Positions 1 through 53,008 of a stretch of DNA of 53,008 bases are shown piece by piece. The stretch is taken from NCBI GenBank assembly GCA_029883265.1, contig JAOUJM010000004.1:1-53008 (forward strand), read 5' to 3'. The notes under the pieces were generated by a model. The model saw nothing but the letters and a program-made list of their open reading frames with translations, searched no databases and was not told where the DNA came from. Numbering within the stretch: the first letter of the stretch is position 1; each line of letters starts with the position of its first letter. A program made the translations under genes and the position numbers. This DNA comes from Gammaproteobacteria bacterium (lineage in GTDB: Bacteria > Pseudomonadota > Gammaproteobacteria > S012-40).

Positions 1-1
1 C

Positions 2-208
2 AAACGCGGCGCAATACCGGAACAGTTTCCCCCTGTTCTTGCGCGTCTTAACATAAACCCAGAAAGTTATCTCACTCATATGCAAGGCCATCAGAAGCTA
101 TCCACACCGCGCATGCTAGGCCATGTCACCCGTTTACACGTAACTCTTCAAAAGCTTCCCCAGCGATTTATCCGAGGTGTTAATCAATCACGAATGCTAT
201 TTTCGTGA
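2..208 (+). CDS. C-terminal end of a Y1 (IS200-like / REP-associated) transposase, cut by the window edge
   Basis: The frame is open from the first bases of the window and ends at TGA 206-208, giving 68 residues. It contains KRGAIPEQFPPVLARLNI, which matches the conserved KRGAIP..LPP.L.RL.I.P block near the C-terminus of Y1_Tnp-domain single-strand transposases. These enzymes use a HUH/tyrosine active site to cut DNA at hairpins. The catalytic part lies outside the window, so whether the gene is intact cannot be judged. The stop codon falls inside the right arm of a perfect hairpin. Recognition rests on one motif from memory of the family. Confidence 0.6.
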   Translation, partial: KRGAIPEQFPPVLARLNINPESYLTHMQGHQKLSTPRMLGHVTRLHVTLQKLPQRFIRGVNQSRMLFS

Positions 209-212
209 TTGA
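184..212. repeat. Perfect 11-bp inverted repeat at the end of the Y1 transposase gene
   Basis: The arm TCAATCACGAA (184-194) pairs with TTCGTGATTGA (202-212) around a 7-base loop. The transposase stop codon lies in the right arm. A T-run follows only about 16 bases later, so it is a weak terminator candidate. Y1 transposases act on hairpins, so it could also be the element's end. Confidence 0.55.
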
Positions 213-215
213 CTT

Positions 216-518
216 AGCGCCGTTATTTTTTTGTTCTCATCTCAATCCTTGAAAAAAACTCTAATTCTTCCCGCAGTCCTTAGAAAAAACCACGCATGCC
301 TCGCTTACTATCGATTATTGTCATTGTGAGTTTATCCGGAATGAAAGTTGACTGGTTAAAAGAATTAGCGAATTGCTCGGTGGATGGTGTTCGGGGGCTA
401 AAGGTTTATGGATGTGTCCTTGTGTTCATTCCTTGGGTGCACAAAGAAAATGATCTTGCTCTGCCAGACATGGCCCGAATACGATGTGGGCGAAATCGAT
501 GGATGTCCCTGCGTATCT
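216..518. other. Gene-free stretch
   Basis: This lies between the transposase tail and the convergent large lipoprotein gene. It has short A-runs, no clear terminator and no convincing ORF. An 81-codon plus-strand frame from 296 has no recognisable content or ribosome binding site and overlaps the lipoprotein end. Confidence 0.4.
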
Positions 519-3500
519 TTATGGCGCAATTTCAATGTTGATTTCTGCAATATCTGCCATGCCGCCAGAATCGATAACTTTTAGGAAAATCTTTTTCTGT
601 CCGTGACTATCGAACGTACGAACTTGTTTGTTCGTTGTAGAGGCTCTCCAAAACAGTCCGTCACCATCGAAATCCCATGCATACTTCAAGTCTTCATTAG
701 CCGTTTCCAAATCGCTGCTTAAGCTAGCGTCAAAGACGTACTGTGTATTGACAGTTCCACCTATTTCTGGAGTAACTGTAAACCGAACGGTTGGAGGCGT
801 GTTATTCAAACAATCCAAGCATAGATGAGGTACTGATTTTACAAATGAACCCTCGCTGTTGGAAAAAACTGTACGTATGGAGCCCTTGTATTCGTGTGCA
901 AATTTGCCACCATCTTCTTTGAACAAATCGCCAATTTTTTCAAAAGTATTCAAATTGTAAACACCTACGGTCCCGTTATACCACTCACTAGTAACAATAA
1001 CCCCATTGGTCAAGTCGTAGCTCACATTTCTGATATTCAAATGTGTTTGGAAGTGGGTTCCTGTAGATATTTCTCCCGTATTTGGATCAATAGTGTATCT
1101 CCAGCCATTGGAGTCGAACAGTTGAGCGCCATCTGGAGTTATAAAGATATTATTGGCATCGTAGGGATCGACATTGATAGTGATATAACTTCCATCGACG
1201 AAGTTTCTATTGTTGATGTGAAATTTATGCACCATGCCGCTGGTTTGTGGTCCCCATATCGAGTTCGTGTACAGTATATTTTCAGACGGATGTAACACAA
1301 GTGTAGAGTAGCCAGGAATATCAGCTTGTGCCGCATGACTCCCATCTAACAAGTTGTAGACGCTTAGCCTTCCTTCTCCAGCGTCATGACTACTTACGAA
1401 AAGTCTTCCGTCGGTAGAAACAACAATGTCCTTCGGGTCAACGTTCACCACGAATTGGCGCAAAGCAGTAAAATTTTCTAAATCAATTTCCACAATGAAA
1501 CCATGCAGTTCATCTAGTGGCCGATTTTGAGGGTGCTGCAAATCTTCCATTAGGGAAACATATAGTTTGTTGCCATCAGGACTGAGGGTAATCTTTTCCG
1601 GGTGATGCTCAAAGGAAAACTCGTTTTCGACTAAGCCAGTTTGGCTATTCACGGCGAAAAGACGCTTCATAGCCTTGCTAGTATAATAATATTGATCACG
1701 GGTCGAATCTGCTAATAGATCAGTTACGGGGTAAGGTAGCTTAAAGATGTCATCGTTCTCTTCAATTTGAGATATATCCAGGGAAACTCGCTTTATTGTT
1801 ACAAGTCCATCGGAATCCTTCATTTTTACACGAAGATATTTTGTGCCCGCGTATGGATACTGTTTTGTAAATGTTTTGTCCGAAGTATAGTCGACATCCC
1901 AAGTACCATCAGCATCGATATCCCAGCTTATAAGTAGTTCAGAAAGACTATCTTGTTCATCAGTGCTTTCACCTAGATTGAAAGAAACCTGAGACTCTGG
2001 CGTAAGCATACCAGTTGGTTCAATATTGACTTTAACTTTAGGTGCTGTATTGCTCGCGCATCTCGGGCATCTATGTGCTAGCTCGGTAAGCACGGTTTGA
2101 TCGCTACTCAGTTGTGAATGAACCGAAAAACCGAATAACGACACACCATCTGTAAAAATATTTCTTAATCCACTCTGGGATTCGCTTCGGATGAGCTCAA
2201 ATGTGACAGCCTGATAGTAATCAATTCTGGCATCAGTCTGAACAATAACAAGATTGTTAACATCATCAAAAGTTAAACTAAGAATTGAATCACTACTATC
2301 CTTAGTAAGATCAATAATTAGAGCCAAAGCCTTTTTTGGATTGTCGCTGGTTTGAAATACTCTTCCATCCTGTGTGATAACGTAGTTATGCTTAGCTGAG
2401 TAATAAATATCTGCGCTATTGGCGTGATTTTTTTGAAATAATGAGCCTGCGTAAGAAATTTTGTCGTCAGTAATTTTATACTTAATCACATTGTTCATCG
2501 TCAAAACGTAGAACGCTTCCCCATTCGAGTCCATAGTATATTGCGACATATCACTGAAAGGATTTTCTAAACTGTCAACGAAACTTCCGTCACTGAGAGA
2601 ATATACGTGCACATTTTTCCGTCCCCCTGAACCACTGGCAACAATAATTTTTCCACTCGTGGTTATTGCTAAATTGAGTGGATCAATGTTGACATGAAAT
2701 CGTCTTTTGACTTCGAGTGAAGTCAAATCTATCTCAGCAATATAACCTTTTTGATCTTCAATTTGACGTGAGGAAAGATGCTCATGTTCGAGCAAGGCGA
2801 TGTACAGAGAGTTGTGATCACGAGAAAACGCGATACTCTCCGGCATCTCGGGAAAGCGGATTGAAGAAATCTCAACTAAGGTTCTACTATCAAATACAGA
2901 GACTGTTTTCTTTTCTTTGAATGTAAAGTAGATTTGGTTTCTAGTTGAATCTACGATGACTCGGGAATAGCTATCGTTAGCAACGATTGACGTTAAACTA
3001 TCATCGTCTTCATCAAGAATGCCGTCGTTGTCATCATCAGCATCGAATCTGTTACCAATTCCATCTAGATCGCTATCGCGGAACTCTAGATTGTCTAAAG
3101 GAAACGCATCGACAAGGTCATTATATCCGTCATTGTCATCGTCAAGATCAGCATTGTTTCCAACGCCATCATTATCGGTGTCTTCGGATTCCACTCGGTT
3201 TAGCGGAAACCTATCATCAGCATCGCTAACCCCATCTCCATCATCATCAGAGTCAGATAGAGCTTCATCAATTTGATTGGTCCGGTTACCAGTAGGATCG
3301 AGTATATATACAATATCTGCAATACCATCGCCGTCTGTGTCTGAATCGCGGGATGCATCTTGTGGAAAGTCATCTTCAATATCCGCCACGCCATCTCCAT
3401 CAGAGTCTTGCGGTTTCAAAGTCTGAGGTTCGATGACTTGCTCATTAGAAGTTTGTCCAGATGAGTTATCGTCGAAACAGGCGCTTATCAATAAAAATGA

Positions 3501-3536
3501 AAGTATTATTAGAGTACGAAATAATGCTATAAACAT
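519..3536 (-). CDS. Surface lipoprotein with Asp-rich calcium repeats and two beta-propeller/PKD-like modules
   Basis: About 1005 residues. ATG 3536 is preferred over an upstream TTG (3554) because it begins a clean lipoprotein signal ending in lipobox ISAC (Cys20). Residues ~45-180 are thrombospondin type 3-like DxDxDG repeats, expected to bind Ca2+. Two similar halves follow. Each has a YncE-like propeller region (strings such as VFDSRTLVEI and FAVNSQTGLVE), then a Cys-x-x-Cys link (HRCPRCASN, HLCLDCLNN), then a PKD-like domain with an aspartate-rich strand (WDIDADGTWD, WDFDGDGLFW). It is probably anchored in the outer membrane and may act as an adhesin or binding protein, but no substrate can be read. 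The large Asp-repeat block explains several spurious antisense ORFs. Confidence 0.8.
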   Translation of the reverse strand: MFIALFRTLIILSFLLISACFDDNSSGQTSNEQVIEPQTLKPQDSDGDGVADIEDDFPQDASRDSDTDGDGIADIVYILDPTGNRTNQIDEALSDSDDDGDGVSDADDRFPLNRVESEDTDNDGVGNNADLDDDNDGYNDLVDAFPLDNLEFRDSDLDGIGNRFDADDDNDGILDEDDDSLTSIVANDSYSRVIVDSTRNQIYFTFKEKKTVSVFDSRTLVEISSIRFPEMPESIAFSRDHNSLYIALLEHEHLSSRQIEDQKGYIAEIDLTSLEVKRRFHVNIDPLNLAITTSGKIIVASGSGGRKNVHVYSLSDGSFVDSLENPFSDMSQYTMDSNGEAFYVLTMNNVIKYKITDDKISYAGSLFQKNHANSADIYYSAKHNYVITQDGRVFQTSDNPKKALALIIDLTKDSSDSILSLTFDDVNNLVIVQTDARIDYYQAVTFELIRSESQSGLRNIFTDGVSLFGFSVHSQLSSDQTVLTELAHRCPRCASNTAPKVKVNIEPTGMLTPESQVSFNLGESTDEQDSLSELLISWDIDADGTWDVDYTSDKTFTKQYPYAGTKYLRVKMKDSDGLVTIKRVSLDISQIEENDDIFKLPYPVTDLLADSTRDQYYYTSKAMKRLFAVNSQTGLVENEFSFEHHPEKITLSPDGNKLYVSLMEDLQHPQNRPLDELHGFIVEIDLENFTALRQFVVNVDPKDIVVSTDGRLFVSSHDAGEGRLSVYNLLDGSHAAQADIPGYSTLVLHPSENILYTNSIWGPQTSGMVHKFHINNRNFVDGSYITINVDPYDANNIFITPDGAQLFDSNGWRYTIDPNTGEISTGTHFQTHLNIRNVSYDLTNGVIVTSEWYNGTVGVYNLNTFEKIGDLFKEDGGKFAHEYKGSIRTVFSNSEGSFVKSVPHLCLDCLNNTPPTVRFTVTPEIGGTVNTQYVFDASLSSDLETANEDLKYAWDFDGDGLFWRASTTNKQVRTFDSHGQKKIFLKVIDSGGMADIAEINIEIAP

Positions 3537-3655
3537 CTCTTCACTCACTAGCAATTAAAATACTGATAGCTACCATTGTCCTTTTTAAATACTCCAAAGC
3601 TATGCTAATTATTTGTGGATCGGTTGCTACATTCACTACTTCGTGCTCTTCTTAA

Positions 3656-3715
3656 TAACGTTATGCTTCAGTTGCCGCCGCAGTTCGGCGGTGTGCTGAA
3701 AGCGCATGTTCAAAG
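3656..3715 (-). repeat. Imperfect hairpin with AAC/GTT ends, resembling an integron attC site
   Basis: On the minus strand, just after the stop of the barrel-like gene, AAC-ATGC..TTTCAG pairs with CTGAA-GCAT..GTT. The inner CCGCCG/CGGCGG stem surrounds a short loop and there are unpaired bases in the arms. Size, AAC/GTT ends, bulges and position immediately downstream of a gene are attC-like. The outer 7-base core boxes do not pair well, and no integrase or second site was found. No T-run makes it a poor terminator. Confidence 0.25.
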
Positions 3716-3721
3716 AGTGTA

Positions 3722-4231
3722 CTAAAGTTTACCAAACCGAACTCCAGCAACTATCGCAAAAAAAGTTTTTGCGTTGTTTATGTTCCCTATAAAACTTAAA
3801 CCAAACCTAGATCTAGGATCATTGACAAATTTGAGCTCTATAGGTAAACCAATGCCTGTGGATGACTTTGCTGATCCTGTGGATAGCGCAAACTCTTTGT
3901 AGCTGCTATTGGTAACCCCCAAGCCTATTGAAACTAGAACAATGTCACCCGAATATTGAATTCTTTTACCATATAATACTGCTTTTTCACTTACAATATT
4001 ATTTGATAGTACAATCTTATCACTCGCATGAGTGAACCGGAAAGTAAGATCAAACCCTTCCGAACTTTTTGTAAAACTAAATACTTTCGTCAAACCAGCA
4101 TTTCCTGCACCAAAACCAATCTGCCCTGATACTCTTGGGTCCTACTCTGCTCCATGTACTTCCTCCGCATTTACTGGAAACGCGTGCAATAAAAATATCA
4201 GCAATCCTAGTAGCAAAACTTTGGTTTTCAT
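3722..4231 (-). pseudogene. Secreted barrel-like protein gene interrupted by an amber codon
   Basis: ATG 4231 starts a classical signal peptide (MKTKVLLLGLLIFLLHAFPV, then an NAEE-type cleavage region). The frame meets TAG at 4142-4144 (codon 30), then continues open for 139 codons to the final TAG at 3722. After the stop the protein reads DPRVSGQIGFGAGNAGLTKV and goes on as alternating polar/hydrophobic strands typical of a small outer-membrane barrel. With the amber read as a sense codon the product is 169 residues. A shorter protein from an internal TTG (4093) would lack the signal, so the gene is probably dead by one substitution. The family is not recognised. Confidence 0.6.
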
Positions 4232-4399
4232 AATGCTCTACTCGTCATTCTTTAACAGTGATTATACAGGCACTCCATCAGCAGCAATCTCAGCCTTTTG
4301 GCTATCTAATTCCAAAAAGCCATTATACACCGTATAACACTCATTTTCATTGCTTTCGTTTAGGCTTTAAAACAAACACTTAGAGTCGATACAAATACC

Positions 4400-4508
4400 A
4401 TGATTGTATTGCGCGGCGTTATAAAGTCACTCAATATTTATTATGCGAGCCACCTATTTTTGTCCCGGTCGGTACAACTTTGGCTGTGTATTATATCTGT
4501 ATATATTC
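4400..4508 (+). pseudogene. 5' fragment of a small membrane-protein gene split by the insertion sequence
   Basis: ATG 4400 opens 36 hydrophobic-rich codons (MIVLRGVIKS..., later LWLCIISVYI) that run straight into the left end of the insertion sequence. The matching hydrophobic continuation lies beyond the right end (5838-6209). Rejoining across the target duplication leaves a one-base frame mismatch in a T-run, so the gene may also have slipped there. The start has only a weak ribosome binding site. The family is unknown. Confidence 0.4.
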
Positions 4509-4530
4509 GGCCCTTCCCCAATCTGTGTGG
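4509..4530 (+). repeat. Left terminal inverted repeat of the ISL3 element
   Basis: It reads GGCCCTTCCCCAATCTGTGT plus GG and matches the inverted right end at 18 of 22 bases. It is preceded by the imperfect target octamer at 4501-4508. Confidence 0.8.
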
Positions 4531-4549
4531 AAACATAGCGTAACCGTGA

Positions 4550-5806
4550 ATGATTCGATACGATATTGAGATACGAATTACTCGAGACTCAATCGTGGTG
4601 GATGAACTGACGCTTTACGAAAAAATTCTCAAGGTGACCCCACCTTGGTCAATAGAACAGATACAACTCAATGAACCAGACAACATTGTGCATGTGTACG
4701 TTGAATACAACAAAGAGCAAACACTTCAATGCCCTCGCTGTGATGTCGATGCATCCCGTTACGACACACGACAACGAACCTGGCGTCATCTAGACACCTG
4801 TCAATATGTGCATTGCGCGGTACCGCGTTGTCGTTGTGAGGAGCACGGTGTACTTCAAATCAGTGTACCCTGGGCCGAGAAAGGGTCAGGCTTCACGTTG
4901 CTCTTTGAATCGCAGGTCATTGATTGGTTAAAAGAAGCGAGTATCAACAGTGTGAGTCGTCGCTACGGACTCAGTTGGAATGCGATTGATGGCATTTTAA
5001 AGCGTGCGGTTCAACGAGGCTTGCAGCGACGTGAACAACAAGACACCCATCATTTAGCCGTGGATGAAGTGAGTCAACGCAAAGGCCGACGAACCATGAC
5101 CATCGTATCGAATCACCATGGTCATGTTTTAGACGTACAGGAAAATCGCACCAAAGACAGTTTACTTGATTTTTACAAAGGGTTGTCACACTTACAACGC
5201 GATGCTATTCACAGCATTAGCATGGACATGTCGGCCGCCTATATCGGCGCCACCCTCAATGCCATTCCGCATGCAAAAACAAAAATATGTTTTGACAAGT
5301 TTCATGTGATTAAAGATCTCAATGAAGCGGTCAACGCCATACGAAAATCGGAAACAAAAAAAGTATCATCGGATTGGCGCCAACCGTTGCAACGCACGCG
5401 CTTTCATTGGCTCAGAGGCCCAAGCACACTCACCGCCGATCACCAAGCGACGTTAAGGTTACTCAAAACCATTGCCACCAAAACTGCACGGGCCTGGAGC
5501 ATCAAACAATATGCGATGGGCTTATGGGTATACCGTTGTCGAGGGTGGGCACAAAAAGCATGGATACGATGGTATCACTAGGCCATTCGAAGTCGTCTCG
5601 GCCCGATCAAGGCGGTGGCTCGATCAATTAAGAAAAACTTATGGGGCATTGTGAATGCAATAGTTTTGAATCAAACCAACGCCAACGCAGAAAGCATCAA
5701 TAGTAAAATCAAAATACTCAAAGTCCGCGCAAAAGGATTTCGTAACCCAGAGCGTTTCAAAAGGGTGATATTTTTTCATCTCGGAGGACTGGATTTGAAA
5801 CCCTGA
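4550..5806 (+). pseudogene. ISL3-family transposase, interrupted by in-frame TAG
   Basis: The reading frame runs from ATG 4550 (or a GTG near codon 17, before DELTLYEKIL) to TGA 5804, about 417 codons, with TAG at 5579-5581 in the same frame. The N-terminus has a zinc-ribbon-like Cys/His cluster (CPRCDVD... CAVPRCRCEEHG), followed by a helix-turn-helix region and the DDE nuclease core. The visible acidic residues are AVDEVSQRKG, SMDMSAAY and NAESINSKIK. The last, carrying the third catalytic acid, lies after the amber codon, as does the family-typical end GFRNPERFK...FHLGGLDL. Truncation at WIRWYH should therefore abolish activity unless the codon is suppressed. No frameshift is needed to rebuild the full protein. 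Confidence 0.88.
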
Positions 5807-5807
5807 C

Positions 5808-5829
5808 CCACACGATTTGGGGAAGGCCC
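5808..5829 (-). repeat. Right terminal inverted repeat of the ISL3 element
   Basis: Its reverse complement reads GGGCCTTCCCCAAATCGTGT plus GG. It begins just after the transposase stop, and the imperfect target octamer follows at 5830-5837. Confidence 0.8.
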
Positions 5830-5837
5830 ATATTTTT

Positions 5838-6209
5838 TCAGTTTGTTGGCAGTGGTCTATTGTTAGCCTTTTATTTGAAAGAAAAGCTATTGCTACGTTT
5901 GTAATACATCTGTTTCAATCATATATAGTTTTGTTTTGGGTTTGCAGTCTGATTTATGTGCATTATAGATTTTTTCTGGATGGTGGTTCAGCAACCTTTT
6001 CAATGCCATTTTATTTATCAAATATTTCTTACTATTCCTACATTTTGATAGCCTTTGTTACAGCTAGAAAACTTGTTAGTAAAGAGTGGCGCAGCAAAGC
6101 TTACTTTTTTGACTATGTAGGAACCGGATTTCAAATAATGATCTTTCCACTATCCCTATTTCTCATTCAGCAAAGACTGCACAGCCTTGTTCAAAACACC
6201 AGAAACTGA
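5838..6209 (+). pseudogene. 3' fragment of the membrane-protein gene split by the insertion sequence
   Basis: This frame is open through the right inverted repeat and encodes about 123 residues up to TGA 6207. It has three or four hydrophobic stretches (FVIHLFQSYIVLFWVCSLIY, YSYILIAFVTA, FQIMIFPLSLFLI). Together with the 5' piece it would be a membrane protein of about 160 residues. It has no start of its own apart from a TTG inside the insertion-sequence end. The family is not recognised. Confidence 0.45.
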
Positions 6210-6254
6210 GGAGAGCTTGATGTATATGGTTGGAAATCCTTTGGAACTTGCTGA

Positions 6255-6341
6255 CTGGATCAAAATATTCAATCTTGCTATGATAATGCGGGTAACATCC
6301 TGCAACGTCATAATCAAATCAAACCAGATGCAAGTATATAG
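6255..6341 (+). pseudogene. Short relic with a YD (RHS-type) repeat signature
   Basis: A 28-codon open stretch between stops reads ...CYDNAGNILQRHNQ. YDxxGNxLxR is the core of the YD/RHS repeat found in large polymorphic toxins and wall-associated proteins. There is no start codon or ribosome binding site and nothing else of such a gene nearby. If real, it is a gene scrap left by deletion in this decaying region. A chance match cannot be excluded. Confidence 0.25.
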
Positions 6342-6473
6342 TATCTTAACTCGCTATTTATAAACAACTGGAGCCCCCCCATTTTTACCAAAAAGGTGCA
6401 AACTTTATTATTGCGAAACGCCGTTATGTACAAATTATATTACTTGTGTACCAACGTTATTCCCGCTCCACAA

Positions 6474-7667
6474 TTAAACTGCTAATCCAGCCGCAAAACC
6501 GGAAGACCAGGCCCATTGAAAATTATAACCACCGAGATGGCCGGTGACGTCGACTACTTCGCCAATAAAATAAAGTCCGGGTTGTTGTTTGCATTCCATG
6601 GTTTTGGAAGAAAGTGCATGAGTATCAACACCGCCGCGGGTGACTTCTGCGGTGCGATAGCCTTCGGTTGCAGCCGGTTTAAGTTGCCAATGATGCAGTG
6701 TGTGTGCAATTTGTAATAATTGTTTGTCACTAATATCAATGCAAGCATGCTCACTTAGTTGAGGCCAAAATAAGTGTTCAAATTCTTGAGTGATGGCTTT
6801 ACTAAAAAATTGAAGTAATAAATTACGTAAACGCTTTTTTCCCTGAGTTTGTTTTTGTTGTAACAACCATTGTGATAAGTCTTCATGAGGTGATAAGTCG
6901 ATGGATAGGTCATCACCGGGTTGCCAATAATTCGAGATTTGTAGAATCGCCGGGCCGCTGAGGCCGCGATGAGTAAATAATAGGTTCTCACAAAATTGTT
7001 GTTTGCCTAAACGAATGCATACGGGCAACGCTTGGCCGGATAAGCGCGAAAAAACCGATAACAAAGGTTCGCTAAAGGTAAACGGTACTAAACCAGCGCT
7101 AGTGGTTTGAACTGGAATACTAAATTGTTTGGCGACCGTATAACCAAATCCGCTAGCGCCCATTTTTTGGAAAGACAAGCCACCACTGGCGATGACTAAA
7201 GACGTACACGAAAATTCGCCTTGGCTGCTTTTTAGTTGATAGCGTTGTTCAGCTTCTTGGTATTCGATGGATTCAATGCTCGTGTTGATTTGAATACTAG
7301 CCCCGGCTTGTTCGCACTCCTGTACCAGAAGATCGCGTATTTGTTTAGCTGATTCATGGCAAAACAGTTGACCATGATCTCGTTCATGATAGGCAATTTG
7401 ATGCTTGTTGAGCAAAGCGATGAAATCCCATTGGGTATAGCGCTTGAGTGCGGACTTGCAAAAATGTGGGTTGCTGGAAATATAGTTTTGAGCTTCGATA
7501 TCTAAATTGGTGAAATTACAGCGGCCCCCACCCGAAAGCAGAATTTTCTTGCCAATTTTATTGGCGTGATCCAGGACTAAAACTTGACGCCCTCGTTGTG
7601 CCGCAGTTAGTGCACACATAAGACCGGAGGCGCCTGCGCCAACAATGATTACATCATAGGGTCTCAT
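6474..7667 (-). CDS. yhiN: HI0933/YhiN-family FAD-dependent oxidoreductase
   Basis: From ATG 7667 the product is 397 residues and starts directly with the dinucleotide-binding signature DVIIVGAGASGLMCAL. A further upstream TTG (7694) would add nine unlikely residues. The family-specific block GGGRCNFTN follows at residues ~45-53. The C-terminus carries the second FAD-contacting signature GLYFIGEVVDVTGHLGGYNF typical of BaiN/YhiN proteins. Members are cytosolic flavoproteins of about 390-400 residues; the physiological substrate in gammaproteobacteria is not well established. It is transcribed away from the divergent mscS gene. Confidence 0.92.
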   Translation of the reverse strand: MRPYDVIIVGAGASGLMCALTAAQRGRQVLVLDHANKIGKKILLSGGGRCNFTNLDIEAQNYISSNPHFCKSALKRYTQWDFIALLNKHQIAYHERDHGQLFCHESAKQIRDLLVQECEQAGASIQINTSIESIEYQEAEQRYQLKSSQGEFSCTSLVIASGGLSFQKMGASGFGYTVAKQFSIPVQTTSAGLVPFTFSEPLLSVFSRLSGQALPVCIRLGKQQFCENLLFTHRGLSGPAILQISNYWQPGDDLSIDLSPHEDLSQWLLQQKQTQGKKRLRNLLLQFFSKAITQEFEHLFWPQLSEHACIDISDKQLLQIAHTLHHWQLKPAATEGYRTAEVTRGGVDTHALSSKTMECKQQPGLYFIGEVVDVTGHLGGYNFQWAWSSGFAAGLAV

Positions 7668-7773
7668 GATGAATAAGTGGAAAGCTTGAAACAAGCTTGG
7701 ATCGGGTTCATAAAAATTAAAACCTGTGGATTGTAATTTGTCGGTTTTAGGTTAACATCAGTATATCGCATCT

Positions 7774-8901
7774 ATGCCGGAGTTGTCAGAAGATTATATG
7801 GATATTCAAAGCTTATTGGAGTTTTTCAAGCCCTTAATCGACTTGTTTGGTGAGCATCCCTATATGCGTTCCGTTGGAGTTTTACTGCTGACCTTTACGA
7901 TTGCCAATATCACTTCCTGGATTATTCGCAAACTCATTGAACGTTTGGTCAAGCAAACGGGTAGCTTGGTCGATGATGCGATTAGTTCGCTCATGCGAGC
8001 GCCTATTTATTGGACAGTTATTTCTATTGGAGTGCTTGCTGCACTGATGTTATTGCAATTGCCCGCCAAGGCAGAAAGCATTAGTCGTAGTTTTGTCTTT
8101 AGTTTTTTAATCATTCTCTGGTCAATGTTTTTTACCGGTGTTTTGCGCGTCTTCCTCAAGTCTATTAGTGAGCGTGCGGGTGATCATGCCTTGATTCGCA
8201 AACAGTCATTGCCTTTGTTTAATAATATTGCGTTTGTTTTTGTTTTAGTTCTCTCTATCTATTTATTATTTGAAACCTGGAATATCGATATGACCGCATG
8301 GTTGGCGTCCGCGGGCATAATTGGTATTGCAGTCGGTTTTGCTGCCAAAGACACTTTAGCTAATTTGTTTGCGGGTGTTTTTATTCTTGCCGACTCGCCT
8401 TATAAAATTGGTGACTATATTGTTTTAGAAAATGCTGAGCGAGGAAAAGTCACTCATATAGGAATACGCAGCACGCGAATTTTGACCCGTGATGATGTTG
8501 AAGTGACTATTCCAAATTCAATTATGGGTAATACACGAGTGGTGAATGAATCAGGCGGACCTCACGAGAAATTTCGTGTGCGTGTTCCCATCGGTGTTGC
8601 TTATGGTAGTGACTTGGACCTAGTGAAATCCATTTTGATGGATATTGCAAAAGAAGAGGCTTATGTCTGTGACGATCCAGAGCCGCGTGTGCGGTTTCGC
8701 CGTTTTGGTGCCTCGGCACTAGAGTTGGAATTATTGGGATGGGCGGAAAATCCAGAACTGCGTGGCCGAGTCGTGGATATTTTAAATACAAAGATTTATA
8801 ACAGCTTTAACCAGCATGGCATTGAAATTCCGTATGCAAAACAAGATGTGTATATTAAATCCTTGCCTAAAGCGTTTTACCAAAAACAGCCAGATGAATA
8901 G
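7774..8901 (+). CDS. MscS-family mechanosensitive ion channel
   Basis: 375 residues with about five membrane segments (near 31-50, 75-95, 105-127, 147-167 and 170-195). The last is the glycine/alanine-rich pore helix AWLASAGIIGIAVGFAAKDT with LANLFAGVFI, the MscS hallmark. The cytoplasmic beta domain follows, with GDYIV, RGKVTHIGIRSTRILTRDD and VTIPNS. It is a medium-sized channel, longer at the N-terminus than E. coli MscS, and would release solutes on osmotic downshift. Its stop lies four bases from the convergent bioA stop. Confidence 0.92.
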   Translation: MPELSEDYMDIQSLLEFFKPLIDLFGEHPYMRSVGVLLLTFTIANITSWIIRKLIERLVKQTGSLVDDAISSLMRAPIYWTVISIGVLAALMLLQLPAKAESISRSFVFSFLIILWSMFFTGVLRVFLKSISERAGDHALIRKQSLPLFNNIAFVFVLVLSIYLLFETWNIDMTAWLASAGIIGIAVGFAAKDTLANLFAGVFILADSPYKIGDYIVLENAERGKVTHIGIRSTRILTRDDVEVTIPNSIMGNTRVVNESGGPHEKFRVRVPIGVAYGSDLDLVKSILMDIAKEEAYVCDDPEPRVRFRRFGASALELELLGWAENPELRGRVVDILNTKIYNSFNQHGIEIPYAKQDVYIKSLPKAFYQKQPDE

Positions 8902-8904
8902 TTT

Positions 8905-10188
8905 TCACAAATTACTAATGACTTGAGTCATGGCTGATGTCAGTTTTTCGAGTTCCTGTTGTTTGATTGTATACGGCGGCATTATATAAATGAGTTTACC
9001 AAAAGGTCGTAGCCAAACGCCTAGCTGCACAAATTGCGGTACAATGCTTTGCATGTTTATCACTTGTTTCATTTCGACAACCGCAATTGCGCCAAGTACA
9101 CGGACATCGGCTACCGACGGCAGTTGAGACAATGGTGTTAAACTTTGAATTAATTGCTGCTCGATATTTTGAATGTTTGTTTGCCAAGCTGACTTCAATA
9201 ATAGTTCAATACTTGCATTGGCGGCGGCACACGCCAATGGGTTAGCCATAAAGGTTGGGCCGTGCATAAAAACACCTGGCTCACCGTTATCAATTGCCTG
9301 GTGCACCTGTTGATTACAGAGCGTGGCAGCTAAACTCATATAGCCACCAGTTAAGGCTTTACCCAAACACAAAATATCCGCTGCAATATTCGCGTGTTCA
9401 TAAGCAAATAATTTCCCACTACGCCCAAATCCGGTCGCGATTTCGTCAAAAATAAGCAGAACGCCATAATGATCACAAAGTTCTCTCGCTTGTTTTAAAT
9501 AGTCGGCAGAATAAAACCACATGCCACCTGCGCCTTGCACAATCGGCTCCATGATTAAGCCTGCGATTTGTTTATGGTGTTGCTCAAACATTTGTTGCAT
9601 TGCCAAAAAATCTTCAGTCTCACAAACTTCATGAAAACGTTTTTGTGGTTGTTCGATAAAAAACTGTTGGCTTAATGCTTGAGTGAACAAACTGTGCATA
9701 CCATTGACTGGATCGCAAACCGACATAGCACCGAATGTATCACCATGATAAGCATGGCGTAGACTAAGAAAATGTTGACGTTGCTTTTGGCCAATGGCCG
9801 CTTGATATTGTATCGCCATTTTTAAGGCAACTTCTACCGCAACCGAACCGGAGTCGGCAAAAAATACTGCTTGCAAGGATGGGTGAGTAATCGCAATAAG
9901 TTTAGCCGCCAAGTCGATTGCTGGTTGATGCGTAAGTCCGCCAAACATCACATGTGAAACCTGATCAATTTGGTGTTTTAGCGCTTGGTCAATTTCGGGG
10001 TGTTTATAGCCATGGATAACACTCCACCAAGAAGCCATGCCATCAATTAATTCACGACCATCGCGCAAACGAATATTGACGCCTTGAGCCGATTCAACCG
10101 CATAGATAGGTAGCTGCGAATTGAGTGAACTATAAGGATGCCAAATATGTTGTCGGTCGAATTGTAAATAGTCGTCGATGGTTTGCAT
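8905..10188 (-). CDS. bioA: Adenosylmethionine-8-amino-7-oxononanoate aminotransferase
   Basis: A PLP-dependent class III aminotransferase that converts 8-amino-7-oxononanoate to 7,8-diaminononanoate using S-adenosylmethionine as amino donor (biotin synthesis). ATG 10188 gives 427 residues, the usual BioA length. The open frame continues 29 codons upstream but lacks family similarity there. Visible signatures are WHPYSS near the N-terminus, MASWWSVIHGY with the BioA-specific tryptophan pair, AYHGDTFGAMSV, LLIFDEIATGFGRSG with the PLP-binding Asp, and LCLGKALTGGY with the Schiff-base lysine (Lys277). No other biotin gene is adjacent and no BirA-type operator was recognised upstream. Confidence 0.95.
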   Translation of the reverse strand: MQTIDDYLQFDRQHIWHPYSSLNSQLPIYAVESAQGVNIRLRDGRELIDGMASWWSVIHGYKHPEIDQALKHQIDQVSHVMFGGLTHQPAIDLAAKLIAITHPSLQAVFFADSGSVAVEVALKMAIQYQAAIGQKQRQHFLSLRHAYHGDTFGAMSVCDPVNGMHSLFTQALSQQFFIEQPQKRFHEVCETEDFLAMQQMFEQHHKQIAGLIMEPIVQGAGGMWFYSADYLKQARELCDHYGVLLIFDEIATGFGRSGKLFAYEHANIAADILCLGKALTGGYMSLAATLCNQQVHQAIDNGEPGVFMHGPTFMANPLACAAANASIELLLKSAWQTNIQNIEQQLIQSLTPLSQLPSVADVRVLGAIAVVEMKQVINMQSIVPQFVQLGVWLRPFGKLIYIMPPYTIKQQELEKLTSAMTQVISNL

Positions 10189-10372
10189 GATGTGTTGTGC
10201 GCTGTCGTGAATTACAAACATTCTAAGGGCTAAGTGGTTTAAAAAGCAAACGCTTAATCTTTCAAGCATGTACATTGTGAATGGGATTTGTTAATTTAGT
10301 GAGTAGCAAATTCACATTGGCAATAATACGGTCCCCATTCTAAGTTTCTGCGCTTGAAGAGTAGGAGTTAAC

Positions 10373-10837
10373 ATGTCCAAACAATATTACATAGCACAAA
10401 TGAATCTGGTAAAAGTTTTAGCACCGTTGGATGATCCGCGCATGGCAGACTTTGTTGATCAATTGGATTACATTAATCAATTAGCCGATGATGCTGCTGG
10501 ATTTGTTTGGCGTTATCAAGACGAACATGATGTTTATGATGATGATATTTTATTGAACATGTCGGTTTGGGAAAGCATTGAGGATTTACATGCGTATGTC
10601 TACCAAGGTGAGCATTTGCAAGTATTAAAACAAGGCGCTAAGTGGGCAGATAAAATTGATGGTTACAGCACTGTGTTATGGTGGATAGAAAAAGCTCAGC
10701 CTTTTCCAACTGATTATGAAGCGAAGGCGCGCATGGATCATTTGCTGACGCATGGCCCCAGTGAATATGCATTTACTTTTGCCAAACGTTTTGTCGCACC
10801 CGATGGAATTGTGACAAGCGAAACTGAAAACGCATAA
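10373..10837 (+). CDS. DUF3291 family protein
   Basis: 154 residues from ATG 10373, preceded by AGGAG with good spacing. The sequence has the DUF3291 pattern: an early YYIAQMNLVK, a central GFVWRYQD, NMSVWESIEDLHAYVY, then a C-terminal VLWWIEKAQPF and KRFVAPDG. This dimeric alpha/beta barrel family resembles antibiotic-biosynthesis monooxygenases, but its function is unknown. The 3' end and stop lie within a perfect hairpin shared with the converging PII-like gene. Confidence 0.82.
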   Translation: MSKQYYIAQMNLVKVLAPLDDPRMADFVDQLDYINQLADDAAGFVWRYQDEHDVYDDDILLNMSVWESIEDLHAYVYQGEHLQVLKQGAKWADKIDGYSTVLWWIEKAQPFPTDYEAKARMDHLLTHGPSEYAFTFAKRFVAPDGIVTSETENA

Positions 10838-10853
10838 TTACTTATGCGTTTTC
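10826..10853. terminator. Bidirectional terminator hairpin built into both converging coding ends
   Basis: GAAAACGCATAA (10826-10837) and TTATGCGTTTTC (10842-10853) form a perfect 12-bp stem with the four-base loop ttac. Both TAA stop codons lie in the stem, so both proteins end in Glu-Asn-Ala. The outer A:T pairs give a T-rich run in each direction. Confidence 0.7.
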
Positions 10854-11183
10854 GCTGGCTTTTGCTGTGCCGGTAATTCGTTTTTTATCACGCACACGAT
10901 AAACCTCATCGACGGAATGCACGGAAACTATGCCGTCACCTTCGCTGCCGGTGCTGGCGTGATCGAGAATAATGCCAACCACCCGATAAACATCTTTTTC
11001 ACTAATTACCACTTCGAGCTTAATTTTATCTTCCAGACCGTCATTGGAAAAGGTATTCACGTATTCCCCATAGCCTTTGATAGAACTGATTGATGCGCCA
11101 GGAACACCGGTTTCTTTTAATGCTTCAATCACCTGATTTATACGGCTTTTTTGTAGAATTGCCACAACTTGCTTAACACTCAT
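10842..11183 (-). CDS. PII-family (GlnB-like) signalling protein with an atypical T-loop
   Basis: ATG 11183 (113 residues) has a strong purine-rich site, ggggggaaa, just upstream. An earlier start at 11204 is not needed. The fold markers are the ferredoxin-like start MSVKQVVAILQKSRINQVIE, then KIKLEVVISEKDVYRVVGII, then STGSEGDGIVSVHSVDEVYR, corresponding to the nucleotide-binding B-loop of PII. The T-loop region (about residues 37-55, GYGEYVNTFSNDGLEDK) has no equivalent of the uridylylated Tyr51, so classical GlnD modification is unlikely. No amtB or glnK partner is nearby, so the target is unknown; the regulated system may not concern nitrogen. Confidence 0.8.
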   Translation of the reverse strand: MSVKQVVAILQKSRINQVIEALKETGVPGASISSIKGYGEYVNTFSNDGLEDKIKLEVVISEKDVYRVVGIILDHASTGSEGDGIVSVHSVDEVYRVRDKKRITGTAKASENA

Positions 11184-11228
11184 GTATATTTCCCCCCATT
11201 GCATCGGCTATTTAGATCAGCCAATATC

Positions 11229-11247
11229 TGCTGTTAATTTAACAGCA
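11229..11247. promoter_or_regulatory. Perfect palindrome upstream of the PII-like gene
   Basis: TGCTGTTAA-t-TTAACAGCA, 9-bp arms around one base, lies 46-64 bases upstream of the PII-like start. It is a good candidate regulator binding site. The regulator is not identified. Confidence 0.5.
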
Positions 11248-11760
11248 AATGGTTAAAGTATAGTTAAGTCAGCTTGCACATAGAAGCAATATTTTTCCGG
11301 AAAGTTTTGCTCCATTATTTCAAAACGAAACCCAAATTGTTTCCTGCTGAGGGTTTGATAATGAGTGCCCCAGAGGCTTGAAGACTTTGATTTCAATGTG
11401 AAATCCTCTGCTAGAAGCAAACGTCCTTTTTTGAGGTAACCTATGCAGCGGGTTTTCAAACTGAGCCTAGTTGTATGGAATATATTTCTCGGGTTGTCGT
11501 AGACGATTCTTGAATTTCAATATTATTGTTAAAGGCGTGTAGACAATGGGCAAAAGCTAATGCTGGGCATTTAGTCTGAGGGTGAGTTTTAATGCTCCCT
11601 CAACACCTGTGTTAAATACTTGAGTCTATAGCAATAGATTATGAGTAAGTGTTGTTAATGTTCTCGCATAGAAAAAGTAATGACAGCGACCTGTAGAAGC
11701 AATAATAATACATGAGTTTTTTTGAATTACATATGTTGATTTAAAGTGATAACATCGTAT
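11248..11760. other. Long gene-free stretch
   Basis: Nothing convincing was found. A 68-codon minus-strand frame (11253-11459) begins with TTG without a ribosome binding site and matches nothing I recognise. The rest is AT-rich with no clear hairpins. Confidence 0.4.
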
Positions 11761-11786
11761 GAAAAAAAAGAGGGCATAAGCCCTCT
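11761..11786 (-). terminator. Intrinsic terminator of the TauE operon
   Basis: On the minus strand AGAGGGC-ttat-GCCCTCT is followed by a run of eight T, 22 bases after the TauE-type gene stop. This is a textbook rho-independent terminator. Confidence 0.85.
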
Positions 11787-11807
11787 CTTTAAATAAACTG
11801 GATTAAC

Positions 11808-12884
11808 TTAGTCGGTCGCGCCTTTTTCTACAAACACTTCATGACGTTTTTTATGTTCAGCCATACCTTTTAACAAGGAACCTACAATAACAATTGCACC
11901 AACGGCTAAGGCCAAGATCAAGGTAACAAAACTTGCGGTATCGAGTATATAGGTAGTATTGCTAGATAAAGGTGCAATCCAATGCATTTGATCTAGATAC
12001 ACGGGTAATTTTATTAAGCGGCTCAACAAAACGATAATCATGATCATACCCATGACAAGTTTTACCGTATGCTCTTTAACATAGGTAGTGCCGATTGCGC
12101 CGACTTGCACGCCAAATAGTGATCCAGCTAGAATAATCATGGCGAGTCGAATATCAACAAATCCATCCCATGCATATAACATTGAGCCACCCATGCCCAT
12201 GATAAAAGCAACAACTAATTCGGTTGCAGTTGCCATAATCGCAGGCGCACCTAGAACGTAAATCATCGCGGGTACACCGATGAAACCACCGACCGCTATT
12301 GTTGCTGCAAGCATGCCTGTGGCAAAGCCTAAGGGCGCAACAAATAAAATTGATACTTTTGCTTTGAGTGATGGGAAATACATCATGGTGCCCGGAATAT
12401 GAATCGATTGAACCCATTTGGCTAAACGTCCGGCTTCATGTTCCTTGTCTGGGTCATGATGTTTCATGCCGCGATAAGCATCACGCAACACAAATACGCC
12501 AACAATGGCGAGTACAACGACAAACACTGCTGAGACATATAAATCGGTGCCGACATTGCCAAAGGCATCGCGAATATCGGTCATAAAGTTTTTACCCACT
12601 AAAACGCCAATTTCGGCAAAAATACCCATAACAATGCCGAGCTTCACATCGACTTGACCATACTTGTGGCGTTTGATCGAGGCCACCAATGCTTTGGGAA
12701 ACTTGTGCGCCATATTGCTCGCAACGGCGACGATGCCAGGTACACCAAAACTCATCATGGCAGGCGTTAAAACAAATGCGCCACCAGAGCCAATAAAGCC
12801 GCTCACCATGCCGCCTACGATTCCAACCAGGAATAAGGAGATTACGTTAGTCCAGGTTAAATCGATAAAATTAATAACTTCCAT
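11808..12884 (-). CDS. TauE/SafE (TSUP) family anion permease, probable sulfite/organosulfonate exporter
   Basis: 358 residues with about eight membrane segments. The N-terminal TSUP signature is GGMVSGFIGSGGAFVLTPAM, and the second half repeats it as GFATGMLAATIAVGGFIGVP. It carries a charged loop around residues 135-160 (DPDKEHEAGR) between the two halves. GAGAGAG lies six bases before ATG 12884. It is the downstream member of a two-gene operon with a small membrane protein and ends in a strong terminator. TSUP proteins move sulfite, sulfoacetate, thiosulfate or similar anions. The substrate here is not readable, though the divergent LysR regulator suggests inducible expression. Confidence 0.88.
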   Translation of the reverse strand: MEVINFIDLTWTNVISLFLVGIVGGMVSGFIGSGGAFVLTPAMMSFGVPGIVAVASNMAHKFPKALVASIKRHKYGQVDVKLGIVMGIFAEIGVLVGKNFMTDIRDAFGNVGTDLYVSAVFVVVLAIVGVFVLRDAYRGMKHHDPDKEHEAGRLAKWVQSIHIPGTMMYFPSLKAKVSILFVAPLGFATGMLAATIAVGGFIGVPAMIYVLGAPAIMATATELVVAFIMGMGGSMLYAWDGFVDIRLAMIILAGSLFGVQVGAIGTTYVKEHTVKLVMGMIMIIVLLSRLIKLPVYLDQMHWIAPLSSNTTYILDTASFVTLILALAVGAIVIVGSLLKGMAEHKKRHEVFVEKGATD

Positions 12885-12898
12885 TAATCTCTCTCACT

Positions 12899-13141
12899 TT
12901 ATTTTTTGACGGCGGCTTTAAAGCCTAATACGTCCCAAAACCTGCCAGTAAAGGCGCCATGGATATATGAAAAAACAAAGGCGATAGCGATTGGCACCAA
13001 AAATAAGGCTTTGTCACCGGCTTGCACTTGCGTCGCAATTGCCAGAATTTCATCATTAAAAACGTATAAGCTGATGTAGAGGGCGATACTTAATACGCCG
13101 AGAATAAGGACTGACAACACACTGGTTTTATTTTCACTCAT
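12899..13141 (-). CDS. Small two-helix inner-membrane protein of the TauE operon
   Basis: 80 residues with two hydrophobic helices (about 8-28 VLSVLILGVLSIALYISLYVF and 45-63) and a basic C-terminus FKAAVKK. It ends 14 bases before the TauE-type start on the same strand, so the two are almost certainly co-transcribed. It may be an accessory subunit of the exporter. No family is confidently recognised; the conclusion rests on context and a clean ORF. Confidence 0.7.
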   Translation of the reverse strand: MSENKTSVLSVLILGVLSIALYISLYVFNDEILAIATQVQAGDKALFLVPIAIAFVFSYIHGAFTGRFWDVLGFKAAVKK

Positions 13142-13321
13142 GGCTTTCCTCGCTAAGTTACTGAGCTTTGGGCAATTTTAATTATGCTAAATTGGAATAT
13201 ATGACGCCTGATGATAGGCTGTATGATTCGGCCAATTTAAAACAATAATCGCCTTGCTGTTGAAATATCGGCAAATTATGCTCGAATTGAAGACTGTTTG
13301 TAATTGAAAATGTTTACGCTA

Positions 13322-13340
13322 ATATTCCTATATGGAATAT
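13322..13340. promoter_or_regulatory. Palindromic operator overlapping the LysR start codon
   Basis: ATATTCC-TATAT-GGAATAT is a perfect dyad with LysR-box geometry (interrupted 15-bp core ATTCC..GGAAT). The regulator's ATG (13332) lies within it. A further half-site GGAATAT occurs at 13194-13200, toward the divergent TauE operon. This is a natural site for autorepression plus control of the operon. Confidence 0.6.
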
Positions 13341-14228
13341 AATAAGCTCCCTGACCTAAAATCCTTGGCAACCTTACAAGCAGTAGTTGAGCGTGGTGGC
13401 GTGAGTGAAGCCGCGAAGCTATTGAACATAGGCCAACCGGCGGTCACCAAACGTTTACGTTCGCTTGAAACACTTTATGCCACGCCGATTATGGAACGGG
13501 TCAGTGGACGTTTGCAGCTGACTGATGTGGGTCAGCAGATTTATCAATTTGCCGTGCTCACCACCAATTTTCATCAGCGTTTACAAAAAAGCCTTGCCGA
13601 TTTGAACCAAGGCAAGCGCACTTTGCGTCTTGAGGTCACCATGGCGATAGGCGAGCATTTCCTGCCCGCATGGTTGGTGCGTTTTGCCGATACTCATCCG
13701 CAATATCGAGTGGAAAGTCGTCTGGCTTATGGGCGGATAATCGAGCCACGTTTAGCGGTTGGGCAAATCGATTTAGCGGTTATGGAAAATGCTCCCGATC
13801 ACCCGGATGTATTGGTGCAACAATGGCGAACCGATGAGATTGTTATGGTGTGTGGCGCGCAACACCCGATAGCGCGTCGTAAAAAACTTCGTATGCAGGA
13901 TTTATTTGATCTTAACTTTGTTTTGCGTGAAAAAAATGCGGCGCTACGAGAGCATATGGATAGACTACTCGAGCAACATGGCATTCAGGATTTAAACATT
14001 AGCATGGAGGTCGGTTCAACGGCCGCAATAATTGATATTTTGCACAGTGGACGCCATGTAAGCTTTTTACCATTGTTCGCTGTCGCATCTGAAATTGATA
14101 ATGGTCAACTCGTCACGTTGCCCATTAAAGACCTCTACACCCGGCGAACCTTATGGATTGTGCGACATCGTATGCATTTGAATCATCCGGTCGCAAACGC
14201 ATTTATAGAAATGTTGCAGCAGGCTTAA
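13332..14228 (+). CDS. LysR-family transcriptional regulator
   Basis: 298 residues. The N-terminal winged HTH covers about residues 8-66 and includes LATLQAVVERGGVSEAAKLL followed by NIGQPAVTKRLRSLE. The C-terminal part is a periplasmic-binding-protein-like effector domain (RLAVGQIDLAVMENAPDHPD, VGSTAAIIDILHSGRHVSFL). It is divergent from the TauE exporter operon, the classic LysR arrangement, so it most likely controls that operon in response to a sulfur compound or related anion. The target is inferred from position only. No Shine-Dalgarno precedes ATG 13332 because the operator occupies that space. Confidence 0.9.
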   Translation: MEYNKLPDLKSLATLQAVVERGGVSEAAKLLNIGQPAVTKRLRSLETLYATPIMERVSGRLQLTDVGQQIYQFAVLTTNFHQRLQKSLADLNQGKRTLRLEVTMAIGEHFLPAWLVRFADTHPQYRVESRLAYGRIIEPRLAVGQIDLAVMENAPDHPDVLVQQWRTDEIVMVCGAQHPIARRKKLRMQDLFDLNFVLREKNAALREHMDRLLEQHGIQDLNISMEVGSTAAIIDILHSGRHVSFLPLFAVASEIDNGQLVTLPIKDLYTRRTLWIVRHRMHLNHPVANAFIEMLQQA

Positions 14229-14251
14229 ATCGATTTGATCAAGCTTAGAGT

Positions 14252-16060
14252 TTATGTGACCGTGTCGAGAAACTCGCGTAATTGATGAGGGGTAACCGGT
14301 TTGTGTGCCACCGGAAATTCCGAAGACTTGACATGTTTGAGAGTAGTCGAATTCGATTCACCGGTCACGATTAATGCAGGTACGTCTAAATCCATTTCAT
14401 CAAACAAAAAACTCAAGGCATCTAAGCCGGTTTTATTATCACGCAATCGGTAATCCACGATCACGGCATTCGGGCGCAGCGCTTGGTTACTGAGTGTCTC
14501 GAATGCGGCTTCGGCACTATCAGCGATAACGACATGATAGTTCCATTGCTCAAGTAAAGCGCGTGTGCTTTCGAGAATATTTTTTTCATCATCAATGACC
14601 AAAATAATGTGTTGGCGTGCAGGCGAGTGTTTGATGGTTTGTTTAGTCTCAATACTATTGGTTTTGACTTCAACCCCTTTGTTTAATTTAAAACGAATTA
14701 GGGTACCGTGTCCAAGTTCCGACTCGAGCTTCAGTTCGATATCAAGCAAATGACAAAGGCGATCGACTATTGCAAGCCCAAGCCCCAAACCTTTTGAACG
14801 ATCACGCTCTGGGTTCTGTAATTGACGAAACTCTTCAAAAATTTCTTTTTGTTTATCTGCCGGGATACCTGGGCCGGTGTCGCCAACTTCAATTTCTATT
14901 TGTTCGTTAACTTCACGGGCTTTAACCCATACTTTTCCGCTTTTGGTATAACGAAATGCGTTGCCGATTAGGTTTCGAAGAATGAGTTCGACCAGAATGG
15001 GATCTGAATGACAGAAAAAATGCTCAGACTGCCATGACCAATCAAGCTTTTGTTGGATTGCTTCGGAATCAAACTCCTTGTCAAAACGTGCCAGCATATT
15101 AACTAATGCAAAATTGGCTGGATTGGGTTTGATTACGCCCGCATCTAATTTTGAGATATCTAAAAGCGCGTTAAACAATCCTTCTAAGGCTTGTGATGCA
15201 TTTTTTATATTGGCGACTAGTGGGCGAGTTTCTTCATCTTTAATGCGACTATCCAAAGCAGCGGTGAATAATCCAAGTGCGTGCAAAGGTTGACGTAAGT
15301 CATGACTCGCCGCGGCTAAAAATTTTGACTTGGCGATATTTGCCAGTTCAGCTTCTTTACGAGCCTGGTCGGCATTTTCAATTTCTTGTTGTAAACGATT
15401 AACCAATTGAGTGTTTTGAAAACGTAAACTAAAGGTTTCAGCCCAGGTGCGATTCATATTGCGCGCATAACTTTGGCTGATTAACCACTGCATTGGCACA
15501 AGAAAGCCCAGCAAAATATAAAAACTATCGGCTGTGCCAATTAAACGTAGGCTTAGCGCGGCACTTACGCAAATAGTTAAGCTGTAATAACAGGGTAGGT
15601 GGGTGCCCAACACGGAAATTGACGACAAGTTCATTACGGTAACTAAAAAAATACTGAAATAAATAAGCAGTGGTTGGCTGGTGTCAAAAAACAAGAAAAA
15701 ACTGGCGCCCCAGAAAAGCGCTGATAGTAAATTTAAAACAAAATAATATTGTCCCCACTTAGGTAGCTCACTGTCATCGGGTTTGCACTTTTTAAATTGG
15801 CGCGCTAAAACATAGAGTGCAAAAGCCGTAATTAACAGGCCGCCAATCAGTGTGTAAAACTGAATTCGATTGGAATGGCCCCAAAAAAATATGGCTACAC
15901 CAATGACGACGACGACATGAGCGATTCCGCCGGACAGTGCTTGCTGATAAAGCGTGCGAATTTGTTCAGCGTTGATTTTGGCGTGATGTTGTTGATCTGC
16001 AACTACTTGGGAGTTGGGGAATGACAATTTCCCGAGCAAACCTTTATTCTTTTCTTGCAT
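14252..16060 (-). CDS. Hybrid sensor histidine kinase with C-terminal receiver domain
   Basis: 602 residues. Residues ~45-200 hold about six membrane helices with almost no periplasmic loops, so sensing is likely within the membrane. The phosphorylation box ASHDLRQPLHALGLF (His253) is followed by NLIGNAF (N-box), DTGPGIP (G1) and GLGLGLA (G2) of the ATPase. The receiver (residues ~485-602) has the acidic pair in VIDDEKN, phospho-acceptor Asp536 in VIVDYRL, the conserved Thr in VTGES and Lys587 in HKPVT. No DNA-binding partner response regulator is adjacent. It converges on the LysR gene with 23 bases between stops. The signal is unknown. Confidence 0.93.
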   Translation of the reverse strand: MQEKNKGLLGKLSFPNSQVVADQQHHAKINAEQIRTLYQQALSGGIAHVVVVIGVAIFFWGHSNRIQFYTLIGGLLITAFALYVLARQFKKCKPDDSELPKWGQYYFVLNLLSALFWGASFFLFFDTSQPLLIYFSIFLVTVMNLSSISVLGTHLPCYYSLTICVSAALSLRLIGTADSFYILLGFLVPMQWLISQSYARNMNRTWAETFSLRFQNTQLVNRLQQEIENADQARKEAELANIAKSKFLAAASHDLRQPLHALGLFTAALDSRIKDEETRPLVANIKNASQALEGLFNALLDISKLDAGVIKPNPANFALVNMLARFDKEFDSEAIQQKLDWSWQSEHFFCHSDPILVELILRNLIGNAFRYTKSGKVWVKAREVNEQIEIEVGDTGPGIPADKQKEIFEEFRQLQNPERDRSKGLGLGLAIVDRLCHLLDIELKLESELGHGTLIRFKLNKGVEVKTNSIETKQTIKHSPARQHIILVIDDEKNILESTRALLEQWNYHVVIADSAEAAFETLSNQALRPNAVIVDYRLRDNKTGLDALSFLFDEMDLDVPALIVTGESNSTTLKHVKSSEFPVAHKPVTPHQLREFLDTVT

Positions 16061-16549
16061 TGTTTTCAGCTATTGTTATTACTACATGCGATGAAGGCGG
16101 ACACATTTTATAGTAATTTGAATCAATCGTCACCAACAAGTCGAGCGTGTTTACGCTGGGCTAACCTCAAGTTACACAAAGTAAGATTGGGCTAAGTTAC
16201 TGTAAATTGGAAAAATAATTATAGAATGCGAAGCTTGGTCAACATAGTCAGCAATTTTGATATTATTTAACATGGTCGCTAAGTTGATGTTGGGTGTTTC
16301 ATAGAACCTCTGTTTCCTGAGTATTTCGCAACACCACTTCTTCCAGGCAGCCCCTCGCGCTGTGGACAGGATGCATGCGCCTGACTTGTTTGTTTTGCGC
16401 CTTATATTAAAAATTCCACTTTTCTCAAATATGCATTCAAATTTGCGTACTAATATCGAGAGCCTTGTGTAGCTGTTTTTTGGCTTTCAAAAGTTTAACA
16501 ACAAGCTATAAAAGAACATTAGCGTTGTCATTTTATTGCGTGGAGCTAG
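16061..16549. other. Gene-free stretch
   Basis: This lies between the histidine kinase start and the end of the GST gene. I see no ORF, tRNA, strong palindrome or terminator. It should contain the kinase promoter, but none was identified with confidence. Confidence 0.4.
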
Positions 16550-17158
16550 CTAAATTGTCATTGCATTCATTGAAACATAAGCGGGTGTAGATGCAATTCG
16601 ATCCAACCAACGATTGGTTGCCGGGTATTGGGATAAATCAAATCCTCCTTCTCCAGCCACATGGGTGTATGCATATAAGCTGATGTCCGCAATTGTGAGT
16701 CGTTCGCCGACAAAAAATTGATTGCTAGATAAATGTTGTTCCATGACAGTTAAGGCCTTATGGCCACCACTTTGTTTGGCTAGATATTCCTCGTGCCGGT
16801 CTGCGGGAAGCCCTAAATATTTTTCAATAAAACGTGCCACAGCAATATAAGGTTCGTGACTGTATTGTTCGAAGAATTGCCATTGGAGAATTTGTGAATG
16901 TTCAAAAGCATTTGAACTGCTAAATATAGTGTTATGTGCTAAATAATTTAAAATAGCATTGGACTCGCTTAAGCATGTGCCATCGTCAAGTTCAAGTAAG
17001 GGAATTTTTCCATTGGGGTTTTTCACTAAGAAACTAACTTTTTCAGTGTCACCCTGTAAAATATCCATTGCTATCCATTCGTGCTGAATATTCAAGAATG
17101 ACATGAGTAATTTTATTTTGTAACAATTGCCGGATTGTATATCGCCATAAACTTTCAT
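16550..17158 (-). CDS. Glutathione S-transferase family protein
   Basis: 202 residues. The thioredoxin-like N-terminal domain starts MKVYGDIQSGNCYKIKLLMS, with Ser/Cys at the usual active-site region. It carries the cis-proline glutathione site NPNGKIPLLEL (KIP) and the gamma-glutamyl contact LSESNAILNYLA. The all-helical C-terminal domain holds the N-capping box FVGERLTIADISLYAY. It probably conjugates or reduces electrophiles or peroxides with glutathione in the cytosol. Twenty bases separate it from the secreted-protein gene upstream on the same strand. Confidence 0.9.
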   Translation of the reverse strand: MKVYGDIQSGNCYKIKLLMSFLNIQHEWIAMDILQGDTEKVSFLVKNPNGKIPLLELDDGTCLSESNAILNYLAHNTIFSSSNAFEHSQILQWQFFEQYSHEPYIAVARFIEKYLGLPADRHEEYLAKQSGGHKALTVMEQHLSSNQFFVGERLTIADISLYAYTHVAGEGGFDLSQYPATNRWLDRIASTPAYVSMNAMTI

Positions 17159-17177
17159 TGATATTCCTTATTAATTT

Positions 17178-17744
17178 CTACCGCTCAAGTTCCTTCACTT
17201 TGATGGCATCAATCACAATATGGGTCGAGCAATCCAAAGACTGTGATTCATAAAAAATTTGGGCGTTTTCGCGAGTGCATTCGTATTTATAGTCGCTGAT
17301 CAGAATAGACCAATCGGTGCGCTCATACTGTAGCGTTTCAGCTTTGCCAAAACGGACTCGGCGTCGTAATGCAGTGAATAAGCATTGAGGTGTTCCTTTT
17401 TTTGAAACACTGGAAGTTGCGCGAAAGTAGTAGCCTTCGATGCTATTTTTAGTTTCCTGATTTAAGTGGGTGCTACGCCGACCGCCGCCACAATTTAAAA
17501 AGTCTAAATCGTCGCCATCACAAGTGGAAACGACTAACTGTGTGGGTATTTTGTTGCTGGGCGATATTCTTAAGAATTTACTGGCATAACTAACCGCGTT
17601 GCCTGTGACATTGCAGTGGTTGGTGTTGAGATAGGCCTGTTGTACCTGGTAATAGCCAACTTTGTTTTGTTCAGAAAAAGCTTCATCAGCCCAGCCCAGT
17701 AGAGGATGGAAAAAAACTATTAATGCAATTCGTTTGAACATCAT
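17178..17744 (-). CDS. Secreted cysteine-containing protein of unknown function
   Basis: 188 residues with a signal peptide (MMFKRIALIVFFHPLLGWA). The mature part has cysteines in NHCNV, STCDGDD, FLNCGGG, PQCLF, YECTR and LDCST, which could form disulfides in the periplasm. Two adjacent ATG codons (17744 and 17741) could start it, and neither has a strong binding site. No family is recognised. It lies upstream of the GST gene on the same strand and may share its transcript. Confidence 0.6.
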   Translation of the reverse strand: MMFKRIALIVFFHPLLGWADEAFSEQNKVGYYQVQQAYLNTNHCNVTGNAVSYASKFLRISPSNKIPTQLVVSTCDGDDLDFLNCGGGRRSTHLNQETKNSIEGYYFRATSSVSKKGTPQCLFTALRRRVRFGKAETLQYERTDWSILISDYKYECTRENAQIFYESQSLDCSTHIVIDAIKVKELER

Positions 17745-17865
17745 GTTGTTGGTCTAACTATTAACGGTCAAGCTATTATTGCTTTCCTTTTTAAAGCTGG
17801 CAACAGGAATTTTACATTGCTTGGCCAGGCATCAATACCCAACACTGTCTATCAGTAAAGACATG

Positions 17866-18405
17866 TTAATTAACCATTCCGTAATCAAACAAAAAACGAT
17901 CCAATTTGTCTTCGAACCATCCACTAGCGCTGGTAGCGTTGCTAGTATTCCGAGTGTTATATTGCTTTTGTGCTAAGGATTGCATTGATTGTTCTTCAAA
18001 GGCGCGTTGTTCGACGGCATGTTTGATTTCTGTGTCGAGCTGGGTACGTAAAGTTGAACCGAAAAAGAAAGAAATAGATTGATTCATGGGGGCTAGGTTC
18101 ATCGGCAATAAATGAGATCCGCACTGCCGTACGTAAACATGATCAATGGCTTCTAACATACGTAAACACAAGTAGGCGTCATCAAGTAAGCCATAGATGC
18201 CTATACGGTCAGGAATATAGTCCATAGGTTCGATAAAATAATTAGCCGCTATTTGTATGAGTGGTGCTATCGTTTCTGATTCACCGGCACCATGCGGGTG
18301 TTGTTGTGCTCGGTCCAGCACAATGAGTATTTGATTAATATAGGTCGAAACCAAATCCACAGCTTGTTGTAAGGGGGGGGTAAAGAATTGTGCTTGATCG
18401 TACAA
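17866..18405 (-). CDS. YkvA (DUF1232)-like protein, probably damaged at its 5' end
   Basis: The only usable in-frame start is TTG 18405 without a binding site, giving 179 residues. ATG 18489 is in the same frame but blocked by TGA at 18427-18429. The recognisable core is IAANYFIEPMDYIPDRIGIY followed by GLLDDAYLCLRML, matching the DUF1232 pattern PxDxIPDxxxxxGxxDDxxL. A run of eight C (coding strand) lies at codons 10-12. Just upstream of it another frame reads sensibly as helical protein (DILTQHLQQILV), suggesting slippage. The gene may be broken, phase-switched or simply start at TTG. The biochemical function of YkvA proteins is unknown. Confidence 0.55.
   Translation of the reverse strand: MYDQAQFFTPPLQQAVDLVSTYINQILIVLDRAQQHPHGAGESETIAPLIQIAANYFIEPMDYIPDRIGIYGLLDDAYLCLRMLEAIDHVYVRQCGSHLLPMNLAPMNQSISFFFGSTLRTQLDTEIKHAVEQRAFEEQSMQSLAQKQYNTRNTSNATSASGWFEDKLDRFLFDYGMVN
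18373..18380. repeat. G8 homopolymer inside the YkvA-like gene
   Basis: Eight G on the plus strand (C8 in the gene) near the 5' end of the coding region. Such tracts are slippage-prone and are notable in this AT-rich sequence. Confidence 0.7.
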
Positions 18406-18654
18406 GGATTTGTTGTAAGTGTTGCGTCAGTATGTCATGCGACTGGGCTTGGCCTCATGGATAATTTGCCGAATAGTTTGTGTGACCATTTAATTACTCG
18501 TCGTTTTTATGTTTGTTGACGAGAAGCTTAATCAAATTTTTACAGTCGTTCCATAGATCAACGTGGTTGATCAATTGATATTGGTGCAAAATGAATGGTT
18601 TGCTCGGTACGGTGCAACTTCAGATGGATATTTCAAGTAATTATTCATGGCAAT

Positions 18655-18693
18655 CAAAGAGCTACAAAACAGCTATAGCTCTTTGCTTTTTTT
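18655..18693 (+). terminator. Orphan intrinsic terminator
   Basis: CAAAGAGCTA (18655-18664) pairs with TAGCTCTTTG (18676-18685) and is followed by C and a run of T on the plus strand. No plus-strand gene precedes it; the nearby genes are all on the minus strand. It may end an unannotated short transcript from 18490-18650. Confidence 0.65.
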
Positions 18694-18749
18694 CACAAGT
18701 GACTTGTAAGTTAAATACTTCTATCGCTTATGCAGCCTGAAGCCATCAC

Positions 18750-18980
18750 CTAAGGACGAGGTCTAGGACGTATGATGGGGCGTACAATGGGGCGAATGGG
18801 TCTAATTGGCCGGATTGGTTTAATCGGTCTTATTGGACGGATGGGGTATGGCATTTCCGTCAAGGTTGAGCCAATTGCCGCAGTACTAGCCAATACATTC
18901 AAAGTAACGATTGCTGGGGCTATATAAATCGATTTCTTTAAAAAGTCACGTTTGGATGTGTCAGTATTATTTTCGCTCAT
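18750..18980 (-). CDS. Small exported peptide with proline/arginine-rich repeat tail
   Basis: 76 residues, with GGAG six bases before ATG 18980. Residues 9-16 read SKRDFLKK, a Tat-like motif with KR in place of RR, followed by a hydrophobic stretch (IYIAPAIVTLNVLASTAA). This resembles a widespread class of small R-x-FLKK...AP proteins. From Pro44 the tail is a three-residue Pro-Ile-Arg repeat (PIRPIRPIKPIRPIRPIRP) ending IIRPRPRP. It has 12 prolines, 10 basic residues and no acidic ones in the last 33. That composition closely resembles animal proline-rich antimicrobial peptides such as Bac5, but also structural linkers. No dedicated peptidase, transporter or immunity gene is adjacent. The function is unknown. 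Confidence 0.75.
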   Translation of the reverse strand: MSENNTDTSKRDFLKKSIYIAPAIVTLNVLASTAAIGSTLTEMPYPIRPIRPIKPIRPIRPIRPIVRPIIRPRPRP

Positions 18981-19332
18981 AGAAACTCCGTTTTGTTATT
19001 TGGTTATCCGTTATTTTTATTACTGAATATTAGTGTAGCTAAAGAGTGACAAAAAAGAAATAGTGTCGTGAAAAAATTTTCGTTATTTGCAAAGTGGTTT
19101 TAGTTTTTGTCTAAAAAAGACAAGAGTTGTAGTTCTAAAAATGAGTCACGTATCCAAGAACTGTCCCGATGATTAATAAGTATTAATGGCCCCCCCCCAA
19201 ACCTTCGTTTATGCCCCAACTTATGTGTTAGTGCGTGTGAGTTATTGTCGCTATTACGCTCGCTTGATAATGTATACATGTGAAATGCTAAATCGATGAT
19301 TTTTATTAATAATTGTGCCAGGGAGGCATTCC
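18981..19332. other. Divergent intergenic region with a C9 tract
   Basis: This is the shared upstream region of the peptide gene (minus) and the 19333 lipoprotein gene (plus). It contains nine consecutive C at 19190-19198 in otherwise AT-rich sequence. Variation in tract length could change promoter spacing. No firm promoter was assigned. Confidence 0.5.
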
Positions 19333-20628
19333 ATGAAAAACAAATACTTTGGAAGTTTACTATTAATTATGTTGTTGCTTAGTGCTTGCGGGTTGATTGA
19401 TGGCATTAAAGGCATTGGGGGTGGTTTGGATAAAATTGGCAATAGCGTTGAAAACGCTACCCGCATTATTGACAACGGTATTGCTGATATAGGGGCCGAT
19501 TCCACGCGTTGGCGAAACGTGCTTCAGGAAGTGGCAACCAATCTTCCTAGTGAGATTTCCGAAACTATTCGCATTGATGCGCAAAATCTTGTAAGTCGCA
19601 GTGTCGCATTATCCGGTGCCGAGTTGCGTTGCAATTTCGATTTTCTTGGTGCTCGTGCCATCGGTAATTTACAGAATTTAAAAGCAAAACTATTAGGCAA
19701 ATCGGTAAGGCCATTGCCGCCAGCGTTCTGCCAGGTTGTACCTGATTCAATCGCGTTACGGGTTAAACCTGAGCGTTGGGAAACGATTACGCTTTATGGG
19801 TATGATCTGGATCACGAAGCCGCAAGCGTTAGCGGACCTGGCAATGCAACGTTATTAAAAAAAGATATTGCCTTGGCGAGTATACCTTTGCGAAAAACAC
19901 GTGTGGACCCCAAGTTAACGACTATTAAATCAATTGATGAAAAAGCCAGGCTTATTCATTTTTATCTGCAAACCACCGATGGCAATTATTATCCCATACA
20001 CGAAACTCGAATTGGCCGTACCACCCATTATCAAATTACCTTGAACGTGGCAGATTTGGCAAAAGAACTTTATGAAAAAGACATCGCCAAAATTGTTAGT
20101 TTTTGGGGAAGTAGCGCCAAAGGTATGCCTGAGATCGTTATTGGTTCCTGGCAACCTAGACAGCGTAGGTTTGATATTCCGGCTAGCACTACTTATTACA
20201 TGCCACCGAATACAGCGGGTGATGCTGATTTCCATACGGGCACTGGAAAACATATGAGTGTGGATGTGCGTGGGGTGCTTGATATTTCAGACACGAGTGT
20301 GAAAAGCCGAGTGTATATGAAAGCCAAAGAAGAACGTTCAGACTGGACCACTGCCTCGGGTTGGAGCAATTGGGGTACGATTTTTACCCCCGATAAAGGC
20401 TGGAAGATAGTGGATGTCAATCCAAAAGCGAGCTCCAAACAAACGGCCAATATTGACGATCACCAAAACCCAAAAACCTATAACCGACCCTCAGGTGAAG
20501 TCGTTACTCGATTCACGGTTCGAGGGGATAGGAAAGGTGATGATGCCGGCGTTTTTACCGATGTCAATGTACAGTGGCGAACCCTATCGGTGCTGGTTGA
20601 GGAAGAAGCACCGGAATGGTTGCGTTAG
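19333..20628 (+). CDS. Lipoprotein of unknown function
   Basis: ATG 19333 is chosen over an upstream GTG (19315) because GGGAGG lies at the right distance and the signal begins MKNKYFGSLLLIMLLLSACG, with lipobox LSAC. The mature protein of ~412 residues starts with a glycine-rich segment and amphipathic helices (residues ~20-90). It continues as a strand-rich body with SVRPLPPAFCQVVPDSIALR and WETITLYGYDLDHEAA, which looks like an immunoglobulin-like fold. No catalytic motif or known family is recognised. It is divergent from the Pro/Arg-rich peptide gene. Confidence 0.75.
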   Translation: MKNKYFGSLLLIMLLLSACGLIDGIKGIGGGLDKIGNSVENATRIIDNGIADIGADSTRWRNVLQEVATNLPSEISETIRIDAQNLVSRSVALSGAELRCNFDFLGARAIGNLQNLKAKLLGKSVRPLPPAFCQVVPDSIALRVKPERWETITLYGYDLDHEAASVSGPGNATLLKKDIALASIPLRKTRVDPKLTTIKSIDEKARLIHFYLQTTDGNYYPIHETRIGRTTHYQITLNVADLAKELYEKDIAKIVSFWGSSAKGMPEIVIGSWQPRQRRFDIPASTTYYMPPNTAGDADFHTGTGKHMSVDVRGVLDISDTSVKSRVYMKAKEERSDWTTASGWSNWGTIFTPDKGWKIVDVNPKASSKQTANIDDHQNPKTYNRPSGEVVTRFTVRGDRKGDDAGVFTDVNVQWRTLSVLVEEEAPEWLR

Positions 20629-20945
20629 AGATATAAGTGAAAAAACAAGGTATCAGTGTCCCGTGACATTAGCTGCTTTATGAATGAAGCTAGCACTTGG
20701 CGGAGTGATTTATTGAATTTTATGTTCATAGCATCAATGATCATCTGAAAGCTTGGGTTGTTCATTTTTTTAACCGGTTTTTCAGAGGCATGTGGCGATG
20801 AAGAATCAAGACATTTATTGCACACGAATTCTGGTGTCGTTCTTATCGCTCGAAACTTGTGTGATGATTGTGGAAAATCAAGTGAATTTGTTTAAGGCAA
20901 CAGGGGTGATGTTTCACCCCTGCCTATGCTTTTACTGCAACAGAC
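20629..20945. other. Gene-free stretch before hppA end
   Basis: The only structure is the strong hairpin at 20901-20922. The short frames in both orientations have no binding site or family features. Confidence 0.4.
20901..20922 (-). terminator. Probable terminator hairpin of hppA
   Basis: CAGGGGTGA and TCACCCCTG form a perfect 9-bp stem around a 4-base loop, 24 bases beyond the hppA stop. The following T-run on the minus strand is poor, so termination strength is uncertain. Confidence 0.5.
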
Positions 20946-22946
20946 CTACAATAAGGGCGCAATCACCAAGCTTACGATTGCCATAACGTTGATTAAAATA
21001 TTCATGGAAGGACCTGATGTGTCTTTAAAAGGATCACCAACAGTGTCGCCAACCACGCAGGCTTTATGAACATCGCTGCCCTTACCGCCGAGATTACCTT
21101 TTTCGACATATTTTTTTGCATTGTCCCAAGCGCCACCGGCATTGGCCATCATTAGCGCCATTAACACACCAGCGACTAAGGCTCCGCCTAACATGCCGCC
21201 TAAGGCTTCTGCGCCCAAGGTGAATCCAACCACGGGTGGTGCTGCAACCGCAAGTGCGCCGGGCAAAATCATTTTTTTCAACGCAGCCGTTGTCGCAATA
21301 TCTACGCAACGTGCCGTGTCCGGTTTGCCTGTACCTTCAAGTAAGCCAGGAATTTCTTTAAATTGGCGGCGAATTTCTTTAATCATTTCAAACGCTGCAT
21401 CGCCAACCGCAGTCATGGTTAATGCCGACACCAGCATCGGGAAAATTCCGCCAATAAACATGCCGGCCAGCACAACAGGGTTGGTGAGTTCTAAATTAAA
21501 ATGATCTTTATTAGCCGAAACTGTCTCAACAAAGGCTGCCATAATGGCTAGCGCAGCTAATGCCGCCGCACCGATGGCAAAACCTTTGCCAATCGCTGCC
21601 GTAGTATTGCCTAACTCATCTAGAGAGTCAGTAATATCACGAGTATCTTTGCCCAATCCGGCCATTTCCGCGATACCACCGGCGTTATCAGCCACCGGGC
21701 CATAAGCATCAATGGCCATGGTAATACCTACCGTGGCTAACATGCCAACAGCTGCAATGCCGACGCCGTAAAGACCGACCAAGTTTGTAGAAATTAAGAT
21801 AATGGCGGCGATAGTGAATAATGGAATCGCGACCGATTGCATGCCGACAGCGAGCCCTGCGATCATGACCGTAGCAGGACCGGTTTCACCAGATTTGGCA
21901 ATATGTTTTACGGGACTACCTGCGGTGTAATATTCGGTAACTAAACCAATAATAATTCCACCAGCGGCGCCAACAACAACCGCACCCCAGACTTTGGCGT
22001 TAATTCCAGTCATGGTAATTACAAAATACGATGCCGCAATGAAAATAATAGCTGCGCCCATAGTGCCTATGCGTAAGGCGACTTCGGGTGCTTTGCCGGA
22101 AAAGATTTTGACTAAGATAATGCCTGCGATGGAGCAGAGAATACCAGCAGATGCCAGTGCAAGCGGTAAAAACATTAAGTTTTCACGCCCACCTAGCTGG
22201 CTTACTGTGGCTGCGGCCATCGTGGAGGCGATGGCAATAGAGGCGATAATTGATCCGCAATACGATTCAAAAATATCGGAACCCATGCCAGCGACATCAC
22301 CCACGTTATCACCGACGTTATCAGCAATAACGCCTGGATTGCGTGGGTCGTCTTCGGGAATACCTGCTTCGATTTTGCCGACCAAGTCAGCGCCCACATC
22401 GGCGGATTTGGTGTAAATGCCGCCACCGACACGAGAGAATAAAGCCACGGTGGATGCGCCCATGCCGAAGCCGTGAATAACATGTGCCGTATGAGGATCG
22501 CCACCAAATACTAGATACAACATACCTAAGCCAAGTAAACCCACGGCTGCAACCGTTAGGCCCATAATCGAACCACCAAAAAAGGCGACAGATAATGCTG
22601 CAGCTGCACCTTTCTCATGAGCCGCAGTCGTAGTGCGCATGTTAGCCGCTGTGGCAGTATACATGCCGATATAACCGGCGCTTGCAGAAGCGAATGCACC
22701 AACAATGAATGCAATTGCAGTGTTTTGGCCTAGAGAAATGTAGAGAAAAACGACAAGTACTGCAGAGAACAGAGCGAGCATGGTGTATTCACGCCGAATG
22801 AATACCATGGCTCCCAAATGAATGGCATCACCAATTTCTTTTACTTTTCCTTCTCCTGTTGGATAACGTTTGACCATGGCGTAGATTATAAAGGCGATGA
22901 CCAGTCCGAAAACGCCTAGTGCCGGTGGTATCATGGTGTTCGTCAT
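20946..22946 (-). CDS. hppA: Membrane-bound ion-pumping pyrophosphatase, K+-dependent type
   Basis: 666 residues with about 16 membrane helices. The catalytic loops are intact: [20 protein letters not shown] with the PPi/Mg2+-binding [43 protein letters not shown] and the C-terminal [19 protein letters not shown]. The subfamily marker in [14 protein letters not shown] carries Ala where K+-independent pumps have Lys (GNTTKA), so this is the K+-requiring branch. That branch includes Na+-pumping as well as H+-pumping members; which ion is moved cannot be settled by eye. It is divergent from soluble ppa, so two PPi-consuming systems share one intergenic region. Confidence 0.96.
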
Positions 22947-23181
22947 GCTAAATCTCCCTTTCAGAAATTACTTGGGTAGGTAAATACTTACTTCCTGGAT
23001 ACTGCAAGACTGCTTACTGCTTGAATTGCTTAATGGTATCGCAAAATAGTATAGGCGAGTATTAGAAGATTTTATGTTGAAATTGTTCTTTTTAACGATT
23101 ATTTAGCCTAAAACTGGCATTTTGACTGGGTCTTGCGTAAAATTCGCGGTTTTTTCCAGGCCAAACCAATAAGGTAAAATT

Positions 23182-23733
23182 ATGAATTTAGAACGCGTGA
23201 CTTCCGGTTATGATGTACCGAATGATGTGAACGTTATTATCGAGATTCCCGCTCATAGCGTCCCTGTCAAATATGAAGTAGATAAAGAAACGGGTGCTAT
23301 GTTTGTTGACCGTTTTATGAACACTGCCATGTATTATCCATGCAACTATGGTTATGTACCCAATACATTGTCCGAAGATGGTGACCCGGTCGACGTATTA
23401 GTTGTGACTCCACATCCGTTAATTAGCGGTTCAGTGATTCGTTGCCGCCCGGTGGGCATGTTAAACATGACCGACGAGTCGGGCAAAGATACAAAAATTC
23501 TTGCGGTGCCCATTGATAAACTTTGTGTGTCTTTCCGACCGATGAAAGATTTGGAAGACATGCCTGATTTATTGCTCAATCAAATTTCACATTTCTTTGA
23601 ACACTATAAAGATTTGGAAAAAAATAAATGGGTGAAAGTTGAAGGCTGGGAAAATGCAGCAGCAGCTGCGCAATCCATTCTTGATGGAGTTAAGCATTTT
23701 GAAGAGGAATATGCTAAAGAACAAAAGGCATAA
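23182..23733 (+). CDS. ppa: Soluble family I inorganic pyrophosphatase
   Basis: 183 residues, cytosolic, hydrolyses pyrophosphate to phosphate with Mg2+. The family signature [10 protein letters not shown] with its three aspartates is present. So are the [20 protein letters not shown] substrate loop, KYEVDKETG near the N-terminus and a basic KWVKVEGW region. TAAGG lies upstream of ATG 23182. It is divergent from hppA and followed by a hairpin. Confidence 0.96.
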
Positions 23734-23744
23734 ACCTACCAGAT

Positions 23745-23776
23745 ACTCCACCTCAGCTTTTTTTTGGAGGTGGAGT
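23745..23776. terminator. Hairpin after ppa
   Basis: ACTCCACCTC (23745-23754) pairs perfectly with GAGGTGGAGT (23767-23776). An unusual feature is that the T8 run lies in the loop rather than after the stem, so it may pause rather than terminate. Confidence 0.55.
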
Positions 23777-23833
23777 CATCTCTCTAGTTTTGTTTTTTCA
23801 TTGCTATTTCAATATAGATCTTTTAAGAATCTT

Positions 23834-24397
23834 TTGCATATTATTCGTTATCAACAATATAGTAATTTGTTGCTAGTTCTTTTACTGCTAGTACCCCTAA
23901 ATGCTCAAGCAATTATGAAGAAATGTGATTTGAGCGCAGACTGTCAATCAGATGTTTATGAAGACGATGTCATCACGCAGGATCAGTACCCTAGCCCATA
24001 TGCCAAGGTAGGTTTGTTTGTTTTATCTGAAACATTATTGGCGGGTGTGTCTTTATGGTCAGCAAAAGACCCCTCGCTTTTTGCTATGGTTATGCTTGGT
24101 GTTGCGGTAAATGATATTACTGATTTTTCTTCTGAGCGAAAGTTTACCTCGGACTTATTTTCCCTAATGATGCTTTCTGCAATTGCTGGGTATAATTTAT
24201 CCCAGAAGACACAGACTGCTCCACAATGGGATATTGTTTTGATTAATTTCACGGCACTCAATTGTTGGGTTTTTTGCAGTAAATATGTTTTTAACAATAA
24301 AGAAGTGGATGATGAGATCTATTTTAAGCTTATGCCTGGATTTGATTCTAAATTCCAAGATGTTCGCCTTCGACTTAAGATGGATTATGTTTTTTAA
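23834..24397 (+). CDS. Secreted protein of unknown function (start uncertain)
   Basis: The frame is open from inside ppa, but a signal-peptide-like segment (NLLLVLLLLVPLNAQA) points to a start shortly before it. TTG 23834 fits best (about 187 residues), although no good binding site is visible. The mature part begins IMKKCDLSADCQSDVYEDD and contains two hydrophobic stretches (VGLFVLSETLLAGVSLW, LFAMVMLGVAV), so it may be a membrane or barrel protein. It ends with MDYVF, an aromatic C-terminus compatible with outer-membrane insertion. The family is not recognised. Confidence 0.5.
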   Translation: MHIIRYQQYSNLLLVLLLLVPLNAQAIMKKCDLSADCQSDVYEDDVITQDQYPSPYAKVGLFVLSETLLAGVSLWSAKDPSLFAMVMLGVAVNDITDFSSERKFTSDLFSLMMLSAIAGYNLSQKTQTAPQWDIVLINFTALNCWVFCSKYVFNNKEVDDEIYFKLMPGFDSKFQDVRLRLKMDYVF

Positions 24398-24454
24398 TCT
24401 TGATGGCTGTATGGTTGCATCTGCTCATCTGCCGCGACCTTGATTTTCAAGTTA

Positions 24455-24868
24455 TTATGAAGCGCGTGTTTGCATTTGTTGTTTGTTTGCAAAATGTGAA
24501 AGAATGAGTATCCAAATGCCAAGTGCAATATCAACGATACCACAATAAAGCGGCCACCATTGGGGCATGCCCGAGTTAACAATAATTTGGTCATGAAAAA
24601 TATCAAACACTCCATGAGTGATGATGCCCATTGCTACCAAATAGCCTGATATTCTTTTTCCTAATAAAGCAATCAAGATAAAGCAAAAAGCAAAAAGTGT
24701 TTCCCATAAAAATGCTTTAGTTTGGTCAGCAAACAATGCAAAAAAAACATAAAACAAGGCAATCACAGTTAGACAAGCCGCATAAAAATTTCGGCTGTAT
24801 TGTGAGTGCGTTCGATAGGCAAAACCAATGACAGCGATGACAGTAATAATGGCGAAAAGTATTTCCAT
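24455..24868 (-). CDS. DUF6010-like small integral membrane protein
   Basis: 137 residues with about four membrane helices. A conserved-looking block near the C-terminus reads ITHGVFDIFHDQIIVNSG followed by MPQWWPLYCGIVDIALG. Its pattern, HGxxDxxH...PxWWPxxCxxxD, is what I recall for DUF6010. The histidines and aspartates could bind a metal at the membrane. Its physiological role is unknown. It is divergent from the CDF exporter gene. Confidence 0.6.
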   Translation of the reverse strand: MEILFAIITVIAVIGFAYRTHSQYSRNFYAACLTVIALFYVFFALFADQTKAFLWETLFAFCFILIALLGKRISGYLVAMGIITHGVFDIFHDQIIVNSGMPQWWPLYCGIVDIALGIWILILSHFANKQQMQTRAS

Positions 24869-24977
24869 TCGAATACTCCTATGTTGACCTGCGTGTGGGT
24901 CATGGGTTTAAACTGTAAAAATTTGGCGTTTAGTTTGCAGGTTTCTTCTATTTCTGGAATAAGTGATAATAACATTT

Positions 24978-25898
24978 ATGCAGCAACACACACATCATCA
25001 TAGTCATGGACACCATCATCATGGGGGCAGCAATAAAGCCTTGTTATTTGCGTTAGTCTTGACCTTGTTATTTGCCTTTGTTGAGGTGGCGGGTGGTTTG
25101 TGGGCCGATTCACTCGCTTTGCTGGGTGATGCCAGTCATATGTTTTCCGACACTTTTGCCTTAGGATTGGCTTTATTCGCTGCTTGGTTAGCGAAAAAAC
25201 CACCCTCGGTTACGCACTCGTATGGCCTGATGCGCGCTGAAGTGGTGGCCGCCATGTTTAATGGCGTTTTTATGCTGATCATTGTTGGCGCTATAGTTTT
25301 TCATGCGATAGAACGCTTGAATAATCCACACCAAGTGCAAGGCATGACAGTAATGATCGTTGCTGGAATTGGTATGGTCGTGAATATTTTCGCGGCTTAT
25401 ATTCTTATGCGTGGCGAAGATGATTTGAACACTCGGGGTGCATTATTACACGTCATGGGGGATTTGCTCGGATCGGTTGCGGCTTTACTCTCAGGCTTAT
25501 TGATTCACTTTTTTGGCTGGCAAATGGTTGATCCCATTTTGTCAGTGCTAATATGTATATTGATACTGGGTTCCACATTGCGTTTATTACGTGAGGCATT
25601 AAACATTGTCATGGAAGGTGTGCCTTCACATTTGAATCTTGAAGACATTGGCATGGCCATGGCGAATGTTGATAATGTGCGTTCCGTGCATGATTTGCAT
25701 GTGTGGACCTTGGCTTCAGGAAAAATTGCTTTATCGGCGCATATAATGATGGATGGTTTGCAGCAATGGCCGGCAATTTTGCGTGAAACTCAGCAACTAT
25801 TACATGAACAATATGAAATTGAACATATTACTTTACAACCAGAAACAACCGTAACTGTCGTATCACTTGAAGAAGGAATTGTAACCCGTGGCCGCTAA
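24978..25898 (+). CDS. Cation diffusion facilitator (CDF) family metal exporter, ZitB/CzcD-like
   Basis: 306 residues from ATG 24978; a GTG at 24963 is possible but adds nothing typical. It opens with a histidine-rich metal-binding tail (MQQHTHHHSHGHHHHGG). Six membrane helices follow, with the transport-site pairs His54/Asp58 (LLGDASHMFSD) in helix 2 and His158/Asp162 (LLHVMGDLLGS) in helix 5. The His/Asp combination is typical of Zn2+ exporters. The C-terminal cytoplasmic domain has VRSVHDLHVWTLASGKIALSAH. It exports Zn2+ (perhaps Co2+ or Cd2+) in exchange for protons. It overlaps ycgN by 11 bases. Confidence 0.93.
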   Translation: MQQHTHHHSHGHHHHGGSNKALLFALVLTLLFAFVEVAGGLWADSLALLGDASHMFSDTFALGLALFAAWLAKKPPSVTHSYGLMRAEVVAAMFNGVFMLIIVGAIVFHAIERLNNPHQVQGMTVMIVAGIGMVVNIFAAYILMRGEDDLNTRGALLHVMGDLLGSVAALLSGLLIHFFGWQMVDPILSVLICILILGSTLRLLREALNIVMEGVPSHLNLEDIGMAMANVDNVRSVHDLHVWTLASGKIALSAHIMMDGLQQWPAILRETQQLLHEQYEIEHITLQPETTVTVVSLEEGIVTRGR

Positions 25899-26331
25899 AG
25901 CCTTTTGGTTGGAAAAAAAACTTGAAGACATGTCGCGTGAAGAATGGGAATCCTTATGTGATGGTTGTGGTCGTTGTTGTTTGCATAAACTAGAAGATGA
26001 AGATGATGGGCGCGTGTATTACACCAATGTCGCTTGTCAATATTTGGATTTTGAAAAAATTCAGTGTACCCAATATCTCACACGCAATCAGCTCGTGCCT
26101 CATTGTGTAGTATTGCAGCCCGAGCATGTAGCACAATTTCATTGGCTGCCAAGCACCTGTGCCTATCGCTTGGTCGCAGACAATCAAAACCTGCCCGAAT
26201 GGCATCCCTTGGTTTCAGCAGATACAAAAAGCGTTGTTGATGCCGGAATCTCCATTAAAGATCGAGTTCATAATGAGTTGGATATTAATATGGACGACCT
26301 ACAAGAGTATGTCATCGAAGATTTTCTTTAA
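25888..26331 (+). CDS. ycgN: YcgN-family cysteine-cluster protein (UPF0260)
   Basis: 147 residues from GTG 25888, overlapping the CDF gene end, so the two are translationally coupled. The family's cysteine cluster is visible as LCDGCGRCCLHKLEDED, then NVACQYLDFEKIQCTQY, VPHCVVLQP and LPSTCAYRL. These are presumed metal or Fe-S ligands. The biochemical function of YcgN is not established. Coupling to a metal exporter is suggestive but not proof of a shared role. Confidence 0.9.
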   Translation: MAAKAFWLEKKLEDMSREEWESLCDGCGRCCLHKLEDEDDGRVYYTNVACQYLDFEKIQCTQYLTRNQLVPHCVVLQPEHVAQFHWLPSTCAYRLVADNQNLPEWHPLVSADTKSVVDAGISIKDRVHNELDINMDDLQEYVIEDFL

Positions 26332-26524
26332 GCGCATTTTGTTATGCTTGTGAATAATTTTTCTAGATAAAACATAAAGTAAAACTTTAGTTCTAGTGTG
26401 TAATCGTCAATCGATAAGAATGAGGAATATTGCCTTAATTCTATAGAATTAACTCGCTTATAAAAAATTACTGTTTATCTACTATTTCATTGTAACTTCT
26501 AACGTCCCAAAAAAGGAAAATGCA

Positions 26525-27040
26525 ATGAAATCAAAAATTATATTCACACTTGCCTTATTCAGTTCTTTACTTAGCTTGCAGCTCGCAGCTTATCCCGTTA
26601 ATCATGGTGGTGCAGAATGTTCAGCGACATCGAGTTATTCGGATGAGTTGATCAAGTCCGCAGGACGTTTATTGAATAATTCAACGACGCGTTGGGCCTA
26701 TGTTACTTGCCCTGTTCCGAAAGACGAATTTAGCGATTGGGCGCTTACTGCAGCTATTGAAAGTGCGTGGGTACGGGTAATGGATAGAACGCCACTGCGA
26801 CGGGTTTCTTGTAGCCTGACTGCATTGGCAATTGATGAGCATGGTGGTTGGCACTCGCAAACGCGCTCCGATGCGACCACTGATCCTGATGCAGGAACGC
26901 ATATTCGCACGTTGAACTTTTCATGGGTGCGTCAGGCTTCATATGATCAAATCGCCCAATATTATGTAACCTGTTCAATTCCGCCACGTGATCCAAGCTT
27001 AGGTGCAAGTGGTATTGTTGACTATCGGATTAATCAGTAA
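26525..27040 (+). CDS. Secreted protein of unknown function
   Basis: 171 residues, with AAGGA at good distance before ATG 26525. The signal peptide is MKSKIIFTLALFSSLLSLQL, ending near AAYP. The mature part has cysteines in AECSATS, VTCPVP, VSCSLTA and VTCSIPP, allowing two disulfides, and a strand-rich composition. The spacing TCPVP...SCSLTA...TCSIPP recurs in small secreted proteins of environmental proteobacteria, but I cannot name a family. The next gene follows 57 bases downstream. Confidence 0.7.
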   Translation: MKSKIIFTLALFSSLLSLQLAAYPVNHGGAECSATSSYSDELIKSAGRLLNNSTTRWAYVTCPVPKDEFSDWALTAAIESAWVRVMDRTPLRRVSCSLTALAIDEHGGWHSQTRSDATTDPDAGTHIRTLNFSWVRQASYDQIAQYYVTCSIPPRDPSLGASGIVDYRINQ

Positions 27041-27097
27041 TTAGCCGTGAGCCGAGGTGATCGAGTTACGATTACCTCGGTCAAGAGGATAGCTAGA

Positions 27098-27751
27098 ATG
27101 ACCAAGTTAAAACCAATAGTATTAATGACTGCGATAGCGATCGTATTTGTACTTGTTATACAGTTTAACTTTCAAATAAATCAATCTGAAGTAGCACTAA
27201 GCAGTAGTCGTGAAGTAGCAAACCAAGTGCAAGTTGACTTAAGCGAGGAAATTAATGCGCAAGTTCAAACAAGAATTGATGAGCAATCGGTTACAATTGA
27301 GCAATTGCGCAACCAAATGAAATCACTGGAAGGGCAACTGGCGTATTTAGTTAAGCTGATGCAGCATAGCGATATATCAGACGTGCAACAAACATCACAG
27401 CAACAATCGTCACAAGTTCAAGCAATTTCCCAAGCAGAATATAATGCGTTATTGGAGCAGGCATATTTAACAGAAGCGATTGACCCGCAATGGAGTGAAG
27501 AAAGTGTAGCAACCATTGAAAAGGCTTTTTCTGAAATCAATTCTGTAGCCGTTGAAAGTATTGAATGTGCAACAACCTTATGTAAATTAACAGCGAGTGC
27601 TGCCGTGGATGCCGATCCTGGATTGTTATTGACGCAGGCTGAGCAGAACTTACAATGGTCAGGTTCGCAAAATACCAGCTTTGATCCAAGCACTGGTAAA
27701 TTAGTCAGTTATTTTTTAAAGCAGGGCAATGAGTTTCCTAAATTTAATTGA
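27098..27751 (+). CDS. Membrane-anchored coiled-coil protein of unknown function
   Basis: ATG 27098 (217 residues) is preferred over GTG/ATG-like starts at 27047 because GAGG lies upstream and the protein then opens MTKLKPIVLMTAIAIVFVLV, a signal anchor. Residues ~35-95 are heptad-like and polar (EEINAQVQTRIDEQSVTIEQ...), followed by a Gln/Ser-rich linker. The C-terminal domain (~115-217) contains two cysteines in VESIECATTLCKLTAS. It is probably a periplasmic protein tethered to the inner membrane. The family is unknown. Confidence 0.7.
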   Translation: MTKLKPIVLMTAIAIVFVLVIQFNFQINQSEVALSSSREVANQVQVDLSEEINAQVQTRIDEQSVTIEQLRNQMKSLEGQLAYLVKLMQHSDISDVQQTSQQQSSQVQAISQAEYNALLEQAYLTEAIDPQWSEESVATIEKAFSEINSVAVESIECATTLCKLTASAAVDADPGLLLTQAEQNLQWSGSQNTSFDPSTGKLVSYFLKQGNEFPKFN

Positions 27752-27805
27752 AATAAGAAACCTCTGTGCGACAGCTGCACGGTCTCGGAACTTGATTGGC
27801 ATTAT

Positions 27806-28453
27806 TTAGTTATCTGAATGGCTTTGTGCGGTACGATAAATCGCAGGTAAACCGTCTTTGTTGTTTACGCTAACATCTAAGTCTTTGATCAAACCATTTT
27901 GAATGCTATATATCCAACCATGCACATCCAAATTTTGGCCACGATCCCAAGCATCCTGCACTATTGTCGTGTGACAAACATTAGCGACTTGTTCCATGAC
28001 ATTGAGTTCACATAATAAGTCAATTCGTTGTTGCTCGTCTTTGATGGCCTTGAATTGCACTTCGTATTGATTGTAAACGTCTTTAATATTGCGTAGCCAA
28101 TTATCAATAAGGCCATTTTTTTGATTAGATAAGGCGGATTTGACGCCACCACAGCCATAGTGGCCGCAGACGATAATATGTTCTACTTGCAAAACTTCAA
28201 CCGCATATTGTAAAACCGACAAGCAGTTTAAGTCCGTATTGACTACCACATTTGCCACATTACGGTGAACAAATAGTTCACCGGGCAACAATCCGACAAT
28301 TTCATTGGCGGGTACTCGGCTATCGGAGCAACCGATCCATAAATAATCGGGATTTTGTTGTTGCACCAGTTTATTAAAAAAACCAGGGTGGTTTTCCTCA
28401 ATGGATTTGGCCCATTGACGATTATTGTGGATCAATGCTTCTAATGTATTCAT
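27806..28453 (-). CDS. can: Beta-class carbonic anhydrase
   Basis: 215 residues, cytosolic zinc enzyme interconverting CO2 and bicarbonate. The zinc ligands Cys42, His98 and Cys101 are in WIGCSDSRVPANE and VCGHYGCGG, and the Asp44-Arg46 dyad of the active site is present. The GELFVHRNVANVV core is typical of the Can/CynT group. Length agrees with the E. coli Can family. No bicarbonate transporter or cyanase is adjacent, so it is a housekeeping copy. Confidence 0.95.
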   Translation of the reverse strand: MNTLEALIHNNRQWAKSIEENHPGFFNKLVQQQNPDYLWIGCSDSRVPANEIVGLLPGELFVHRNVANVVVNTDLNCLSVLQYAVEVLQVEHIIVCGHYGCGGVKSALSNQKNGLIDNWLRNIKDVYNQYEVQFKAIKDEQQRIDLLCELNVMEQVANVCHTTIVQDAWDRGQNLDVHGWIYSIQNGLIKDLDVSVNNKDGLPAIYRTAQSHSDN

Positions 28454-28845
28454 GGGGCTGAATTCTAACTCAGATTACTTAACTGAAAAAGTCTTACGGC
28501 AAAAAAAATGCCAAAAATAGTGCGGCTAAACCGCAGAAATATTCATATAATAACGAATGTTTGGATGCTATACAAAGCCAGGTAAGGTTTTTAAGCTTTT
28601 GTTTTCTTGATAAATTAGTACATCCGTGGTATTTGTAGGTTTTGTTGCTTGCAGTAGTCTTTACCATGAGGTGCTGTGAAAAAATTCTGTATCAATAAAC
28701 CCGCCTAGCAGACTATTGAATGCAACTATGATTTTAGTTTCCAGGGAGTGGCTGCATTAATTTCTTAGACTTCCATATTTGCCACTACATTTTCAAACCA
28801 TACAGATCACCTCCGGGTTGATTGCGGATGAGCGAGGTTAGGACA
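28454..28845. other. Gene-free stretch upstream of the lysis pair
   Basis: AT-rich with no convincing ORF. A short CGGTTTAGCC-type inverted repeat near 28523-28535 is the only structure. It must contain the promoters of can (minus) and the endolysin operon (plus); none could be assigned with confidence. Confidence 0.35.
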
Positions 28846-29385
28846 ATGACGGTTGAAGTAGATAAACTGATTGATGATGTTCTGCAAGTTGAAGGTGGTT
28901 ATGTGAACCATCCTTTTGATCGTGGCGGCCCGACAAATTATGGGATCACTCAAGCCACCTTATCGCGATTTTTAGGGCGGGCGGTGACAGCGGAAGAAGT
29001 CAAAGCTATGGATATCGAAACCGCACGGGATATTTACGAATTAAAATATTATCGTGCACCTAGAATCGACAAACTTCCTACCGCGATACAGCCCTTTGTT
29101 TTTGACTGCGCGGTGAATCACGGGCCACGACGAGCAATAAAATTTGTGCAAGAAGTATGTAATGACGCCGGTTTAGGGCCGATTGTCGCCGACGGTCTTA
29201 TGGGGCCCAAAACTAAAATGGTAGCCGAAGCATGTTATGAACGTCTTGGTGAATGGATGTTAGTGGCTTTGGTTGAAGAACGGCAAATGTTTTACATAAA
29301 TATTGTAACCAATGACAGTAGCCAAATTGCTTTTCTTAAGGGTTGGACCAATCGTGCAAGAAAATTCTTGCCTAATGTTGCATAG
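28846..29385 (+). CDS. GH108-type endolysin (ZliS-like peptidoglycan hydrolase)
   Basis: From ATG 28846 (GAGG eight bases upstream) the product is 179 residues. The catalytic motif VEGGYVNHPFDRGGPTNYGI carries the GH108 glutamate (Glu16). A C-terminal region with DGLMGPKTKMVAEAC is peptidoglycan-binding-like, as in the Pfam pair GH108/PG_binding_3. There is no signal peptide, so release needs the holin encoded 12 bases downstream. Proteins of this kind occur in phages, gene transfer agents and as secretion activators. No capsid, tail or terminase genes surround it. Confidence 0.88.
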   Translation: MTVEVDKLIDDVLQVEGGYVNHPFDRGGPTNYGITQATLSRFLGRAVTAEEVKAMDIETARDIYELKYYRAPRIDKLPTAIQPFVFDCAVNHGPRRAIKFVQEVCNDAGLGPIVADGLMGPKTKMVAEACYERLGEWMLVALVEERQMFYINIVTNDSSQIAFLKGWTNRARKFLPNVA

Positions 29386-29397
29386 GGAGATGCGAAA

Positions 29398-30093
29398 ATG
29401 GGAATTGATATTAATCCTGTAACCAGCGCCATCAAAGCCGGTACCGCCGCAGTGGAAACAGTGGCCGGCGTGTTTACCTCAAATAAAGAAAAAGATGCGC
29501 AGCGCTCCGCCGATGAACAAATGGCTTTGCTTCGCGCCTATCAAGCGGAATTTAACCAAAAAGAAAATCGTAATTGGATCGACTCCTTCGCCGATGGATT
29601 TAATCGTTTAGTGCGGCCATTTATTGTTTCGATTGTTGTTTTCATTTTTATACTTGCATACATTAATCCAACCCATTTTGCGCAAATTACTTTAGCGCTT
29701 AGTTCTATCCCGAATGGATATTGGGGCTTGTTGAGTGTCATTATCACATTTTATTTTGGCGGACGCATGCAGCTTAAAAGTCATGATTTCCAATTTAAGC
29801 AATCACAATTAGAAGCCGTGCGCGCGCTTGTTGAAACCAAAAAAGAGTTTCGTAAATTGGAAACCGAGACTGATGAGCCGGATAAATTGGTAGGTGACTC
29901 GGTGGCGAAAGCCGATGGCGTGGATAAAGAACGTGAAACCCAAATGAATGAAGTCATCGAGCGTTTTTTGAAAGCAGAAAAAGAAGGCAGCGATCCGAAG
30001 CAGGTGTTGCAAGAAACGGTGAAAGAATTAAACACAGAAAGCGAAACTCGCACACAACAACGGCAAAAACGCGGTCCACGTCGCTGGCGTTAG
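29398..30093 (+). CDS. GTA_holin_3TM-type holin with long cytosolic tail
   Basis: 231 residues. After an amphipathic N-terminus come [20 protein letters not shown], a first membrane helix ([14 protein letters not shown]), then [20 protein letters not shown] with a second. The RP..., P and FYFGxR pattern is that of the 3TM holin family of gene transfer agents. The C-terminus (~150-231) is highly charged and helical, ending in a basic [11 protein letters not shown]. It would form membrane lesions that let the preceding endolysin reach the wall. It is tightly linked to the endolysin, in the same operon. Confidence 0.8.
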
Positions 30094-30103
30094 TTTGAGT
30101 TTG

Positions 30104-30553
30104 ATGAATATATGGGTTGATGCGGACGCTTGTCCAAAAGTCATTAAGGAAATTTTATTTCGTGCAGCGAAGCGGGCCGAGATTGTGACTACGTTTGTCG
30201 CTAATCAGTCGTTAACCGTACCCGCTTCGCCGTTCCTTAAAACTAAACGCGTCGCTGCCGGTTTTGATGTGGCTGATAATGAAATTGTGAAGTTGCTTGA
30301 GCCAGGGGATTTGGTTGTGACCCAAGATATTCCGCTGGCAGCAGAGGCCATTGCCATGAAAGCATTTGCATTAAATCCGCGTGGTGAGTTTTATGATGAA
30401 ACGAATATTCGTCAGCGTTTGAATATGCGTGATTTCATGGATAACTTGCGCTCCAGTGGCATTCAAACCGGCGGTCCTGCGGCTTTTCATCCGCGAGACC
30501 AACAGCAATTTGCTAATGCTTTAGATCGATTTATTGCAAAAAATAACAAGTAA
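30104..30553 (+). CDS. yaiI: YaiI/YqxD family protein (UPF0178, DUF188)
   Basis: ATG 30104 gives 149 residues beginning [20 protein letters not shown], the family signature. NYN-like catalytic-type aspartates occur there and in [13 protein letters not shown]. The C-terminal conserved block [20 protein letters not shown] is complete. The fold is related to PIN/NYN nucleases, but no activity is established for this family. It follows the holin with 10 bases between, so it may read through from the lysis operon. Confidence 0.92.
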
Positions 30554-30597
30554 TAAATCAGATCTATTTTTTTAATTAAAGTCAGAGTGGTAAGCCA

Positions 30598-31344
30598 ATG
30601 ACAATAGAAAATGATGACGATTTACAACATTTAAAAGTCATAGGTCAGATTGTAGGACAGACCTTGAAAAAAATGCTGGACTATGTTGAACCTGGGATGA
30701 CGACACGAGAATTGGATTTATACGGCGGAGAATTGCTTAAGCAGGCCGGTGCACGATCGGCGCCACAGTTAGCGTATGGATTTCCGGGTTTTACCTGTAT
30801 TAGCCTAAACGAAGAAGCGGCGCACGGCGTTCCTGGTGATCGTATTATTCAAGCCGGTGATATGATTAATATTGATGTGTCAGCAGAGTTAAATGGTTAC
30901 TGGGCAGATACCGGTGGTTCTGCTGTGATTACGCCTGGTGACCCAATTAAACAATCATTATGTGATGCGACTCGCCTCGCATTAAGTCAGGCAATTAAAA
31001 CGGCAAAAGCCGGTGCGCCGATCAATCATATTGGCAAGGCAATTCAACGCGTAGCCAAGGAAAAAGGTTATCGCATTATTCGTAATTTGTGTAGTCATGG
31101 TGTGGGGCGTTTTATTCACGAGGAGCCAAAAGAGATTCCTGGTTACTATAATCCGCACGACAAGCGGGTGCTGCATGAAGGTTTAGTCATTACCATTGAA
31201 CCGTTTTTATCAACCAAAAGTCGATCAGTCAGCGAAGCGAAAGATGGTTGGACTTTGATTGCTCCCAAAGGAAATTTGTCGGCGCAATATGAACACACTA
31301 TGGTGATTACTCAAGGTGAACCTTTATTGTTGACGGCAGTTTAG
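30598..31344 (+). CDS. map: Type I methionine aminopeptidase
   Basis: 248 residues. It removes N-terminal methionine from nascent proteins. The dinuclear metal ligands are all present: Asp93 (NIDVSAELNG), Asp104 (YWADTGGS), His167 (CSHGVGRFIHEEP), Glu201 (ITIEPF) and Glu232 (AQYEHTM). His76 and His174 occupy the usual catalytic positions. It lacks the N-terminal zinc finger, as expected. It is separated from rpsB/tsf, so it may be a second, non-canonical copy; the sequence of its loops differs somewhat from E. coli Map. Confidence 0.93.
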   Translation: MTIENDDDLQHLKVIGQIVGQTLKKMLDYVEPGMTTRELDLYGGELLKQAGARSAPQLAYGFPGFTCISLNEEAAHGVPGDRIIQAGDMINIDVSAELNGYWADTGGSAVITPGDPIKQSLCDATRLALSQAIKTAKAGAPINHIGKAIQRVAKEKGYRIIRNLCSHGVGRFIHEEPKEIPGYYNPHDKRVLHEGLVITIEPFLSTKSRSVSEAKDGWTLIAPKGNLSAQYEHTMVITQGEPLLLTAV

Positions 31345-31446
31345 AATTGTTTTGAAACTAGTGTTGTTTGTGTTTGCAAACTTAGTTAGTGAAGGACTCT
31401 GTTTTCGTGGTAGAATAGGCGACTAAAATAAAAATAGAGTTAGAAA

Positions 31447-31935
31447 ATGTCTAAACTAGGGCTGCTGTTTTTCTTCTTGTTCTTCTCCAGTTTTTCTTTG
31501 CTGGCTGATCAATTATCCGGTCCACGCATGGGCATCACTCGTGTTGATGCGTATTCGCAACAACAATTGCAAAAAATCGATATCCATCTTAATCCCTATA
31601 TCACTCAGTTTGGTTGGCAATTCGAACGACGTTTTTTCACAACGCAAGCAGGCCCTGCCGGTGTAACTGCGGTTATTCCATTGCTGGGCGGATTTGAGCA
31701 AGGGGTTGTTGTGCCCAGCGTGTCTTGGGTAACAGGATTACGTTTGCGCAATGGATTTGAATTTGCGGTGGGTCCAAGTATCAGTTTGGCATCTACGGGC
31801 ATTGTATTTTCTGTCGGACATACATCGCGTTTGGGAGATATGAATATTCCCATTAATCTTGCATATGTTGTCACTAGACATGGGGGAAGACTTAGTTTGC
31901 TATTCGGCTTTAATGGTCGTGATCCGTCGCCTTAG
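31447..31935 (+). CDS. Secreted small protein, probable outer-membrane barrel
   Basis: 162 residues with signal peptide MSKLGLLFFFLFFSSFSLLA. The mature part alternates polar and hydrophobic residues with glycine turns (GFEFAVGPSISLASTGIVFS, INLAYVVTRHGGRLSLLFGF), as in small barrels. Its pattern is similar in style to the broken gene at 3722-4231 (GPSISL.../GLPIEL..., final strand F-G). The stop is 16 bases before the truncated haemoglobin start, so they probably share a transcript. No named family was recognised. Confidence 0.65.
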   Translation: MSKLGLLFFFLFFSSFSLLADQLSGPRMGITRVDAYSQQQLQKIDIHLNPYITQFGWQFERRFFTTQAGPAGVTAVIPLLGGFEQGVVVPSVSWVTGLRLRNGFEFAVGPSISLASTGIVFSVGHTSRLGDMNIPINLAYVVTRHGGRLSLLFGFNGRDPSP

Positions 31936-31951
31936 TTTTTTGGAGCGCTTT

Positions 31952-32383
31952 ATGAAAAAAAATAGTTTGTTTGAACAAGTGGGTGGCTTAGCTACTTTGG
32001 AAAAAGTCCATAAAGAATTTTATGATAAAATTTATGCGCACCCTTGGCTCGGTTTGTTTTTTGAAGGGCATGATCAAACAGCAATAGAAGGTCGGCAAAC
32101 ATCATTCATGGCGGAAAAATTTGGCGGCCCAAAAACCTATATGGGAAAACCTCCAAAGTCTTCCCATCGTGCGCTTTATATTACCGATGAGTTATTTGAT
32201 TTACGTCAGGCGATACTTGACGAGACCTTGGCTGAGGTGGGTTTGAACAAAGAATTACGCGCGAAATGGTTGCGCATCGATGAAGCCTTTCGTTCGCATA
32301 TAGTAAAAAAATCCATTGCGGATTTTTATCACACCACTTGGCATTACGAGCAGCGTGTGATTCACCCTAAACCTTCTGAATAA
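31952..32383 (+). CDS. Truncated (2/2) haemoglobin
   Basis: ATG 31952 is chosen because GGAG lies seven bases upstream and the protein then opens MKKNSLFEQVGGLATLEKVH as truncated globins do (143 residues). Tyr/Phe in FYDKIYAHPWLGLFF lies at the B10 position. Gln/Gly follow in the E-helix region (AIEGRQTSFMAEKFGGP), and His72 in KSSHRALYIT is the proximal haem ligand candidate. The C-terminal extension ...TTWHYEQRVIH is longer than the minimal domain. It is likely a cytosolic O2/NO-binding haem protein. Confidence 0.82.
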   Translation: MKKNSLFEQVGGLATLEKVHKEFYDKIYAHPWLGLFFEGHDQTAIEGRQTSFMAEKFGGPKTYMGKPPKSSHRALYITDELFDLRQAILDETLAEVGLNKELRAKWLRIDEAFRSHIVKKSIADFYHTTWHYEQRVIHPKPSE

Positions 32384-32518
32384 ATCACAATGCTCCATAG
32401 GCGCATCTAGTGCTTTCTACTTACTTGTAGTCACTACCTATACAGATTTCACTCTGCTTTTCTATTCCACTAAAACTTAAATTTTCTACACTCCATCATA
32501 GGGATTTGGAGGTAACTA

Positions 32519-33460
32519 GTGCATAAGTATTGATCGTTTGTATTCACGCTACTTTTCAGTGCACATCTTTTGGCTTCAGAAGCAACGATTCCATACGATA
32601 TCCAAGCAGGTAATACCGCCAGTGCTGCTGCTGTTAATGAGAATTTTCAATCATTAAAAGCAGCAATTGATGATAATTACAGCCAACTAAGCCAAATGTT
32701 GAGTGCCGTTCCTGATGGTTTATCGAAACTGAATGCGGCACCTTCTTGTCAGTTCATTAAAGAAAACACACCAGCAGCTAGCAGTGGTAAGTTTTGGTTA
32801 GACCCTGATGGAGCTGCACGCTCCAATGCGTTTGTATTCAGATGCAAAAGTGAAAGGCAGTGACGTCAAAACTTGTGAAACGGTTGAGCGTCGTTTTTGC
32901 GACTCCTGTTGCCATATACATCGTGGCTTGTTGACGAATACTACCGAGCTTTTAATCAAGGCTGCTATTGATCCATCGCCTACCCACTTGGATGATGGAC
33001 TCGCATACAATATGTTGCGCATTAGCAACACCCATCCTGATAGCGTGTGGTATATGATTGTCGGAGACGCGAGTTGGTATTTTAATCATGGACAGATATT
33101 TAGTTTCTTGTGTGAACAAGATTGTCAAAGTTGTCAGAATCCGGATAATCCAGATCCTTGGGAGCGCCCAGAGTCCCATTCAAGTAGTGAGGCAAATAGC
33201 TTGGCCAATTGTAATAATCATACTCAATTATTTTTTTTGCAGAGAATACGGATTTGATTTTATGGCTAGCCACTGATATTTCAAAGACTGGTCAAATCAT
33301 TCCCGATACCAACGTAAGCTGTGGATCGAGCGCTCAAAATGGTTTATGGACTCATAACTATGCCCCGGTGAAGTATCGAGACGCGAATGTCGGTAATCCG
33401 TTGAATGCTTACCATGATCGAGATGGAGTAATGGTGGAAATTTGGTTGCGCGGCAGATAA
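32519..33460 (+). pseudogene. Multiply disrupted secreted protein gene with a fibrinogen-like (WxDPDG) motif
   Basis: GTG 32519, six bases after a strong GGAGG, starts MHKY, then meets TGA at codon 5 (32531-32533). The same frame continues with a clear signal-peptide core SFVFTLLFSAHLLASEA and IPYDIQAGNTASAAAVNENF. SGKFWLDPDGAARSNAF resembles the entry into fibrinogen-like C-terminal domains (xYWIDPDG...). Reading then moves to another frame near 32840 (Cys-rich: CETVERRFCDSCC) and back at an eight-T run near 33230 (AENTDLILWLATDIS...EIWLRGR). At least three lesions make it a pseudogene. It is followed by a strong bidirectional terminator. Confidence 0.65.
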
Positions 33461-33479
33461 AATTTGTGTTCGTTGTAAC

Positions 33480-33508
33480 AAAAAAGGTGACGTTGCGTCA
33501 CCTTTTTT
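33480..33508. terminator. Bidirectional intrinsic terminator
   Basis: AAAAAAGGTGAC-gttgc-GTCACCTTTTTT is a perfect stem with T-runs in both directions, following the broken secreted-protein gene. Confidence 0.88.
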
Positions 33509-33597
33509 GTTGGATAAACATTCGTTCCTTTATTAAGCTTAAGTTCTTGCCGAATAGGCAGATATTCTTTTACTAGATGATTTCACGGGATGAGAAA

Positions 33598-34476
33598 ATG
33601 AAACAGTTTTTAGCAATACTTTTTTTGTGTAGTTTAAGTTTTGTTACCATGGCCAGCCACGAACCCTGGGTTACGATCGAGTATCCCCAAGACAAACAAA
33701 AATGGTGGTGGGACGATGCTTGGTGGGATAAAGGTTTTATTGATGGTCTGGAGAATCACGACGTGATCATGGAAGAAATTACTTATAATAACGGTGACAC
33801 CGATGTACCAGCCTACGTGTTTCGACCGAAGAAACCGGGAAAATATCTTGCCGTATTATTTCAGCATGGACGCCGTGGTCTAGATGATTTAACCCTGAAA
33901 ATACCTCGACGCATTGCAGCACGTGGTTTTATTGTGTTGGCACCTGATGTCTGGTCAGCCCGCTTTATTGAAAAATACCCTATGGAACATGACTACGAGG
34001 TTGAAGGCGATGTCGCCAAAGGATTTGAAGTTTTATTAAAACTTAAAGATGTGAAAGGTAAAAAAGCCTGCGCCATATCGCATACGCGTGGTGGCTACAT
34101 GACCTTGAAAGCCTTGACCAAACATAAGGCCCAAGAAAAAAATGTTGCCTGTTATATTTCTTATTACCCACATTGGCAAGACCCCAATGCACCTGAGCCG
34201 ATGCAAGTGTATCGTTATGCAAACGAAATTAATGATTTGAAAGTACCCGTTATGGTGTTTATCGGTGAACATGATCAATATCAACGGGTGCGCTCGATCT
34301 CTGAAGGAATAAAAACCCTAGAAGAAAAAGGCCGCAAACCAAAATTTATTGTGTATCCAGGTGTGGGTCGCGGCTTTGATTTTCGTCCATCCAATGTGCG
34401 AATGTTTGCAGATGATTTGGCGGCTAAAGATGCTATGCGTCGAGCGGAGATATTTGTGCGTGAGCATTTGAAATAA
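33598..34476 (+). CDS. Secreted dienelactone-hydrolase-like protein with missing catalytic residues
   Basis: ATG 33598 (292 residues) begins the signal peptide MKQFLAILFLCSLSFVTMAS. The alpha/beta-hydrolase body follows the dienelactone hydrolase pattern: VPAYVFRPKKPGKYLAVLFQ HGRRG, IAARGFIVLAPDVW, then CAISHTRGGYMTL at the nucleophile elbow. That elbow should read GxCxGG or GxSxGG, but the nucleophile position is Thr163. Asp226 in IGEHDQY is retained. The catalytic His, normally in YPGxxHGF, is Arg258 (YPGVGRGFDF). Two of the three triad residues are therefore changed, so it is probably a pseudoenzyme or binding protein exported to the periplasm. A tryptophan-rich WWWDDAWW segment lies near the mature N-terminus. 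Confidence 0.85.
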   Translation: MKQFLAILFLCSLSFVTMASHEPWVTIEYPQDKQKWWWDDAWWDKGFIDGLENHDVIMEEITYNNGDTDVPAYVFRPKKPGKYLAVLFQHGRRGLDDLTLKIPRRIAARGFIVLAPDVWSARFIEKYPMEHDYEVEGDVAKGFEVLLKLKDVKGKKACAISHTRGGYMTLKALTKHKAQEKNVACYISYYPHWQDPNAPEPMQVYRYANEINDLKVPVMVFIGEHDQYQRVRSISEGIKTLEEKGRKPKFIVYPGVGRGFDFRPSNVRMFADDLAAKDAMRRAEIFVREHLK

Positions 34477-34487
34477 TTTTGACAGCT

Positions 34488-34517
34488 GCACCGGGATTGC
34501 TCCCGGTGCTTTTATTT
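34488..34517 (+). terminator. Intrinsic terminator after the hydrolase-like gene
   Basis: GCACCGGG-attgct-CCCGGTGC followed by a T-rich run. It overlaps the extreme 3' end of the converging permease gene. Confidence 0.85.
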
Positions 34518-35433
34518 ATTTTTTTCTTGCGACAAAAAACACACCTAAGATCACTAACATACCACCAATAAGCTGAATCAATCCAAAGCTCTCATTCAAT
34601 AAGACATAAGCGAAGAAAATAGTAATGACTGGACCGCTGGTGCTAATAATTGAAGAGCTGGCAGCACCGATTCGTTTAACGCCTTCCGCCATTAAAAACA
34701 TCGGCAAAACCGTTGAGAAGATTGCCATGGGTAAAATTAAACTATAGATTTTCAAATCTTGATAAAACACTTGAAATCCATGAGCAGCAAAACCATGAAG
34801 AAAAATAGCCAAGCTAGCGGCAAACATGGCGTAACTAGTAAAACGGATTGAGCCAAAGCGTATAATGTAGGGAACACTTGCTACCGTGTAAATTGCAAAA
34901 ACAATCGCGGCAGCAAAAACCAAGCTAATGCCGGTATAGCTTTGTTGTGTGAACACGGCCGCCTGATCGAAAAATACCACCATTATACCGACATAACTAA
35001 CAACAACGGCGATAATCGTATAACGATTGACACTGCTGCGATGGGTAAAGAAACTGATGATGACCACGAATGTAGGATACAAAAATAAAATCAAACGTTC
35101 CAAATTAGCAGGAATATAAAACAAAGCACTATAGTCCAAAAAAGCGGAGGCATAAAAACCGACGCCACCCAATAACAAAAATGCCATAAACGATTGACGG
35201 TTTAAAGTATTTGTTGCATTCGTTTGTCGACTGAAAAACAACATTAAAGCGAAAAATGGTAAAGCCAATATCATACGAATATTTAAGACACTAATCGCGT
35301 CTATCCTGGGATCGGCAGCATAGGCTAGTTTTATAAAAATCGCTTTAAAGGATAAACCTATAGTGGCGAGCAACACACAGGCAATACCGAACCATGTGTT
35401 ATTGGATCGAATGTTTTTTATTGTCGCGATCAT
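34516..35433 (-). CDS. EamA-family (DMT superfamily) permease
   Basis: 305 residues with ten predicted membrane helices in two EamA repeats. The first runs WFGIACVLLATIGLSFKAIF to about residue 150, and the second ends SIISTSGPVITIFFAYVLLN followed by ESFGLIQLIGGMLVILGVFF. The proline/Glu motif P-x-x-x-x-x-x-x-x-x-x-E in the last helices is typical. It is probably an exporter of amino acids or small metabolites; the substrate cannot be inferred. Its converging neighbour's terminator overlaps its stop. Confidence 0.9.
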   Translation of the reverse strand: MIATIKNIRSNNTWFGIACVLLATIGLSFKAIFIKLAYAADPRIDAISVLNIRMILALPFFALMLFFSRQTNATNTLNRQSFMAFLLLGGVGFYASAFLDYSALFYIPANLERLILFLYPTFVVIISFFTHRSSVNRYTIIAVVVSYVGIMVVFFDQAAVFTQQSYTGISLVFAAAIVFAIYTVASVPYIIRFGSIRFTSYAMFAASLAIFLHGFAAHGFQVFYQDLKIYSLILPMAIFSTVLPMFLMAEGVKRIGAASSSIISTSGPVITIFFAYVLLNESFGLIQLIGGMLVILGVFFVARKK

Positions 35434-35478
35434 GAGTTTATCCTCTTTTGGGTTTAGCCTGCCGGGAACTCAGAACGC

Positions 35479-35518
35479 AAAAAAAAGCCGCGGAGTTTGA
35501 GTTCCACGGCTTTTTTTT
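35479..35518. terminator. Strong terminator of the predicted small transcript
   Basis: Eight A, GCCG-c-GGA, loop, TCC-a-CGGC, eight T. On the minus strand it ends a transcript beginning near 35614, and it also works formally on the plus strand. Confidence 0.85.
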
Positions 35519-35533
35519 AAAAATAAAATACTA

Positions 35534-35614
35534 TCAAAAACCGTGTGTGGGCTTAATTAGCCATCCTAGCGGTTTGTGCATCACAATAGTTTTTGTTGCG
35601 TTAGTATTCATCAT
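35534..35614 (-). CDS. Possible 26-residue peptide or small RNA gene
   Basis: A compact unit has a near-consensus sigma-70 promoter, a transcription start predicted at about 35614 and a strong terminator at 35479-35518, about 135 nt in all. Within it ATG ATG 35614 opens 26 codons (MMNTNATKTIVMHKPLGWLI, ending KPTHGF). AGGA lies six bases upstream but overlaps the -10 box, so a message starting at 35614 would be leaderless. The unit may therefore be a non-coding RNA instead. Nothing in the peptide is recognised. Confidence 0.35.
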   Translation of the reverse strand: MMNTNATKTIVMHKPLGWLIKPTHGF

Positions 35615-35620
35615 GTTTCA

Positions 35621-35649
35621 ATCCTATGGTTTGTTATTATGCCTGTCAA
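35621..35649 (-). promoter_or_regulatory. Near-consensus sigma-70 promoter
   Basis: On the minus strand TTGACA (35649-35644), a 17-base spacer, then TAGGAT (35626-35621). Perfect -35 and spacing. It drives the small transcript ending at 35479. Confidence 0.65.
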
Positions 35650-35675
35650 GTCATGATTGAAAATAAATGCACAAA

Positions 35676-35900
35676 CTAGATGGCTTGAATCTCGGTAATA
35701 CAACCACCGTCATCCCATTTAAAATAATCACCGACTTGGGCCTGATTCAATTGTTCAATCATGTCCTGTTTGAATTTAGGCATGAGTTTGAGTTTCCAAC
35801 CGGTGACTTGATAGTCGTTGGCTGGGACTTCTTCTTCATATTTATAGGGGCGACCATTGTATTCGCCGGTGACAACAAGTTTAAACTTTTCTGCTTTCAT
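35676..35900 (-). CDS. Small cytosolic protein of unknown function
   Basis: 74 residues, with AAAAGGAG before ATG 35900. Mixed charged/aromatic composition (FKLVVTGEYNGRPYKYEEEV, GDYFKWDDGGCITEIQAI) suggests a compact beta-rich fold. It lies one base after the TetR gene's stop on the same strand, so they are co-transcribed. No family is recognised. Confidence 0.7.
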   Translation of the reverse strand: MKAEKFKLVVTGEYNGRPYKYEEEVPANDYQVTGWKLKLMPKFKQDMIEQLNQAQVGDYFKWDDGGCITEIQAI

Positions 35901-35901
35901 A

Positions 35902-36495
35902 TTAGTCTCCTTTTGAGATCAGACGATTGAGTAAAAGTGAGGTGCGCTCACTCAGGGGAAAGTTTTGGTGCATTAAAAGCCAATATTCAATCAAACCCCA
36001 ACAACTGGCGAGCACGATGCTTGCGAGTTCATCAGCTTGTTTGGGTTGGTATTCATCGCTTAACCAGCGGCTGAGTAATTGCTGAAACTGAAGCATGCTC
36101 TCGCGTTTTTGCTGCACGCCTTGTTCGAGTTCGGGTATGACTTCGGTTTTAAATAAAATGAGTTCAGTCACTTGACGATAAACGGGCTGTGACACTAATA
36201 AATCCGCCCAGCCCAACATGAATTGCTTGAGTTTTGTTGCTCCAGTTTGTGAAGTATTCATTATTCGATGCAGTAGATCCTCCAAGTCTTGTCCACTTTC
36301 GTTGATCAAGGTTTCATAAATGGCTACTTTTCCAGACTTGAAGTGCCAATAAATCGCACCGCGGGTGACATGGGCGGCGTTTGCTATATCTTCCAGGCGA
36401 GTGAGGCTATATCCTTGTTTTAAAAAGATTTCTAGTGCTTTGTCGAGTATGCACTGGCGGGTTTTGGCCGTGTCTTCTTGGGTACGTCGAGGCAT
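35902..36495 (-). CDS. TetR/AcrR-family transcriptional regulator
   Basis: 197 residues. The N-terminal HTH is TRQCILDKALEIFLKQGYSL followed by TRLEDIANAAHVTRGAIYWHFKSG, the AcrR/TtgR-type signature. The rest is an all-helical ligand-binding domain. A perfect palindrome in its own upstream region matches the AcrR-type operator style (ACATACAT...ATGTATGT). AcrR relatives repress RND efflux pumps, but no pump genes are adjacent, so the target is elsewhere or is just this operon. Confidence 0.9.
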   Translation of the reverse strand: MPRRTQEDTAKTRQCILDKALEIFLKQGYSLTRLEDIANAAHVTRGAIYWHFKSGKVAIYETLINESGQDLEDLLHRIMNTSQTGATKLKQFMLGWADLLVSQPVYRQVTELILFKTEVIPELEQGVQQKRESMLQFQQLLSRWLSDEYQPKQADELASIVLASCWGLIEYWLLMHQNFPLSERTSLLLNRLISKGD

Positions 36496-36514
36496 TCTGT
36501 ATCCTATTATTTAA

Positions 36515-36532
36515 ACATACATGAATGTATGT
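36515..36532. promoter_or_regulatory. TetR/AcrR-type operator
   Basis: ACATACAT-GA-ATGTATGT, a perfect 18-bp palindrome 20 bases upstream of the TetR start. It closely resembles AcrR/TtgR operators, supporting autoregulation. Confidence 0.75.
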
Positions 36533-36689
36533 ATAGAGTTTAACGGCAGGCTTGTCAATAAGCTTGAGTGCAAACGCTAGATTTTTGAGCAGGTTTGGGC
36601 TTAAGAATAAAACTGAGGCGTACAAGTGCAACGATATGCGCAACTGCTGCTCCGTATAGTCAACAATTACAGAGCAACAGCGCGCGGCA

Positions 36690-37076
36690 TTAATGCATCA
36701 TATCGTTGAGTATTGATTTAGCGGCGGAACTGGGTTGGTGGTTAAGACCGGCTAAAACGCTGGCCAGGGTTTTTTCGTGGGGAGGTGTAGTCTTGTCATT
36801 GGAAATCGCTAATAGCTGCTGACGATCGCTGTTTGATACCTTGTGATTCATTTTAATGAGTGCACCGATAATCGTTTTGATGTTCTTGCTAGGGCTCTTA
36901 CTGGTAATAATGTTGTTGAGTGTTTCAATGTCCTTGTTTGAAGGGCTGTGATTAATGTTTAACATAATGCTTGCAATCGTTTTTTCAAAATTCTGACTAT
37001 CATTGGCAAAAACGGATTGAAACAAGAGTGTGCACACGATTAAAAAAATAAGCTGTAGTCCATAAATAGCTTTCAT
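36690..37076 (-). CDS. Secreted small protein with a triplicated NHxxS motif
   Basis: ATG 37076 (128 residues) has AAGGA upstream and begins the signal peptide MKAIYGLQLIFLIVCTLLFQ, ending near VFA. The mature part holds three helical repeats of about 35 residues: EKTIASIMLNINHSPSNKDI, IKTIIGALIKMNHKVSNSDR and EKTLASVLAGLNHQPSSAAK. Each has KT....NHxxS. This looks like a small tetratrico- or HEAT-like repeat protein in the periplasm. The family is unknown. An upstream TTG/ATG extension to 37154 was rejected because it precedes the signal peptide. Confidence 0.7.
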   Translation of the reverse strand: MKAIYGLQLIFLIVCTLLFQSVFANDSQNFEKTIASIMLNINHSPSNKDIETLNNIITSKSPSKNIKTIIGALIKMNHKVSNSDRQQLLAISNDKTTPPHEKTLASVLAGLNHQPSSAAKSILNDMMH

Positions 37077-37198
37077 CCTAGTTTCCTTTTTATATAAACA
37101 ATGTTGTAATCTTATTCTTATAGTCAAAGAATTTTCAAAAAGCAAAATATTCACACGTTATATTGCAACGAGAGATAAATTGATAAGGGTATTATTTA

Positions 37199-37693
37199 AT
37201 GGAAAAGTTTTGTATGAGTTGTGGGGCTGAACTTAAAGAACAAGAAATTGATGGCTTTCCACGACGAGTTTGCACTCAAAGTGAATGTGATTTTGTATTG
37301 TGGCGAAATCCAGTACCCGTCGTTGCAGCAATTGTCGAGTATCAAGCGCAAATTGTATTAGCCCACAACAAACTATGGCCTGCAGGCATTTATGGGTTGA
37401 TTACGGGCTATTTAGAGCAATACGAACATCCTGACCAAGCTGTGTTACGCGAAGTTGAAGAAGAATTAGGATTGACAGCAAGTATTCAGTCATTTATTGG
37501 TCATTATGCTAGTGAGCAAAAGAACCAATTGTTGCTTGCCTATCATGTAAACTGTGATCATGGTGAGATAAGCTTAAATCATGAGTTAGATGATTACAAA
37601 TTGATTAACAAGCAAGATCTCAAGCCTTGGGATCTTGGCACCGGTTTAGCTGTGCGTGATTGGTTATACACACAAGTCATGAATAAAGATTAA
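37199..37693 (+). CDS. NUDIX hydrolase with N-terminal zinc-ribbon
   Basis: 164 residues. The N-terminus has four cysteines (Cys5, Cys8, Cys25, Cys30: FCMSCGAE...VCTQSEC), a zinc ribbon as in NudC-type enzymes. The NUDIX box is GYLEQYEHPDQAVLREVEEE followed by LGL, matching Gx5Ex7REUxEExGU. It hydrolyses nucleoside diphosphates linked to another moiety. The short length and ribbon suggest an NADH-pyrophosphatase-like or nucleotide-sugar substrate, undecided here. Confidence 0.9.
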   Translation: MEKFCMSCGAELKEQEIDGFPRRVCTQSECDFVLWRNPVPVVAAIVEYQAQIVLAHNKLWPAGIYGLITGYLEQYEHPDQAVLREVEEELGLTASIQSFIGHYASEQKNQLLLAYHVNCDHGEISLNHELDDYKLINKQDLKPWDLGTGLAVRDWLYTQVMNKD

Positions 37694-37789
37694 GAACGAT
37701 TATAATAAATTTATTTTTTAATAGTTAACCCTTTTTCAATACTCCTGCGTTTACCCCTGATAGTTGAATTTAAACGCAGGAGAAAAATC

Positions 37790-39646
37790 ATGAAAAACAA
37801 CAAACCACTGTTGGGCTTAGCCCTGATTCTATTGTTAAGTGCTTGTTCAAATGCACAAAAAAGCATTAGTGAGAATGAGTCTAGTGATTCGCATGCAATT
37901 AGATCGGCAGAGCAAGTGCTATCTGAGAAAGTTGAAAAGCGCCAACAAACCTCGAAGCAAGCGCTCAGCGATGAATCGAAACAACATAAGCTAGTAGAAG
38001 AACACATAAGGTCTGAACGGGATCAAGTGGTGGATATGGAAGTCTTGTCCATGCCTGATATTGCGCCAGCGTTGCCGCGCGAGAAATTAAAACAGGAAAG
38101 TTATGCGCCGCATCATCGCCACATACAACAGCAACACTATTCGCATCAGCAGCATTCGGTGCTGAGTGGTATCCGCCAAGCGCAACAAAACCTTGATCGT
38201 GAAAATTATGCACATTTTGTAGATAATCCTTTGCGTTTAGCCTCGGAGCATCCGGTCTCAACATTTTCGGTTGATGTGGACACGGCGGCTTATACCAATG
38301 TTCGTCGAATTTTAAATGAAGGTCAGTTGCCACGCGCAGATGCGGTTCGAATTGAAGAATTTATTAATTATTTTGATTATGACTACCCGGTGCCGGATCG
38401 ACAGCAACAACCCTTTTCCATTACTACGGAAATTGCGCCTACACCTTGGAATCGTCATTCGCATTTGTTGCATATAGGGCTAAAAGGATACGAGGAAAAA
38501 CATGAGGTGTTGCCAGCCGCGAATTTGGTTTTTCTTATTGATGTGTCGGGTTCCATGCGCAGTGCAGATAAATTAAGTTTGTTAAAATCATCGTTGAAAT
38601 TGTTAGTCAAGCAACTACGCAAACAAGACAAAATTAGTATTGTAGTCTATGCAGGTGCATCGGGTGTCGTGCTACAGCCGACATCGGGCGCAAATAAAAA
38701 TGAAATATTGAATGCGCTAGATCGACTGACGGCTGGTGGTTCAACCAATGGCGCTGCTGGTATTGAGCTTGCGTATCGCACAGCCCAACAAGCGTTTATC
38801 AACCATGGTATTAACCGAATATTATTGTGCACTGATGGTGATTTTAATGTCGGTACAGTGAATTTTGATGCGTTAATGAATATGATTGAGCAAAAACGTA
38901 AACAGGGTGTTTCCTTATCCACATTTGGTTTTGGTCGTGGTAATTTAAACGATCATTTAGCTGAGCAATTGGCGAATCGTGGCAATGGGCAATACAGTTA
39001 TATTTCTAGTTTGCAGGAGGCACAAAAAATCTTGGTTGACGAAATGTCGTCGTCGCTGTTCACGATTGCCAAAGATGTGAAAATTCAAATTGAATTTAAT
39101 CCTAAAGTGGTGCGTGAATATCGTTTAATTGGTTATGTTAATCGTAAGCTGAAACGTGAGGATTTTAACAATGACAAGGTGGATGCTGGAGAAATCGGTG
39201 CCGGCCATACAGTTACGGCCTTGTATGAAATATCGTTTGTTGGAAGCCAATCATTATTGATTGATGAGCTGCGTTATGGTGAACAAGTCGTGCAAACCGA
39301 TCGCAAAGCGGAAATTGGCTTTATTAAACTTCGTTATAAAAAACCGGATGCTGATAAAAGCGTGTTGTTGACTCATGTATTGCAGCAAAATCAAATTCAA
39401 TCGCATGCTGAGAATGGCTCTGAACGTTTTCGTTTTTCCGCCAGTGTTGCGGCTTTCGCTCAAAAACTTCGTGGTGGTCAATACCTTGGCGACTACAGTT
39501 TTGCGGATATTAAGGATTTAGCCAGCAATGCAAAGGGCGGCGATAAAAATGGTTATCGAGGTGAGTTAGTTAACCTGGTTGGTTTGGCGGCGTCGTTGAG
39601 CGGTGAAAAGCAACATTTAAGTTTGGATGCTAAGCTAGAGGAATAG
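37790..39646 (+). CDS. YfbK-type von Willebrand factor A lipoprotein
   Basis: 618 residues with AGGAG before ATG 37790. Signal with lipobox LLSAC (Cys19), then a Gln/Glu/His-rich linker to ~residue 140. The vWF_A N-terminal domain (~145-215) contains STFSVDVDTAAYTNVRRILN and RIEEFINYFDYDYP. The VWA domain has an intact MIDAS (Asp251-Ser253-Ser255 in LIDVSGSMRSADK, plus TDGDFNVG), so it should bind Mg2+ and a protein ligand. The C-terminal DUF3520-type region includes LRYKKPDADKSVLL and a typical final block (FAQKLRGGQYLGDYSFADIK). It is anchored in the outer or inner membrane facing the periplasm. It is followed by an ECF sigma gene. Confidence 0.92.
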   Translation: MKNNKPLLGLALILLLSACSNAQKSISENESSDSHAIRSAEQVLSEKVEKRQQTSKQALSDESKQHKLVEEHIRSERDQVVDMEVLSMPDIAPALPREKLKQESYAPHHRHIQQQHYSHQQHSVLSGIRQAQQNLDRENYAHFVDNPLRLASEHPVSTFSVDVDTAAYTNVRRILNEGQLPRADAVRIEEFINYFDYDYPVPDRQQQPFSITTEIAPTPWNRHSHLLHIGLKGYEEKHEVLPAANLVFLIDVSGSMRSADKLSLLKSSLKLLVKQLRKQDKISIVVYAGASGVVLQPTSGANKNEILNALDRLTAGGSTNGAAGIELAYRTAQQAFINHGINRILLCTDGDFNVGTVNFDALMNMIEQKRKQGVSLSTFGFGRGNLNDHLAEQLANRGNGQYSYISSLQEAQKILVDEMSSSLFTIAKDVKIQIEFNPKVVREYRLIGYVNRKLKREDFNNDKVDAGEIGAGHTVTALYEISFVGSQSLLIDELRYGEQVVQTDRKAEIGFIKLRYKKPDADKSVLLTHVLQQNQIQSHAENGSERFRFSASVAAFAQKLRGGQYLGDYSFADIKDLASNAKGGDKNGYRGELVNLVGLAASLSGEKQHLSLDAKLEE

Positions 39647-39667
39647 ACGAAGGCAATTGGCAAGTTT

Positions 39668-39704
39668 GGCAAACTCGACTATGATTCTAGCAGTTGAGTT
39701 TGCC
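39668..39704. repeat. Inverted repeat between the VWA gene and the sigma gene
   Basis: GGCAAACTC (39668-39676) pairs with GAGTTTGCC (39696-39704) around a 19-base loop, without a T-run. It may modulate read-through or translation of the sigma gene. Confidence 0.45.
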
Positions 39705-39723
39705 GACTAACTGTGCACATAAA

Positions 39724-40314
39724 ATGGAAGCTGACGTGCTGAGCACCCAAACCGATGAACAACTAATGCAACACTATGCAGAATTGAATGATATGGAGGC
39801 GTTTAAAATGTTATATGAGCGCTATAAAAATATTCTTTATCGTTATGTGCTGCGTTTTGTCTATCCACCTGCGAGCGCAGAAGAGGTGTATCAGGATGTC
39901 TGGTTAAGACTCATAGATGCGCGACAACGTTATAAACCCTCTGCATCTTTTAAAACCTATTTATTCACTATCGCCCGTAATCGCATCACCGATTATTTTC
40001 GTCGTAAAAAAATTCAATTAGTTAGTGATGAGGGCGTGTTAGTCGACATGGCAATTCAGGCAGACCCTGTTGATGCCGATGACCCTGTTGCGATTTTGCA
40101 AGCCGATCATACTCAGCAACAAATACTGCAAGCGGTTTTTCAATTACCCCATGAGCAAAAAGAAGTGTTTTTATTAAAGAATGAAGTCGGATTATCACTT
40201 GCTGAGATTTCAGCGCTAACAGATGCAGATGTGGAAGCATGTAAAAGCCGTTATCGTTATGCTATTCGAAGTTTGCGTAAGCAGCTAGAGGTGGGTGATC
40301 ATGACGCGAAATAA
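39724..40314 (+). CDS. ECF-type RNA polymerase sigma factor (first module)
   Basis: About 196 residues from ATG 39724; an upstream TTG is possible. Sigma region 2 reads YERYKNILYRYVLRFVYPPA followed by EEVYQDVWLRLID...FKTYLFTIARNRITDYFRRKK. Region 4 reads LPHEQKEVFLLKNEVGLSLA followed by EISALTDADVEACKSRYRYA. It directs polymerase to a small regulon. It overlaps the downstream probable anti-sigma gene by 14 bases, indicating coupled translation. Regulation is probably by that membrane protein. Confidence 0.9.
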   Translation: MEADVLSTQTDEQLMQHYAELNDMEAFKMLYERYKNILYRYVLRFVYPPASAEEVYQDVWLRLIDARQRYKPSASFKTYLFTIARNRITDYFRRKKIQLVSDEGVLVDMAIQADPVDADDPVAILQADHTQQQILQAVFQLPHEQKEVFLLKNEVGLSLAEISALTDADVEACKSRYRYAIRSLRKQLEVGDHDAK

Positions 40315-41242
40315 AGATCGGGTCTCATGGGATGAATCTGTGGATCAATCAGCGGATGCGCTGCTTAAGCAATATCAACAACAAAGCCAAGAGTCACCGC
40401 CGCCAGCGCTTGATCATTTAATACTTCAACATGCACAACAAGCGAGTCATCAAAACAAAGAGAAACATTTTGCACCGAATCGTTATAAGTGGTTTTCAAC
40501 CGCAGCGGTGATGGTTTTGGGTATTGGTTTGGTAACTTTGATGCAGCAACAATCACCGCAAGAAATGGATTTTGAGCCTATGGATTTACGCGAAATACCA
40601 TTATCCACACCTGTGCCAGATATTGCGCCGAGTACGGAAATCGTAGAAGAAGACGCTGCACTTGAGCAGGAATTTTTCGATAAAGAAGCACAAAAGCGTT
40701 CATTAACACCTCATCGTCAGTCAGAGCCGGCGACGACCAAAAGTCAAATCACGCTTGAGAAAAAATCGGTGCCAGCAAAACAGAAACGAGAAGTGTTCAC
40801 TAGAGAAAAAAGCAGTTCCCGATCAATAGAATCTAGCGCGCCAGCGTCAATAATGATGGATGAAGCGCTTTCGATTCCTGAGCAAGCCATGAGTGGGCTT
40901 GAGCGCTTGGAGCGTAAGCCAAATTTAATCCAAGGTGTATTTAAAGTTTCAGCCTTAGATAAATTAGTAGCTAATCCAAGTAAGCGAGAAATCAACGGTG
41001 TGAATATCATATATTCCTGGAGAATTCAGGATCAAAAGTTATTTTTAGATCTCTCGATAAAAGCAAGTCAATCACAAGATTTACGGTTACGTTTACAATT
41101 AAAAGCAGAAGAGAATGCTGTTGCGGTAAAGGTCGATACAAAAAAGCTCAATTTGATTGCCAAGCGATCAAAAAAATTGAGCTGGCTAATTGATGGCTTA
41201 CCGTTATTCGCGGATCAGATCTATTATGAGTTGTCATGGTAG
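40301..41242 (+). CDS. Membrane-anchored probable anti-sigma factor (first module)
   Basis: From ATG 40301, 313 residues. A cytosolic N-terminal part (~1-65) is followed by one membrane helix (WFSTAAVMVLGIGLVTLM) and a long periplasmic region: a Glu/Pro/Lys-rich linker (~85-215), then a compact domain (LERKPNLIQGVFKVSALDKL..., ending LFADQIYYELSW). Topology and overlap with the sigma gene indicate an anti-sigma or sigma-regulating sensor. No zinc anti-sigma motif (HxxxCxxC) is seen. The linker's VPDIAPSTE resembles MPDIAP in the VWA lipoprotein, a hint that the two are related or interact. Confidence 0.65.
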   Translation: MTRNKDRVSWDESVDQSADALLKQYQQQSQESPPPALDHLILQHAQQASHQNKEKHFAPNRYKWFSTAAVMVLGIGLVTLMQQQSPQEMDFEPMDLREIPLSTPVPDIAPSTEIVEEDAALEQEFFDKEAQKRSLTPHRQSEPATTKSQITLEKKSVPAKQKREVFTREKSSSRSIESSAPASIMMDEALSIPEQAMSGLERLERKPNLIQGVFKVSALDKLVANPSKREINGVNIIYSWRIQDQKLFLDLSIKASQSQDLRLRLQLKAEENAVAVKVDTKKLNLIAKRSKKLSWLIDGLPLFADQIYYELSW

Positions 41243-41254
41243 TTTTTTACTTAT

Positions 41255-41785
41255 TTAAAAATGATAAGCCCAAAAATTGGAAAATTGCAATGCCAGGCCA
41301 CGATAGAATAAAACTTCTGAACGTAGTCCAGTGCTGAGTTGCTGGTTGATTTGATAACTAAAGCCTGAATTCAATCCATACTCACCGATCCATCGATTTT
41401 TTTTACTGGCACGACTACTCGAAAATGACCGTATAGCACCAAGTTCAACACCAGCAAAAACGGACCATTGATTAATGAGATGATCACGATAACCCAAACT
41501 TGCGATAAAATTCAGGTCTGCTGCATGCGCACTTTCCCCGGCAACCGCAAGTGTGGCGACAGGTGAATAGGCCACGCGTAACTCGGTACTTAGATTGTTA
41601 TCAAACAAAATGCCACTATTAAAACTCATTAACCAGCGAGCATGACTACTGCTGATTTCACCGGTGGAAAAAGCGGCTGTGCTGACACCGTTGTCAATGC
41701 TGACAAAATAACGATTCTGCGCCCATGAGGGTAAACTCAGAAAATAGCTAATAATCAAAACTGAAAAAATAGAAATACGTTTCAC
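41255..41785 (-). CDS. Outer-membrane beta-barrel protein
   Basis: 176 residues with signal peptide MKRISIFSVLIISYFLSLPS, then WAQ. Alternating hydrophobic strands with glycine/asparagine turns and a C-terminal aromatic strand ending WAYHF (terminal Phe) are the classical Bam recognition pattern. The closing strands (RSEVLFYRGLALQFSNFWAY) and size are compatible with an OmpA/PagL-like eight-strand barrel; catalytic His/Ser of PagL are not evident. It converges on the anti-sigma gene with 12 bases between stops. Confidence 0.72.
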   Translation of the reverse strand: MKRISIFSVLIISYFLSLPSWAQNRYFVSIDNGVSTAAFSTGEISSSHARWLMSFNSGILFDNNLSTELRVAYSPVATLAVAGESAHAADLNFIASLGYRDHLINQWSVFAGVELGAIRSFSSSRASKKNRWIGEYGLNSGFSYQINQQLSTGLRSEVLFYRGLALQFSNFWAYHF

Positions 41786-42039
41786 GAGATTCTCCTGGAA
41801 TTTAATCTGTTTAATTAAACACCAATGAGCTGGAAAACTGTTACTCGCGAATTAATCACAATGGTTTTTGGTACAAATGAAAGAATAAATACTAGTAAAA
41901 GCAACACAATACTCTATGAGTGCTTATATGAGTTATTGGTAATATTCCTCACTGGATTAGCACTCTTGTCGTCTGGATATTGCTTAACGCTGACTAGCAA
42001 ATGCTCACTGTTAAATTAATGCAGCAAGCGAATAAAAAA

Positions 42040-42237
42040 CTAAGCTTGATATTCTGCTTTTTCTAACAGCATCTCGATAGTTTTTTTAATGCGTTGTTCA
42101 CGTGTTTCTTGTTTTTTGGATTCACTTATCCATTGAATATATTCCTGCTGATGACTGGGGGGTAATTGATGGAATACATCGGCAGCAGTGGGTTGCTCGC
42201 CTAAGGCTTGAATGAGATCTGCGGGTATCGCTTTCAT
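42040..42237 (-). CDS. Short YdeI/OmdA-like domain protein
   Basis: ATG 42237 (65 residues) follows AGGGAG. The sequence contains IPADLIQALGEQPTAADVFH followed by QLPPSHQQEYIQWISESKKQ and ETREQRIKKTIEMLLEK. That is the C-terminal domain pattern of YdeI/OmpD-associated proteins (PSxxxEYxxWIxxAKxxETRxxRI). Only this domain is present. The last gene of the XRE operon, starting 13 bases after the upstream stop. Confidence 0.75.
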   Translation of the reverse strand: MKAIPADLIQALGEQPTAADVFHQLPPSHQQEYIQWISESKKQETREQRIKKTIEMLLEKAEYQA

Positions 42238-42250
42238 GTTCACTCCCTGA

Positions 42251-42628
42251 TTAAACACGTTTGCGCATAATCATATCACTAATAAAATAAACTGCCACTG
42301 CGAAGAATAAAACAGCATCTAAAATAGTTCGTGGAATGGTTTCCTGTTGCATAAAACCGTAGTAAAGGTTAATCCCGGCCAGGGAAAATACCAGACTAAC
42401 AAAACTAAAACTGATTGCGTGATATTTGATAAATGCACCACGTTCATCAAGGTTCAATGTTCCTTCTTTGGTATTTTTAACATAGCGACCACTTTTGTTT
42501 AATAACAAGAGCACGACCAAGGATGATATGAAAAAGACAAAGCCTACTTGCCATTGCTTACTAAACCATCCGGCAAACAAGCCAAGACTCAAAGCAAATA
42601 ACACACGAATAATAAGATGCAAATTCAT
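42251..42628 (-). CDS. DUF2178-like membrane protein
   Basis: 125 residues with four membrane helices (about 5-22, 28-44, 72-90, 97-115) and a conserved polar segment DERGAFIKYHAISFSFVSLV between pairs. This DER...xY/H pattern next to an XRE regulator is typical of DUF2178 operons. Overlaps the XRE gene by four bases. Function unknown; it may be the membrane target or signal partner of the regulator. Confidence 0.7.
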   Translation of the reverse strand: MNLHLIIRVLFALSLGLFAGWFSKQWQVGFVFFISSLVVLLLLNKSGRYVKNTKEGTLNLDERGAFIKYHAISFSFVSLVFSLAGINLYYGFMQQETIPRTILDAVLFFAVAVYFISDMIMRKRV

Positions 42629-42846
42629 GATAGTGACTCCTTCTCTGATGGTCTAAGCCAAAAAATCGATTCCAATGGTTGGTTTAGTTCTCGGGCAATG
42701 AGTAATGCAAGTTTGGTCGATGGGGTGAAGCGCCCTTTCTCAATGGAGATTATGGTTTGTCGAGTGACGGCTACTTTTTCCGCCAGTGCGTCTTGAGTCA
42801 GCCCTTGCTGTTTACGTAAGTATGCTAAATTATTTTCTAGTTCCAT
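42625..42846 (-). CDS. XRE-family HTH regulator
   Basis: 73 residues, essentially one HTH: LAYLRKQQGLTQDALAEKVA followed by VTRQTIISIEKGRFTPSTKL, and the end LIARELNQPLESIFWL. This is the small YozG-like class encoded with DUF2178 membrane proteins. Immediately upstream lies a perfect 22-bp palindrome, so it is almost certainly autoregulated. It forms a three-gene operon with the membrane protein and the YdeI-like gene. Confidence 0.9.
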   Translation of the reverse strand: MELENNLAYLRKQQGLTQDALAEKVAVTRQTIISIEKGRFTPSTKLALLIARELNQPLESIFWLRPSEKESLS

Positions 42847-42855
42847 TTTGCAAAC

Positions 42856-42877
42856 AATGTAAAGTTAACTTTACATT
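42856..42877. promoter_or_regulatory. Perfect 22-bp palindromic operator
   Basis: AATGTAAAGTT-AACTTTACATT, continuous dyad 10 bases upstream of the XRE start codon. It must overlap the promoter or ribosome binding site. Confidence 0.75.
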
Positions 42878-43006
42878 AGGCAATGAATAATTTCATGTCA
42901 AGTAAACTTAATATTCATGAATTCCTATAGATAAAGTCCTAGTATAATCAAGGTGAATAGCTTAAAATATAACCTATTACTAATGTGGCATAATGAGAAA
43001 AAGTAA

Positions 43007-43414
43007 ATGAAAAACAATAAGATAAGGATTGTTCTTGGATTATTATTCGCTGTTTTTAGTCTACAGCTGCAGGCAGGTATTGTTACGGCTGAGCATAAAG
43101 TATTGTCTGCTGTGGACAGCTTTGCAGGCAAATCTCAACTCGCATTAGCGATCACCTTGACTAATCATGGAGGTAAGGATTTGTCTTATGCCCATTTTCA
43201 TTTACAAAATGTTAATCAATTGGATTTGCTTACTCGTTACATGCCGCTCAAGCTTCGAACGCTACCCGGTGGGCAGCGCATTACCGTGGAATGGCAGGTC
43301 GAAGCTATCGGCAATGCGAAGCAATGGATGAATGGAAAATCTATGGTACTCGTTGGGCAAGCGGTTGGTGAAGACGGTACCATGGTGCCATTGAAAATAA
43401 TTAGTGAGCCTTAG
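43007..43414 (+). CDS. Secreted protein of unknown function
   Basis: 135 residues with signal peptide MKNNKIRIVLGLLFAVFSLQ, ending LQA. The mature part appears immunoglobulin-like: strands in QLALAITLTNHGGKDLSYAH and LRTLPGGQRITVEWQVEAIG, a pattern seen in proteins measuring or carrying cargo on a beta sandwich. There are no cysteines or catalytic motifs. Family not recognised. Converges on the metallo-hydrolase gene. Confidence 0.65.
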   Translation: MKNNKIRIVLGLLFAVFSLQLQAGIVTAEHKVLSAVDSFAGKSQLALAITLTNHGGKDLSYAHFHLQNVNQLDLLTRYMPLKLRTLPGGQRITVEWQVEAIGNAKQWMNGKSMVLVGQAVGEDGTMVPLKIISEP

Positions 43415-43450
43415 CTTAAAATATCTAATTGCTAATAAAACCAAACCGGT

Positions 43451-44392
43451 TTATTCAAACGAAGCTTTTTCAGCTTCTAATACAGCCAGACTGACGTGTT
43501 TGCCAATTTGATTATCAAAATCAACCCAGCCATGAAAGGCTTTGAGTTTGGCTACGATTTTGGGTTTCATTTCAAAATCACTCAAACCTTCATCCATTAA
43601 TTCACTAGCACTATTATAAATAATCGAAAGATAATTTTTGAAAGTTGACACCATGGCGGCGTCGCCTGTCGGGCCGTGGCCAGGGACAAATATTTTCGCG
43701 CCTGAAGCTAGGGCTACGTCACAGGCATTGATACTTCCACGAAAGCTTGCATCGTCCAAGCGTCCAAGACGCTGATTTAATATATTATCACCTGACACCA
43801 AAACCTTGTCTTCGACAATGTGAATCATAATGTCAGTGCCACTATGCGCTTGTTTGGGTGCTAGGATTTCAAACGTATAATTATCGACTATAATACGAGC
43901 AGCATCATTAACGGCTTTTTCTGGAATGACGGCTATAGTACCTTTTGTGGCACCTTTGGTCATATCCATCATTATTTTTAACCAACGATCCGCAGCGCCT
44001 GCATTGGCTTGGCTAATCATCTCTGGATGAGCAAGAAATTTGGCATTTGGAAAGGTGTTTTTAATCGCATGATTACCTAACCAATGATCCCCATGAACAT
44101 GGGTAGATAAAACATGTGTGATCGGTTTGTTGGTTAATTTTTTAATTTGACGCAGCACCATTTCACCCGTGTAAAGGCTGGAGCCTGGATCGATTAGTAC
44201 CACGCTTTTTGCTGTAATCGTGAACACTGGATTATTCATGAAGCCTTTATTTTCTGGTGAGGGGAAGCCTGCCGGTCCATGGATCACATAGCTGTTTTCA
44301 GCGATTTTGTCGGCGGCATAATCGGGGACAGTATCTGCCAACGCAGCTAGACTCAGTAGTAATAAACAAAAAAATAGCAGGAAAAACTTCAT
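43451..44392 (-). CDS. Secreted MBL-fold metallo-hydrolase
   Basis: 313 residues with signal peptide MKFFLLFFCLLLLSLAALAD. The zinc-binding motif HVHGDH (His98, His100, Asp102, His103 in STHVHGDHWLGNH) is complete. The further ligands follow as QAHSGTDIM, VSGDNIL and VPGHGPTGD. It is therefore a two-zinc hydrolase in the periplasm. The surrounding sequence resembles the quinoprotein-relay/SoxH-like group more than true beta-lactamases, but substrate is unknown. Confidence 0.9.
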   Translation of the reverse strand: MKFFLLFFCLLLLSLAALADTVPDYAADKIAENSYVIHGPAGFPSPENKGFMNNPVFTITAKSVVLIDPGSSLYTGEMVLRQIKKLTNKPITHVLSTHVHGDHWLGNHAIKNTFPNAKFLAHPEMISQANAGAADRWLKIMMDMTKGATKGTIAVIPEKAVNDAARIIVDNYTFEILAPKQAHSGTDIMIHIVEDKVLVSGDNILNQRLGRLDDASFRGSINACDVALASGAKIFVPGHGPTGDAAMVSTFKNYLSIIYNSASELMDEGLSDFEMKPKIVAKLKAFHGWVDFDNQIGKHVSLAVLEAEKASFE

Positions 44393-44840
44393 AAATTGTG
44401 CTCCAAAATATTAACTTATGTGCGGCAACAGCGATCATAGCATAAGGCAATAATAAGACCGGACAGCTTGGTTTTTGTTTATAAGACTAGGATTCTTTGT
44501 GGATGTTTGACCATATTTCGTAGTCGTTTTTCATTGGGGATTGAATGCGCCCAAGCCGGATTAATGAGTTTATAGCAGCAATAAACATTTGAAGAAAGCT
44601 ATAAAAATTTTGCAATCTGTAGCCGAATATTGGAACATTTGAAGACAAATTGGTTTGTGAAGTATGGTGTTGAGATTATCACCAATGATTATTTTCTAAT
44701 GATTGAAAAATATTTGCTGATTGAGTTTAAGCAAGAATTCCTGGGAGACCATTGCTCACCGCGAAACCAGTAACGATGGCGTTATTGGATGATCTGGCGG
44801 TAGCGGAATATTGCATTTGTTAATGTTAATTTTGTGTGAA
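44393..44840. other. Gene-free stretch
   Basis: It lies between the metallo-hydrolase start and the terminator of the large lipoprotein. AT-rich, no ORF with a binding site, no palindrome of note. The hydrolase promoter should be here but was not assigned. Confidence 0.4.
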
Positions 44841-44872
44841 AAAAAACCCGGTAATCGCTACCGGGTTTTTTT
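44841..44872. terminator. Strong bidirectional intrinsic terminator
   Basis: AAAAAACCCGGTA-atcgc-TACCGGGTTTTTTT lies 15 bases beyond the stop of the large lipoprotein gene on the minus strand. Confidence 0.9.
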
Positions 44873-44886
44873 GTGAATGTAACTAT

Positions 44887-47800
44887 TTAGCGTCGTCGCC
44901 AACCACCGAATAAACTTGCAGCGGGTTTTATAATCTGCGTGGCAGGTTTTAATGCTTTGCGTTGCTCTACCAAGCTTTTGAAAACAGGTTTGGCGGGAGT
45001 GCCTAGATTCGGATCATAAGCATAACCATACATAACACCGCTATCATAACGACTGACTAGTTGCTCAATATTACTGCCCAAAGCGGCGCTTGCCCATAAC
45101 TCATCAACACTGCTTACAAAATCAAGATCGTGAACGCCCAAGGTGAAATTGAAATAATCAAAACTCACCCAATCTTGTTTACTGCTTGGCAGTGTAGGAA
45201 AAGTCCATTTGGTCGCATTGCCGGGTAATTGCACCTGCCAGGTCGTTACTCCGTTTGTGGTGTTAGGTGAAGAACCATAAAACGACATCGCTAAGCTCGT
45301 AATATCACGCGGCGATTCACCTCGATACGACCAAGTCATGCTTTTTTGGTTAGGATCATAAGGAGTGTCAGCAATAATAAACTCATAATCCGGCAAATTA
45401 AATTGCATGGTTGACGGTGGTGTACTGCCATAACGTTTAGTACTGCTCAACGTGGTGTTAGTGTTGTAGGAAGAGACCGTAAACCAATATTGATCCACAG
45501 GAATTGTTACTGGGAAATTCATTGAGGTCAATAAACCGGCGACACTGGTTTCATCGCTTATGCTACTGAGATTAGCCAAAGTGGTAATGCGATTATCCCA
45601 AAAACTAGTAACATCCAAACTTGCATAAGTGCTGCTAGCATTACTGCTCCAAGTAATCGCCGATGGGCTTGAACTTAAATCAATAGTGAGTGCGTCCACG
45701 CCCGTCAATGGCTCATTTTCGATAAAGCCATAAGCTAAAACCTCACCCGTGCTACTGCGTGCTATGGCTGCCATATTGATACTGGCTTCATCGCAAACGC
45801 TTATGCTTTGTCCCGAGCTTTGCACATATTGGTAATCAGGGAAGCTAACAAAATAACTAGTGTTTGCGGGAATATTGCTGAAGTTTAAGCTGACCGGTTT
45901 GCTTGCACAGGTTTGCATGCGCTTATCCACGCCAGTCACGTCTTGGTTGCCTGCACTCAGACTTAAATCCATAGCGGTATAAAAAACTAATTCACCCACA
46001 GGGATTTGATTGAAACTGCGAATCGCACGCTCAGTACCAAGGTTTTCACTGGTGTTTTCCCAGAAAAAAGCAATATCAGCGCGTGTACGGCCAATATCAC
46101 CAAAATCAGCAACACCTGATGCATCGGTGGTGATTTCAGTGGCAATGCTGCCATCGCTATTATACAAAACCACCATTACACCAGATACTAAAGCATCGCT
46201 GATTGGATTGTTTTTCAAGGTCAGTTTTAAAACAGTGCCGGTGACGCCACCACCCCAAACTAAATTCAGGGTTTGTGAAGTCGTACCGCCGTGGGCGTCA
46301 TCGACAGTCACCGTAAGGCTGCTTGTGCCAACCCCACTTGCTGGTGCAGTCCAGTTTACGCTGTTGCCACTGCTGGTATTTAAAGTTCCACCACCACTGC
46401 TGCTCCAACTATAGGTTAGTGCATCATTGTCGCCATCGTTTGCGGTGACACTAATGGTGACCGATTGATTATTGGCGATTAAGCCTTCCGGTATACGATC
46501 AATCGTAGAGATCTCGGGCACGCGATTTTGCAAATTAAAATTAAGCGTTAAAGGATTAGTTGCATCTGTGACGCTGACGGTTTCACTAACTAACCATGGC
46601 GCAAAAATAGTGACGGGTACATTGATTGGAACTTCAAACGAGTACATGCCTTGCGCATCAGTTGTCGTCGAAGCGCCGAGGTTGTTGGATAATTCGAAAT
46701 TGGTTTTAGGCTTGCCATCACGATCGTTGACCAAGCCTTGAATAACACCATCGAATCGGATTTGAATCGGATTTTGTAAATCAACACATTCTCCAGAATT
46801 ATCCAATGTTGAGCCTTGAGTTGTCGGCGTGTTTAAAACATCGCTGGTCACATCACCCTCGGCAGCATCGCTTATATCGTAATAAAAATTTACGCCACCG
46901 TATTCGACAAATAATTTAATTTGTTCAGGATTTGCAACATCGGTGGTGCGTTTAACGGTGACATAGGCGCGTCCATCGGTATTCGTATTGGCAGGGCGGG
47001 AGCGGCCATTATAACTTACACCCTCACCAATGAGTCGTACGTTTGCTAATGCATTACCATCCTTATCCAATACTTGTGTGCCTAGACAAGTATGCTGAGT
47101 GACGGGACGGTCCACGTTCCACCAAGAGAAATGAGTGACTTTTGCTTGCGCGAATAATATGCCGCCAACATCAACAATTAATGCATTGTCTATGTCATTT
47201 TCACCATCATCTGGGTCTGCGTCTTCACGTACCCAACTGGCGCTGGTTTCGTTATACGACCACCACTCGATAGTGTCCCCGGCTGCATATTGGGATTGCA
47301 AACTATCCGGTAGACGTACGGTCAGCATGGCGGGTTTATCTAATGTCGTGAGTTCATTTCCCTCGGCATCAACCATGGTAATTTCCGTATAAGCGACACT
47401 TTCCAGAGGCGTGTCGGGATTTTCTACGGTGGATTCAGCCGCCATAAAATCACCGGGGAAAACTGCACGACCGCTATCCGTGGTAGGATCACCCGTCGCA
47501 ATACTCACCGATACAGTTGAATTGACAAGAATACTATCAGCCGCTAAATCTAAACTCACCAGATCACCACCAGCATCGGCCGGCACAGTAAGCATTTGGG
47601 CTTGTGATAAATCTACGTTTTCTTGCATTTGATAGCGTAAAAGTTTGGCATCAACCGCCACAGTCTGACCAATATTAACAGGGATGCGGCGTTGATAAGT
47701 GCCATAGCCATCTTTTTCATAAGTAATAACGATTTCGTCATTGGTTTGCAAAGGCACTTGCAAACGGTAACTGCCATTCACATCACTTAATGTGGATTGG

Positions 47801-48009
47801 TTCGCTGCTGAGACTTTAACTTTTTCCAATGGATTATCCGCGCTCACATTTCCAGAAATATACACATACTGCTGAGCGATTTTATTCGATCCATCATCAT
47901 TTTTGTTGCGACTGTCCTTGCTGCTGCAAGAAGCTAGCGTCAGCAAACTCATACTAAAGCCAAGTAGCAGTAGGGAAAAAACAAACTGCAATAGTAAATT
48001 TCTATTCAT
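44887..48009 (-). CDS. Large surface lipoprotein with carboxypeptidase-like and cadherin/PKD-like domains
   Basis: 1040 residues. Lipobox LASC (Cys28) after a hydrophobic signal, then a charged linker. Domains in order: a carboxypeptidase regulatory-like domain (~45-125, YISGNVSADNPLEKVKVSAA); a ZU5/Ig-like region (~130-300); a second regulatory-like unit (~305-390); a third (~420-490, VIQGLVNDRDGKPKTNFELS); a cadherin-like repeat (~495-580, DNDALTYSWSSSGGGTLNTS); a fourth regulatory-like unit (~590-660); then a ~370-residue strand-rich C-terminus. It ends in the basic FGGWRRR. Probably displayed on the outer membrane as an adhesin or scaffold. Divergent from the second ECF sigma module. Confidence 0.85.
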   Translation of the reverse strand: MNRNLLLQFVFSLLLLGFSMSLLTLASCSSKDSRNKNDDGSNKIAQQYVYISGNVSADNPLEKVKVSAANQSTLSDVNGSYRLQVPLQTNDEIVITYEKDGYGTYQRRIPVNIGQTVAVDAKLLRYQMQENVDLSQAQMLTVPADAGGDLVSLDLAADSILVNSTVSVSIATGDPTTDSGRAVFPGDFMAAESTVENPDTPLESVAYTEITMVDAEGNELTTLDKPAMLTVRLPDSLQSQYAAGDTIEWWSYNETSASWVREDADPDDGENDIDNALIVDVGGILFAQAKVTHFSWWNVDRPVTQHTCLGTQVLDKDGNALANVRLIGEGVSYNGRSRPANTNTDGRAYVTVKRTTDVANPEQIKLFVEYGGVNFYYDISDAAEGDVTSDVLNTPTTQGSTLDNSGECVDLQNPIQIRFDGVIQGLVNDRDGKPKTNFELSNNLGASTTTDAQGMYSFEVPINVPVTIFAPWLVSETVSVTDATNPLTLNFNLQNRVPEISTIDRIPEGLIANNQSVTISVTANDGDNDALTYSWSSSGGGTLNTSSGNSVNWTAPASGVGTSSLTVTVDDAHGGTTSQTLNLVWGGGVTGTVLKLTLKNNPISDALVSGVMVVLYNSDGSIATEITTDASGVADFGDIGRTRADIAFFWENTSENLGTERAIRSFNQIPVGELVFYTAMDLSLSAGNQDVTGVDKRMQTCASKPVSLNFSNIPANTSYFVSFPDYQYVQSSGQSISVCDEASINMAAIARSSTGEVLAYGFIENEPLTGVDALTIDLSSSPSAITWSSNASSTYASLDVTSFWDNRITTLANLSSISDETSVAGLLTSMNFPVTIPVDQYWFTVSSYNTNTTLSSTKRYGSTPPSTMQFNLPDYEFIIADTPYDPNQKSMTWSYRGESPRDITSLAMSFYGSSPNTTNGVTTWQVQLPGNATKWTFPTLPSSKQDWVSFDYFNFTLGVHDLDFVSSVDELWASAALGSNIEQLVSRYDSGVMYGYAYDPNLGTPAKPVFKSLVEQRKALKPATQIIKPAASLFGGWRRR

Positions 48010-48294
48010 AGCTACACCTTTATTTAAATTAACCTAATGCCGTGCTGTTAATGCTTGTTATAATGTTTCTCAAGTCTGCGATTGCGATTTTTGTGCCGCA
48101 GAATTGGTGAAAAAATTATAAAATTCATGCAGTTATTGCTGGTTGATTAGTGATCAATGAGGGTTAATCACTTAAATAGACTAGGTAGTTAAGGCGACAG
48201 AAAAATTTCTGGGCAGCGTATACTGATACTAAAAGCGGCAATCTGTGAAATTTAAAGTAACACCCTCAGGTATTCATGGTGTTTAACTAGACAA
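48010..48294. promoter_or_regulatory. Divergent control region of the large lipoprotein and the caspase operon
   Basis: 285 bases between two starts. AACACC (48259-48264) and GGTGTT (48278-48283) form an inverted repeat 11 bases before the sigma start codon, where a Shine-Dalgarno is lacking. It may be a regulatory dyad or mRNA hairpin. A GTAACACC string is ECF -35-like but is too close to the start codon to be convincing. Confidence 0.3.
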
Positions 48295-48807
48295 ATGGAA
48301 AATCAACAACAAAAACCGATTAATGTAGAAGATTGCTATCGACGCTATGGACCGATGGTTTTACGTCGATGTCGGCAACTTCTTGGCGATGAATCATCAG
48401 CGGTGGATGCCATGCAAGACGTATTTGTTAAATTGATTCGCTATGAGGACCGGCTCACGGGTGATGCGCTTTCCTCATTACTTTACCGAATGGCGACTAA
48501 TGTTTGCTTGAATAAATTGCGTAGTGAGCGTCGACATCCAAAGGCTGATATGGATGAGCAGCAATCGTTATTAGAGCAAATTGCCGATAGCGAGGATTTG
48601 GAAGATAAAACCATTGCTACTCATATACTAGAACGCCTTTTTCGGCGACAACCTGAATCCACAAAAGTGATGGCCGTATTGCATTATCATGACGGCTTAA
48701 CTTTGGAGGAAGTGGCTGAAGCTGTGGGCATGTCCGTATCAGGGGTGCGTAAACGTCTACGTGGCTTGCGCGAGCGCCTGAAACTATTGCAAGGAGAGCT
48801 TGCATGA
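48295..48807 (+). CDS. ECF-type RNA polymerase sigma factor (second module)
   Basis: 170 residues. Region 2: YGPMVLRRCRQLLGDESSAV followed by DAMQDVFVKLIRYEDRL and SSLLYRMATNVCLNKLRSER. Region 4: VMAVLHYHDGLTLEEVAEAV followed by GMSVSGVRKRLRGLRERL. It lacks a C-terminal extension. Its stop overlaps the next start (ATGA), so the sigma, its probable anti-sigma and the caspase protein are made together. The regulon is unknown; autoregulation is likely. Confidence 0.92.
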   Translation: MENQQQKPINVEDCYRRYGPMVLRRCRQLLGDESSAVDAMQDVFVKLIRYEDRLTGDALSSLLYRMATNVCLNKLRSERRHPKADMDEQQSLLEQIADSEDLEDKTIATHILERLFRRQPESTKVMAVLHYHDGLTLEEVAEAVGMSVSGVRKRLRGLRERLKLLQGELA

Positions 48808-49625
48808 GTCAGCAACTACGTAGAATTAGTGATTTGGAACTGGAACAGTTTCTGTTAGAGGAATTGCCTGTCGGTAAAATGAATGCCATTCATGATCGTC
48901 TCCGTGAGGATAGGGAGTTACAAGAGCGTTTAGCCGCTATTAAATTGAGTAACGAGCAAATTCTCGAGCGATATCCAGTCAATGACGTGTGCCAGGATAT
49001 TCGTTTAAAACATAACGAATGGCAGGACAAACATTTTCGGCAACAACGTCGTCAGTCAAAAACGATTCGTTGGCTTGCTTACGGTTTACCCGTAGTGCTT
49101 GTAGCTGTGATTGGCGTCAATTTGCAAAACGATGATTTAAGTGTTGTGACAAATTTGCCGACAACCTTGTCTTTGCCCGGTAATGGTATCCGTACCAAAG
49201 GTTTAAACCCTAGTCTGGAGATAATGCAAATCACACAACATCAACAGCGTCGCTTGCAATCCGGTGATGAATTACAAAGTGGTGATGTGATTCAAATGAG
49301 TTATCAGGGTGTCGGTCGTCGTTATGGCGTCATTTTATCGGTGGATGGCAACCGCAATGTGACCTTACATTATCCCAATGAAGTGGGTGAATCAATTGAA
49401 TTGAAAACGGGTAAAACTCCACTGGGATTTTCTTATGAGTTGGATAACGCACCCGCTTTTGAACATTTTGTTTTTCTCACATCGGATCAAATGATTGATG
49501 TTGAGCAAGTAATTCAAGCCCTGCAGAAAAATGCGGCAAGCATTACTGCGACCCGTGCCAATGATTTGGACGTAGATAGTCATATTGAGCAATATTGGTT
49601 TTTTCTTAAAAAATCGAGTTCCTAA
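48804..49625 (+). CDS. Membrane anti-sigma-like protein with DUF4384-like domain
   Basis: 273 residues. N-terminal cytosolic part: ISDLELEQFLLEELPVGKMN AIHDRL, resembling the start of anti-sigma factors (leucine/acid pattern, no zinc Cys). One membrane helix follows (about 88-107, TIRWLAYGLPVVLVAVIGVN). The periplasmic domain contains LQSGDVIQMSYQGVGRRYGV followed by ILSVDGNRNVTLHYPNEVGE, like DUF4384, a domain that recurs next to caspase-family genes. It overlaps the sigma gene by 4 bases and the caspase gene by 1. It probably sequesters the sigma factor until a periplasmic signal arrives. Confidence 0.75.
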   Translation: MSQQLRRISDLELEQFLLEELPVGKMNAIHDRLREDRELQERLAAIKLSNEQILERYPVNDVCQDIRLKHNEWQDKHFRQQRRQSKTIRWLAYGLPVVLVAVIGVNLQNDDLSVVTNLPTTLSLPGNGIRTKGLNPSLEIMQITQHQQRRLQSGDELQSGDVIQMSYQGVGRRYGVILSVDGNRNVTLHYPNEVGESIELKTGKTPLGFSYELDNAPAFEHFVFLTSDQMIDVEQVIQALQKNAASITATRANDLDVDSHIEQYWFFLKKSSS

Positions 49626-52015
49626 TGGTTGCCCGAGTTATTATATTATTTTTTTGCAGCCTCGGTGTTCTATGGGCGCAAGAGCAAGACCTGAGTTTAA
49701 TGAAAATTCAGCGTTATGCACTTATTGTTGGCGCGAATGACGGGGGTGCCGGGCGAACCGTATTGCAATATGCACAAAGTGACGCTCGCGCAGTTGCTCA
49801 GGTATTAAAAAATTTAGGTGGTTTGGAAACTCGAAACCAAATTTTATTAAGTGAACCTAGTGCACAGGGAATCTTGGCTCAACTCGATCAGCTCAAACGC
49901 AAACTAGCCTACCAAGATGGCAATTCCATGTTGCGCAAAGAATTATTTTTCTACTATTCAGGTCATAGCGATGAAAACGGGTTGTTATTACAAGGTGAGC
50001 ATTTAACCTATAAACAACTCAAAGACGCTTTGAATAGTGTAAACGCGGACGTACGCGTCGCGGTTCTGGACTCATGCGCTTCCGGTGCGTTTACCCGGCT
50101 AAAAGGTGGTAAAAAGCGCCAAGCATTTTTAATGGATGAATCATCAAAAGTGAAAGGTTATGCGTTTTTAACGTCAAGCTCGGCAGATGAAGCGGCGCAG
50201 GAATCCGATGCGATTGGTGGTTCTTATTTTACACATTATTTTGTTTCGGCATTGCGTGGCGCAGCGGATGTCAGTAATGATAAAAAAGTAACGCTCAACG
50301 AAGCGTATCAATATGCATTTCATGAAACCCTAGCACGTACAGAAAATAGTTTAAGTGGACCGCAGCACGCGGCTTATGACTTCCAGTTATCGGGTGCGGG
50401 TGAGTTGGTACTGACAGATTTACGCCGAACCAATGCGACCCTGGTTTTGCCAAAAGAAATGGATGGCAAAGTGTTTATCCGGGATTTAGCAGGACGCTTG
50501 GTGGTGGAAATGCGAAAACAACCGGCGCGGGTGGTGAGTCTAGGTTTGGAACCGAAAAAATACGTGGTCAGCGTCGATAGTGATACAGGTTTAATGCGCA
50601 AACGCGTGCAAATTTCCAATGGTAGTGTTGTCTTTTTGGATATGGCATCTTTTGAAACAATCGTGAAAGAGCAAACCGTGGCGCGTGGTGATATTGAAGC
50701 TAAGCCAGTCGTCGCTTGGCCACATAAAACCGTGGACTCCCGAATGTCAGTAACGCCAGAATTAACCTGGGACCGAGGTGTACAAGGCGATGGATTGGAA
50801 CAGATTGGTACGCATATTAATTTATTCATGGGAAAAGTCTATCGTGTACGCGGTATCGATGCAGGTTTGTTTGTCAATCGAGTGGAACAAGACATGATTG
50901 GTGGCCAAGGGGTTGGTCTGATCAACCATGTTCAAGGCAATGTGGACGGTGGTCAAGGCGCGGGCATTGGAAACGTAGTTGGTGGTGACGTACAAGGCGG
51001 CCAGGGCGCCGGTGTATTTAATGTCGTGTTTGGGAATTTGCGCGGCGGCCAAGGCGCAGGTGTGTTTAATTTGGTTCGTGGTGATGCTCATGCGGGTCAG
51101 GCCGCGGGTGTGTTCAATGTGGTTGAGGGCAGTATGCTAGGCGGTCAAGCCGCAGGGCAATTTAACATTGTGCGCGGTAACTTAACCGGTGGGCAATCGG
51201 CAGGTTTATTTAACATTGTTGAGCACAATGTTCGTGGTGCACAAGTGAGTGGCGTGTTCAATTTGGCCAAAGGAAAAATTGTAGGTGCACAAGTCGCGGG
51301 TTTGTTTAATATGAGTTTTGGTGAAATTAAAGGTGCGCAAGTGAGTGGCTTGTTTAATATCGCTCGTGATGAAGTTGCAGGTGCACAAGTCGCTGGTTTT
51401 TTTAATAGCTCCCAGTATCGTCACAAAGGAACCCAAGTTGGATTAGTGAATTATGCTGCCGATGTTAAAGGCACTCAAGTGGGTTTATTGAATATCGCCG
51501 ATAAGATGACTGGAATGCCTGTCGGCATTATCAATATTATTGGTAATGGTCGAACCAATGTGGATTTTACATATGATAATCGTGATTTCGCTAGTATTGA
51601 TTTGAAATCGGGTACAAGACATTTCTACAGCGTATTGCAATGGTCTCATGGAGGTGGAGAGAAAACTCAACTAGGTTACGGCATGGGATTGCATTTGTTT
51701 GATCAAGATTATTTTCGCTTGGATTTTGACGTGCTGGGTAGTGCTCAGTGGAATTTTGATCATATCACATGTGCGGAATGCGTGGTGCGTAATCCCAAGT
51801 TAAGTGCGCGTTTAGGTGTTGCGCTACCTTTAACAAAACGTTTTGCATTAAACACTGTTTTTGCTTTAAATGCCCAGTATCGTAATCATCCTGAATTGGA
51901 AAACACGCCTCACTACGTAAAAACACATACGGTCAAAGTCACGGATAATAATAATACCGAACGGACCTACGCCATTAAACTCTGGCCCAGTGTGAATATT
52001 GGTTTTCAATTTTAG
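49625..52015 (+). CDS. Exported caspase-family protease fused to 16-residue repeats and a C-terminal barrel-like domain
   Basis: 796 residues. Signal peptide MVARVIILFFCSLGVLWAQE. The caspase-fold (peptidase C14) domain (~28-265) has the catalytic dyad His114 (FFYYSGHSDENGLLL) and Cys151 (AVLDSCASGAFTRL). It also has an acid-rich substrate region SSADEAAQESDAIGGSYFTH. Residues ~265-345 are an Ig-like linker (FIRDLAGRLVVEMRKQPARV). From residue 426 come eleven 16-residue repeats of type GGQGAGVFNVVxGNxx, then three 14-residue units GTQVGLxNxADxxx. They probably form a beta-solenoid. The last ~150 residues, ending VNIGFQF with terminal Phe, look like an outer-membrane barrel. It is translationally coupled to a DUF4384 anti-sigma-like protein and an ECF sigma factor. 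Confidence 0.9.
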   Translation: MVARVIILFFCSLGVLWAQEQDLSLMKIQRYALIVGANDGGAGRTVLQYAQSDARAVAQVLKNLGGLETRNQILLSEPSAQGILAQLDQLKRKLAYQDGNSMLRKELFFYYSGHSDENGLLLQGEHLTYKQLKDALNSVNADVRVAVLDSCASGAFTRLKGGKKRQAFLMDESSKVKGYAFLTSSSADEAAQESDAIGGSYFTHYFVSALRGAADVSNDKKVTLNEAYQYAFHETLARTENSLSGPQHAAYDFQLSGAGELVLTDLRRTNATLVLPKEMDGKVFIRDLAGRLVVEMRKQPARVVSLGLEPKKYVVSVDSDTGLMRKRVQISNGSVVFLDMASFETIVKEQTVARGDIEAKPVVAWPHKTVDSRMSVTPELTWDRGVQGDGLEQIGTHINLFMGKVYRVRGIDAGLFVNRVEQDMIGGQGVGLINHVQGNVDGGQGAGIGNVVGGDVQGGQGAGVFNVVFGNLRGGQGAGVFNLVRGDAHAGQAAGVFNVVEGSMLGGQAAGQFNIVRGNLTGGQSAGLFNIVEHNVRGAQVSGVFNLAKGKIVGAQVAGLFNMSFGEIKGAQVSGLFNIARDEVAGAQVAGFFNSSQYRHKGTQVGLVNYAADVKGTQVGLLNIADKMTGMPVGIINIIGNGRTNVDFTYDNRDFASIDLKSGTRHFYSVLQWSHGGGEKTQLGYGMGLHLFDQDYFRLDFDVLGSAQWNFDHITCAECVVRNPKLSARLGVALPLTKRFALNTVFALNAQYRNHPELENTPHYVKTHTVKVTDNNNTERTYAIKLWPSVNIGFQF
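50900..51511 (+). repeat. Tandem 48-bp coding repeats in the caspase gene
   Basis: Eleven consecutive 48-bp units (50900-51427) encode a 16-residue repeat, followed by two 42-bp units (to 51511) and a degenerate third. Unit consensus: G(G/A)Q(G/A/V)(A/S)GxFN(V/I)(V/A)xGxxx. DNA copies have diverged, so this is an old amplification. The protein repeat resembles the Gly/Asn surface repeats seen in LA_2272-type proteins. Confidence 0.88.
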
Positions 52016-52026
52016 CGGGCTAGCTT

Positions 52027-52701
52027 GTGAATGATGTAGCTAAACTTGATGCAGGTGAATTCCGTCAATGGCTATACCAGCATATTGATGCCGAACGCAA
52101 TGCTGGTTCAACGCCAGTGGTTTGTGGTGATTGTCTTGCTTGTTGTCGCGCCTCTTATTTTATTCATGTGGCGGCTAATGAAAAACAAGCGCTTGCCTCC
52201 ATTCCGAAACCATTGTTGTTTACAGCACCAGGCATGGCGCCGGGGCATTATTTGATGGGATATGATCAACAAGGTCGCTGCCCAATGCTAAAGCAGCAGC
52301 AGTGCACAATTTATTCGAAACGACCTTTAACCTGTCGTCAATACGATTGCCGCATTTTTACTGCAACGGGTATTAATCCTAAAGAAGTTGAGAAAAAAGA
52401 AATTGCGCAACAAGTACAGCGTTGGCAATTTACTTATGCCGATGCTGCTGCGCAGGCCCTGCATCAATCCGTGAAACGTGCAGCAAGCTTTCTGCAAGAC
52501 CATGGCGAACAATTTCCAAAACAATTCATGCCGGGTAATAGCACTCAACTTGCCGCATTGGCCATAAACGTGCATGAGTTATTCGTCTCAGAGTCTGCAT
52601 CAAATCAGGTTGATTCCATGATCCAACAAATTATCGAATCAATGCAGCAGACTTCTTTGACGAAAAAAATAAAAAATACTGAAGCTGCCGGAGGCCGATA
52701 A
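52027..52701 (+). CDS. YkgJ-family cysteine-cluster protein
   Basis: 224 residues from GTG 52027. The cysteine cluster is VVCGDCLACCRASYFIHVAA, followed by GRCPMLKQQQCTIYSKRPLT and CRQYDCRIF, typical of YkgJ zinc- or Fe-S-binding proteins. The C-terminus (~150-224) is helical and poorly conserved, ending in KKIKNTEAAGGR. Biochemical role unknown. It follows the caspase gene by 11 bases and may be the last gene of that operon or simply read through. Confidence 0.88.
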   Translation: MNDVAKLDAGEFRQWLYQHIDAERNAGSTPVVCGDCLACCRASYFIHVAANEKQALASIPKPLLFTAPGMAPGHYLMGYDQQGRCPMLKQQQCTIYSKRPLTCRQYDCRIFTATGINPKEVEKKEIAQQVQRWQFTYADAAAQALHQSVKRAASFLQDHGEQFPKQFMPGNSTQLAALAINVHELFVSESASNQVDSMIQQIIESMQQTSLTKKIKNTEAAGGR

Positions 52702-53008
52702 TTGAGAAATCTGTATCAGCCGTTTCAACCGACCCTATGCAAACCAAGTTTGTCGAGTCGCGGCATGTATCTACAAGAAACCGCACCGCACGCACAATTG
52801 ATATCGGTGGTGCATTCTTATTTACAAATACATGCATCACAAGCAAGTGTCTATCCCGTTATTCCCGATGGAACACAGTCTGTTTTTATGTCCGCTCAAT
52901 CCCTGCAAATCAACAGTGCTTTCACACAAACACAGACAATTAATATTTCACAGGCCGGTGAATACTTCGGTATACGTTTTTTCCCAGGCGCATTACGACA
53001 TTTTGATA
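52702..53008 (+). CDS. AraC-family regulator, N-terminal part, cut by the window edge
   Basis: TTG 52702 follows GGAGG by seven bases and overlaps the end of the YkgJ gene region. The frame is open to the last base (102 codons). It reads LRNLYQPFQPTLCKPSLSSR, YPVIPDGTQSVFMSAQ and EYFGIRFFPGALRHF. The pattern of effector-domain beta strands ending in xGxRFxPGAxRHF is that of AraC-type regulators. The DNA-binding HTH lies beyond the window. Confidence 0.7.
   Translation, partial: MRNLYQPFQPTLCKPSLSSRGMYLQETAPHAQLISVVHSYLQIHASQASVYPVIPDGTQSVFMSAQSLQINSAFTQTQTINISQAGEYFGIRFFPGALRHFD

Follow-up and report, generated by a model that had tools for sequence, protein, structure and literature searches.

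Three overlapping genes of a Gammaproteobacteria bacterium, encoding an ECF sigma factor, a membrane anti-sigma factor and an exported caspase fused to a beta-solenoid and a barrel, probably constitute an autoregulated trans-envelope switch, in which site-1 cleavage of the ECF anti-sigma is the work of the metacaspase-like enzyme. The genes lie on a 53,008-nucleotide stretch of contig JAOUJM010000004.1 (the window), whose features are collected in Table 1. Whether they stand for a new, widespread class of envelope signalling is, in our estimation, evenly balanced; in such a class an outer-membrane-anchored metacaspase would be sensor and site-1 protease at once, two self-cuts would free it, and a third, matching cut in the anti-sigma would activate a regulon centred on TonB and ExbBD. 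No published description of the trio was found, as far as the literature was searchable, and within that search the system is undescribed so far but widespread.

To our knowledge, few of the physiological substrates of caspase homologues in bacteria are known, and they have often been guessed to lie in cell death. In the present case, genome evidence alone is enough to name a protease, the sites at which it probably cuts itself, a probable substrate down to the exact bond, and a promoter that would report its activity. It also suggests what DUF4384-like anti-sigma proteins and LA_2272-type repeat barrels may do. If the switch is true, bacterial caspases would gain a non-death role in the transcriptional control of the outer membrane.

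Table 1. Features of the trio and its putative regulon (positions on the whole window)
Feature	Position	Strand	Basis
Exported, barrel-like protein of 176 aa, putative member of the regulon	41255..41785	-	No Pfam match
Second promoter copy, 5' of small outer-membrane-like protein gene	41818..41844	-	Pattern match
Conserved ECF-type promoter, GTAAC (-35), 17-base spacer, GTGTT (-10)	48257..48283	+	11 bases 5' of sigma start
ECF sigma factor, 170 aa	48295..48807	+	TIGR02937 81 bits; Pfam Sigma70_r2 51 bits
Membrane anti-sigma factor, 273 aa, with a helical N-domain, a single TM helix, a disordered linker and a DUF4384-like beta domain	48804..49625	+	ORF; model pLDDT 84.9; distant homologues with HxxxCxxC anti-sigma motifs
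Transmembrane helix of anti-sigma, residues about 87-106	49062..49121	+	Hydrophobic stretch ending model helix 59-106
Proposed site-1 cleavage motif R130-T-K132-G133, end of disordered juxtamembrane linker	49191..49202	+	K/R132 47/48, G133 47/48 (set below 60% identity); disorder 109-131
Exported caspase/solenoid/barrel protein, 796 aa	49625..52015	+	ORF; Pfam C14 and NCBIfam LA_2272 repeat; model
Signal peptide, about residues 1-19	49625..49681	+	Predicted from sequence: basic start, hydrophobic core, LWAQ end; model helix 2-18
Caspase (metacaspase-like) domain, residues 28-268, His114/Cys151	49706..50428	+	VIA-align: metacaspase-4 6w8r Z 15.3, rmsd 3.3 over 202 residues
Proposed self-activation site R158-L-K160-G161, loop after catalytic Cys	50096..50107	+	K160 41/41, G161 41/41; disorder 153-187
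Proposed release site R354-G355, between caspase part and solenoid/barrel	50684..50689	+	K/R 42/42, G 42/42; disorder 349-364
Beta-solenoid of LA_2272-type units, eleven with 16 residues and three with 14	50900..51553	+	NCBIfam match, model, VIA-align, repeat analysis
8-stranded outer-membrane beta-barrel with terminal Phe, residues about 645-796	51557..52012	+	VIA-align: designed TM barrel 6x9z Z 16.6, OprF N-domain 4rlc Z 15.2; strands

The initial annotation had described the three genes as one operon with overlaps of 4 and 1 bases, and the open reading frames match this exactly. The first product is an ECF sigma-70 factor with regions 2 and 4 only: TIGR02937 lies well above its cut-off of 42.9 bits, Sigma70_r2 is also above its cut-off, and region 4 is slightly under. 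Disordered repeats with no barrel behind them, loss of the His/Cys dyad in homologues and absence of the trio from related genomes had been named as outcomes that would speak against the reading, and none of the three was seen. The trio recurs at 28 of 29 distinct loci in at least six phyla of two-membrane bacteria, with the order unchanged and the genes mostly overlapping. Moreover, the gene trees co-vary, with distance correlations of 0.78-0.81 against permutation maxima of 0.38-0.59 (37 loci below 60% identity).

The second product has the N-terminal helical domain, single membrane helix, periplasmic domain and sigma-adjacent gene of a membrane anti-sigma factor, and is a putative sigma-binder. 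It is modelled with helices at residues 10-56 and 59-106; four distant homologues carry HxxxCxxC, one of them with a zf-HC2 match at E 0.005, under the zf-HC2 cut-off. DUF4384 (PF14326) scores 15.8 bits in the window protein and 26 bits in the best related protein, against a Pfam cut-off of 27, so that the cautious wording of the initial annotation, 'DUF4384-like', is the right one; matches occur in 12 of 24 homologues (best E 4e-6). A named ligand-binding fold was sought for this domain with Foldseek and VIA-align and was given up, as generic beta-sandwich matches alone were returned; the best, the Ig-like AGS-C domain of a Pycsar cyclase (9ard, Z 8.2), is too weak for a function to be named.

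The third product is, by its caspase fold and His/Cys dyad, a predicted member of peptidase family C14 (PF00656, 45 bits, above cut-off), and the dyad His114/Cys151, as first annotated, is kept in every full homologue. Its nearest folds are metacaspases, a group that prefers Lys/Arg (PMC4357240, PMC6426788), and Asp53 and Asp149, both kept, align with the acidic S1 positions of metacaspases; Arg/Lys specificity is predicted on these S1 equivalents. The EACC1-associated caspase model (NF047832) gives 63 bits against a cut-off of 140. A role in anti-phage defence was considered and set aside, since the sole PADLOC match is a weak, generic 'caspase' one (E 4e-4).

The repeats counted in the initial annotation are all present: there are eleven 16-residue units, the first starting at residue 426 and the last at 586, and three 14-residue units with starts at 602, 616 and 630, with a period-16 self-identity of 0.54 against at most 0.21 in 1000 shuffles. 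LA_2272_repeat (NF047436) matches at 44 bits (cut-off 25), as it does in 18 of 25 homologues. In the models, where folds and disorder are AlphaFold2 predictions from alignments of 24-25 rows, the repeats are a solenoid rather than disordered (pLDDT about 97), and the barrel-like end with terminal Phe is an 8-stranded barrel. The top solenoid match, an antifreeze beta-helix (3p4g, Z 21, VIA-align), is evidence of a solenoid, but of neither ancestry nor calcium binding. Where an 8-stranded barrel is C-terminal, all N-terminal parts stay periplasmic. The protease and solenoid would thus face the periplasm by canonical topology. The caspase had been called periplasmic or surface-exposed; with a C-terminal barrel of 8 strands, surface location is no longer the preferred reading.

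The promoter strongly supports the proposal that the operon has its own ECF switch: GTRAC-N17-GTGTT stands ahead of the sigma gene at 73 of 89 loci, with a spacer of 17 in all, where 0.26 are expected from shuffles. In addition, 13 distinct copies lie upstream of anti-sigma/caspase loci lacking a sigma gene. A regulon scan by pattern matching only gave 84 sites versus 6 in the control; with the spacer off by one base there were 10 sites versus 5 in the reversed control, and 0 known sigma promoters were recovered. In several phyla, the promoter also lies ahead of genes for ExbB, TonB and TonB-dependent receptors, and the regulon is therefore outer-membrane related.

Three places, each within predicted disorder or bordering it, carry an invariant basic-Gly pair: the caspase activation loop, the solenoid linker and the anti-sigma juxtamembrane linker. 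At two of the three, K and R interchange while neighbouring residues drift, as is expected of a P1 residue, and the linker around R354-G355 is otherwise poorly conserved. Caspases are processed about 14 residues past strand beta-4 (PMC4357240), and Lys160 is near the equivalent position. In the anti-sigma model, the K-G directly precedes the first strand of the beta domain. Only one anti-sigma (L076), a truncated orphan that has neither beta domain nor caspase, lacks a basic residue at the K132 position, and among 27 DUF4384 proteins outside trios, K/R-G occurs in the 21-residue stretch upstream in just 3 and directly before the first strand in 0. These conserved sites suggest candidate caspase cuts in both the caspase protein and the anti-sigma, the latter being a candidate site-1 motif for putative sequential proteolysis of RseA type. 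The initial annotation had supposed that the protease cleaves the anti-sigma; the invariant basic-Gly site lends real support to this still hypothetical cut. The basic-Gly pairs, the promoter and its targets are features new beyond that annotation.

Gene order, conservation, the invariant basic-Gly sites and the promoter with its targets are direct observations; cleavage events, topology and signal are what we infer. In the proposed switch, the anti-sigma would keep the sigma factor at the inner membrane, as its architecture suggests, while the caspase protein would be exported and anchored by its barrel. A signal at the outer membrane, perhaps the assembly state of the barrel or a ligand of solenoid or barrel, would trigger the protease, which may then cut itself after Lys160 for activation and after Arg354 for release from its anchor. 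The freed protease would reach the inner membrane and cut the anti-sigma after Lys132, between membrane helix and beta domain, and general proteases would complete the breakdown. The sigma factor would then fire GTRAC-N17-GTGTT promoters, including that of its own operon (positive feedback) and those of ExbB/ExbD/TonB, TonB-dependent receptors and other envelope proteins.

The caspase might instead be output rather than trigger: the DUF4384-like domain of the anti-sigma would be the sensor, and the sigma factor would raise a self-releasing, outer-membrane-tethered protease acting on other envelope proteins. The operon is itself under a sigma-type promoter, so the caspase is a regulon member, and R354-G355 can be a self-release site without a signalling role; this account is nevertheless rather unlikely, since it leaves unexplained both the close co-inheritance of the trio and the invariant anti-sigma K-G that follows a disordered linker and is absent from other DUF4384 proteins. 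It is improbable that the role of the basic-Gly pairs is structural, as domain boundaries or as binding motifs joining anti-sigma and caspase for contact signalling without cleavage, as in FecA-FecR. The K-G just before the first strand would suit such a motif, as would the presence of ExbBD/TonB and TonB-dependent receptors in the regulon, a trait shared with Fec-type systems, but R/K interchange at two sites amid drifting neighbours and a catalytic dyad invariant in all homologues argue otherwise.

In its order of signal peptide, protease, beta-solenoid and C-terminal barrel with terminal Phe, the trio protein is reminiscent of type Va autotransporters, and caspase and solenoid could be a passenger through the barrel, with Arg354-Gly as a shedding site. 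This is very improbable: the modelled barrel has 8 strands where a translocator has 12, is narrower than known translocator barrels and matches those of OprF/OmpA type; the caspase protein has no Pfam autotransporter barrel match; and a surface protease would be unable to meet the anti-sigma. Against the favoured switch count the use that another Lys/Arg protease could make of the basic-Gly sites, and one caspase (L013) with no sigma gene nearby.

Among known systems, RpoE-RseA-DegS-RseP of E. coli has an ECF sigma, a one-helix anti-sigma, membrane-near periplasmic site-1 cleavage and positive autoregulation (PMC8103513), a layout common to the trio, where cleavage and autoregulation are proposed. 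However, its site-1 protease is an inner-membrane PDZ serine protease sensing OMP C-termini, whereas the trio candidate is a same-operon caspase fused to an outer-membrane barrel. FecI-FecR-FecA likewise combines an ECF sigma, a membrane anti-sigma, an outer-membrane barrel protein and a TonB-linked regulon, but there a TonB-dependent receptor that carries a signalling domain acts as the partner; in the trio it is a caspase-solenoid-8-strand barrel without a Pfam match to Plug or TonB_dep_Rec, and receptors are targets. In SigX-CfrX-OprF-CmpX of P. aeruginosa, an ECF sigma is tied to an outer-membrane protein (PMC8999054) and the trio barrel is OprF-like, but that system lacks a protease and CfrX is soluble. 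In Csx29/Csx30/CASP-sigma (type III-E CRISPR, Craspase), a caspase-fold protease cuts an ECF sigma inhibitor (PMC10028731), as is proposed for the trio, though Craspase is cytoplasmic, RNA-triggered and of the CHAT family, without export, membrane helix or barrel. Genes of CHAT-domain caspase-like proteases also adjoin ECF54 sigma genes (PMC8999054), without an anti-sigma; the trio has a membrane one between sigma and protease. Metacaspases and orthocaspases (C14B) share fold, dyad and acidic S1 residues with the trio caspase, which differs in being exported and fused to solenoid and barrel; its proposed processing site follows the catalytic Cys closely, which is the caspase arrangement, whereas type II metacaspases have theirs about 84 residues further along. 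LA_2272/VC2662 repeat surface proteins have the same repeat and barrel families, but their NCBIfam models span the repeat or barrel part only, to which the trio protein adds a caspase.

The anti-sigma family is present in 149 of 193 Myxococcota genomes, and with the system so common there, a tractable laboratory organism should be available for testing it. Genomes of Myxococcus type have lost the caspase beside the sigma gene and retain the barrel alone. RRG/RKG ahead of these barrel-only proteins was considered as a retained release site and rejected, as it derives by eye from the barrel's own first strand. The anti-sigma there still has its K-G, which counts against the switch and fits it only if a caspase from a second locus acts in trans; a second, caspase-bearing locus is present in all 12 of the Myxococcus-type genomes checked.

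The three genes, which the initial annotation had read as ORFs overlapping by 4 and 1 bases, were recovered exactly as described, and profile matches identify the first as an ECF sigma factor. The beta domain of the second product, the anti-sigma factor, is related to DUF4384, with a score under Pfam's cut-off. When predicted structures were compared by VIA-align, the caspase domain of the third product matched metacaspase-4 (Z 15.3), the solenoid an antifreeze beta-helix (Z 21.2), and the C-terminal barrel transmembrane barrels (Z 14–17).

Features of the trio and of loci mentioned in the text (window coordinates unless marked L125)
Feature	Nucleotides (strand)	Residues	Description
Small exported protein	41255-41844 (-)		barrel-like; own copy of conserved promoter (41818..41844); no Pfam match
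Divergent gene	44887-48009 (-)		1040-residue lipoprotein-like product; 5' of promoter
Promoter	48257..48283 (+)		before sigma gene
Gene 1	48295-48807		sigma factor
Gene 2	48804-49625		anti-sigma: helical N-domain, one membrane helix, linker, beta domain
Gene 2 linker		109-131	disordered
Gene 3	49625-52015		exported protein
Gene 3 protease		28-268	metacaspase-like domain
Gene 3 beta domain		about 272-337	small
Gene 3 linker		349-364	disordered; then a few strands
Gene 3 solenoid			long beta-solenoid, eleven 16-residue and three 14-residue units
Gene 3 barrel		645-796	8 strands; Phe at C-terminal end
Downstream ORF	52027-52701		outside trio; cysteine cluster close to start; probably YkgJ-like metal-cluster protein
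Repeat-barrel gene, L125	289-1581		caspase-free; adjoins full trio
Bare barrel gene, L125	5515-6147		adjoins full trio; divergent promoter copy in front

A scan of GTDB genome contigs revealed 24 loci with homologues (best segments 31–49% identical), whose labels include Gammaproteobacteria, Deltaproteobacteria/Myxococcota, Bdellovibrionales, Aminicenantes, Spirochaetales, and Fibrobacteria/Chitinispirillia. Each of the labelled groups possesses an outer as well as an inner membrane, a prerequisite for housing a barrel protein. With close relatives added, 29 distinct loci were obtained, and the suspected co-occurrence held at 28, where sigma, anti-sigma and caspase genes follow one order and mostly overlap by 1–4 bases. 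The sole exception, L013, has no sigma gene nearby, but a complete trio (L066) occurs elsewhere in its genome, as does a sigma/anti-sigma pair (L070). In addition, tree distances of the three proteins are correlated (0.78–0.81, versus permutation maxima of 0.38–0.59). Myxococcota commonly carry the anti-sigma family (149/193 genomes); it is sparse in the phylum of L013 (5/149), and rare in the window's phylum, where the other 397 genomes sampled gave no full-length match. At one locus (L161) a caspase gene lies 5' of the sigma and anti-sigma genes, and four more distant trios (L071, L072, L077 and L078) encode an anti-sigma with a zinc-type HxxxCxxC motif; one trio (L019) comes from a record titled Klebsiella pneumoniae (MAG), probably a mislabelling.

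A conserved ECF promoter upstream of the sigma gene, which the initial annotation had proposed looking for, was found as GTRAC-N17-GTGTT at 73 of 89 loci, a total in which some sites are counted more than once. The pattern permitted spacers of 15–20, and all 73 matches have 17, while shuffles expect 0.26 loci; several imperfect loci (e.g., L017, L019, L025, L026 and L127) show a near match by eye. A stricter form, run across 17 genomes, returned 84 sites versus 6 with the reversed pattern, and a control with the spacer lengthened by one base 10 versus 5. Because the promoter precedes the sigma's own gene, we infer direct binding.

Among 64 distinct promoter sites not preceding sigma or anti-sigma genes, tblastn placed 9 before ExbB-type and 8 before TonB-dependent-receptor-type genes, and Pfam confirmed ExbB, TonB_C and TonB-dependent receptor domains in representative targets from several phyla. 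In the window genome one copy is found some 190 bases upstream of a lipoprotein operon (L191) whose genes include that of LpoB, the peptidoglycan-synthase activator; another precedes a receptor-ExbB-ExbD-TonB operon (L190, contig C65), where two receptor-like genes are adjacent and the promoter stands before the second. In a family relative this same operon and the trio are divergently arranged (L189), as are ExbB genes and the trio in two further lineages (L123 and L268). Other targets include S41 peptidases and enzymes with a beta-lactamase fold, as well as small barrel proteins and a repeat-barrel protein (L263).

Three matching basic-Gly sites were counted in sequence sets under 60% identity. 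Lys160-Gly161, in the caspase loop that follows the catalytic Cys, is invariant (41/41); where a linker joins the protease part to the solenoid, residue 354 is always basic (36 Arg and 6 Lys of 42) and Gly355 is universal (42/42), while most flanking positions carry little information. In the anti-sigma, residue 132 is Lys (46) or Arg (1) in 47 of 48 sequences, and Gly133 is likewise kept in 47/48. The only anti-sigma without the basic residue, L076, is a truncated orphan, which accompanies an orphan sigma, ends before the beta domain and lacks the K-G site. Both caspase-protein sites fall inside segments predicted with pLDDT below 50, and K132-G133 sits at the exact end of another; DUF4384 proteins outside trios lack the pair at the matching place. 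A protease preferring basic P1 residues would be expected to leave just such a trace: a short invariant motif in predicted disorder where Lys and Arg can replace each other. Metacaspases tolerate Arg and Lys in P1, and Asp95 and Asp211 of TbMCA2 were mapped to its potential S1 pocket (PMC4357240). In the present protease the corresponding residues are probably Asp53 and Asp149, which homologues retain and which each align with an Asp of metacaspase-4. We infer that the caspase cuts all three bonds.

A release-and-cut mechanism is favoured. With its barrel anchored in the outer membrane and its protease on the periplasmic side, the caspase protein would cleave itself after K160 and R354 and then cut the anti-sigma after K132, and the released sigma would drive positive feedback and envelope gene expression. 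Failure of barrel assembly is an attractive candidate trigger, because one polypeptide carries both protease and barrel. Myxococcus-type genomes have the trio divided over two loci: sigma, anti-sigma and a bare barrel are encoded at one, and the other, which lacks a sigma gene, encodes the full caspase-barrel together with a homologue of the anti-sigma. As both loci occur in 12/12 such genomes checked and 13 distinct promoter copies precede sigma-less anti-sigma/caspase loci, caspase and sigma apparently remain parts of a single circuit after their separation on the chromosome. The anti-sigma adjoining the bare barrel retains its K-G site, which, if the cleavage model is right, requires action in trans.

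A partial literature search (DUF4384, caspase, ECF) found no published description of the system, and its gene neighbourhood may be tabulated in the main ECF classification. The system resembles RseA/DegS in the site-1 cleavage proposed here and Fec in having an outer-membrane partner and TonB-linked targets, and with Craspase it would share a sigma inhibitor as the target of a caspase-fold protease (PMC10028731), but by the features tested it belongs to none of them.
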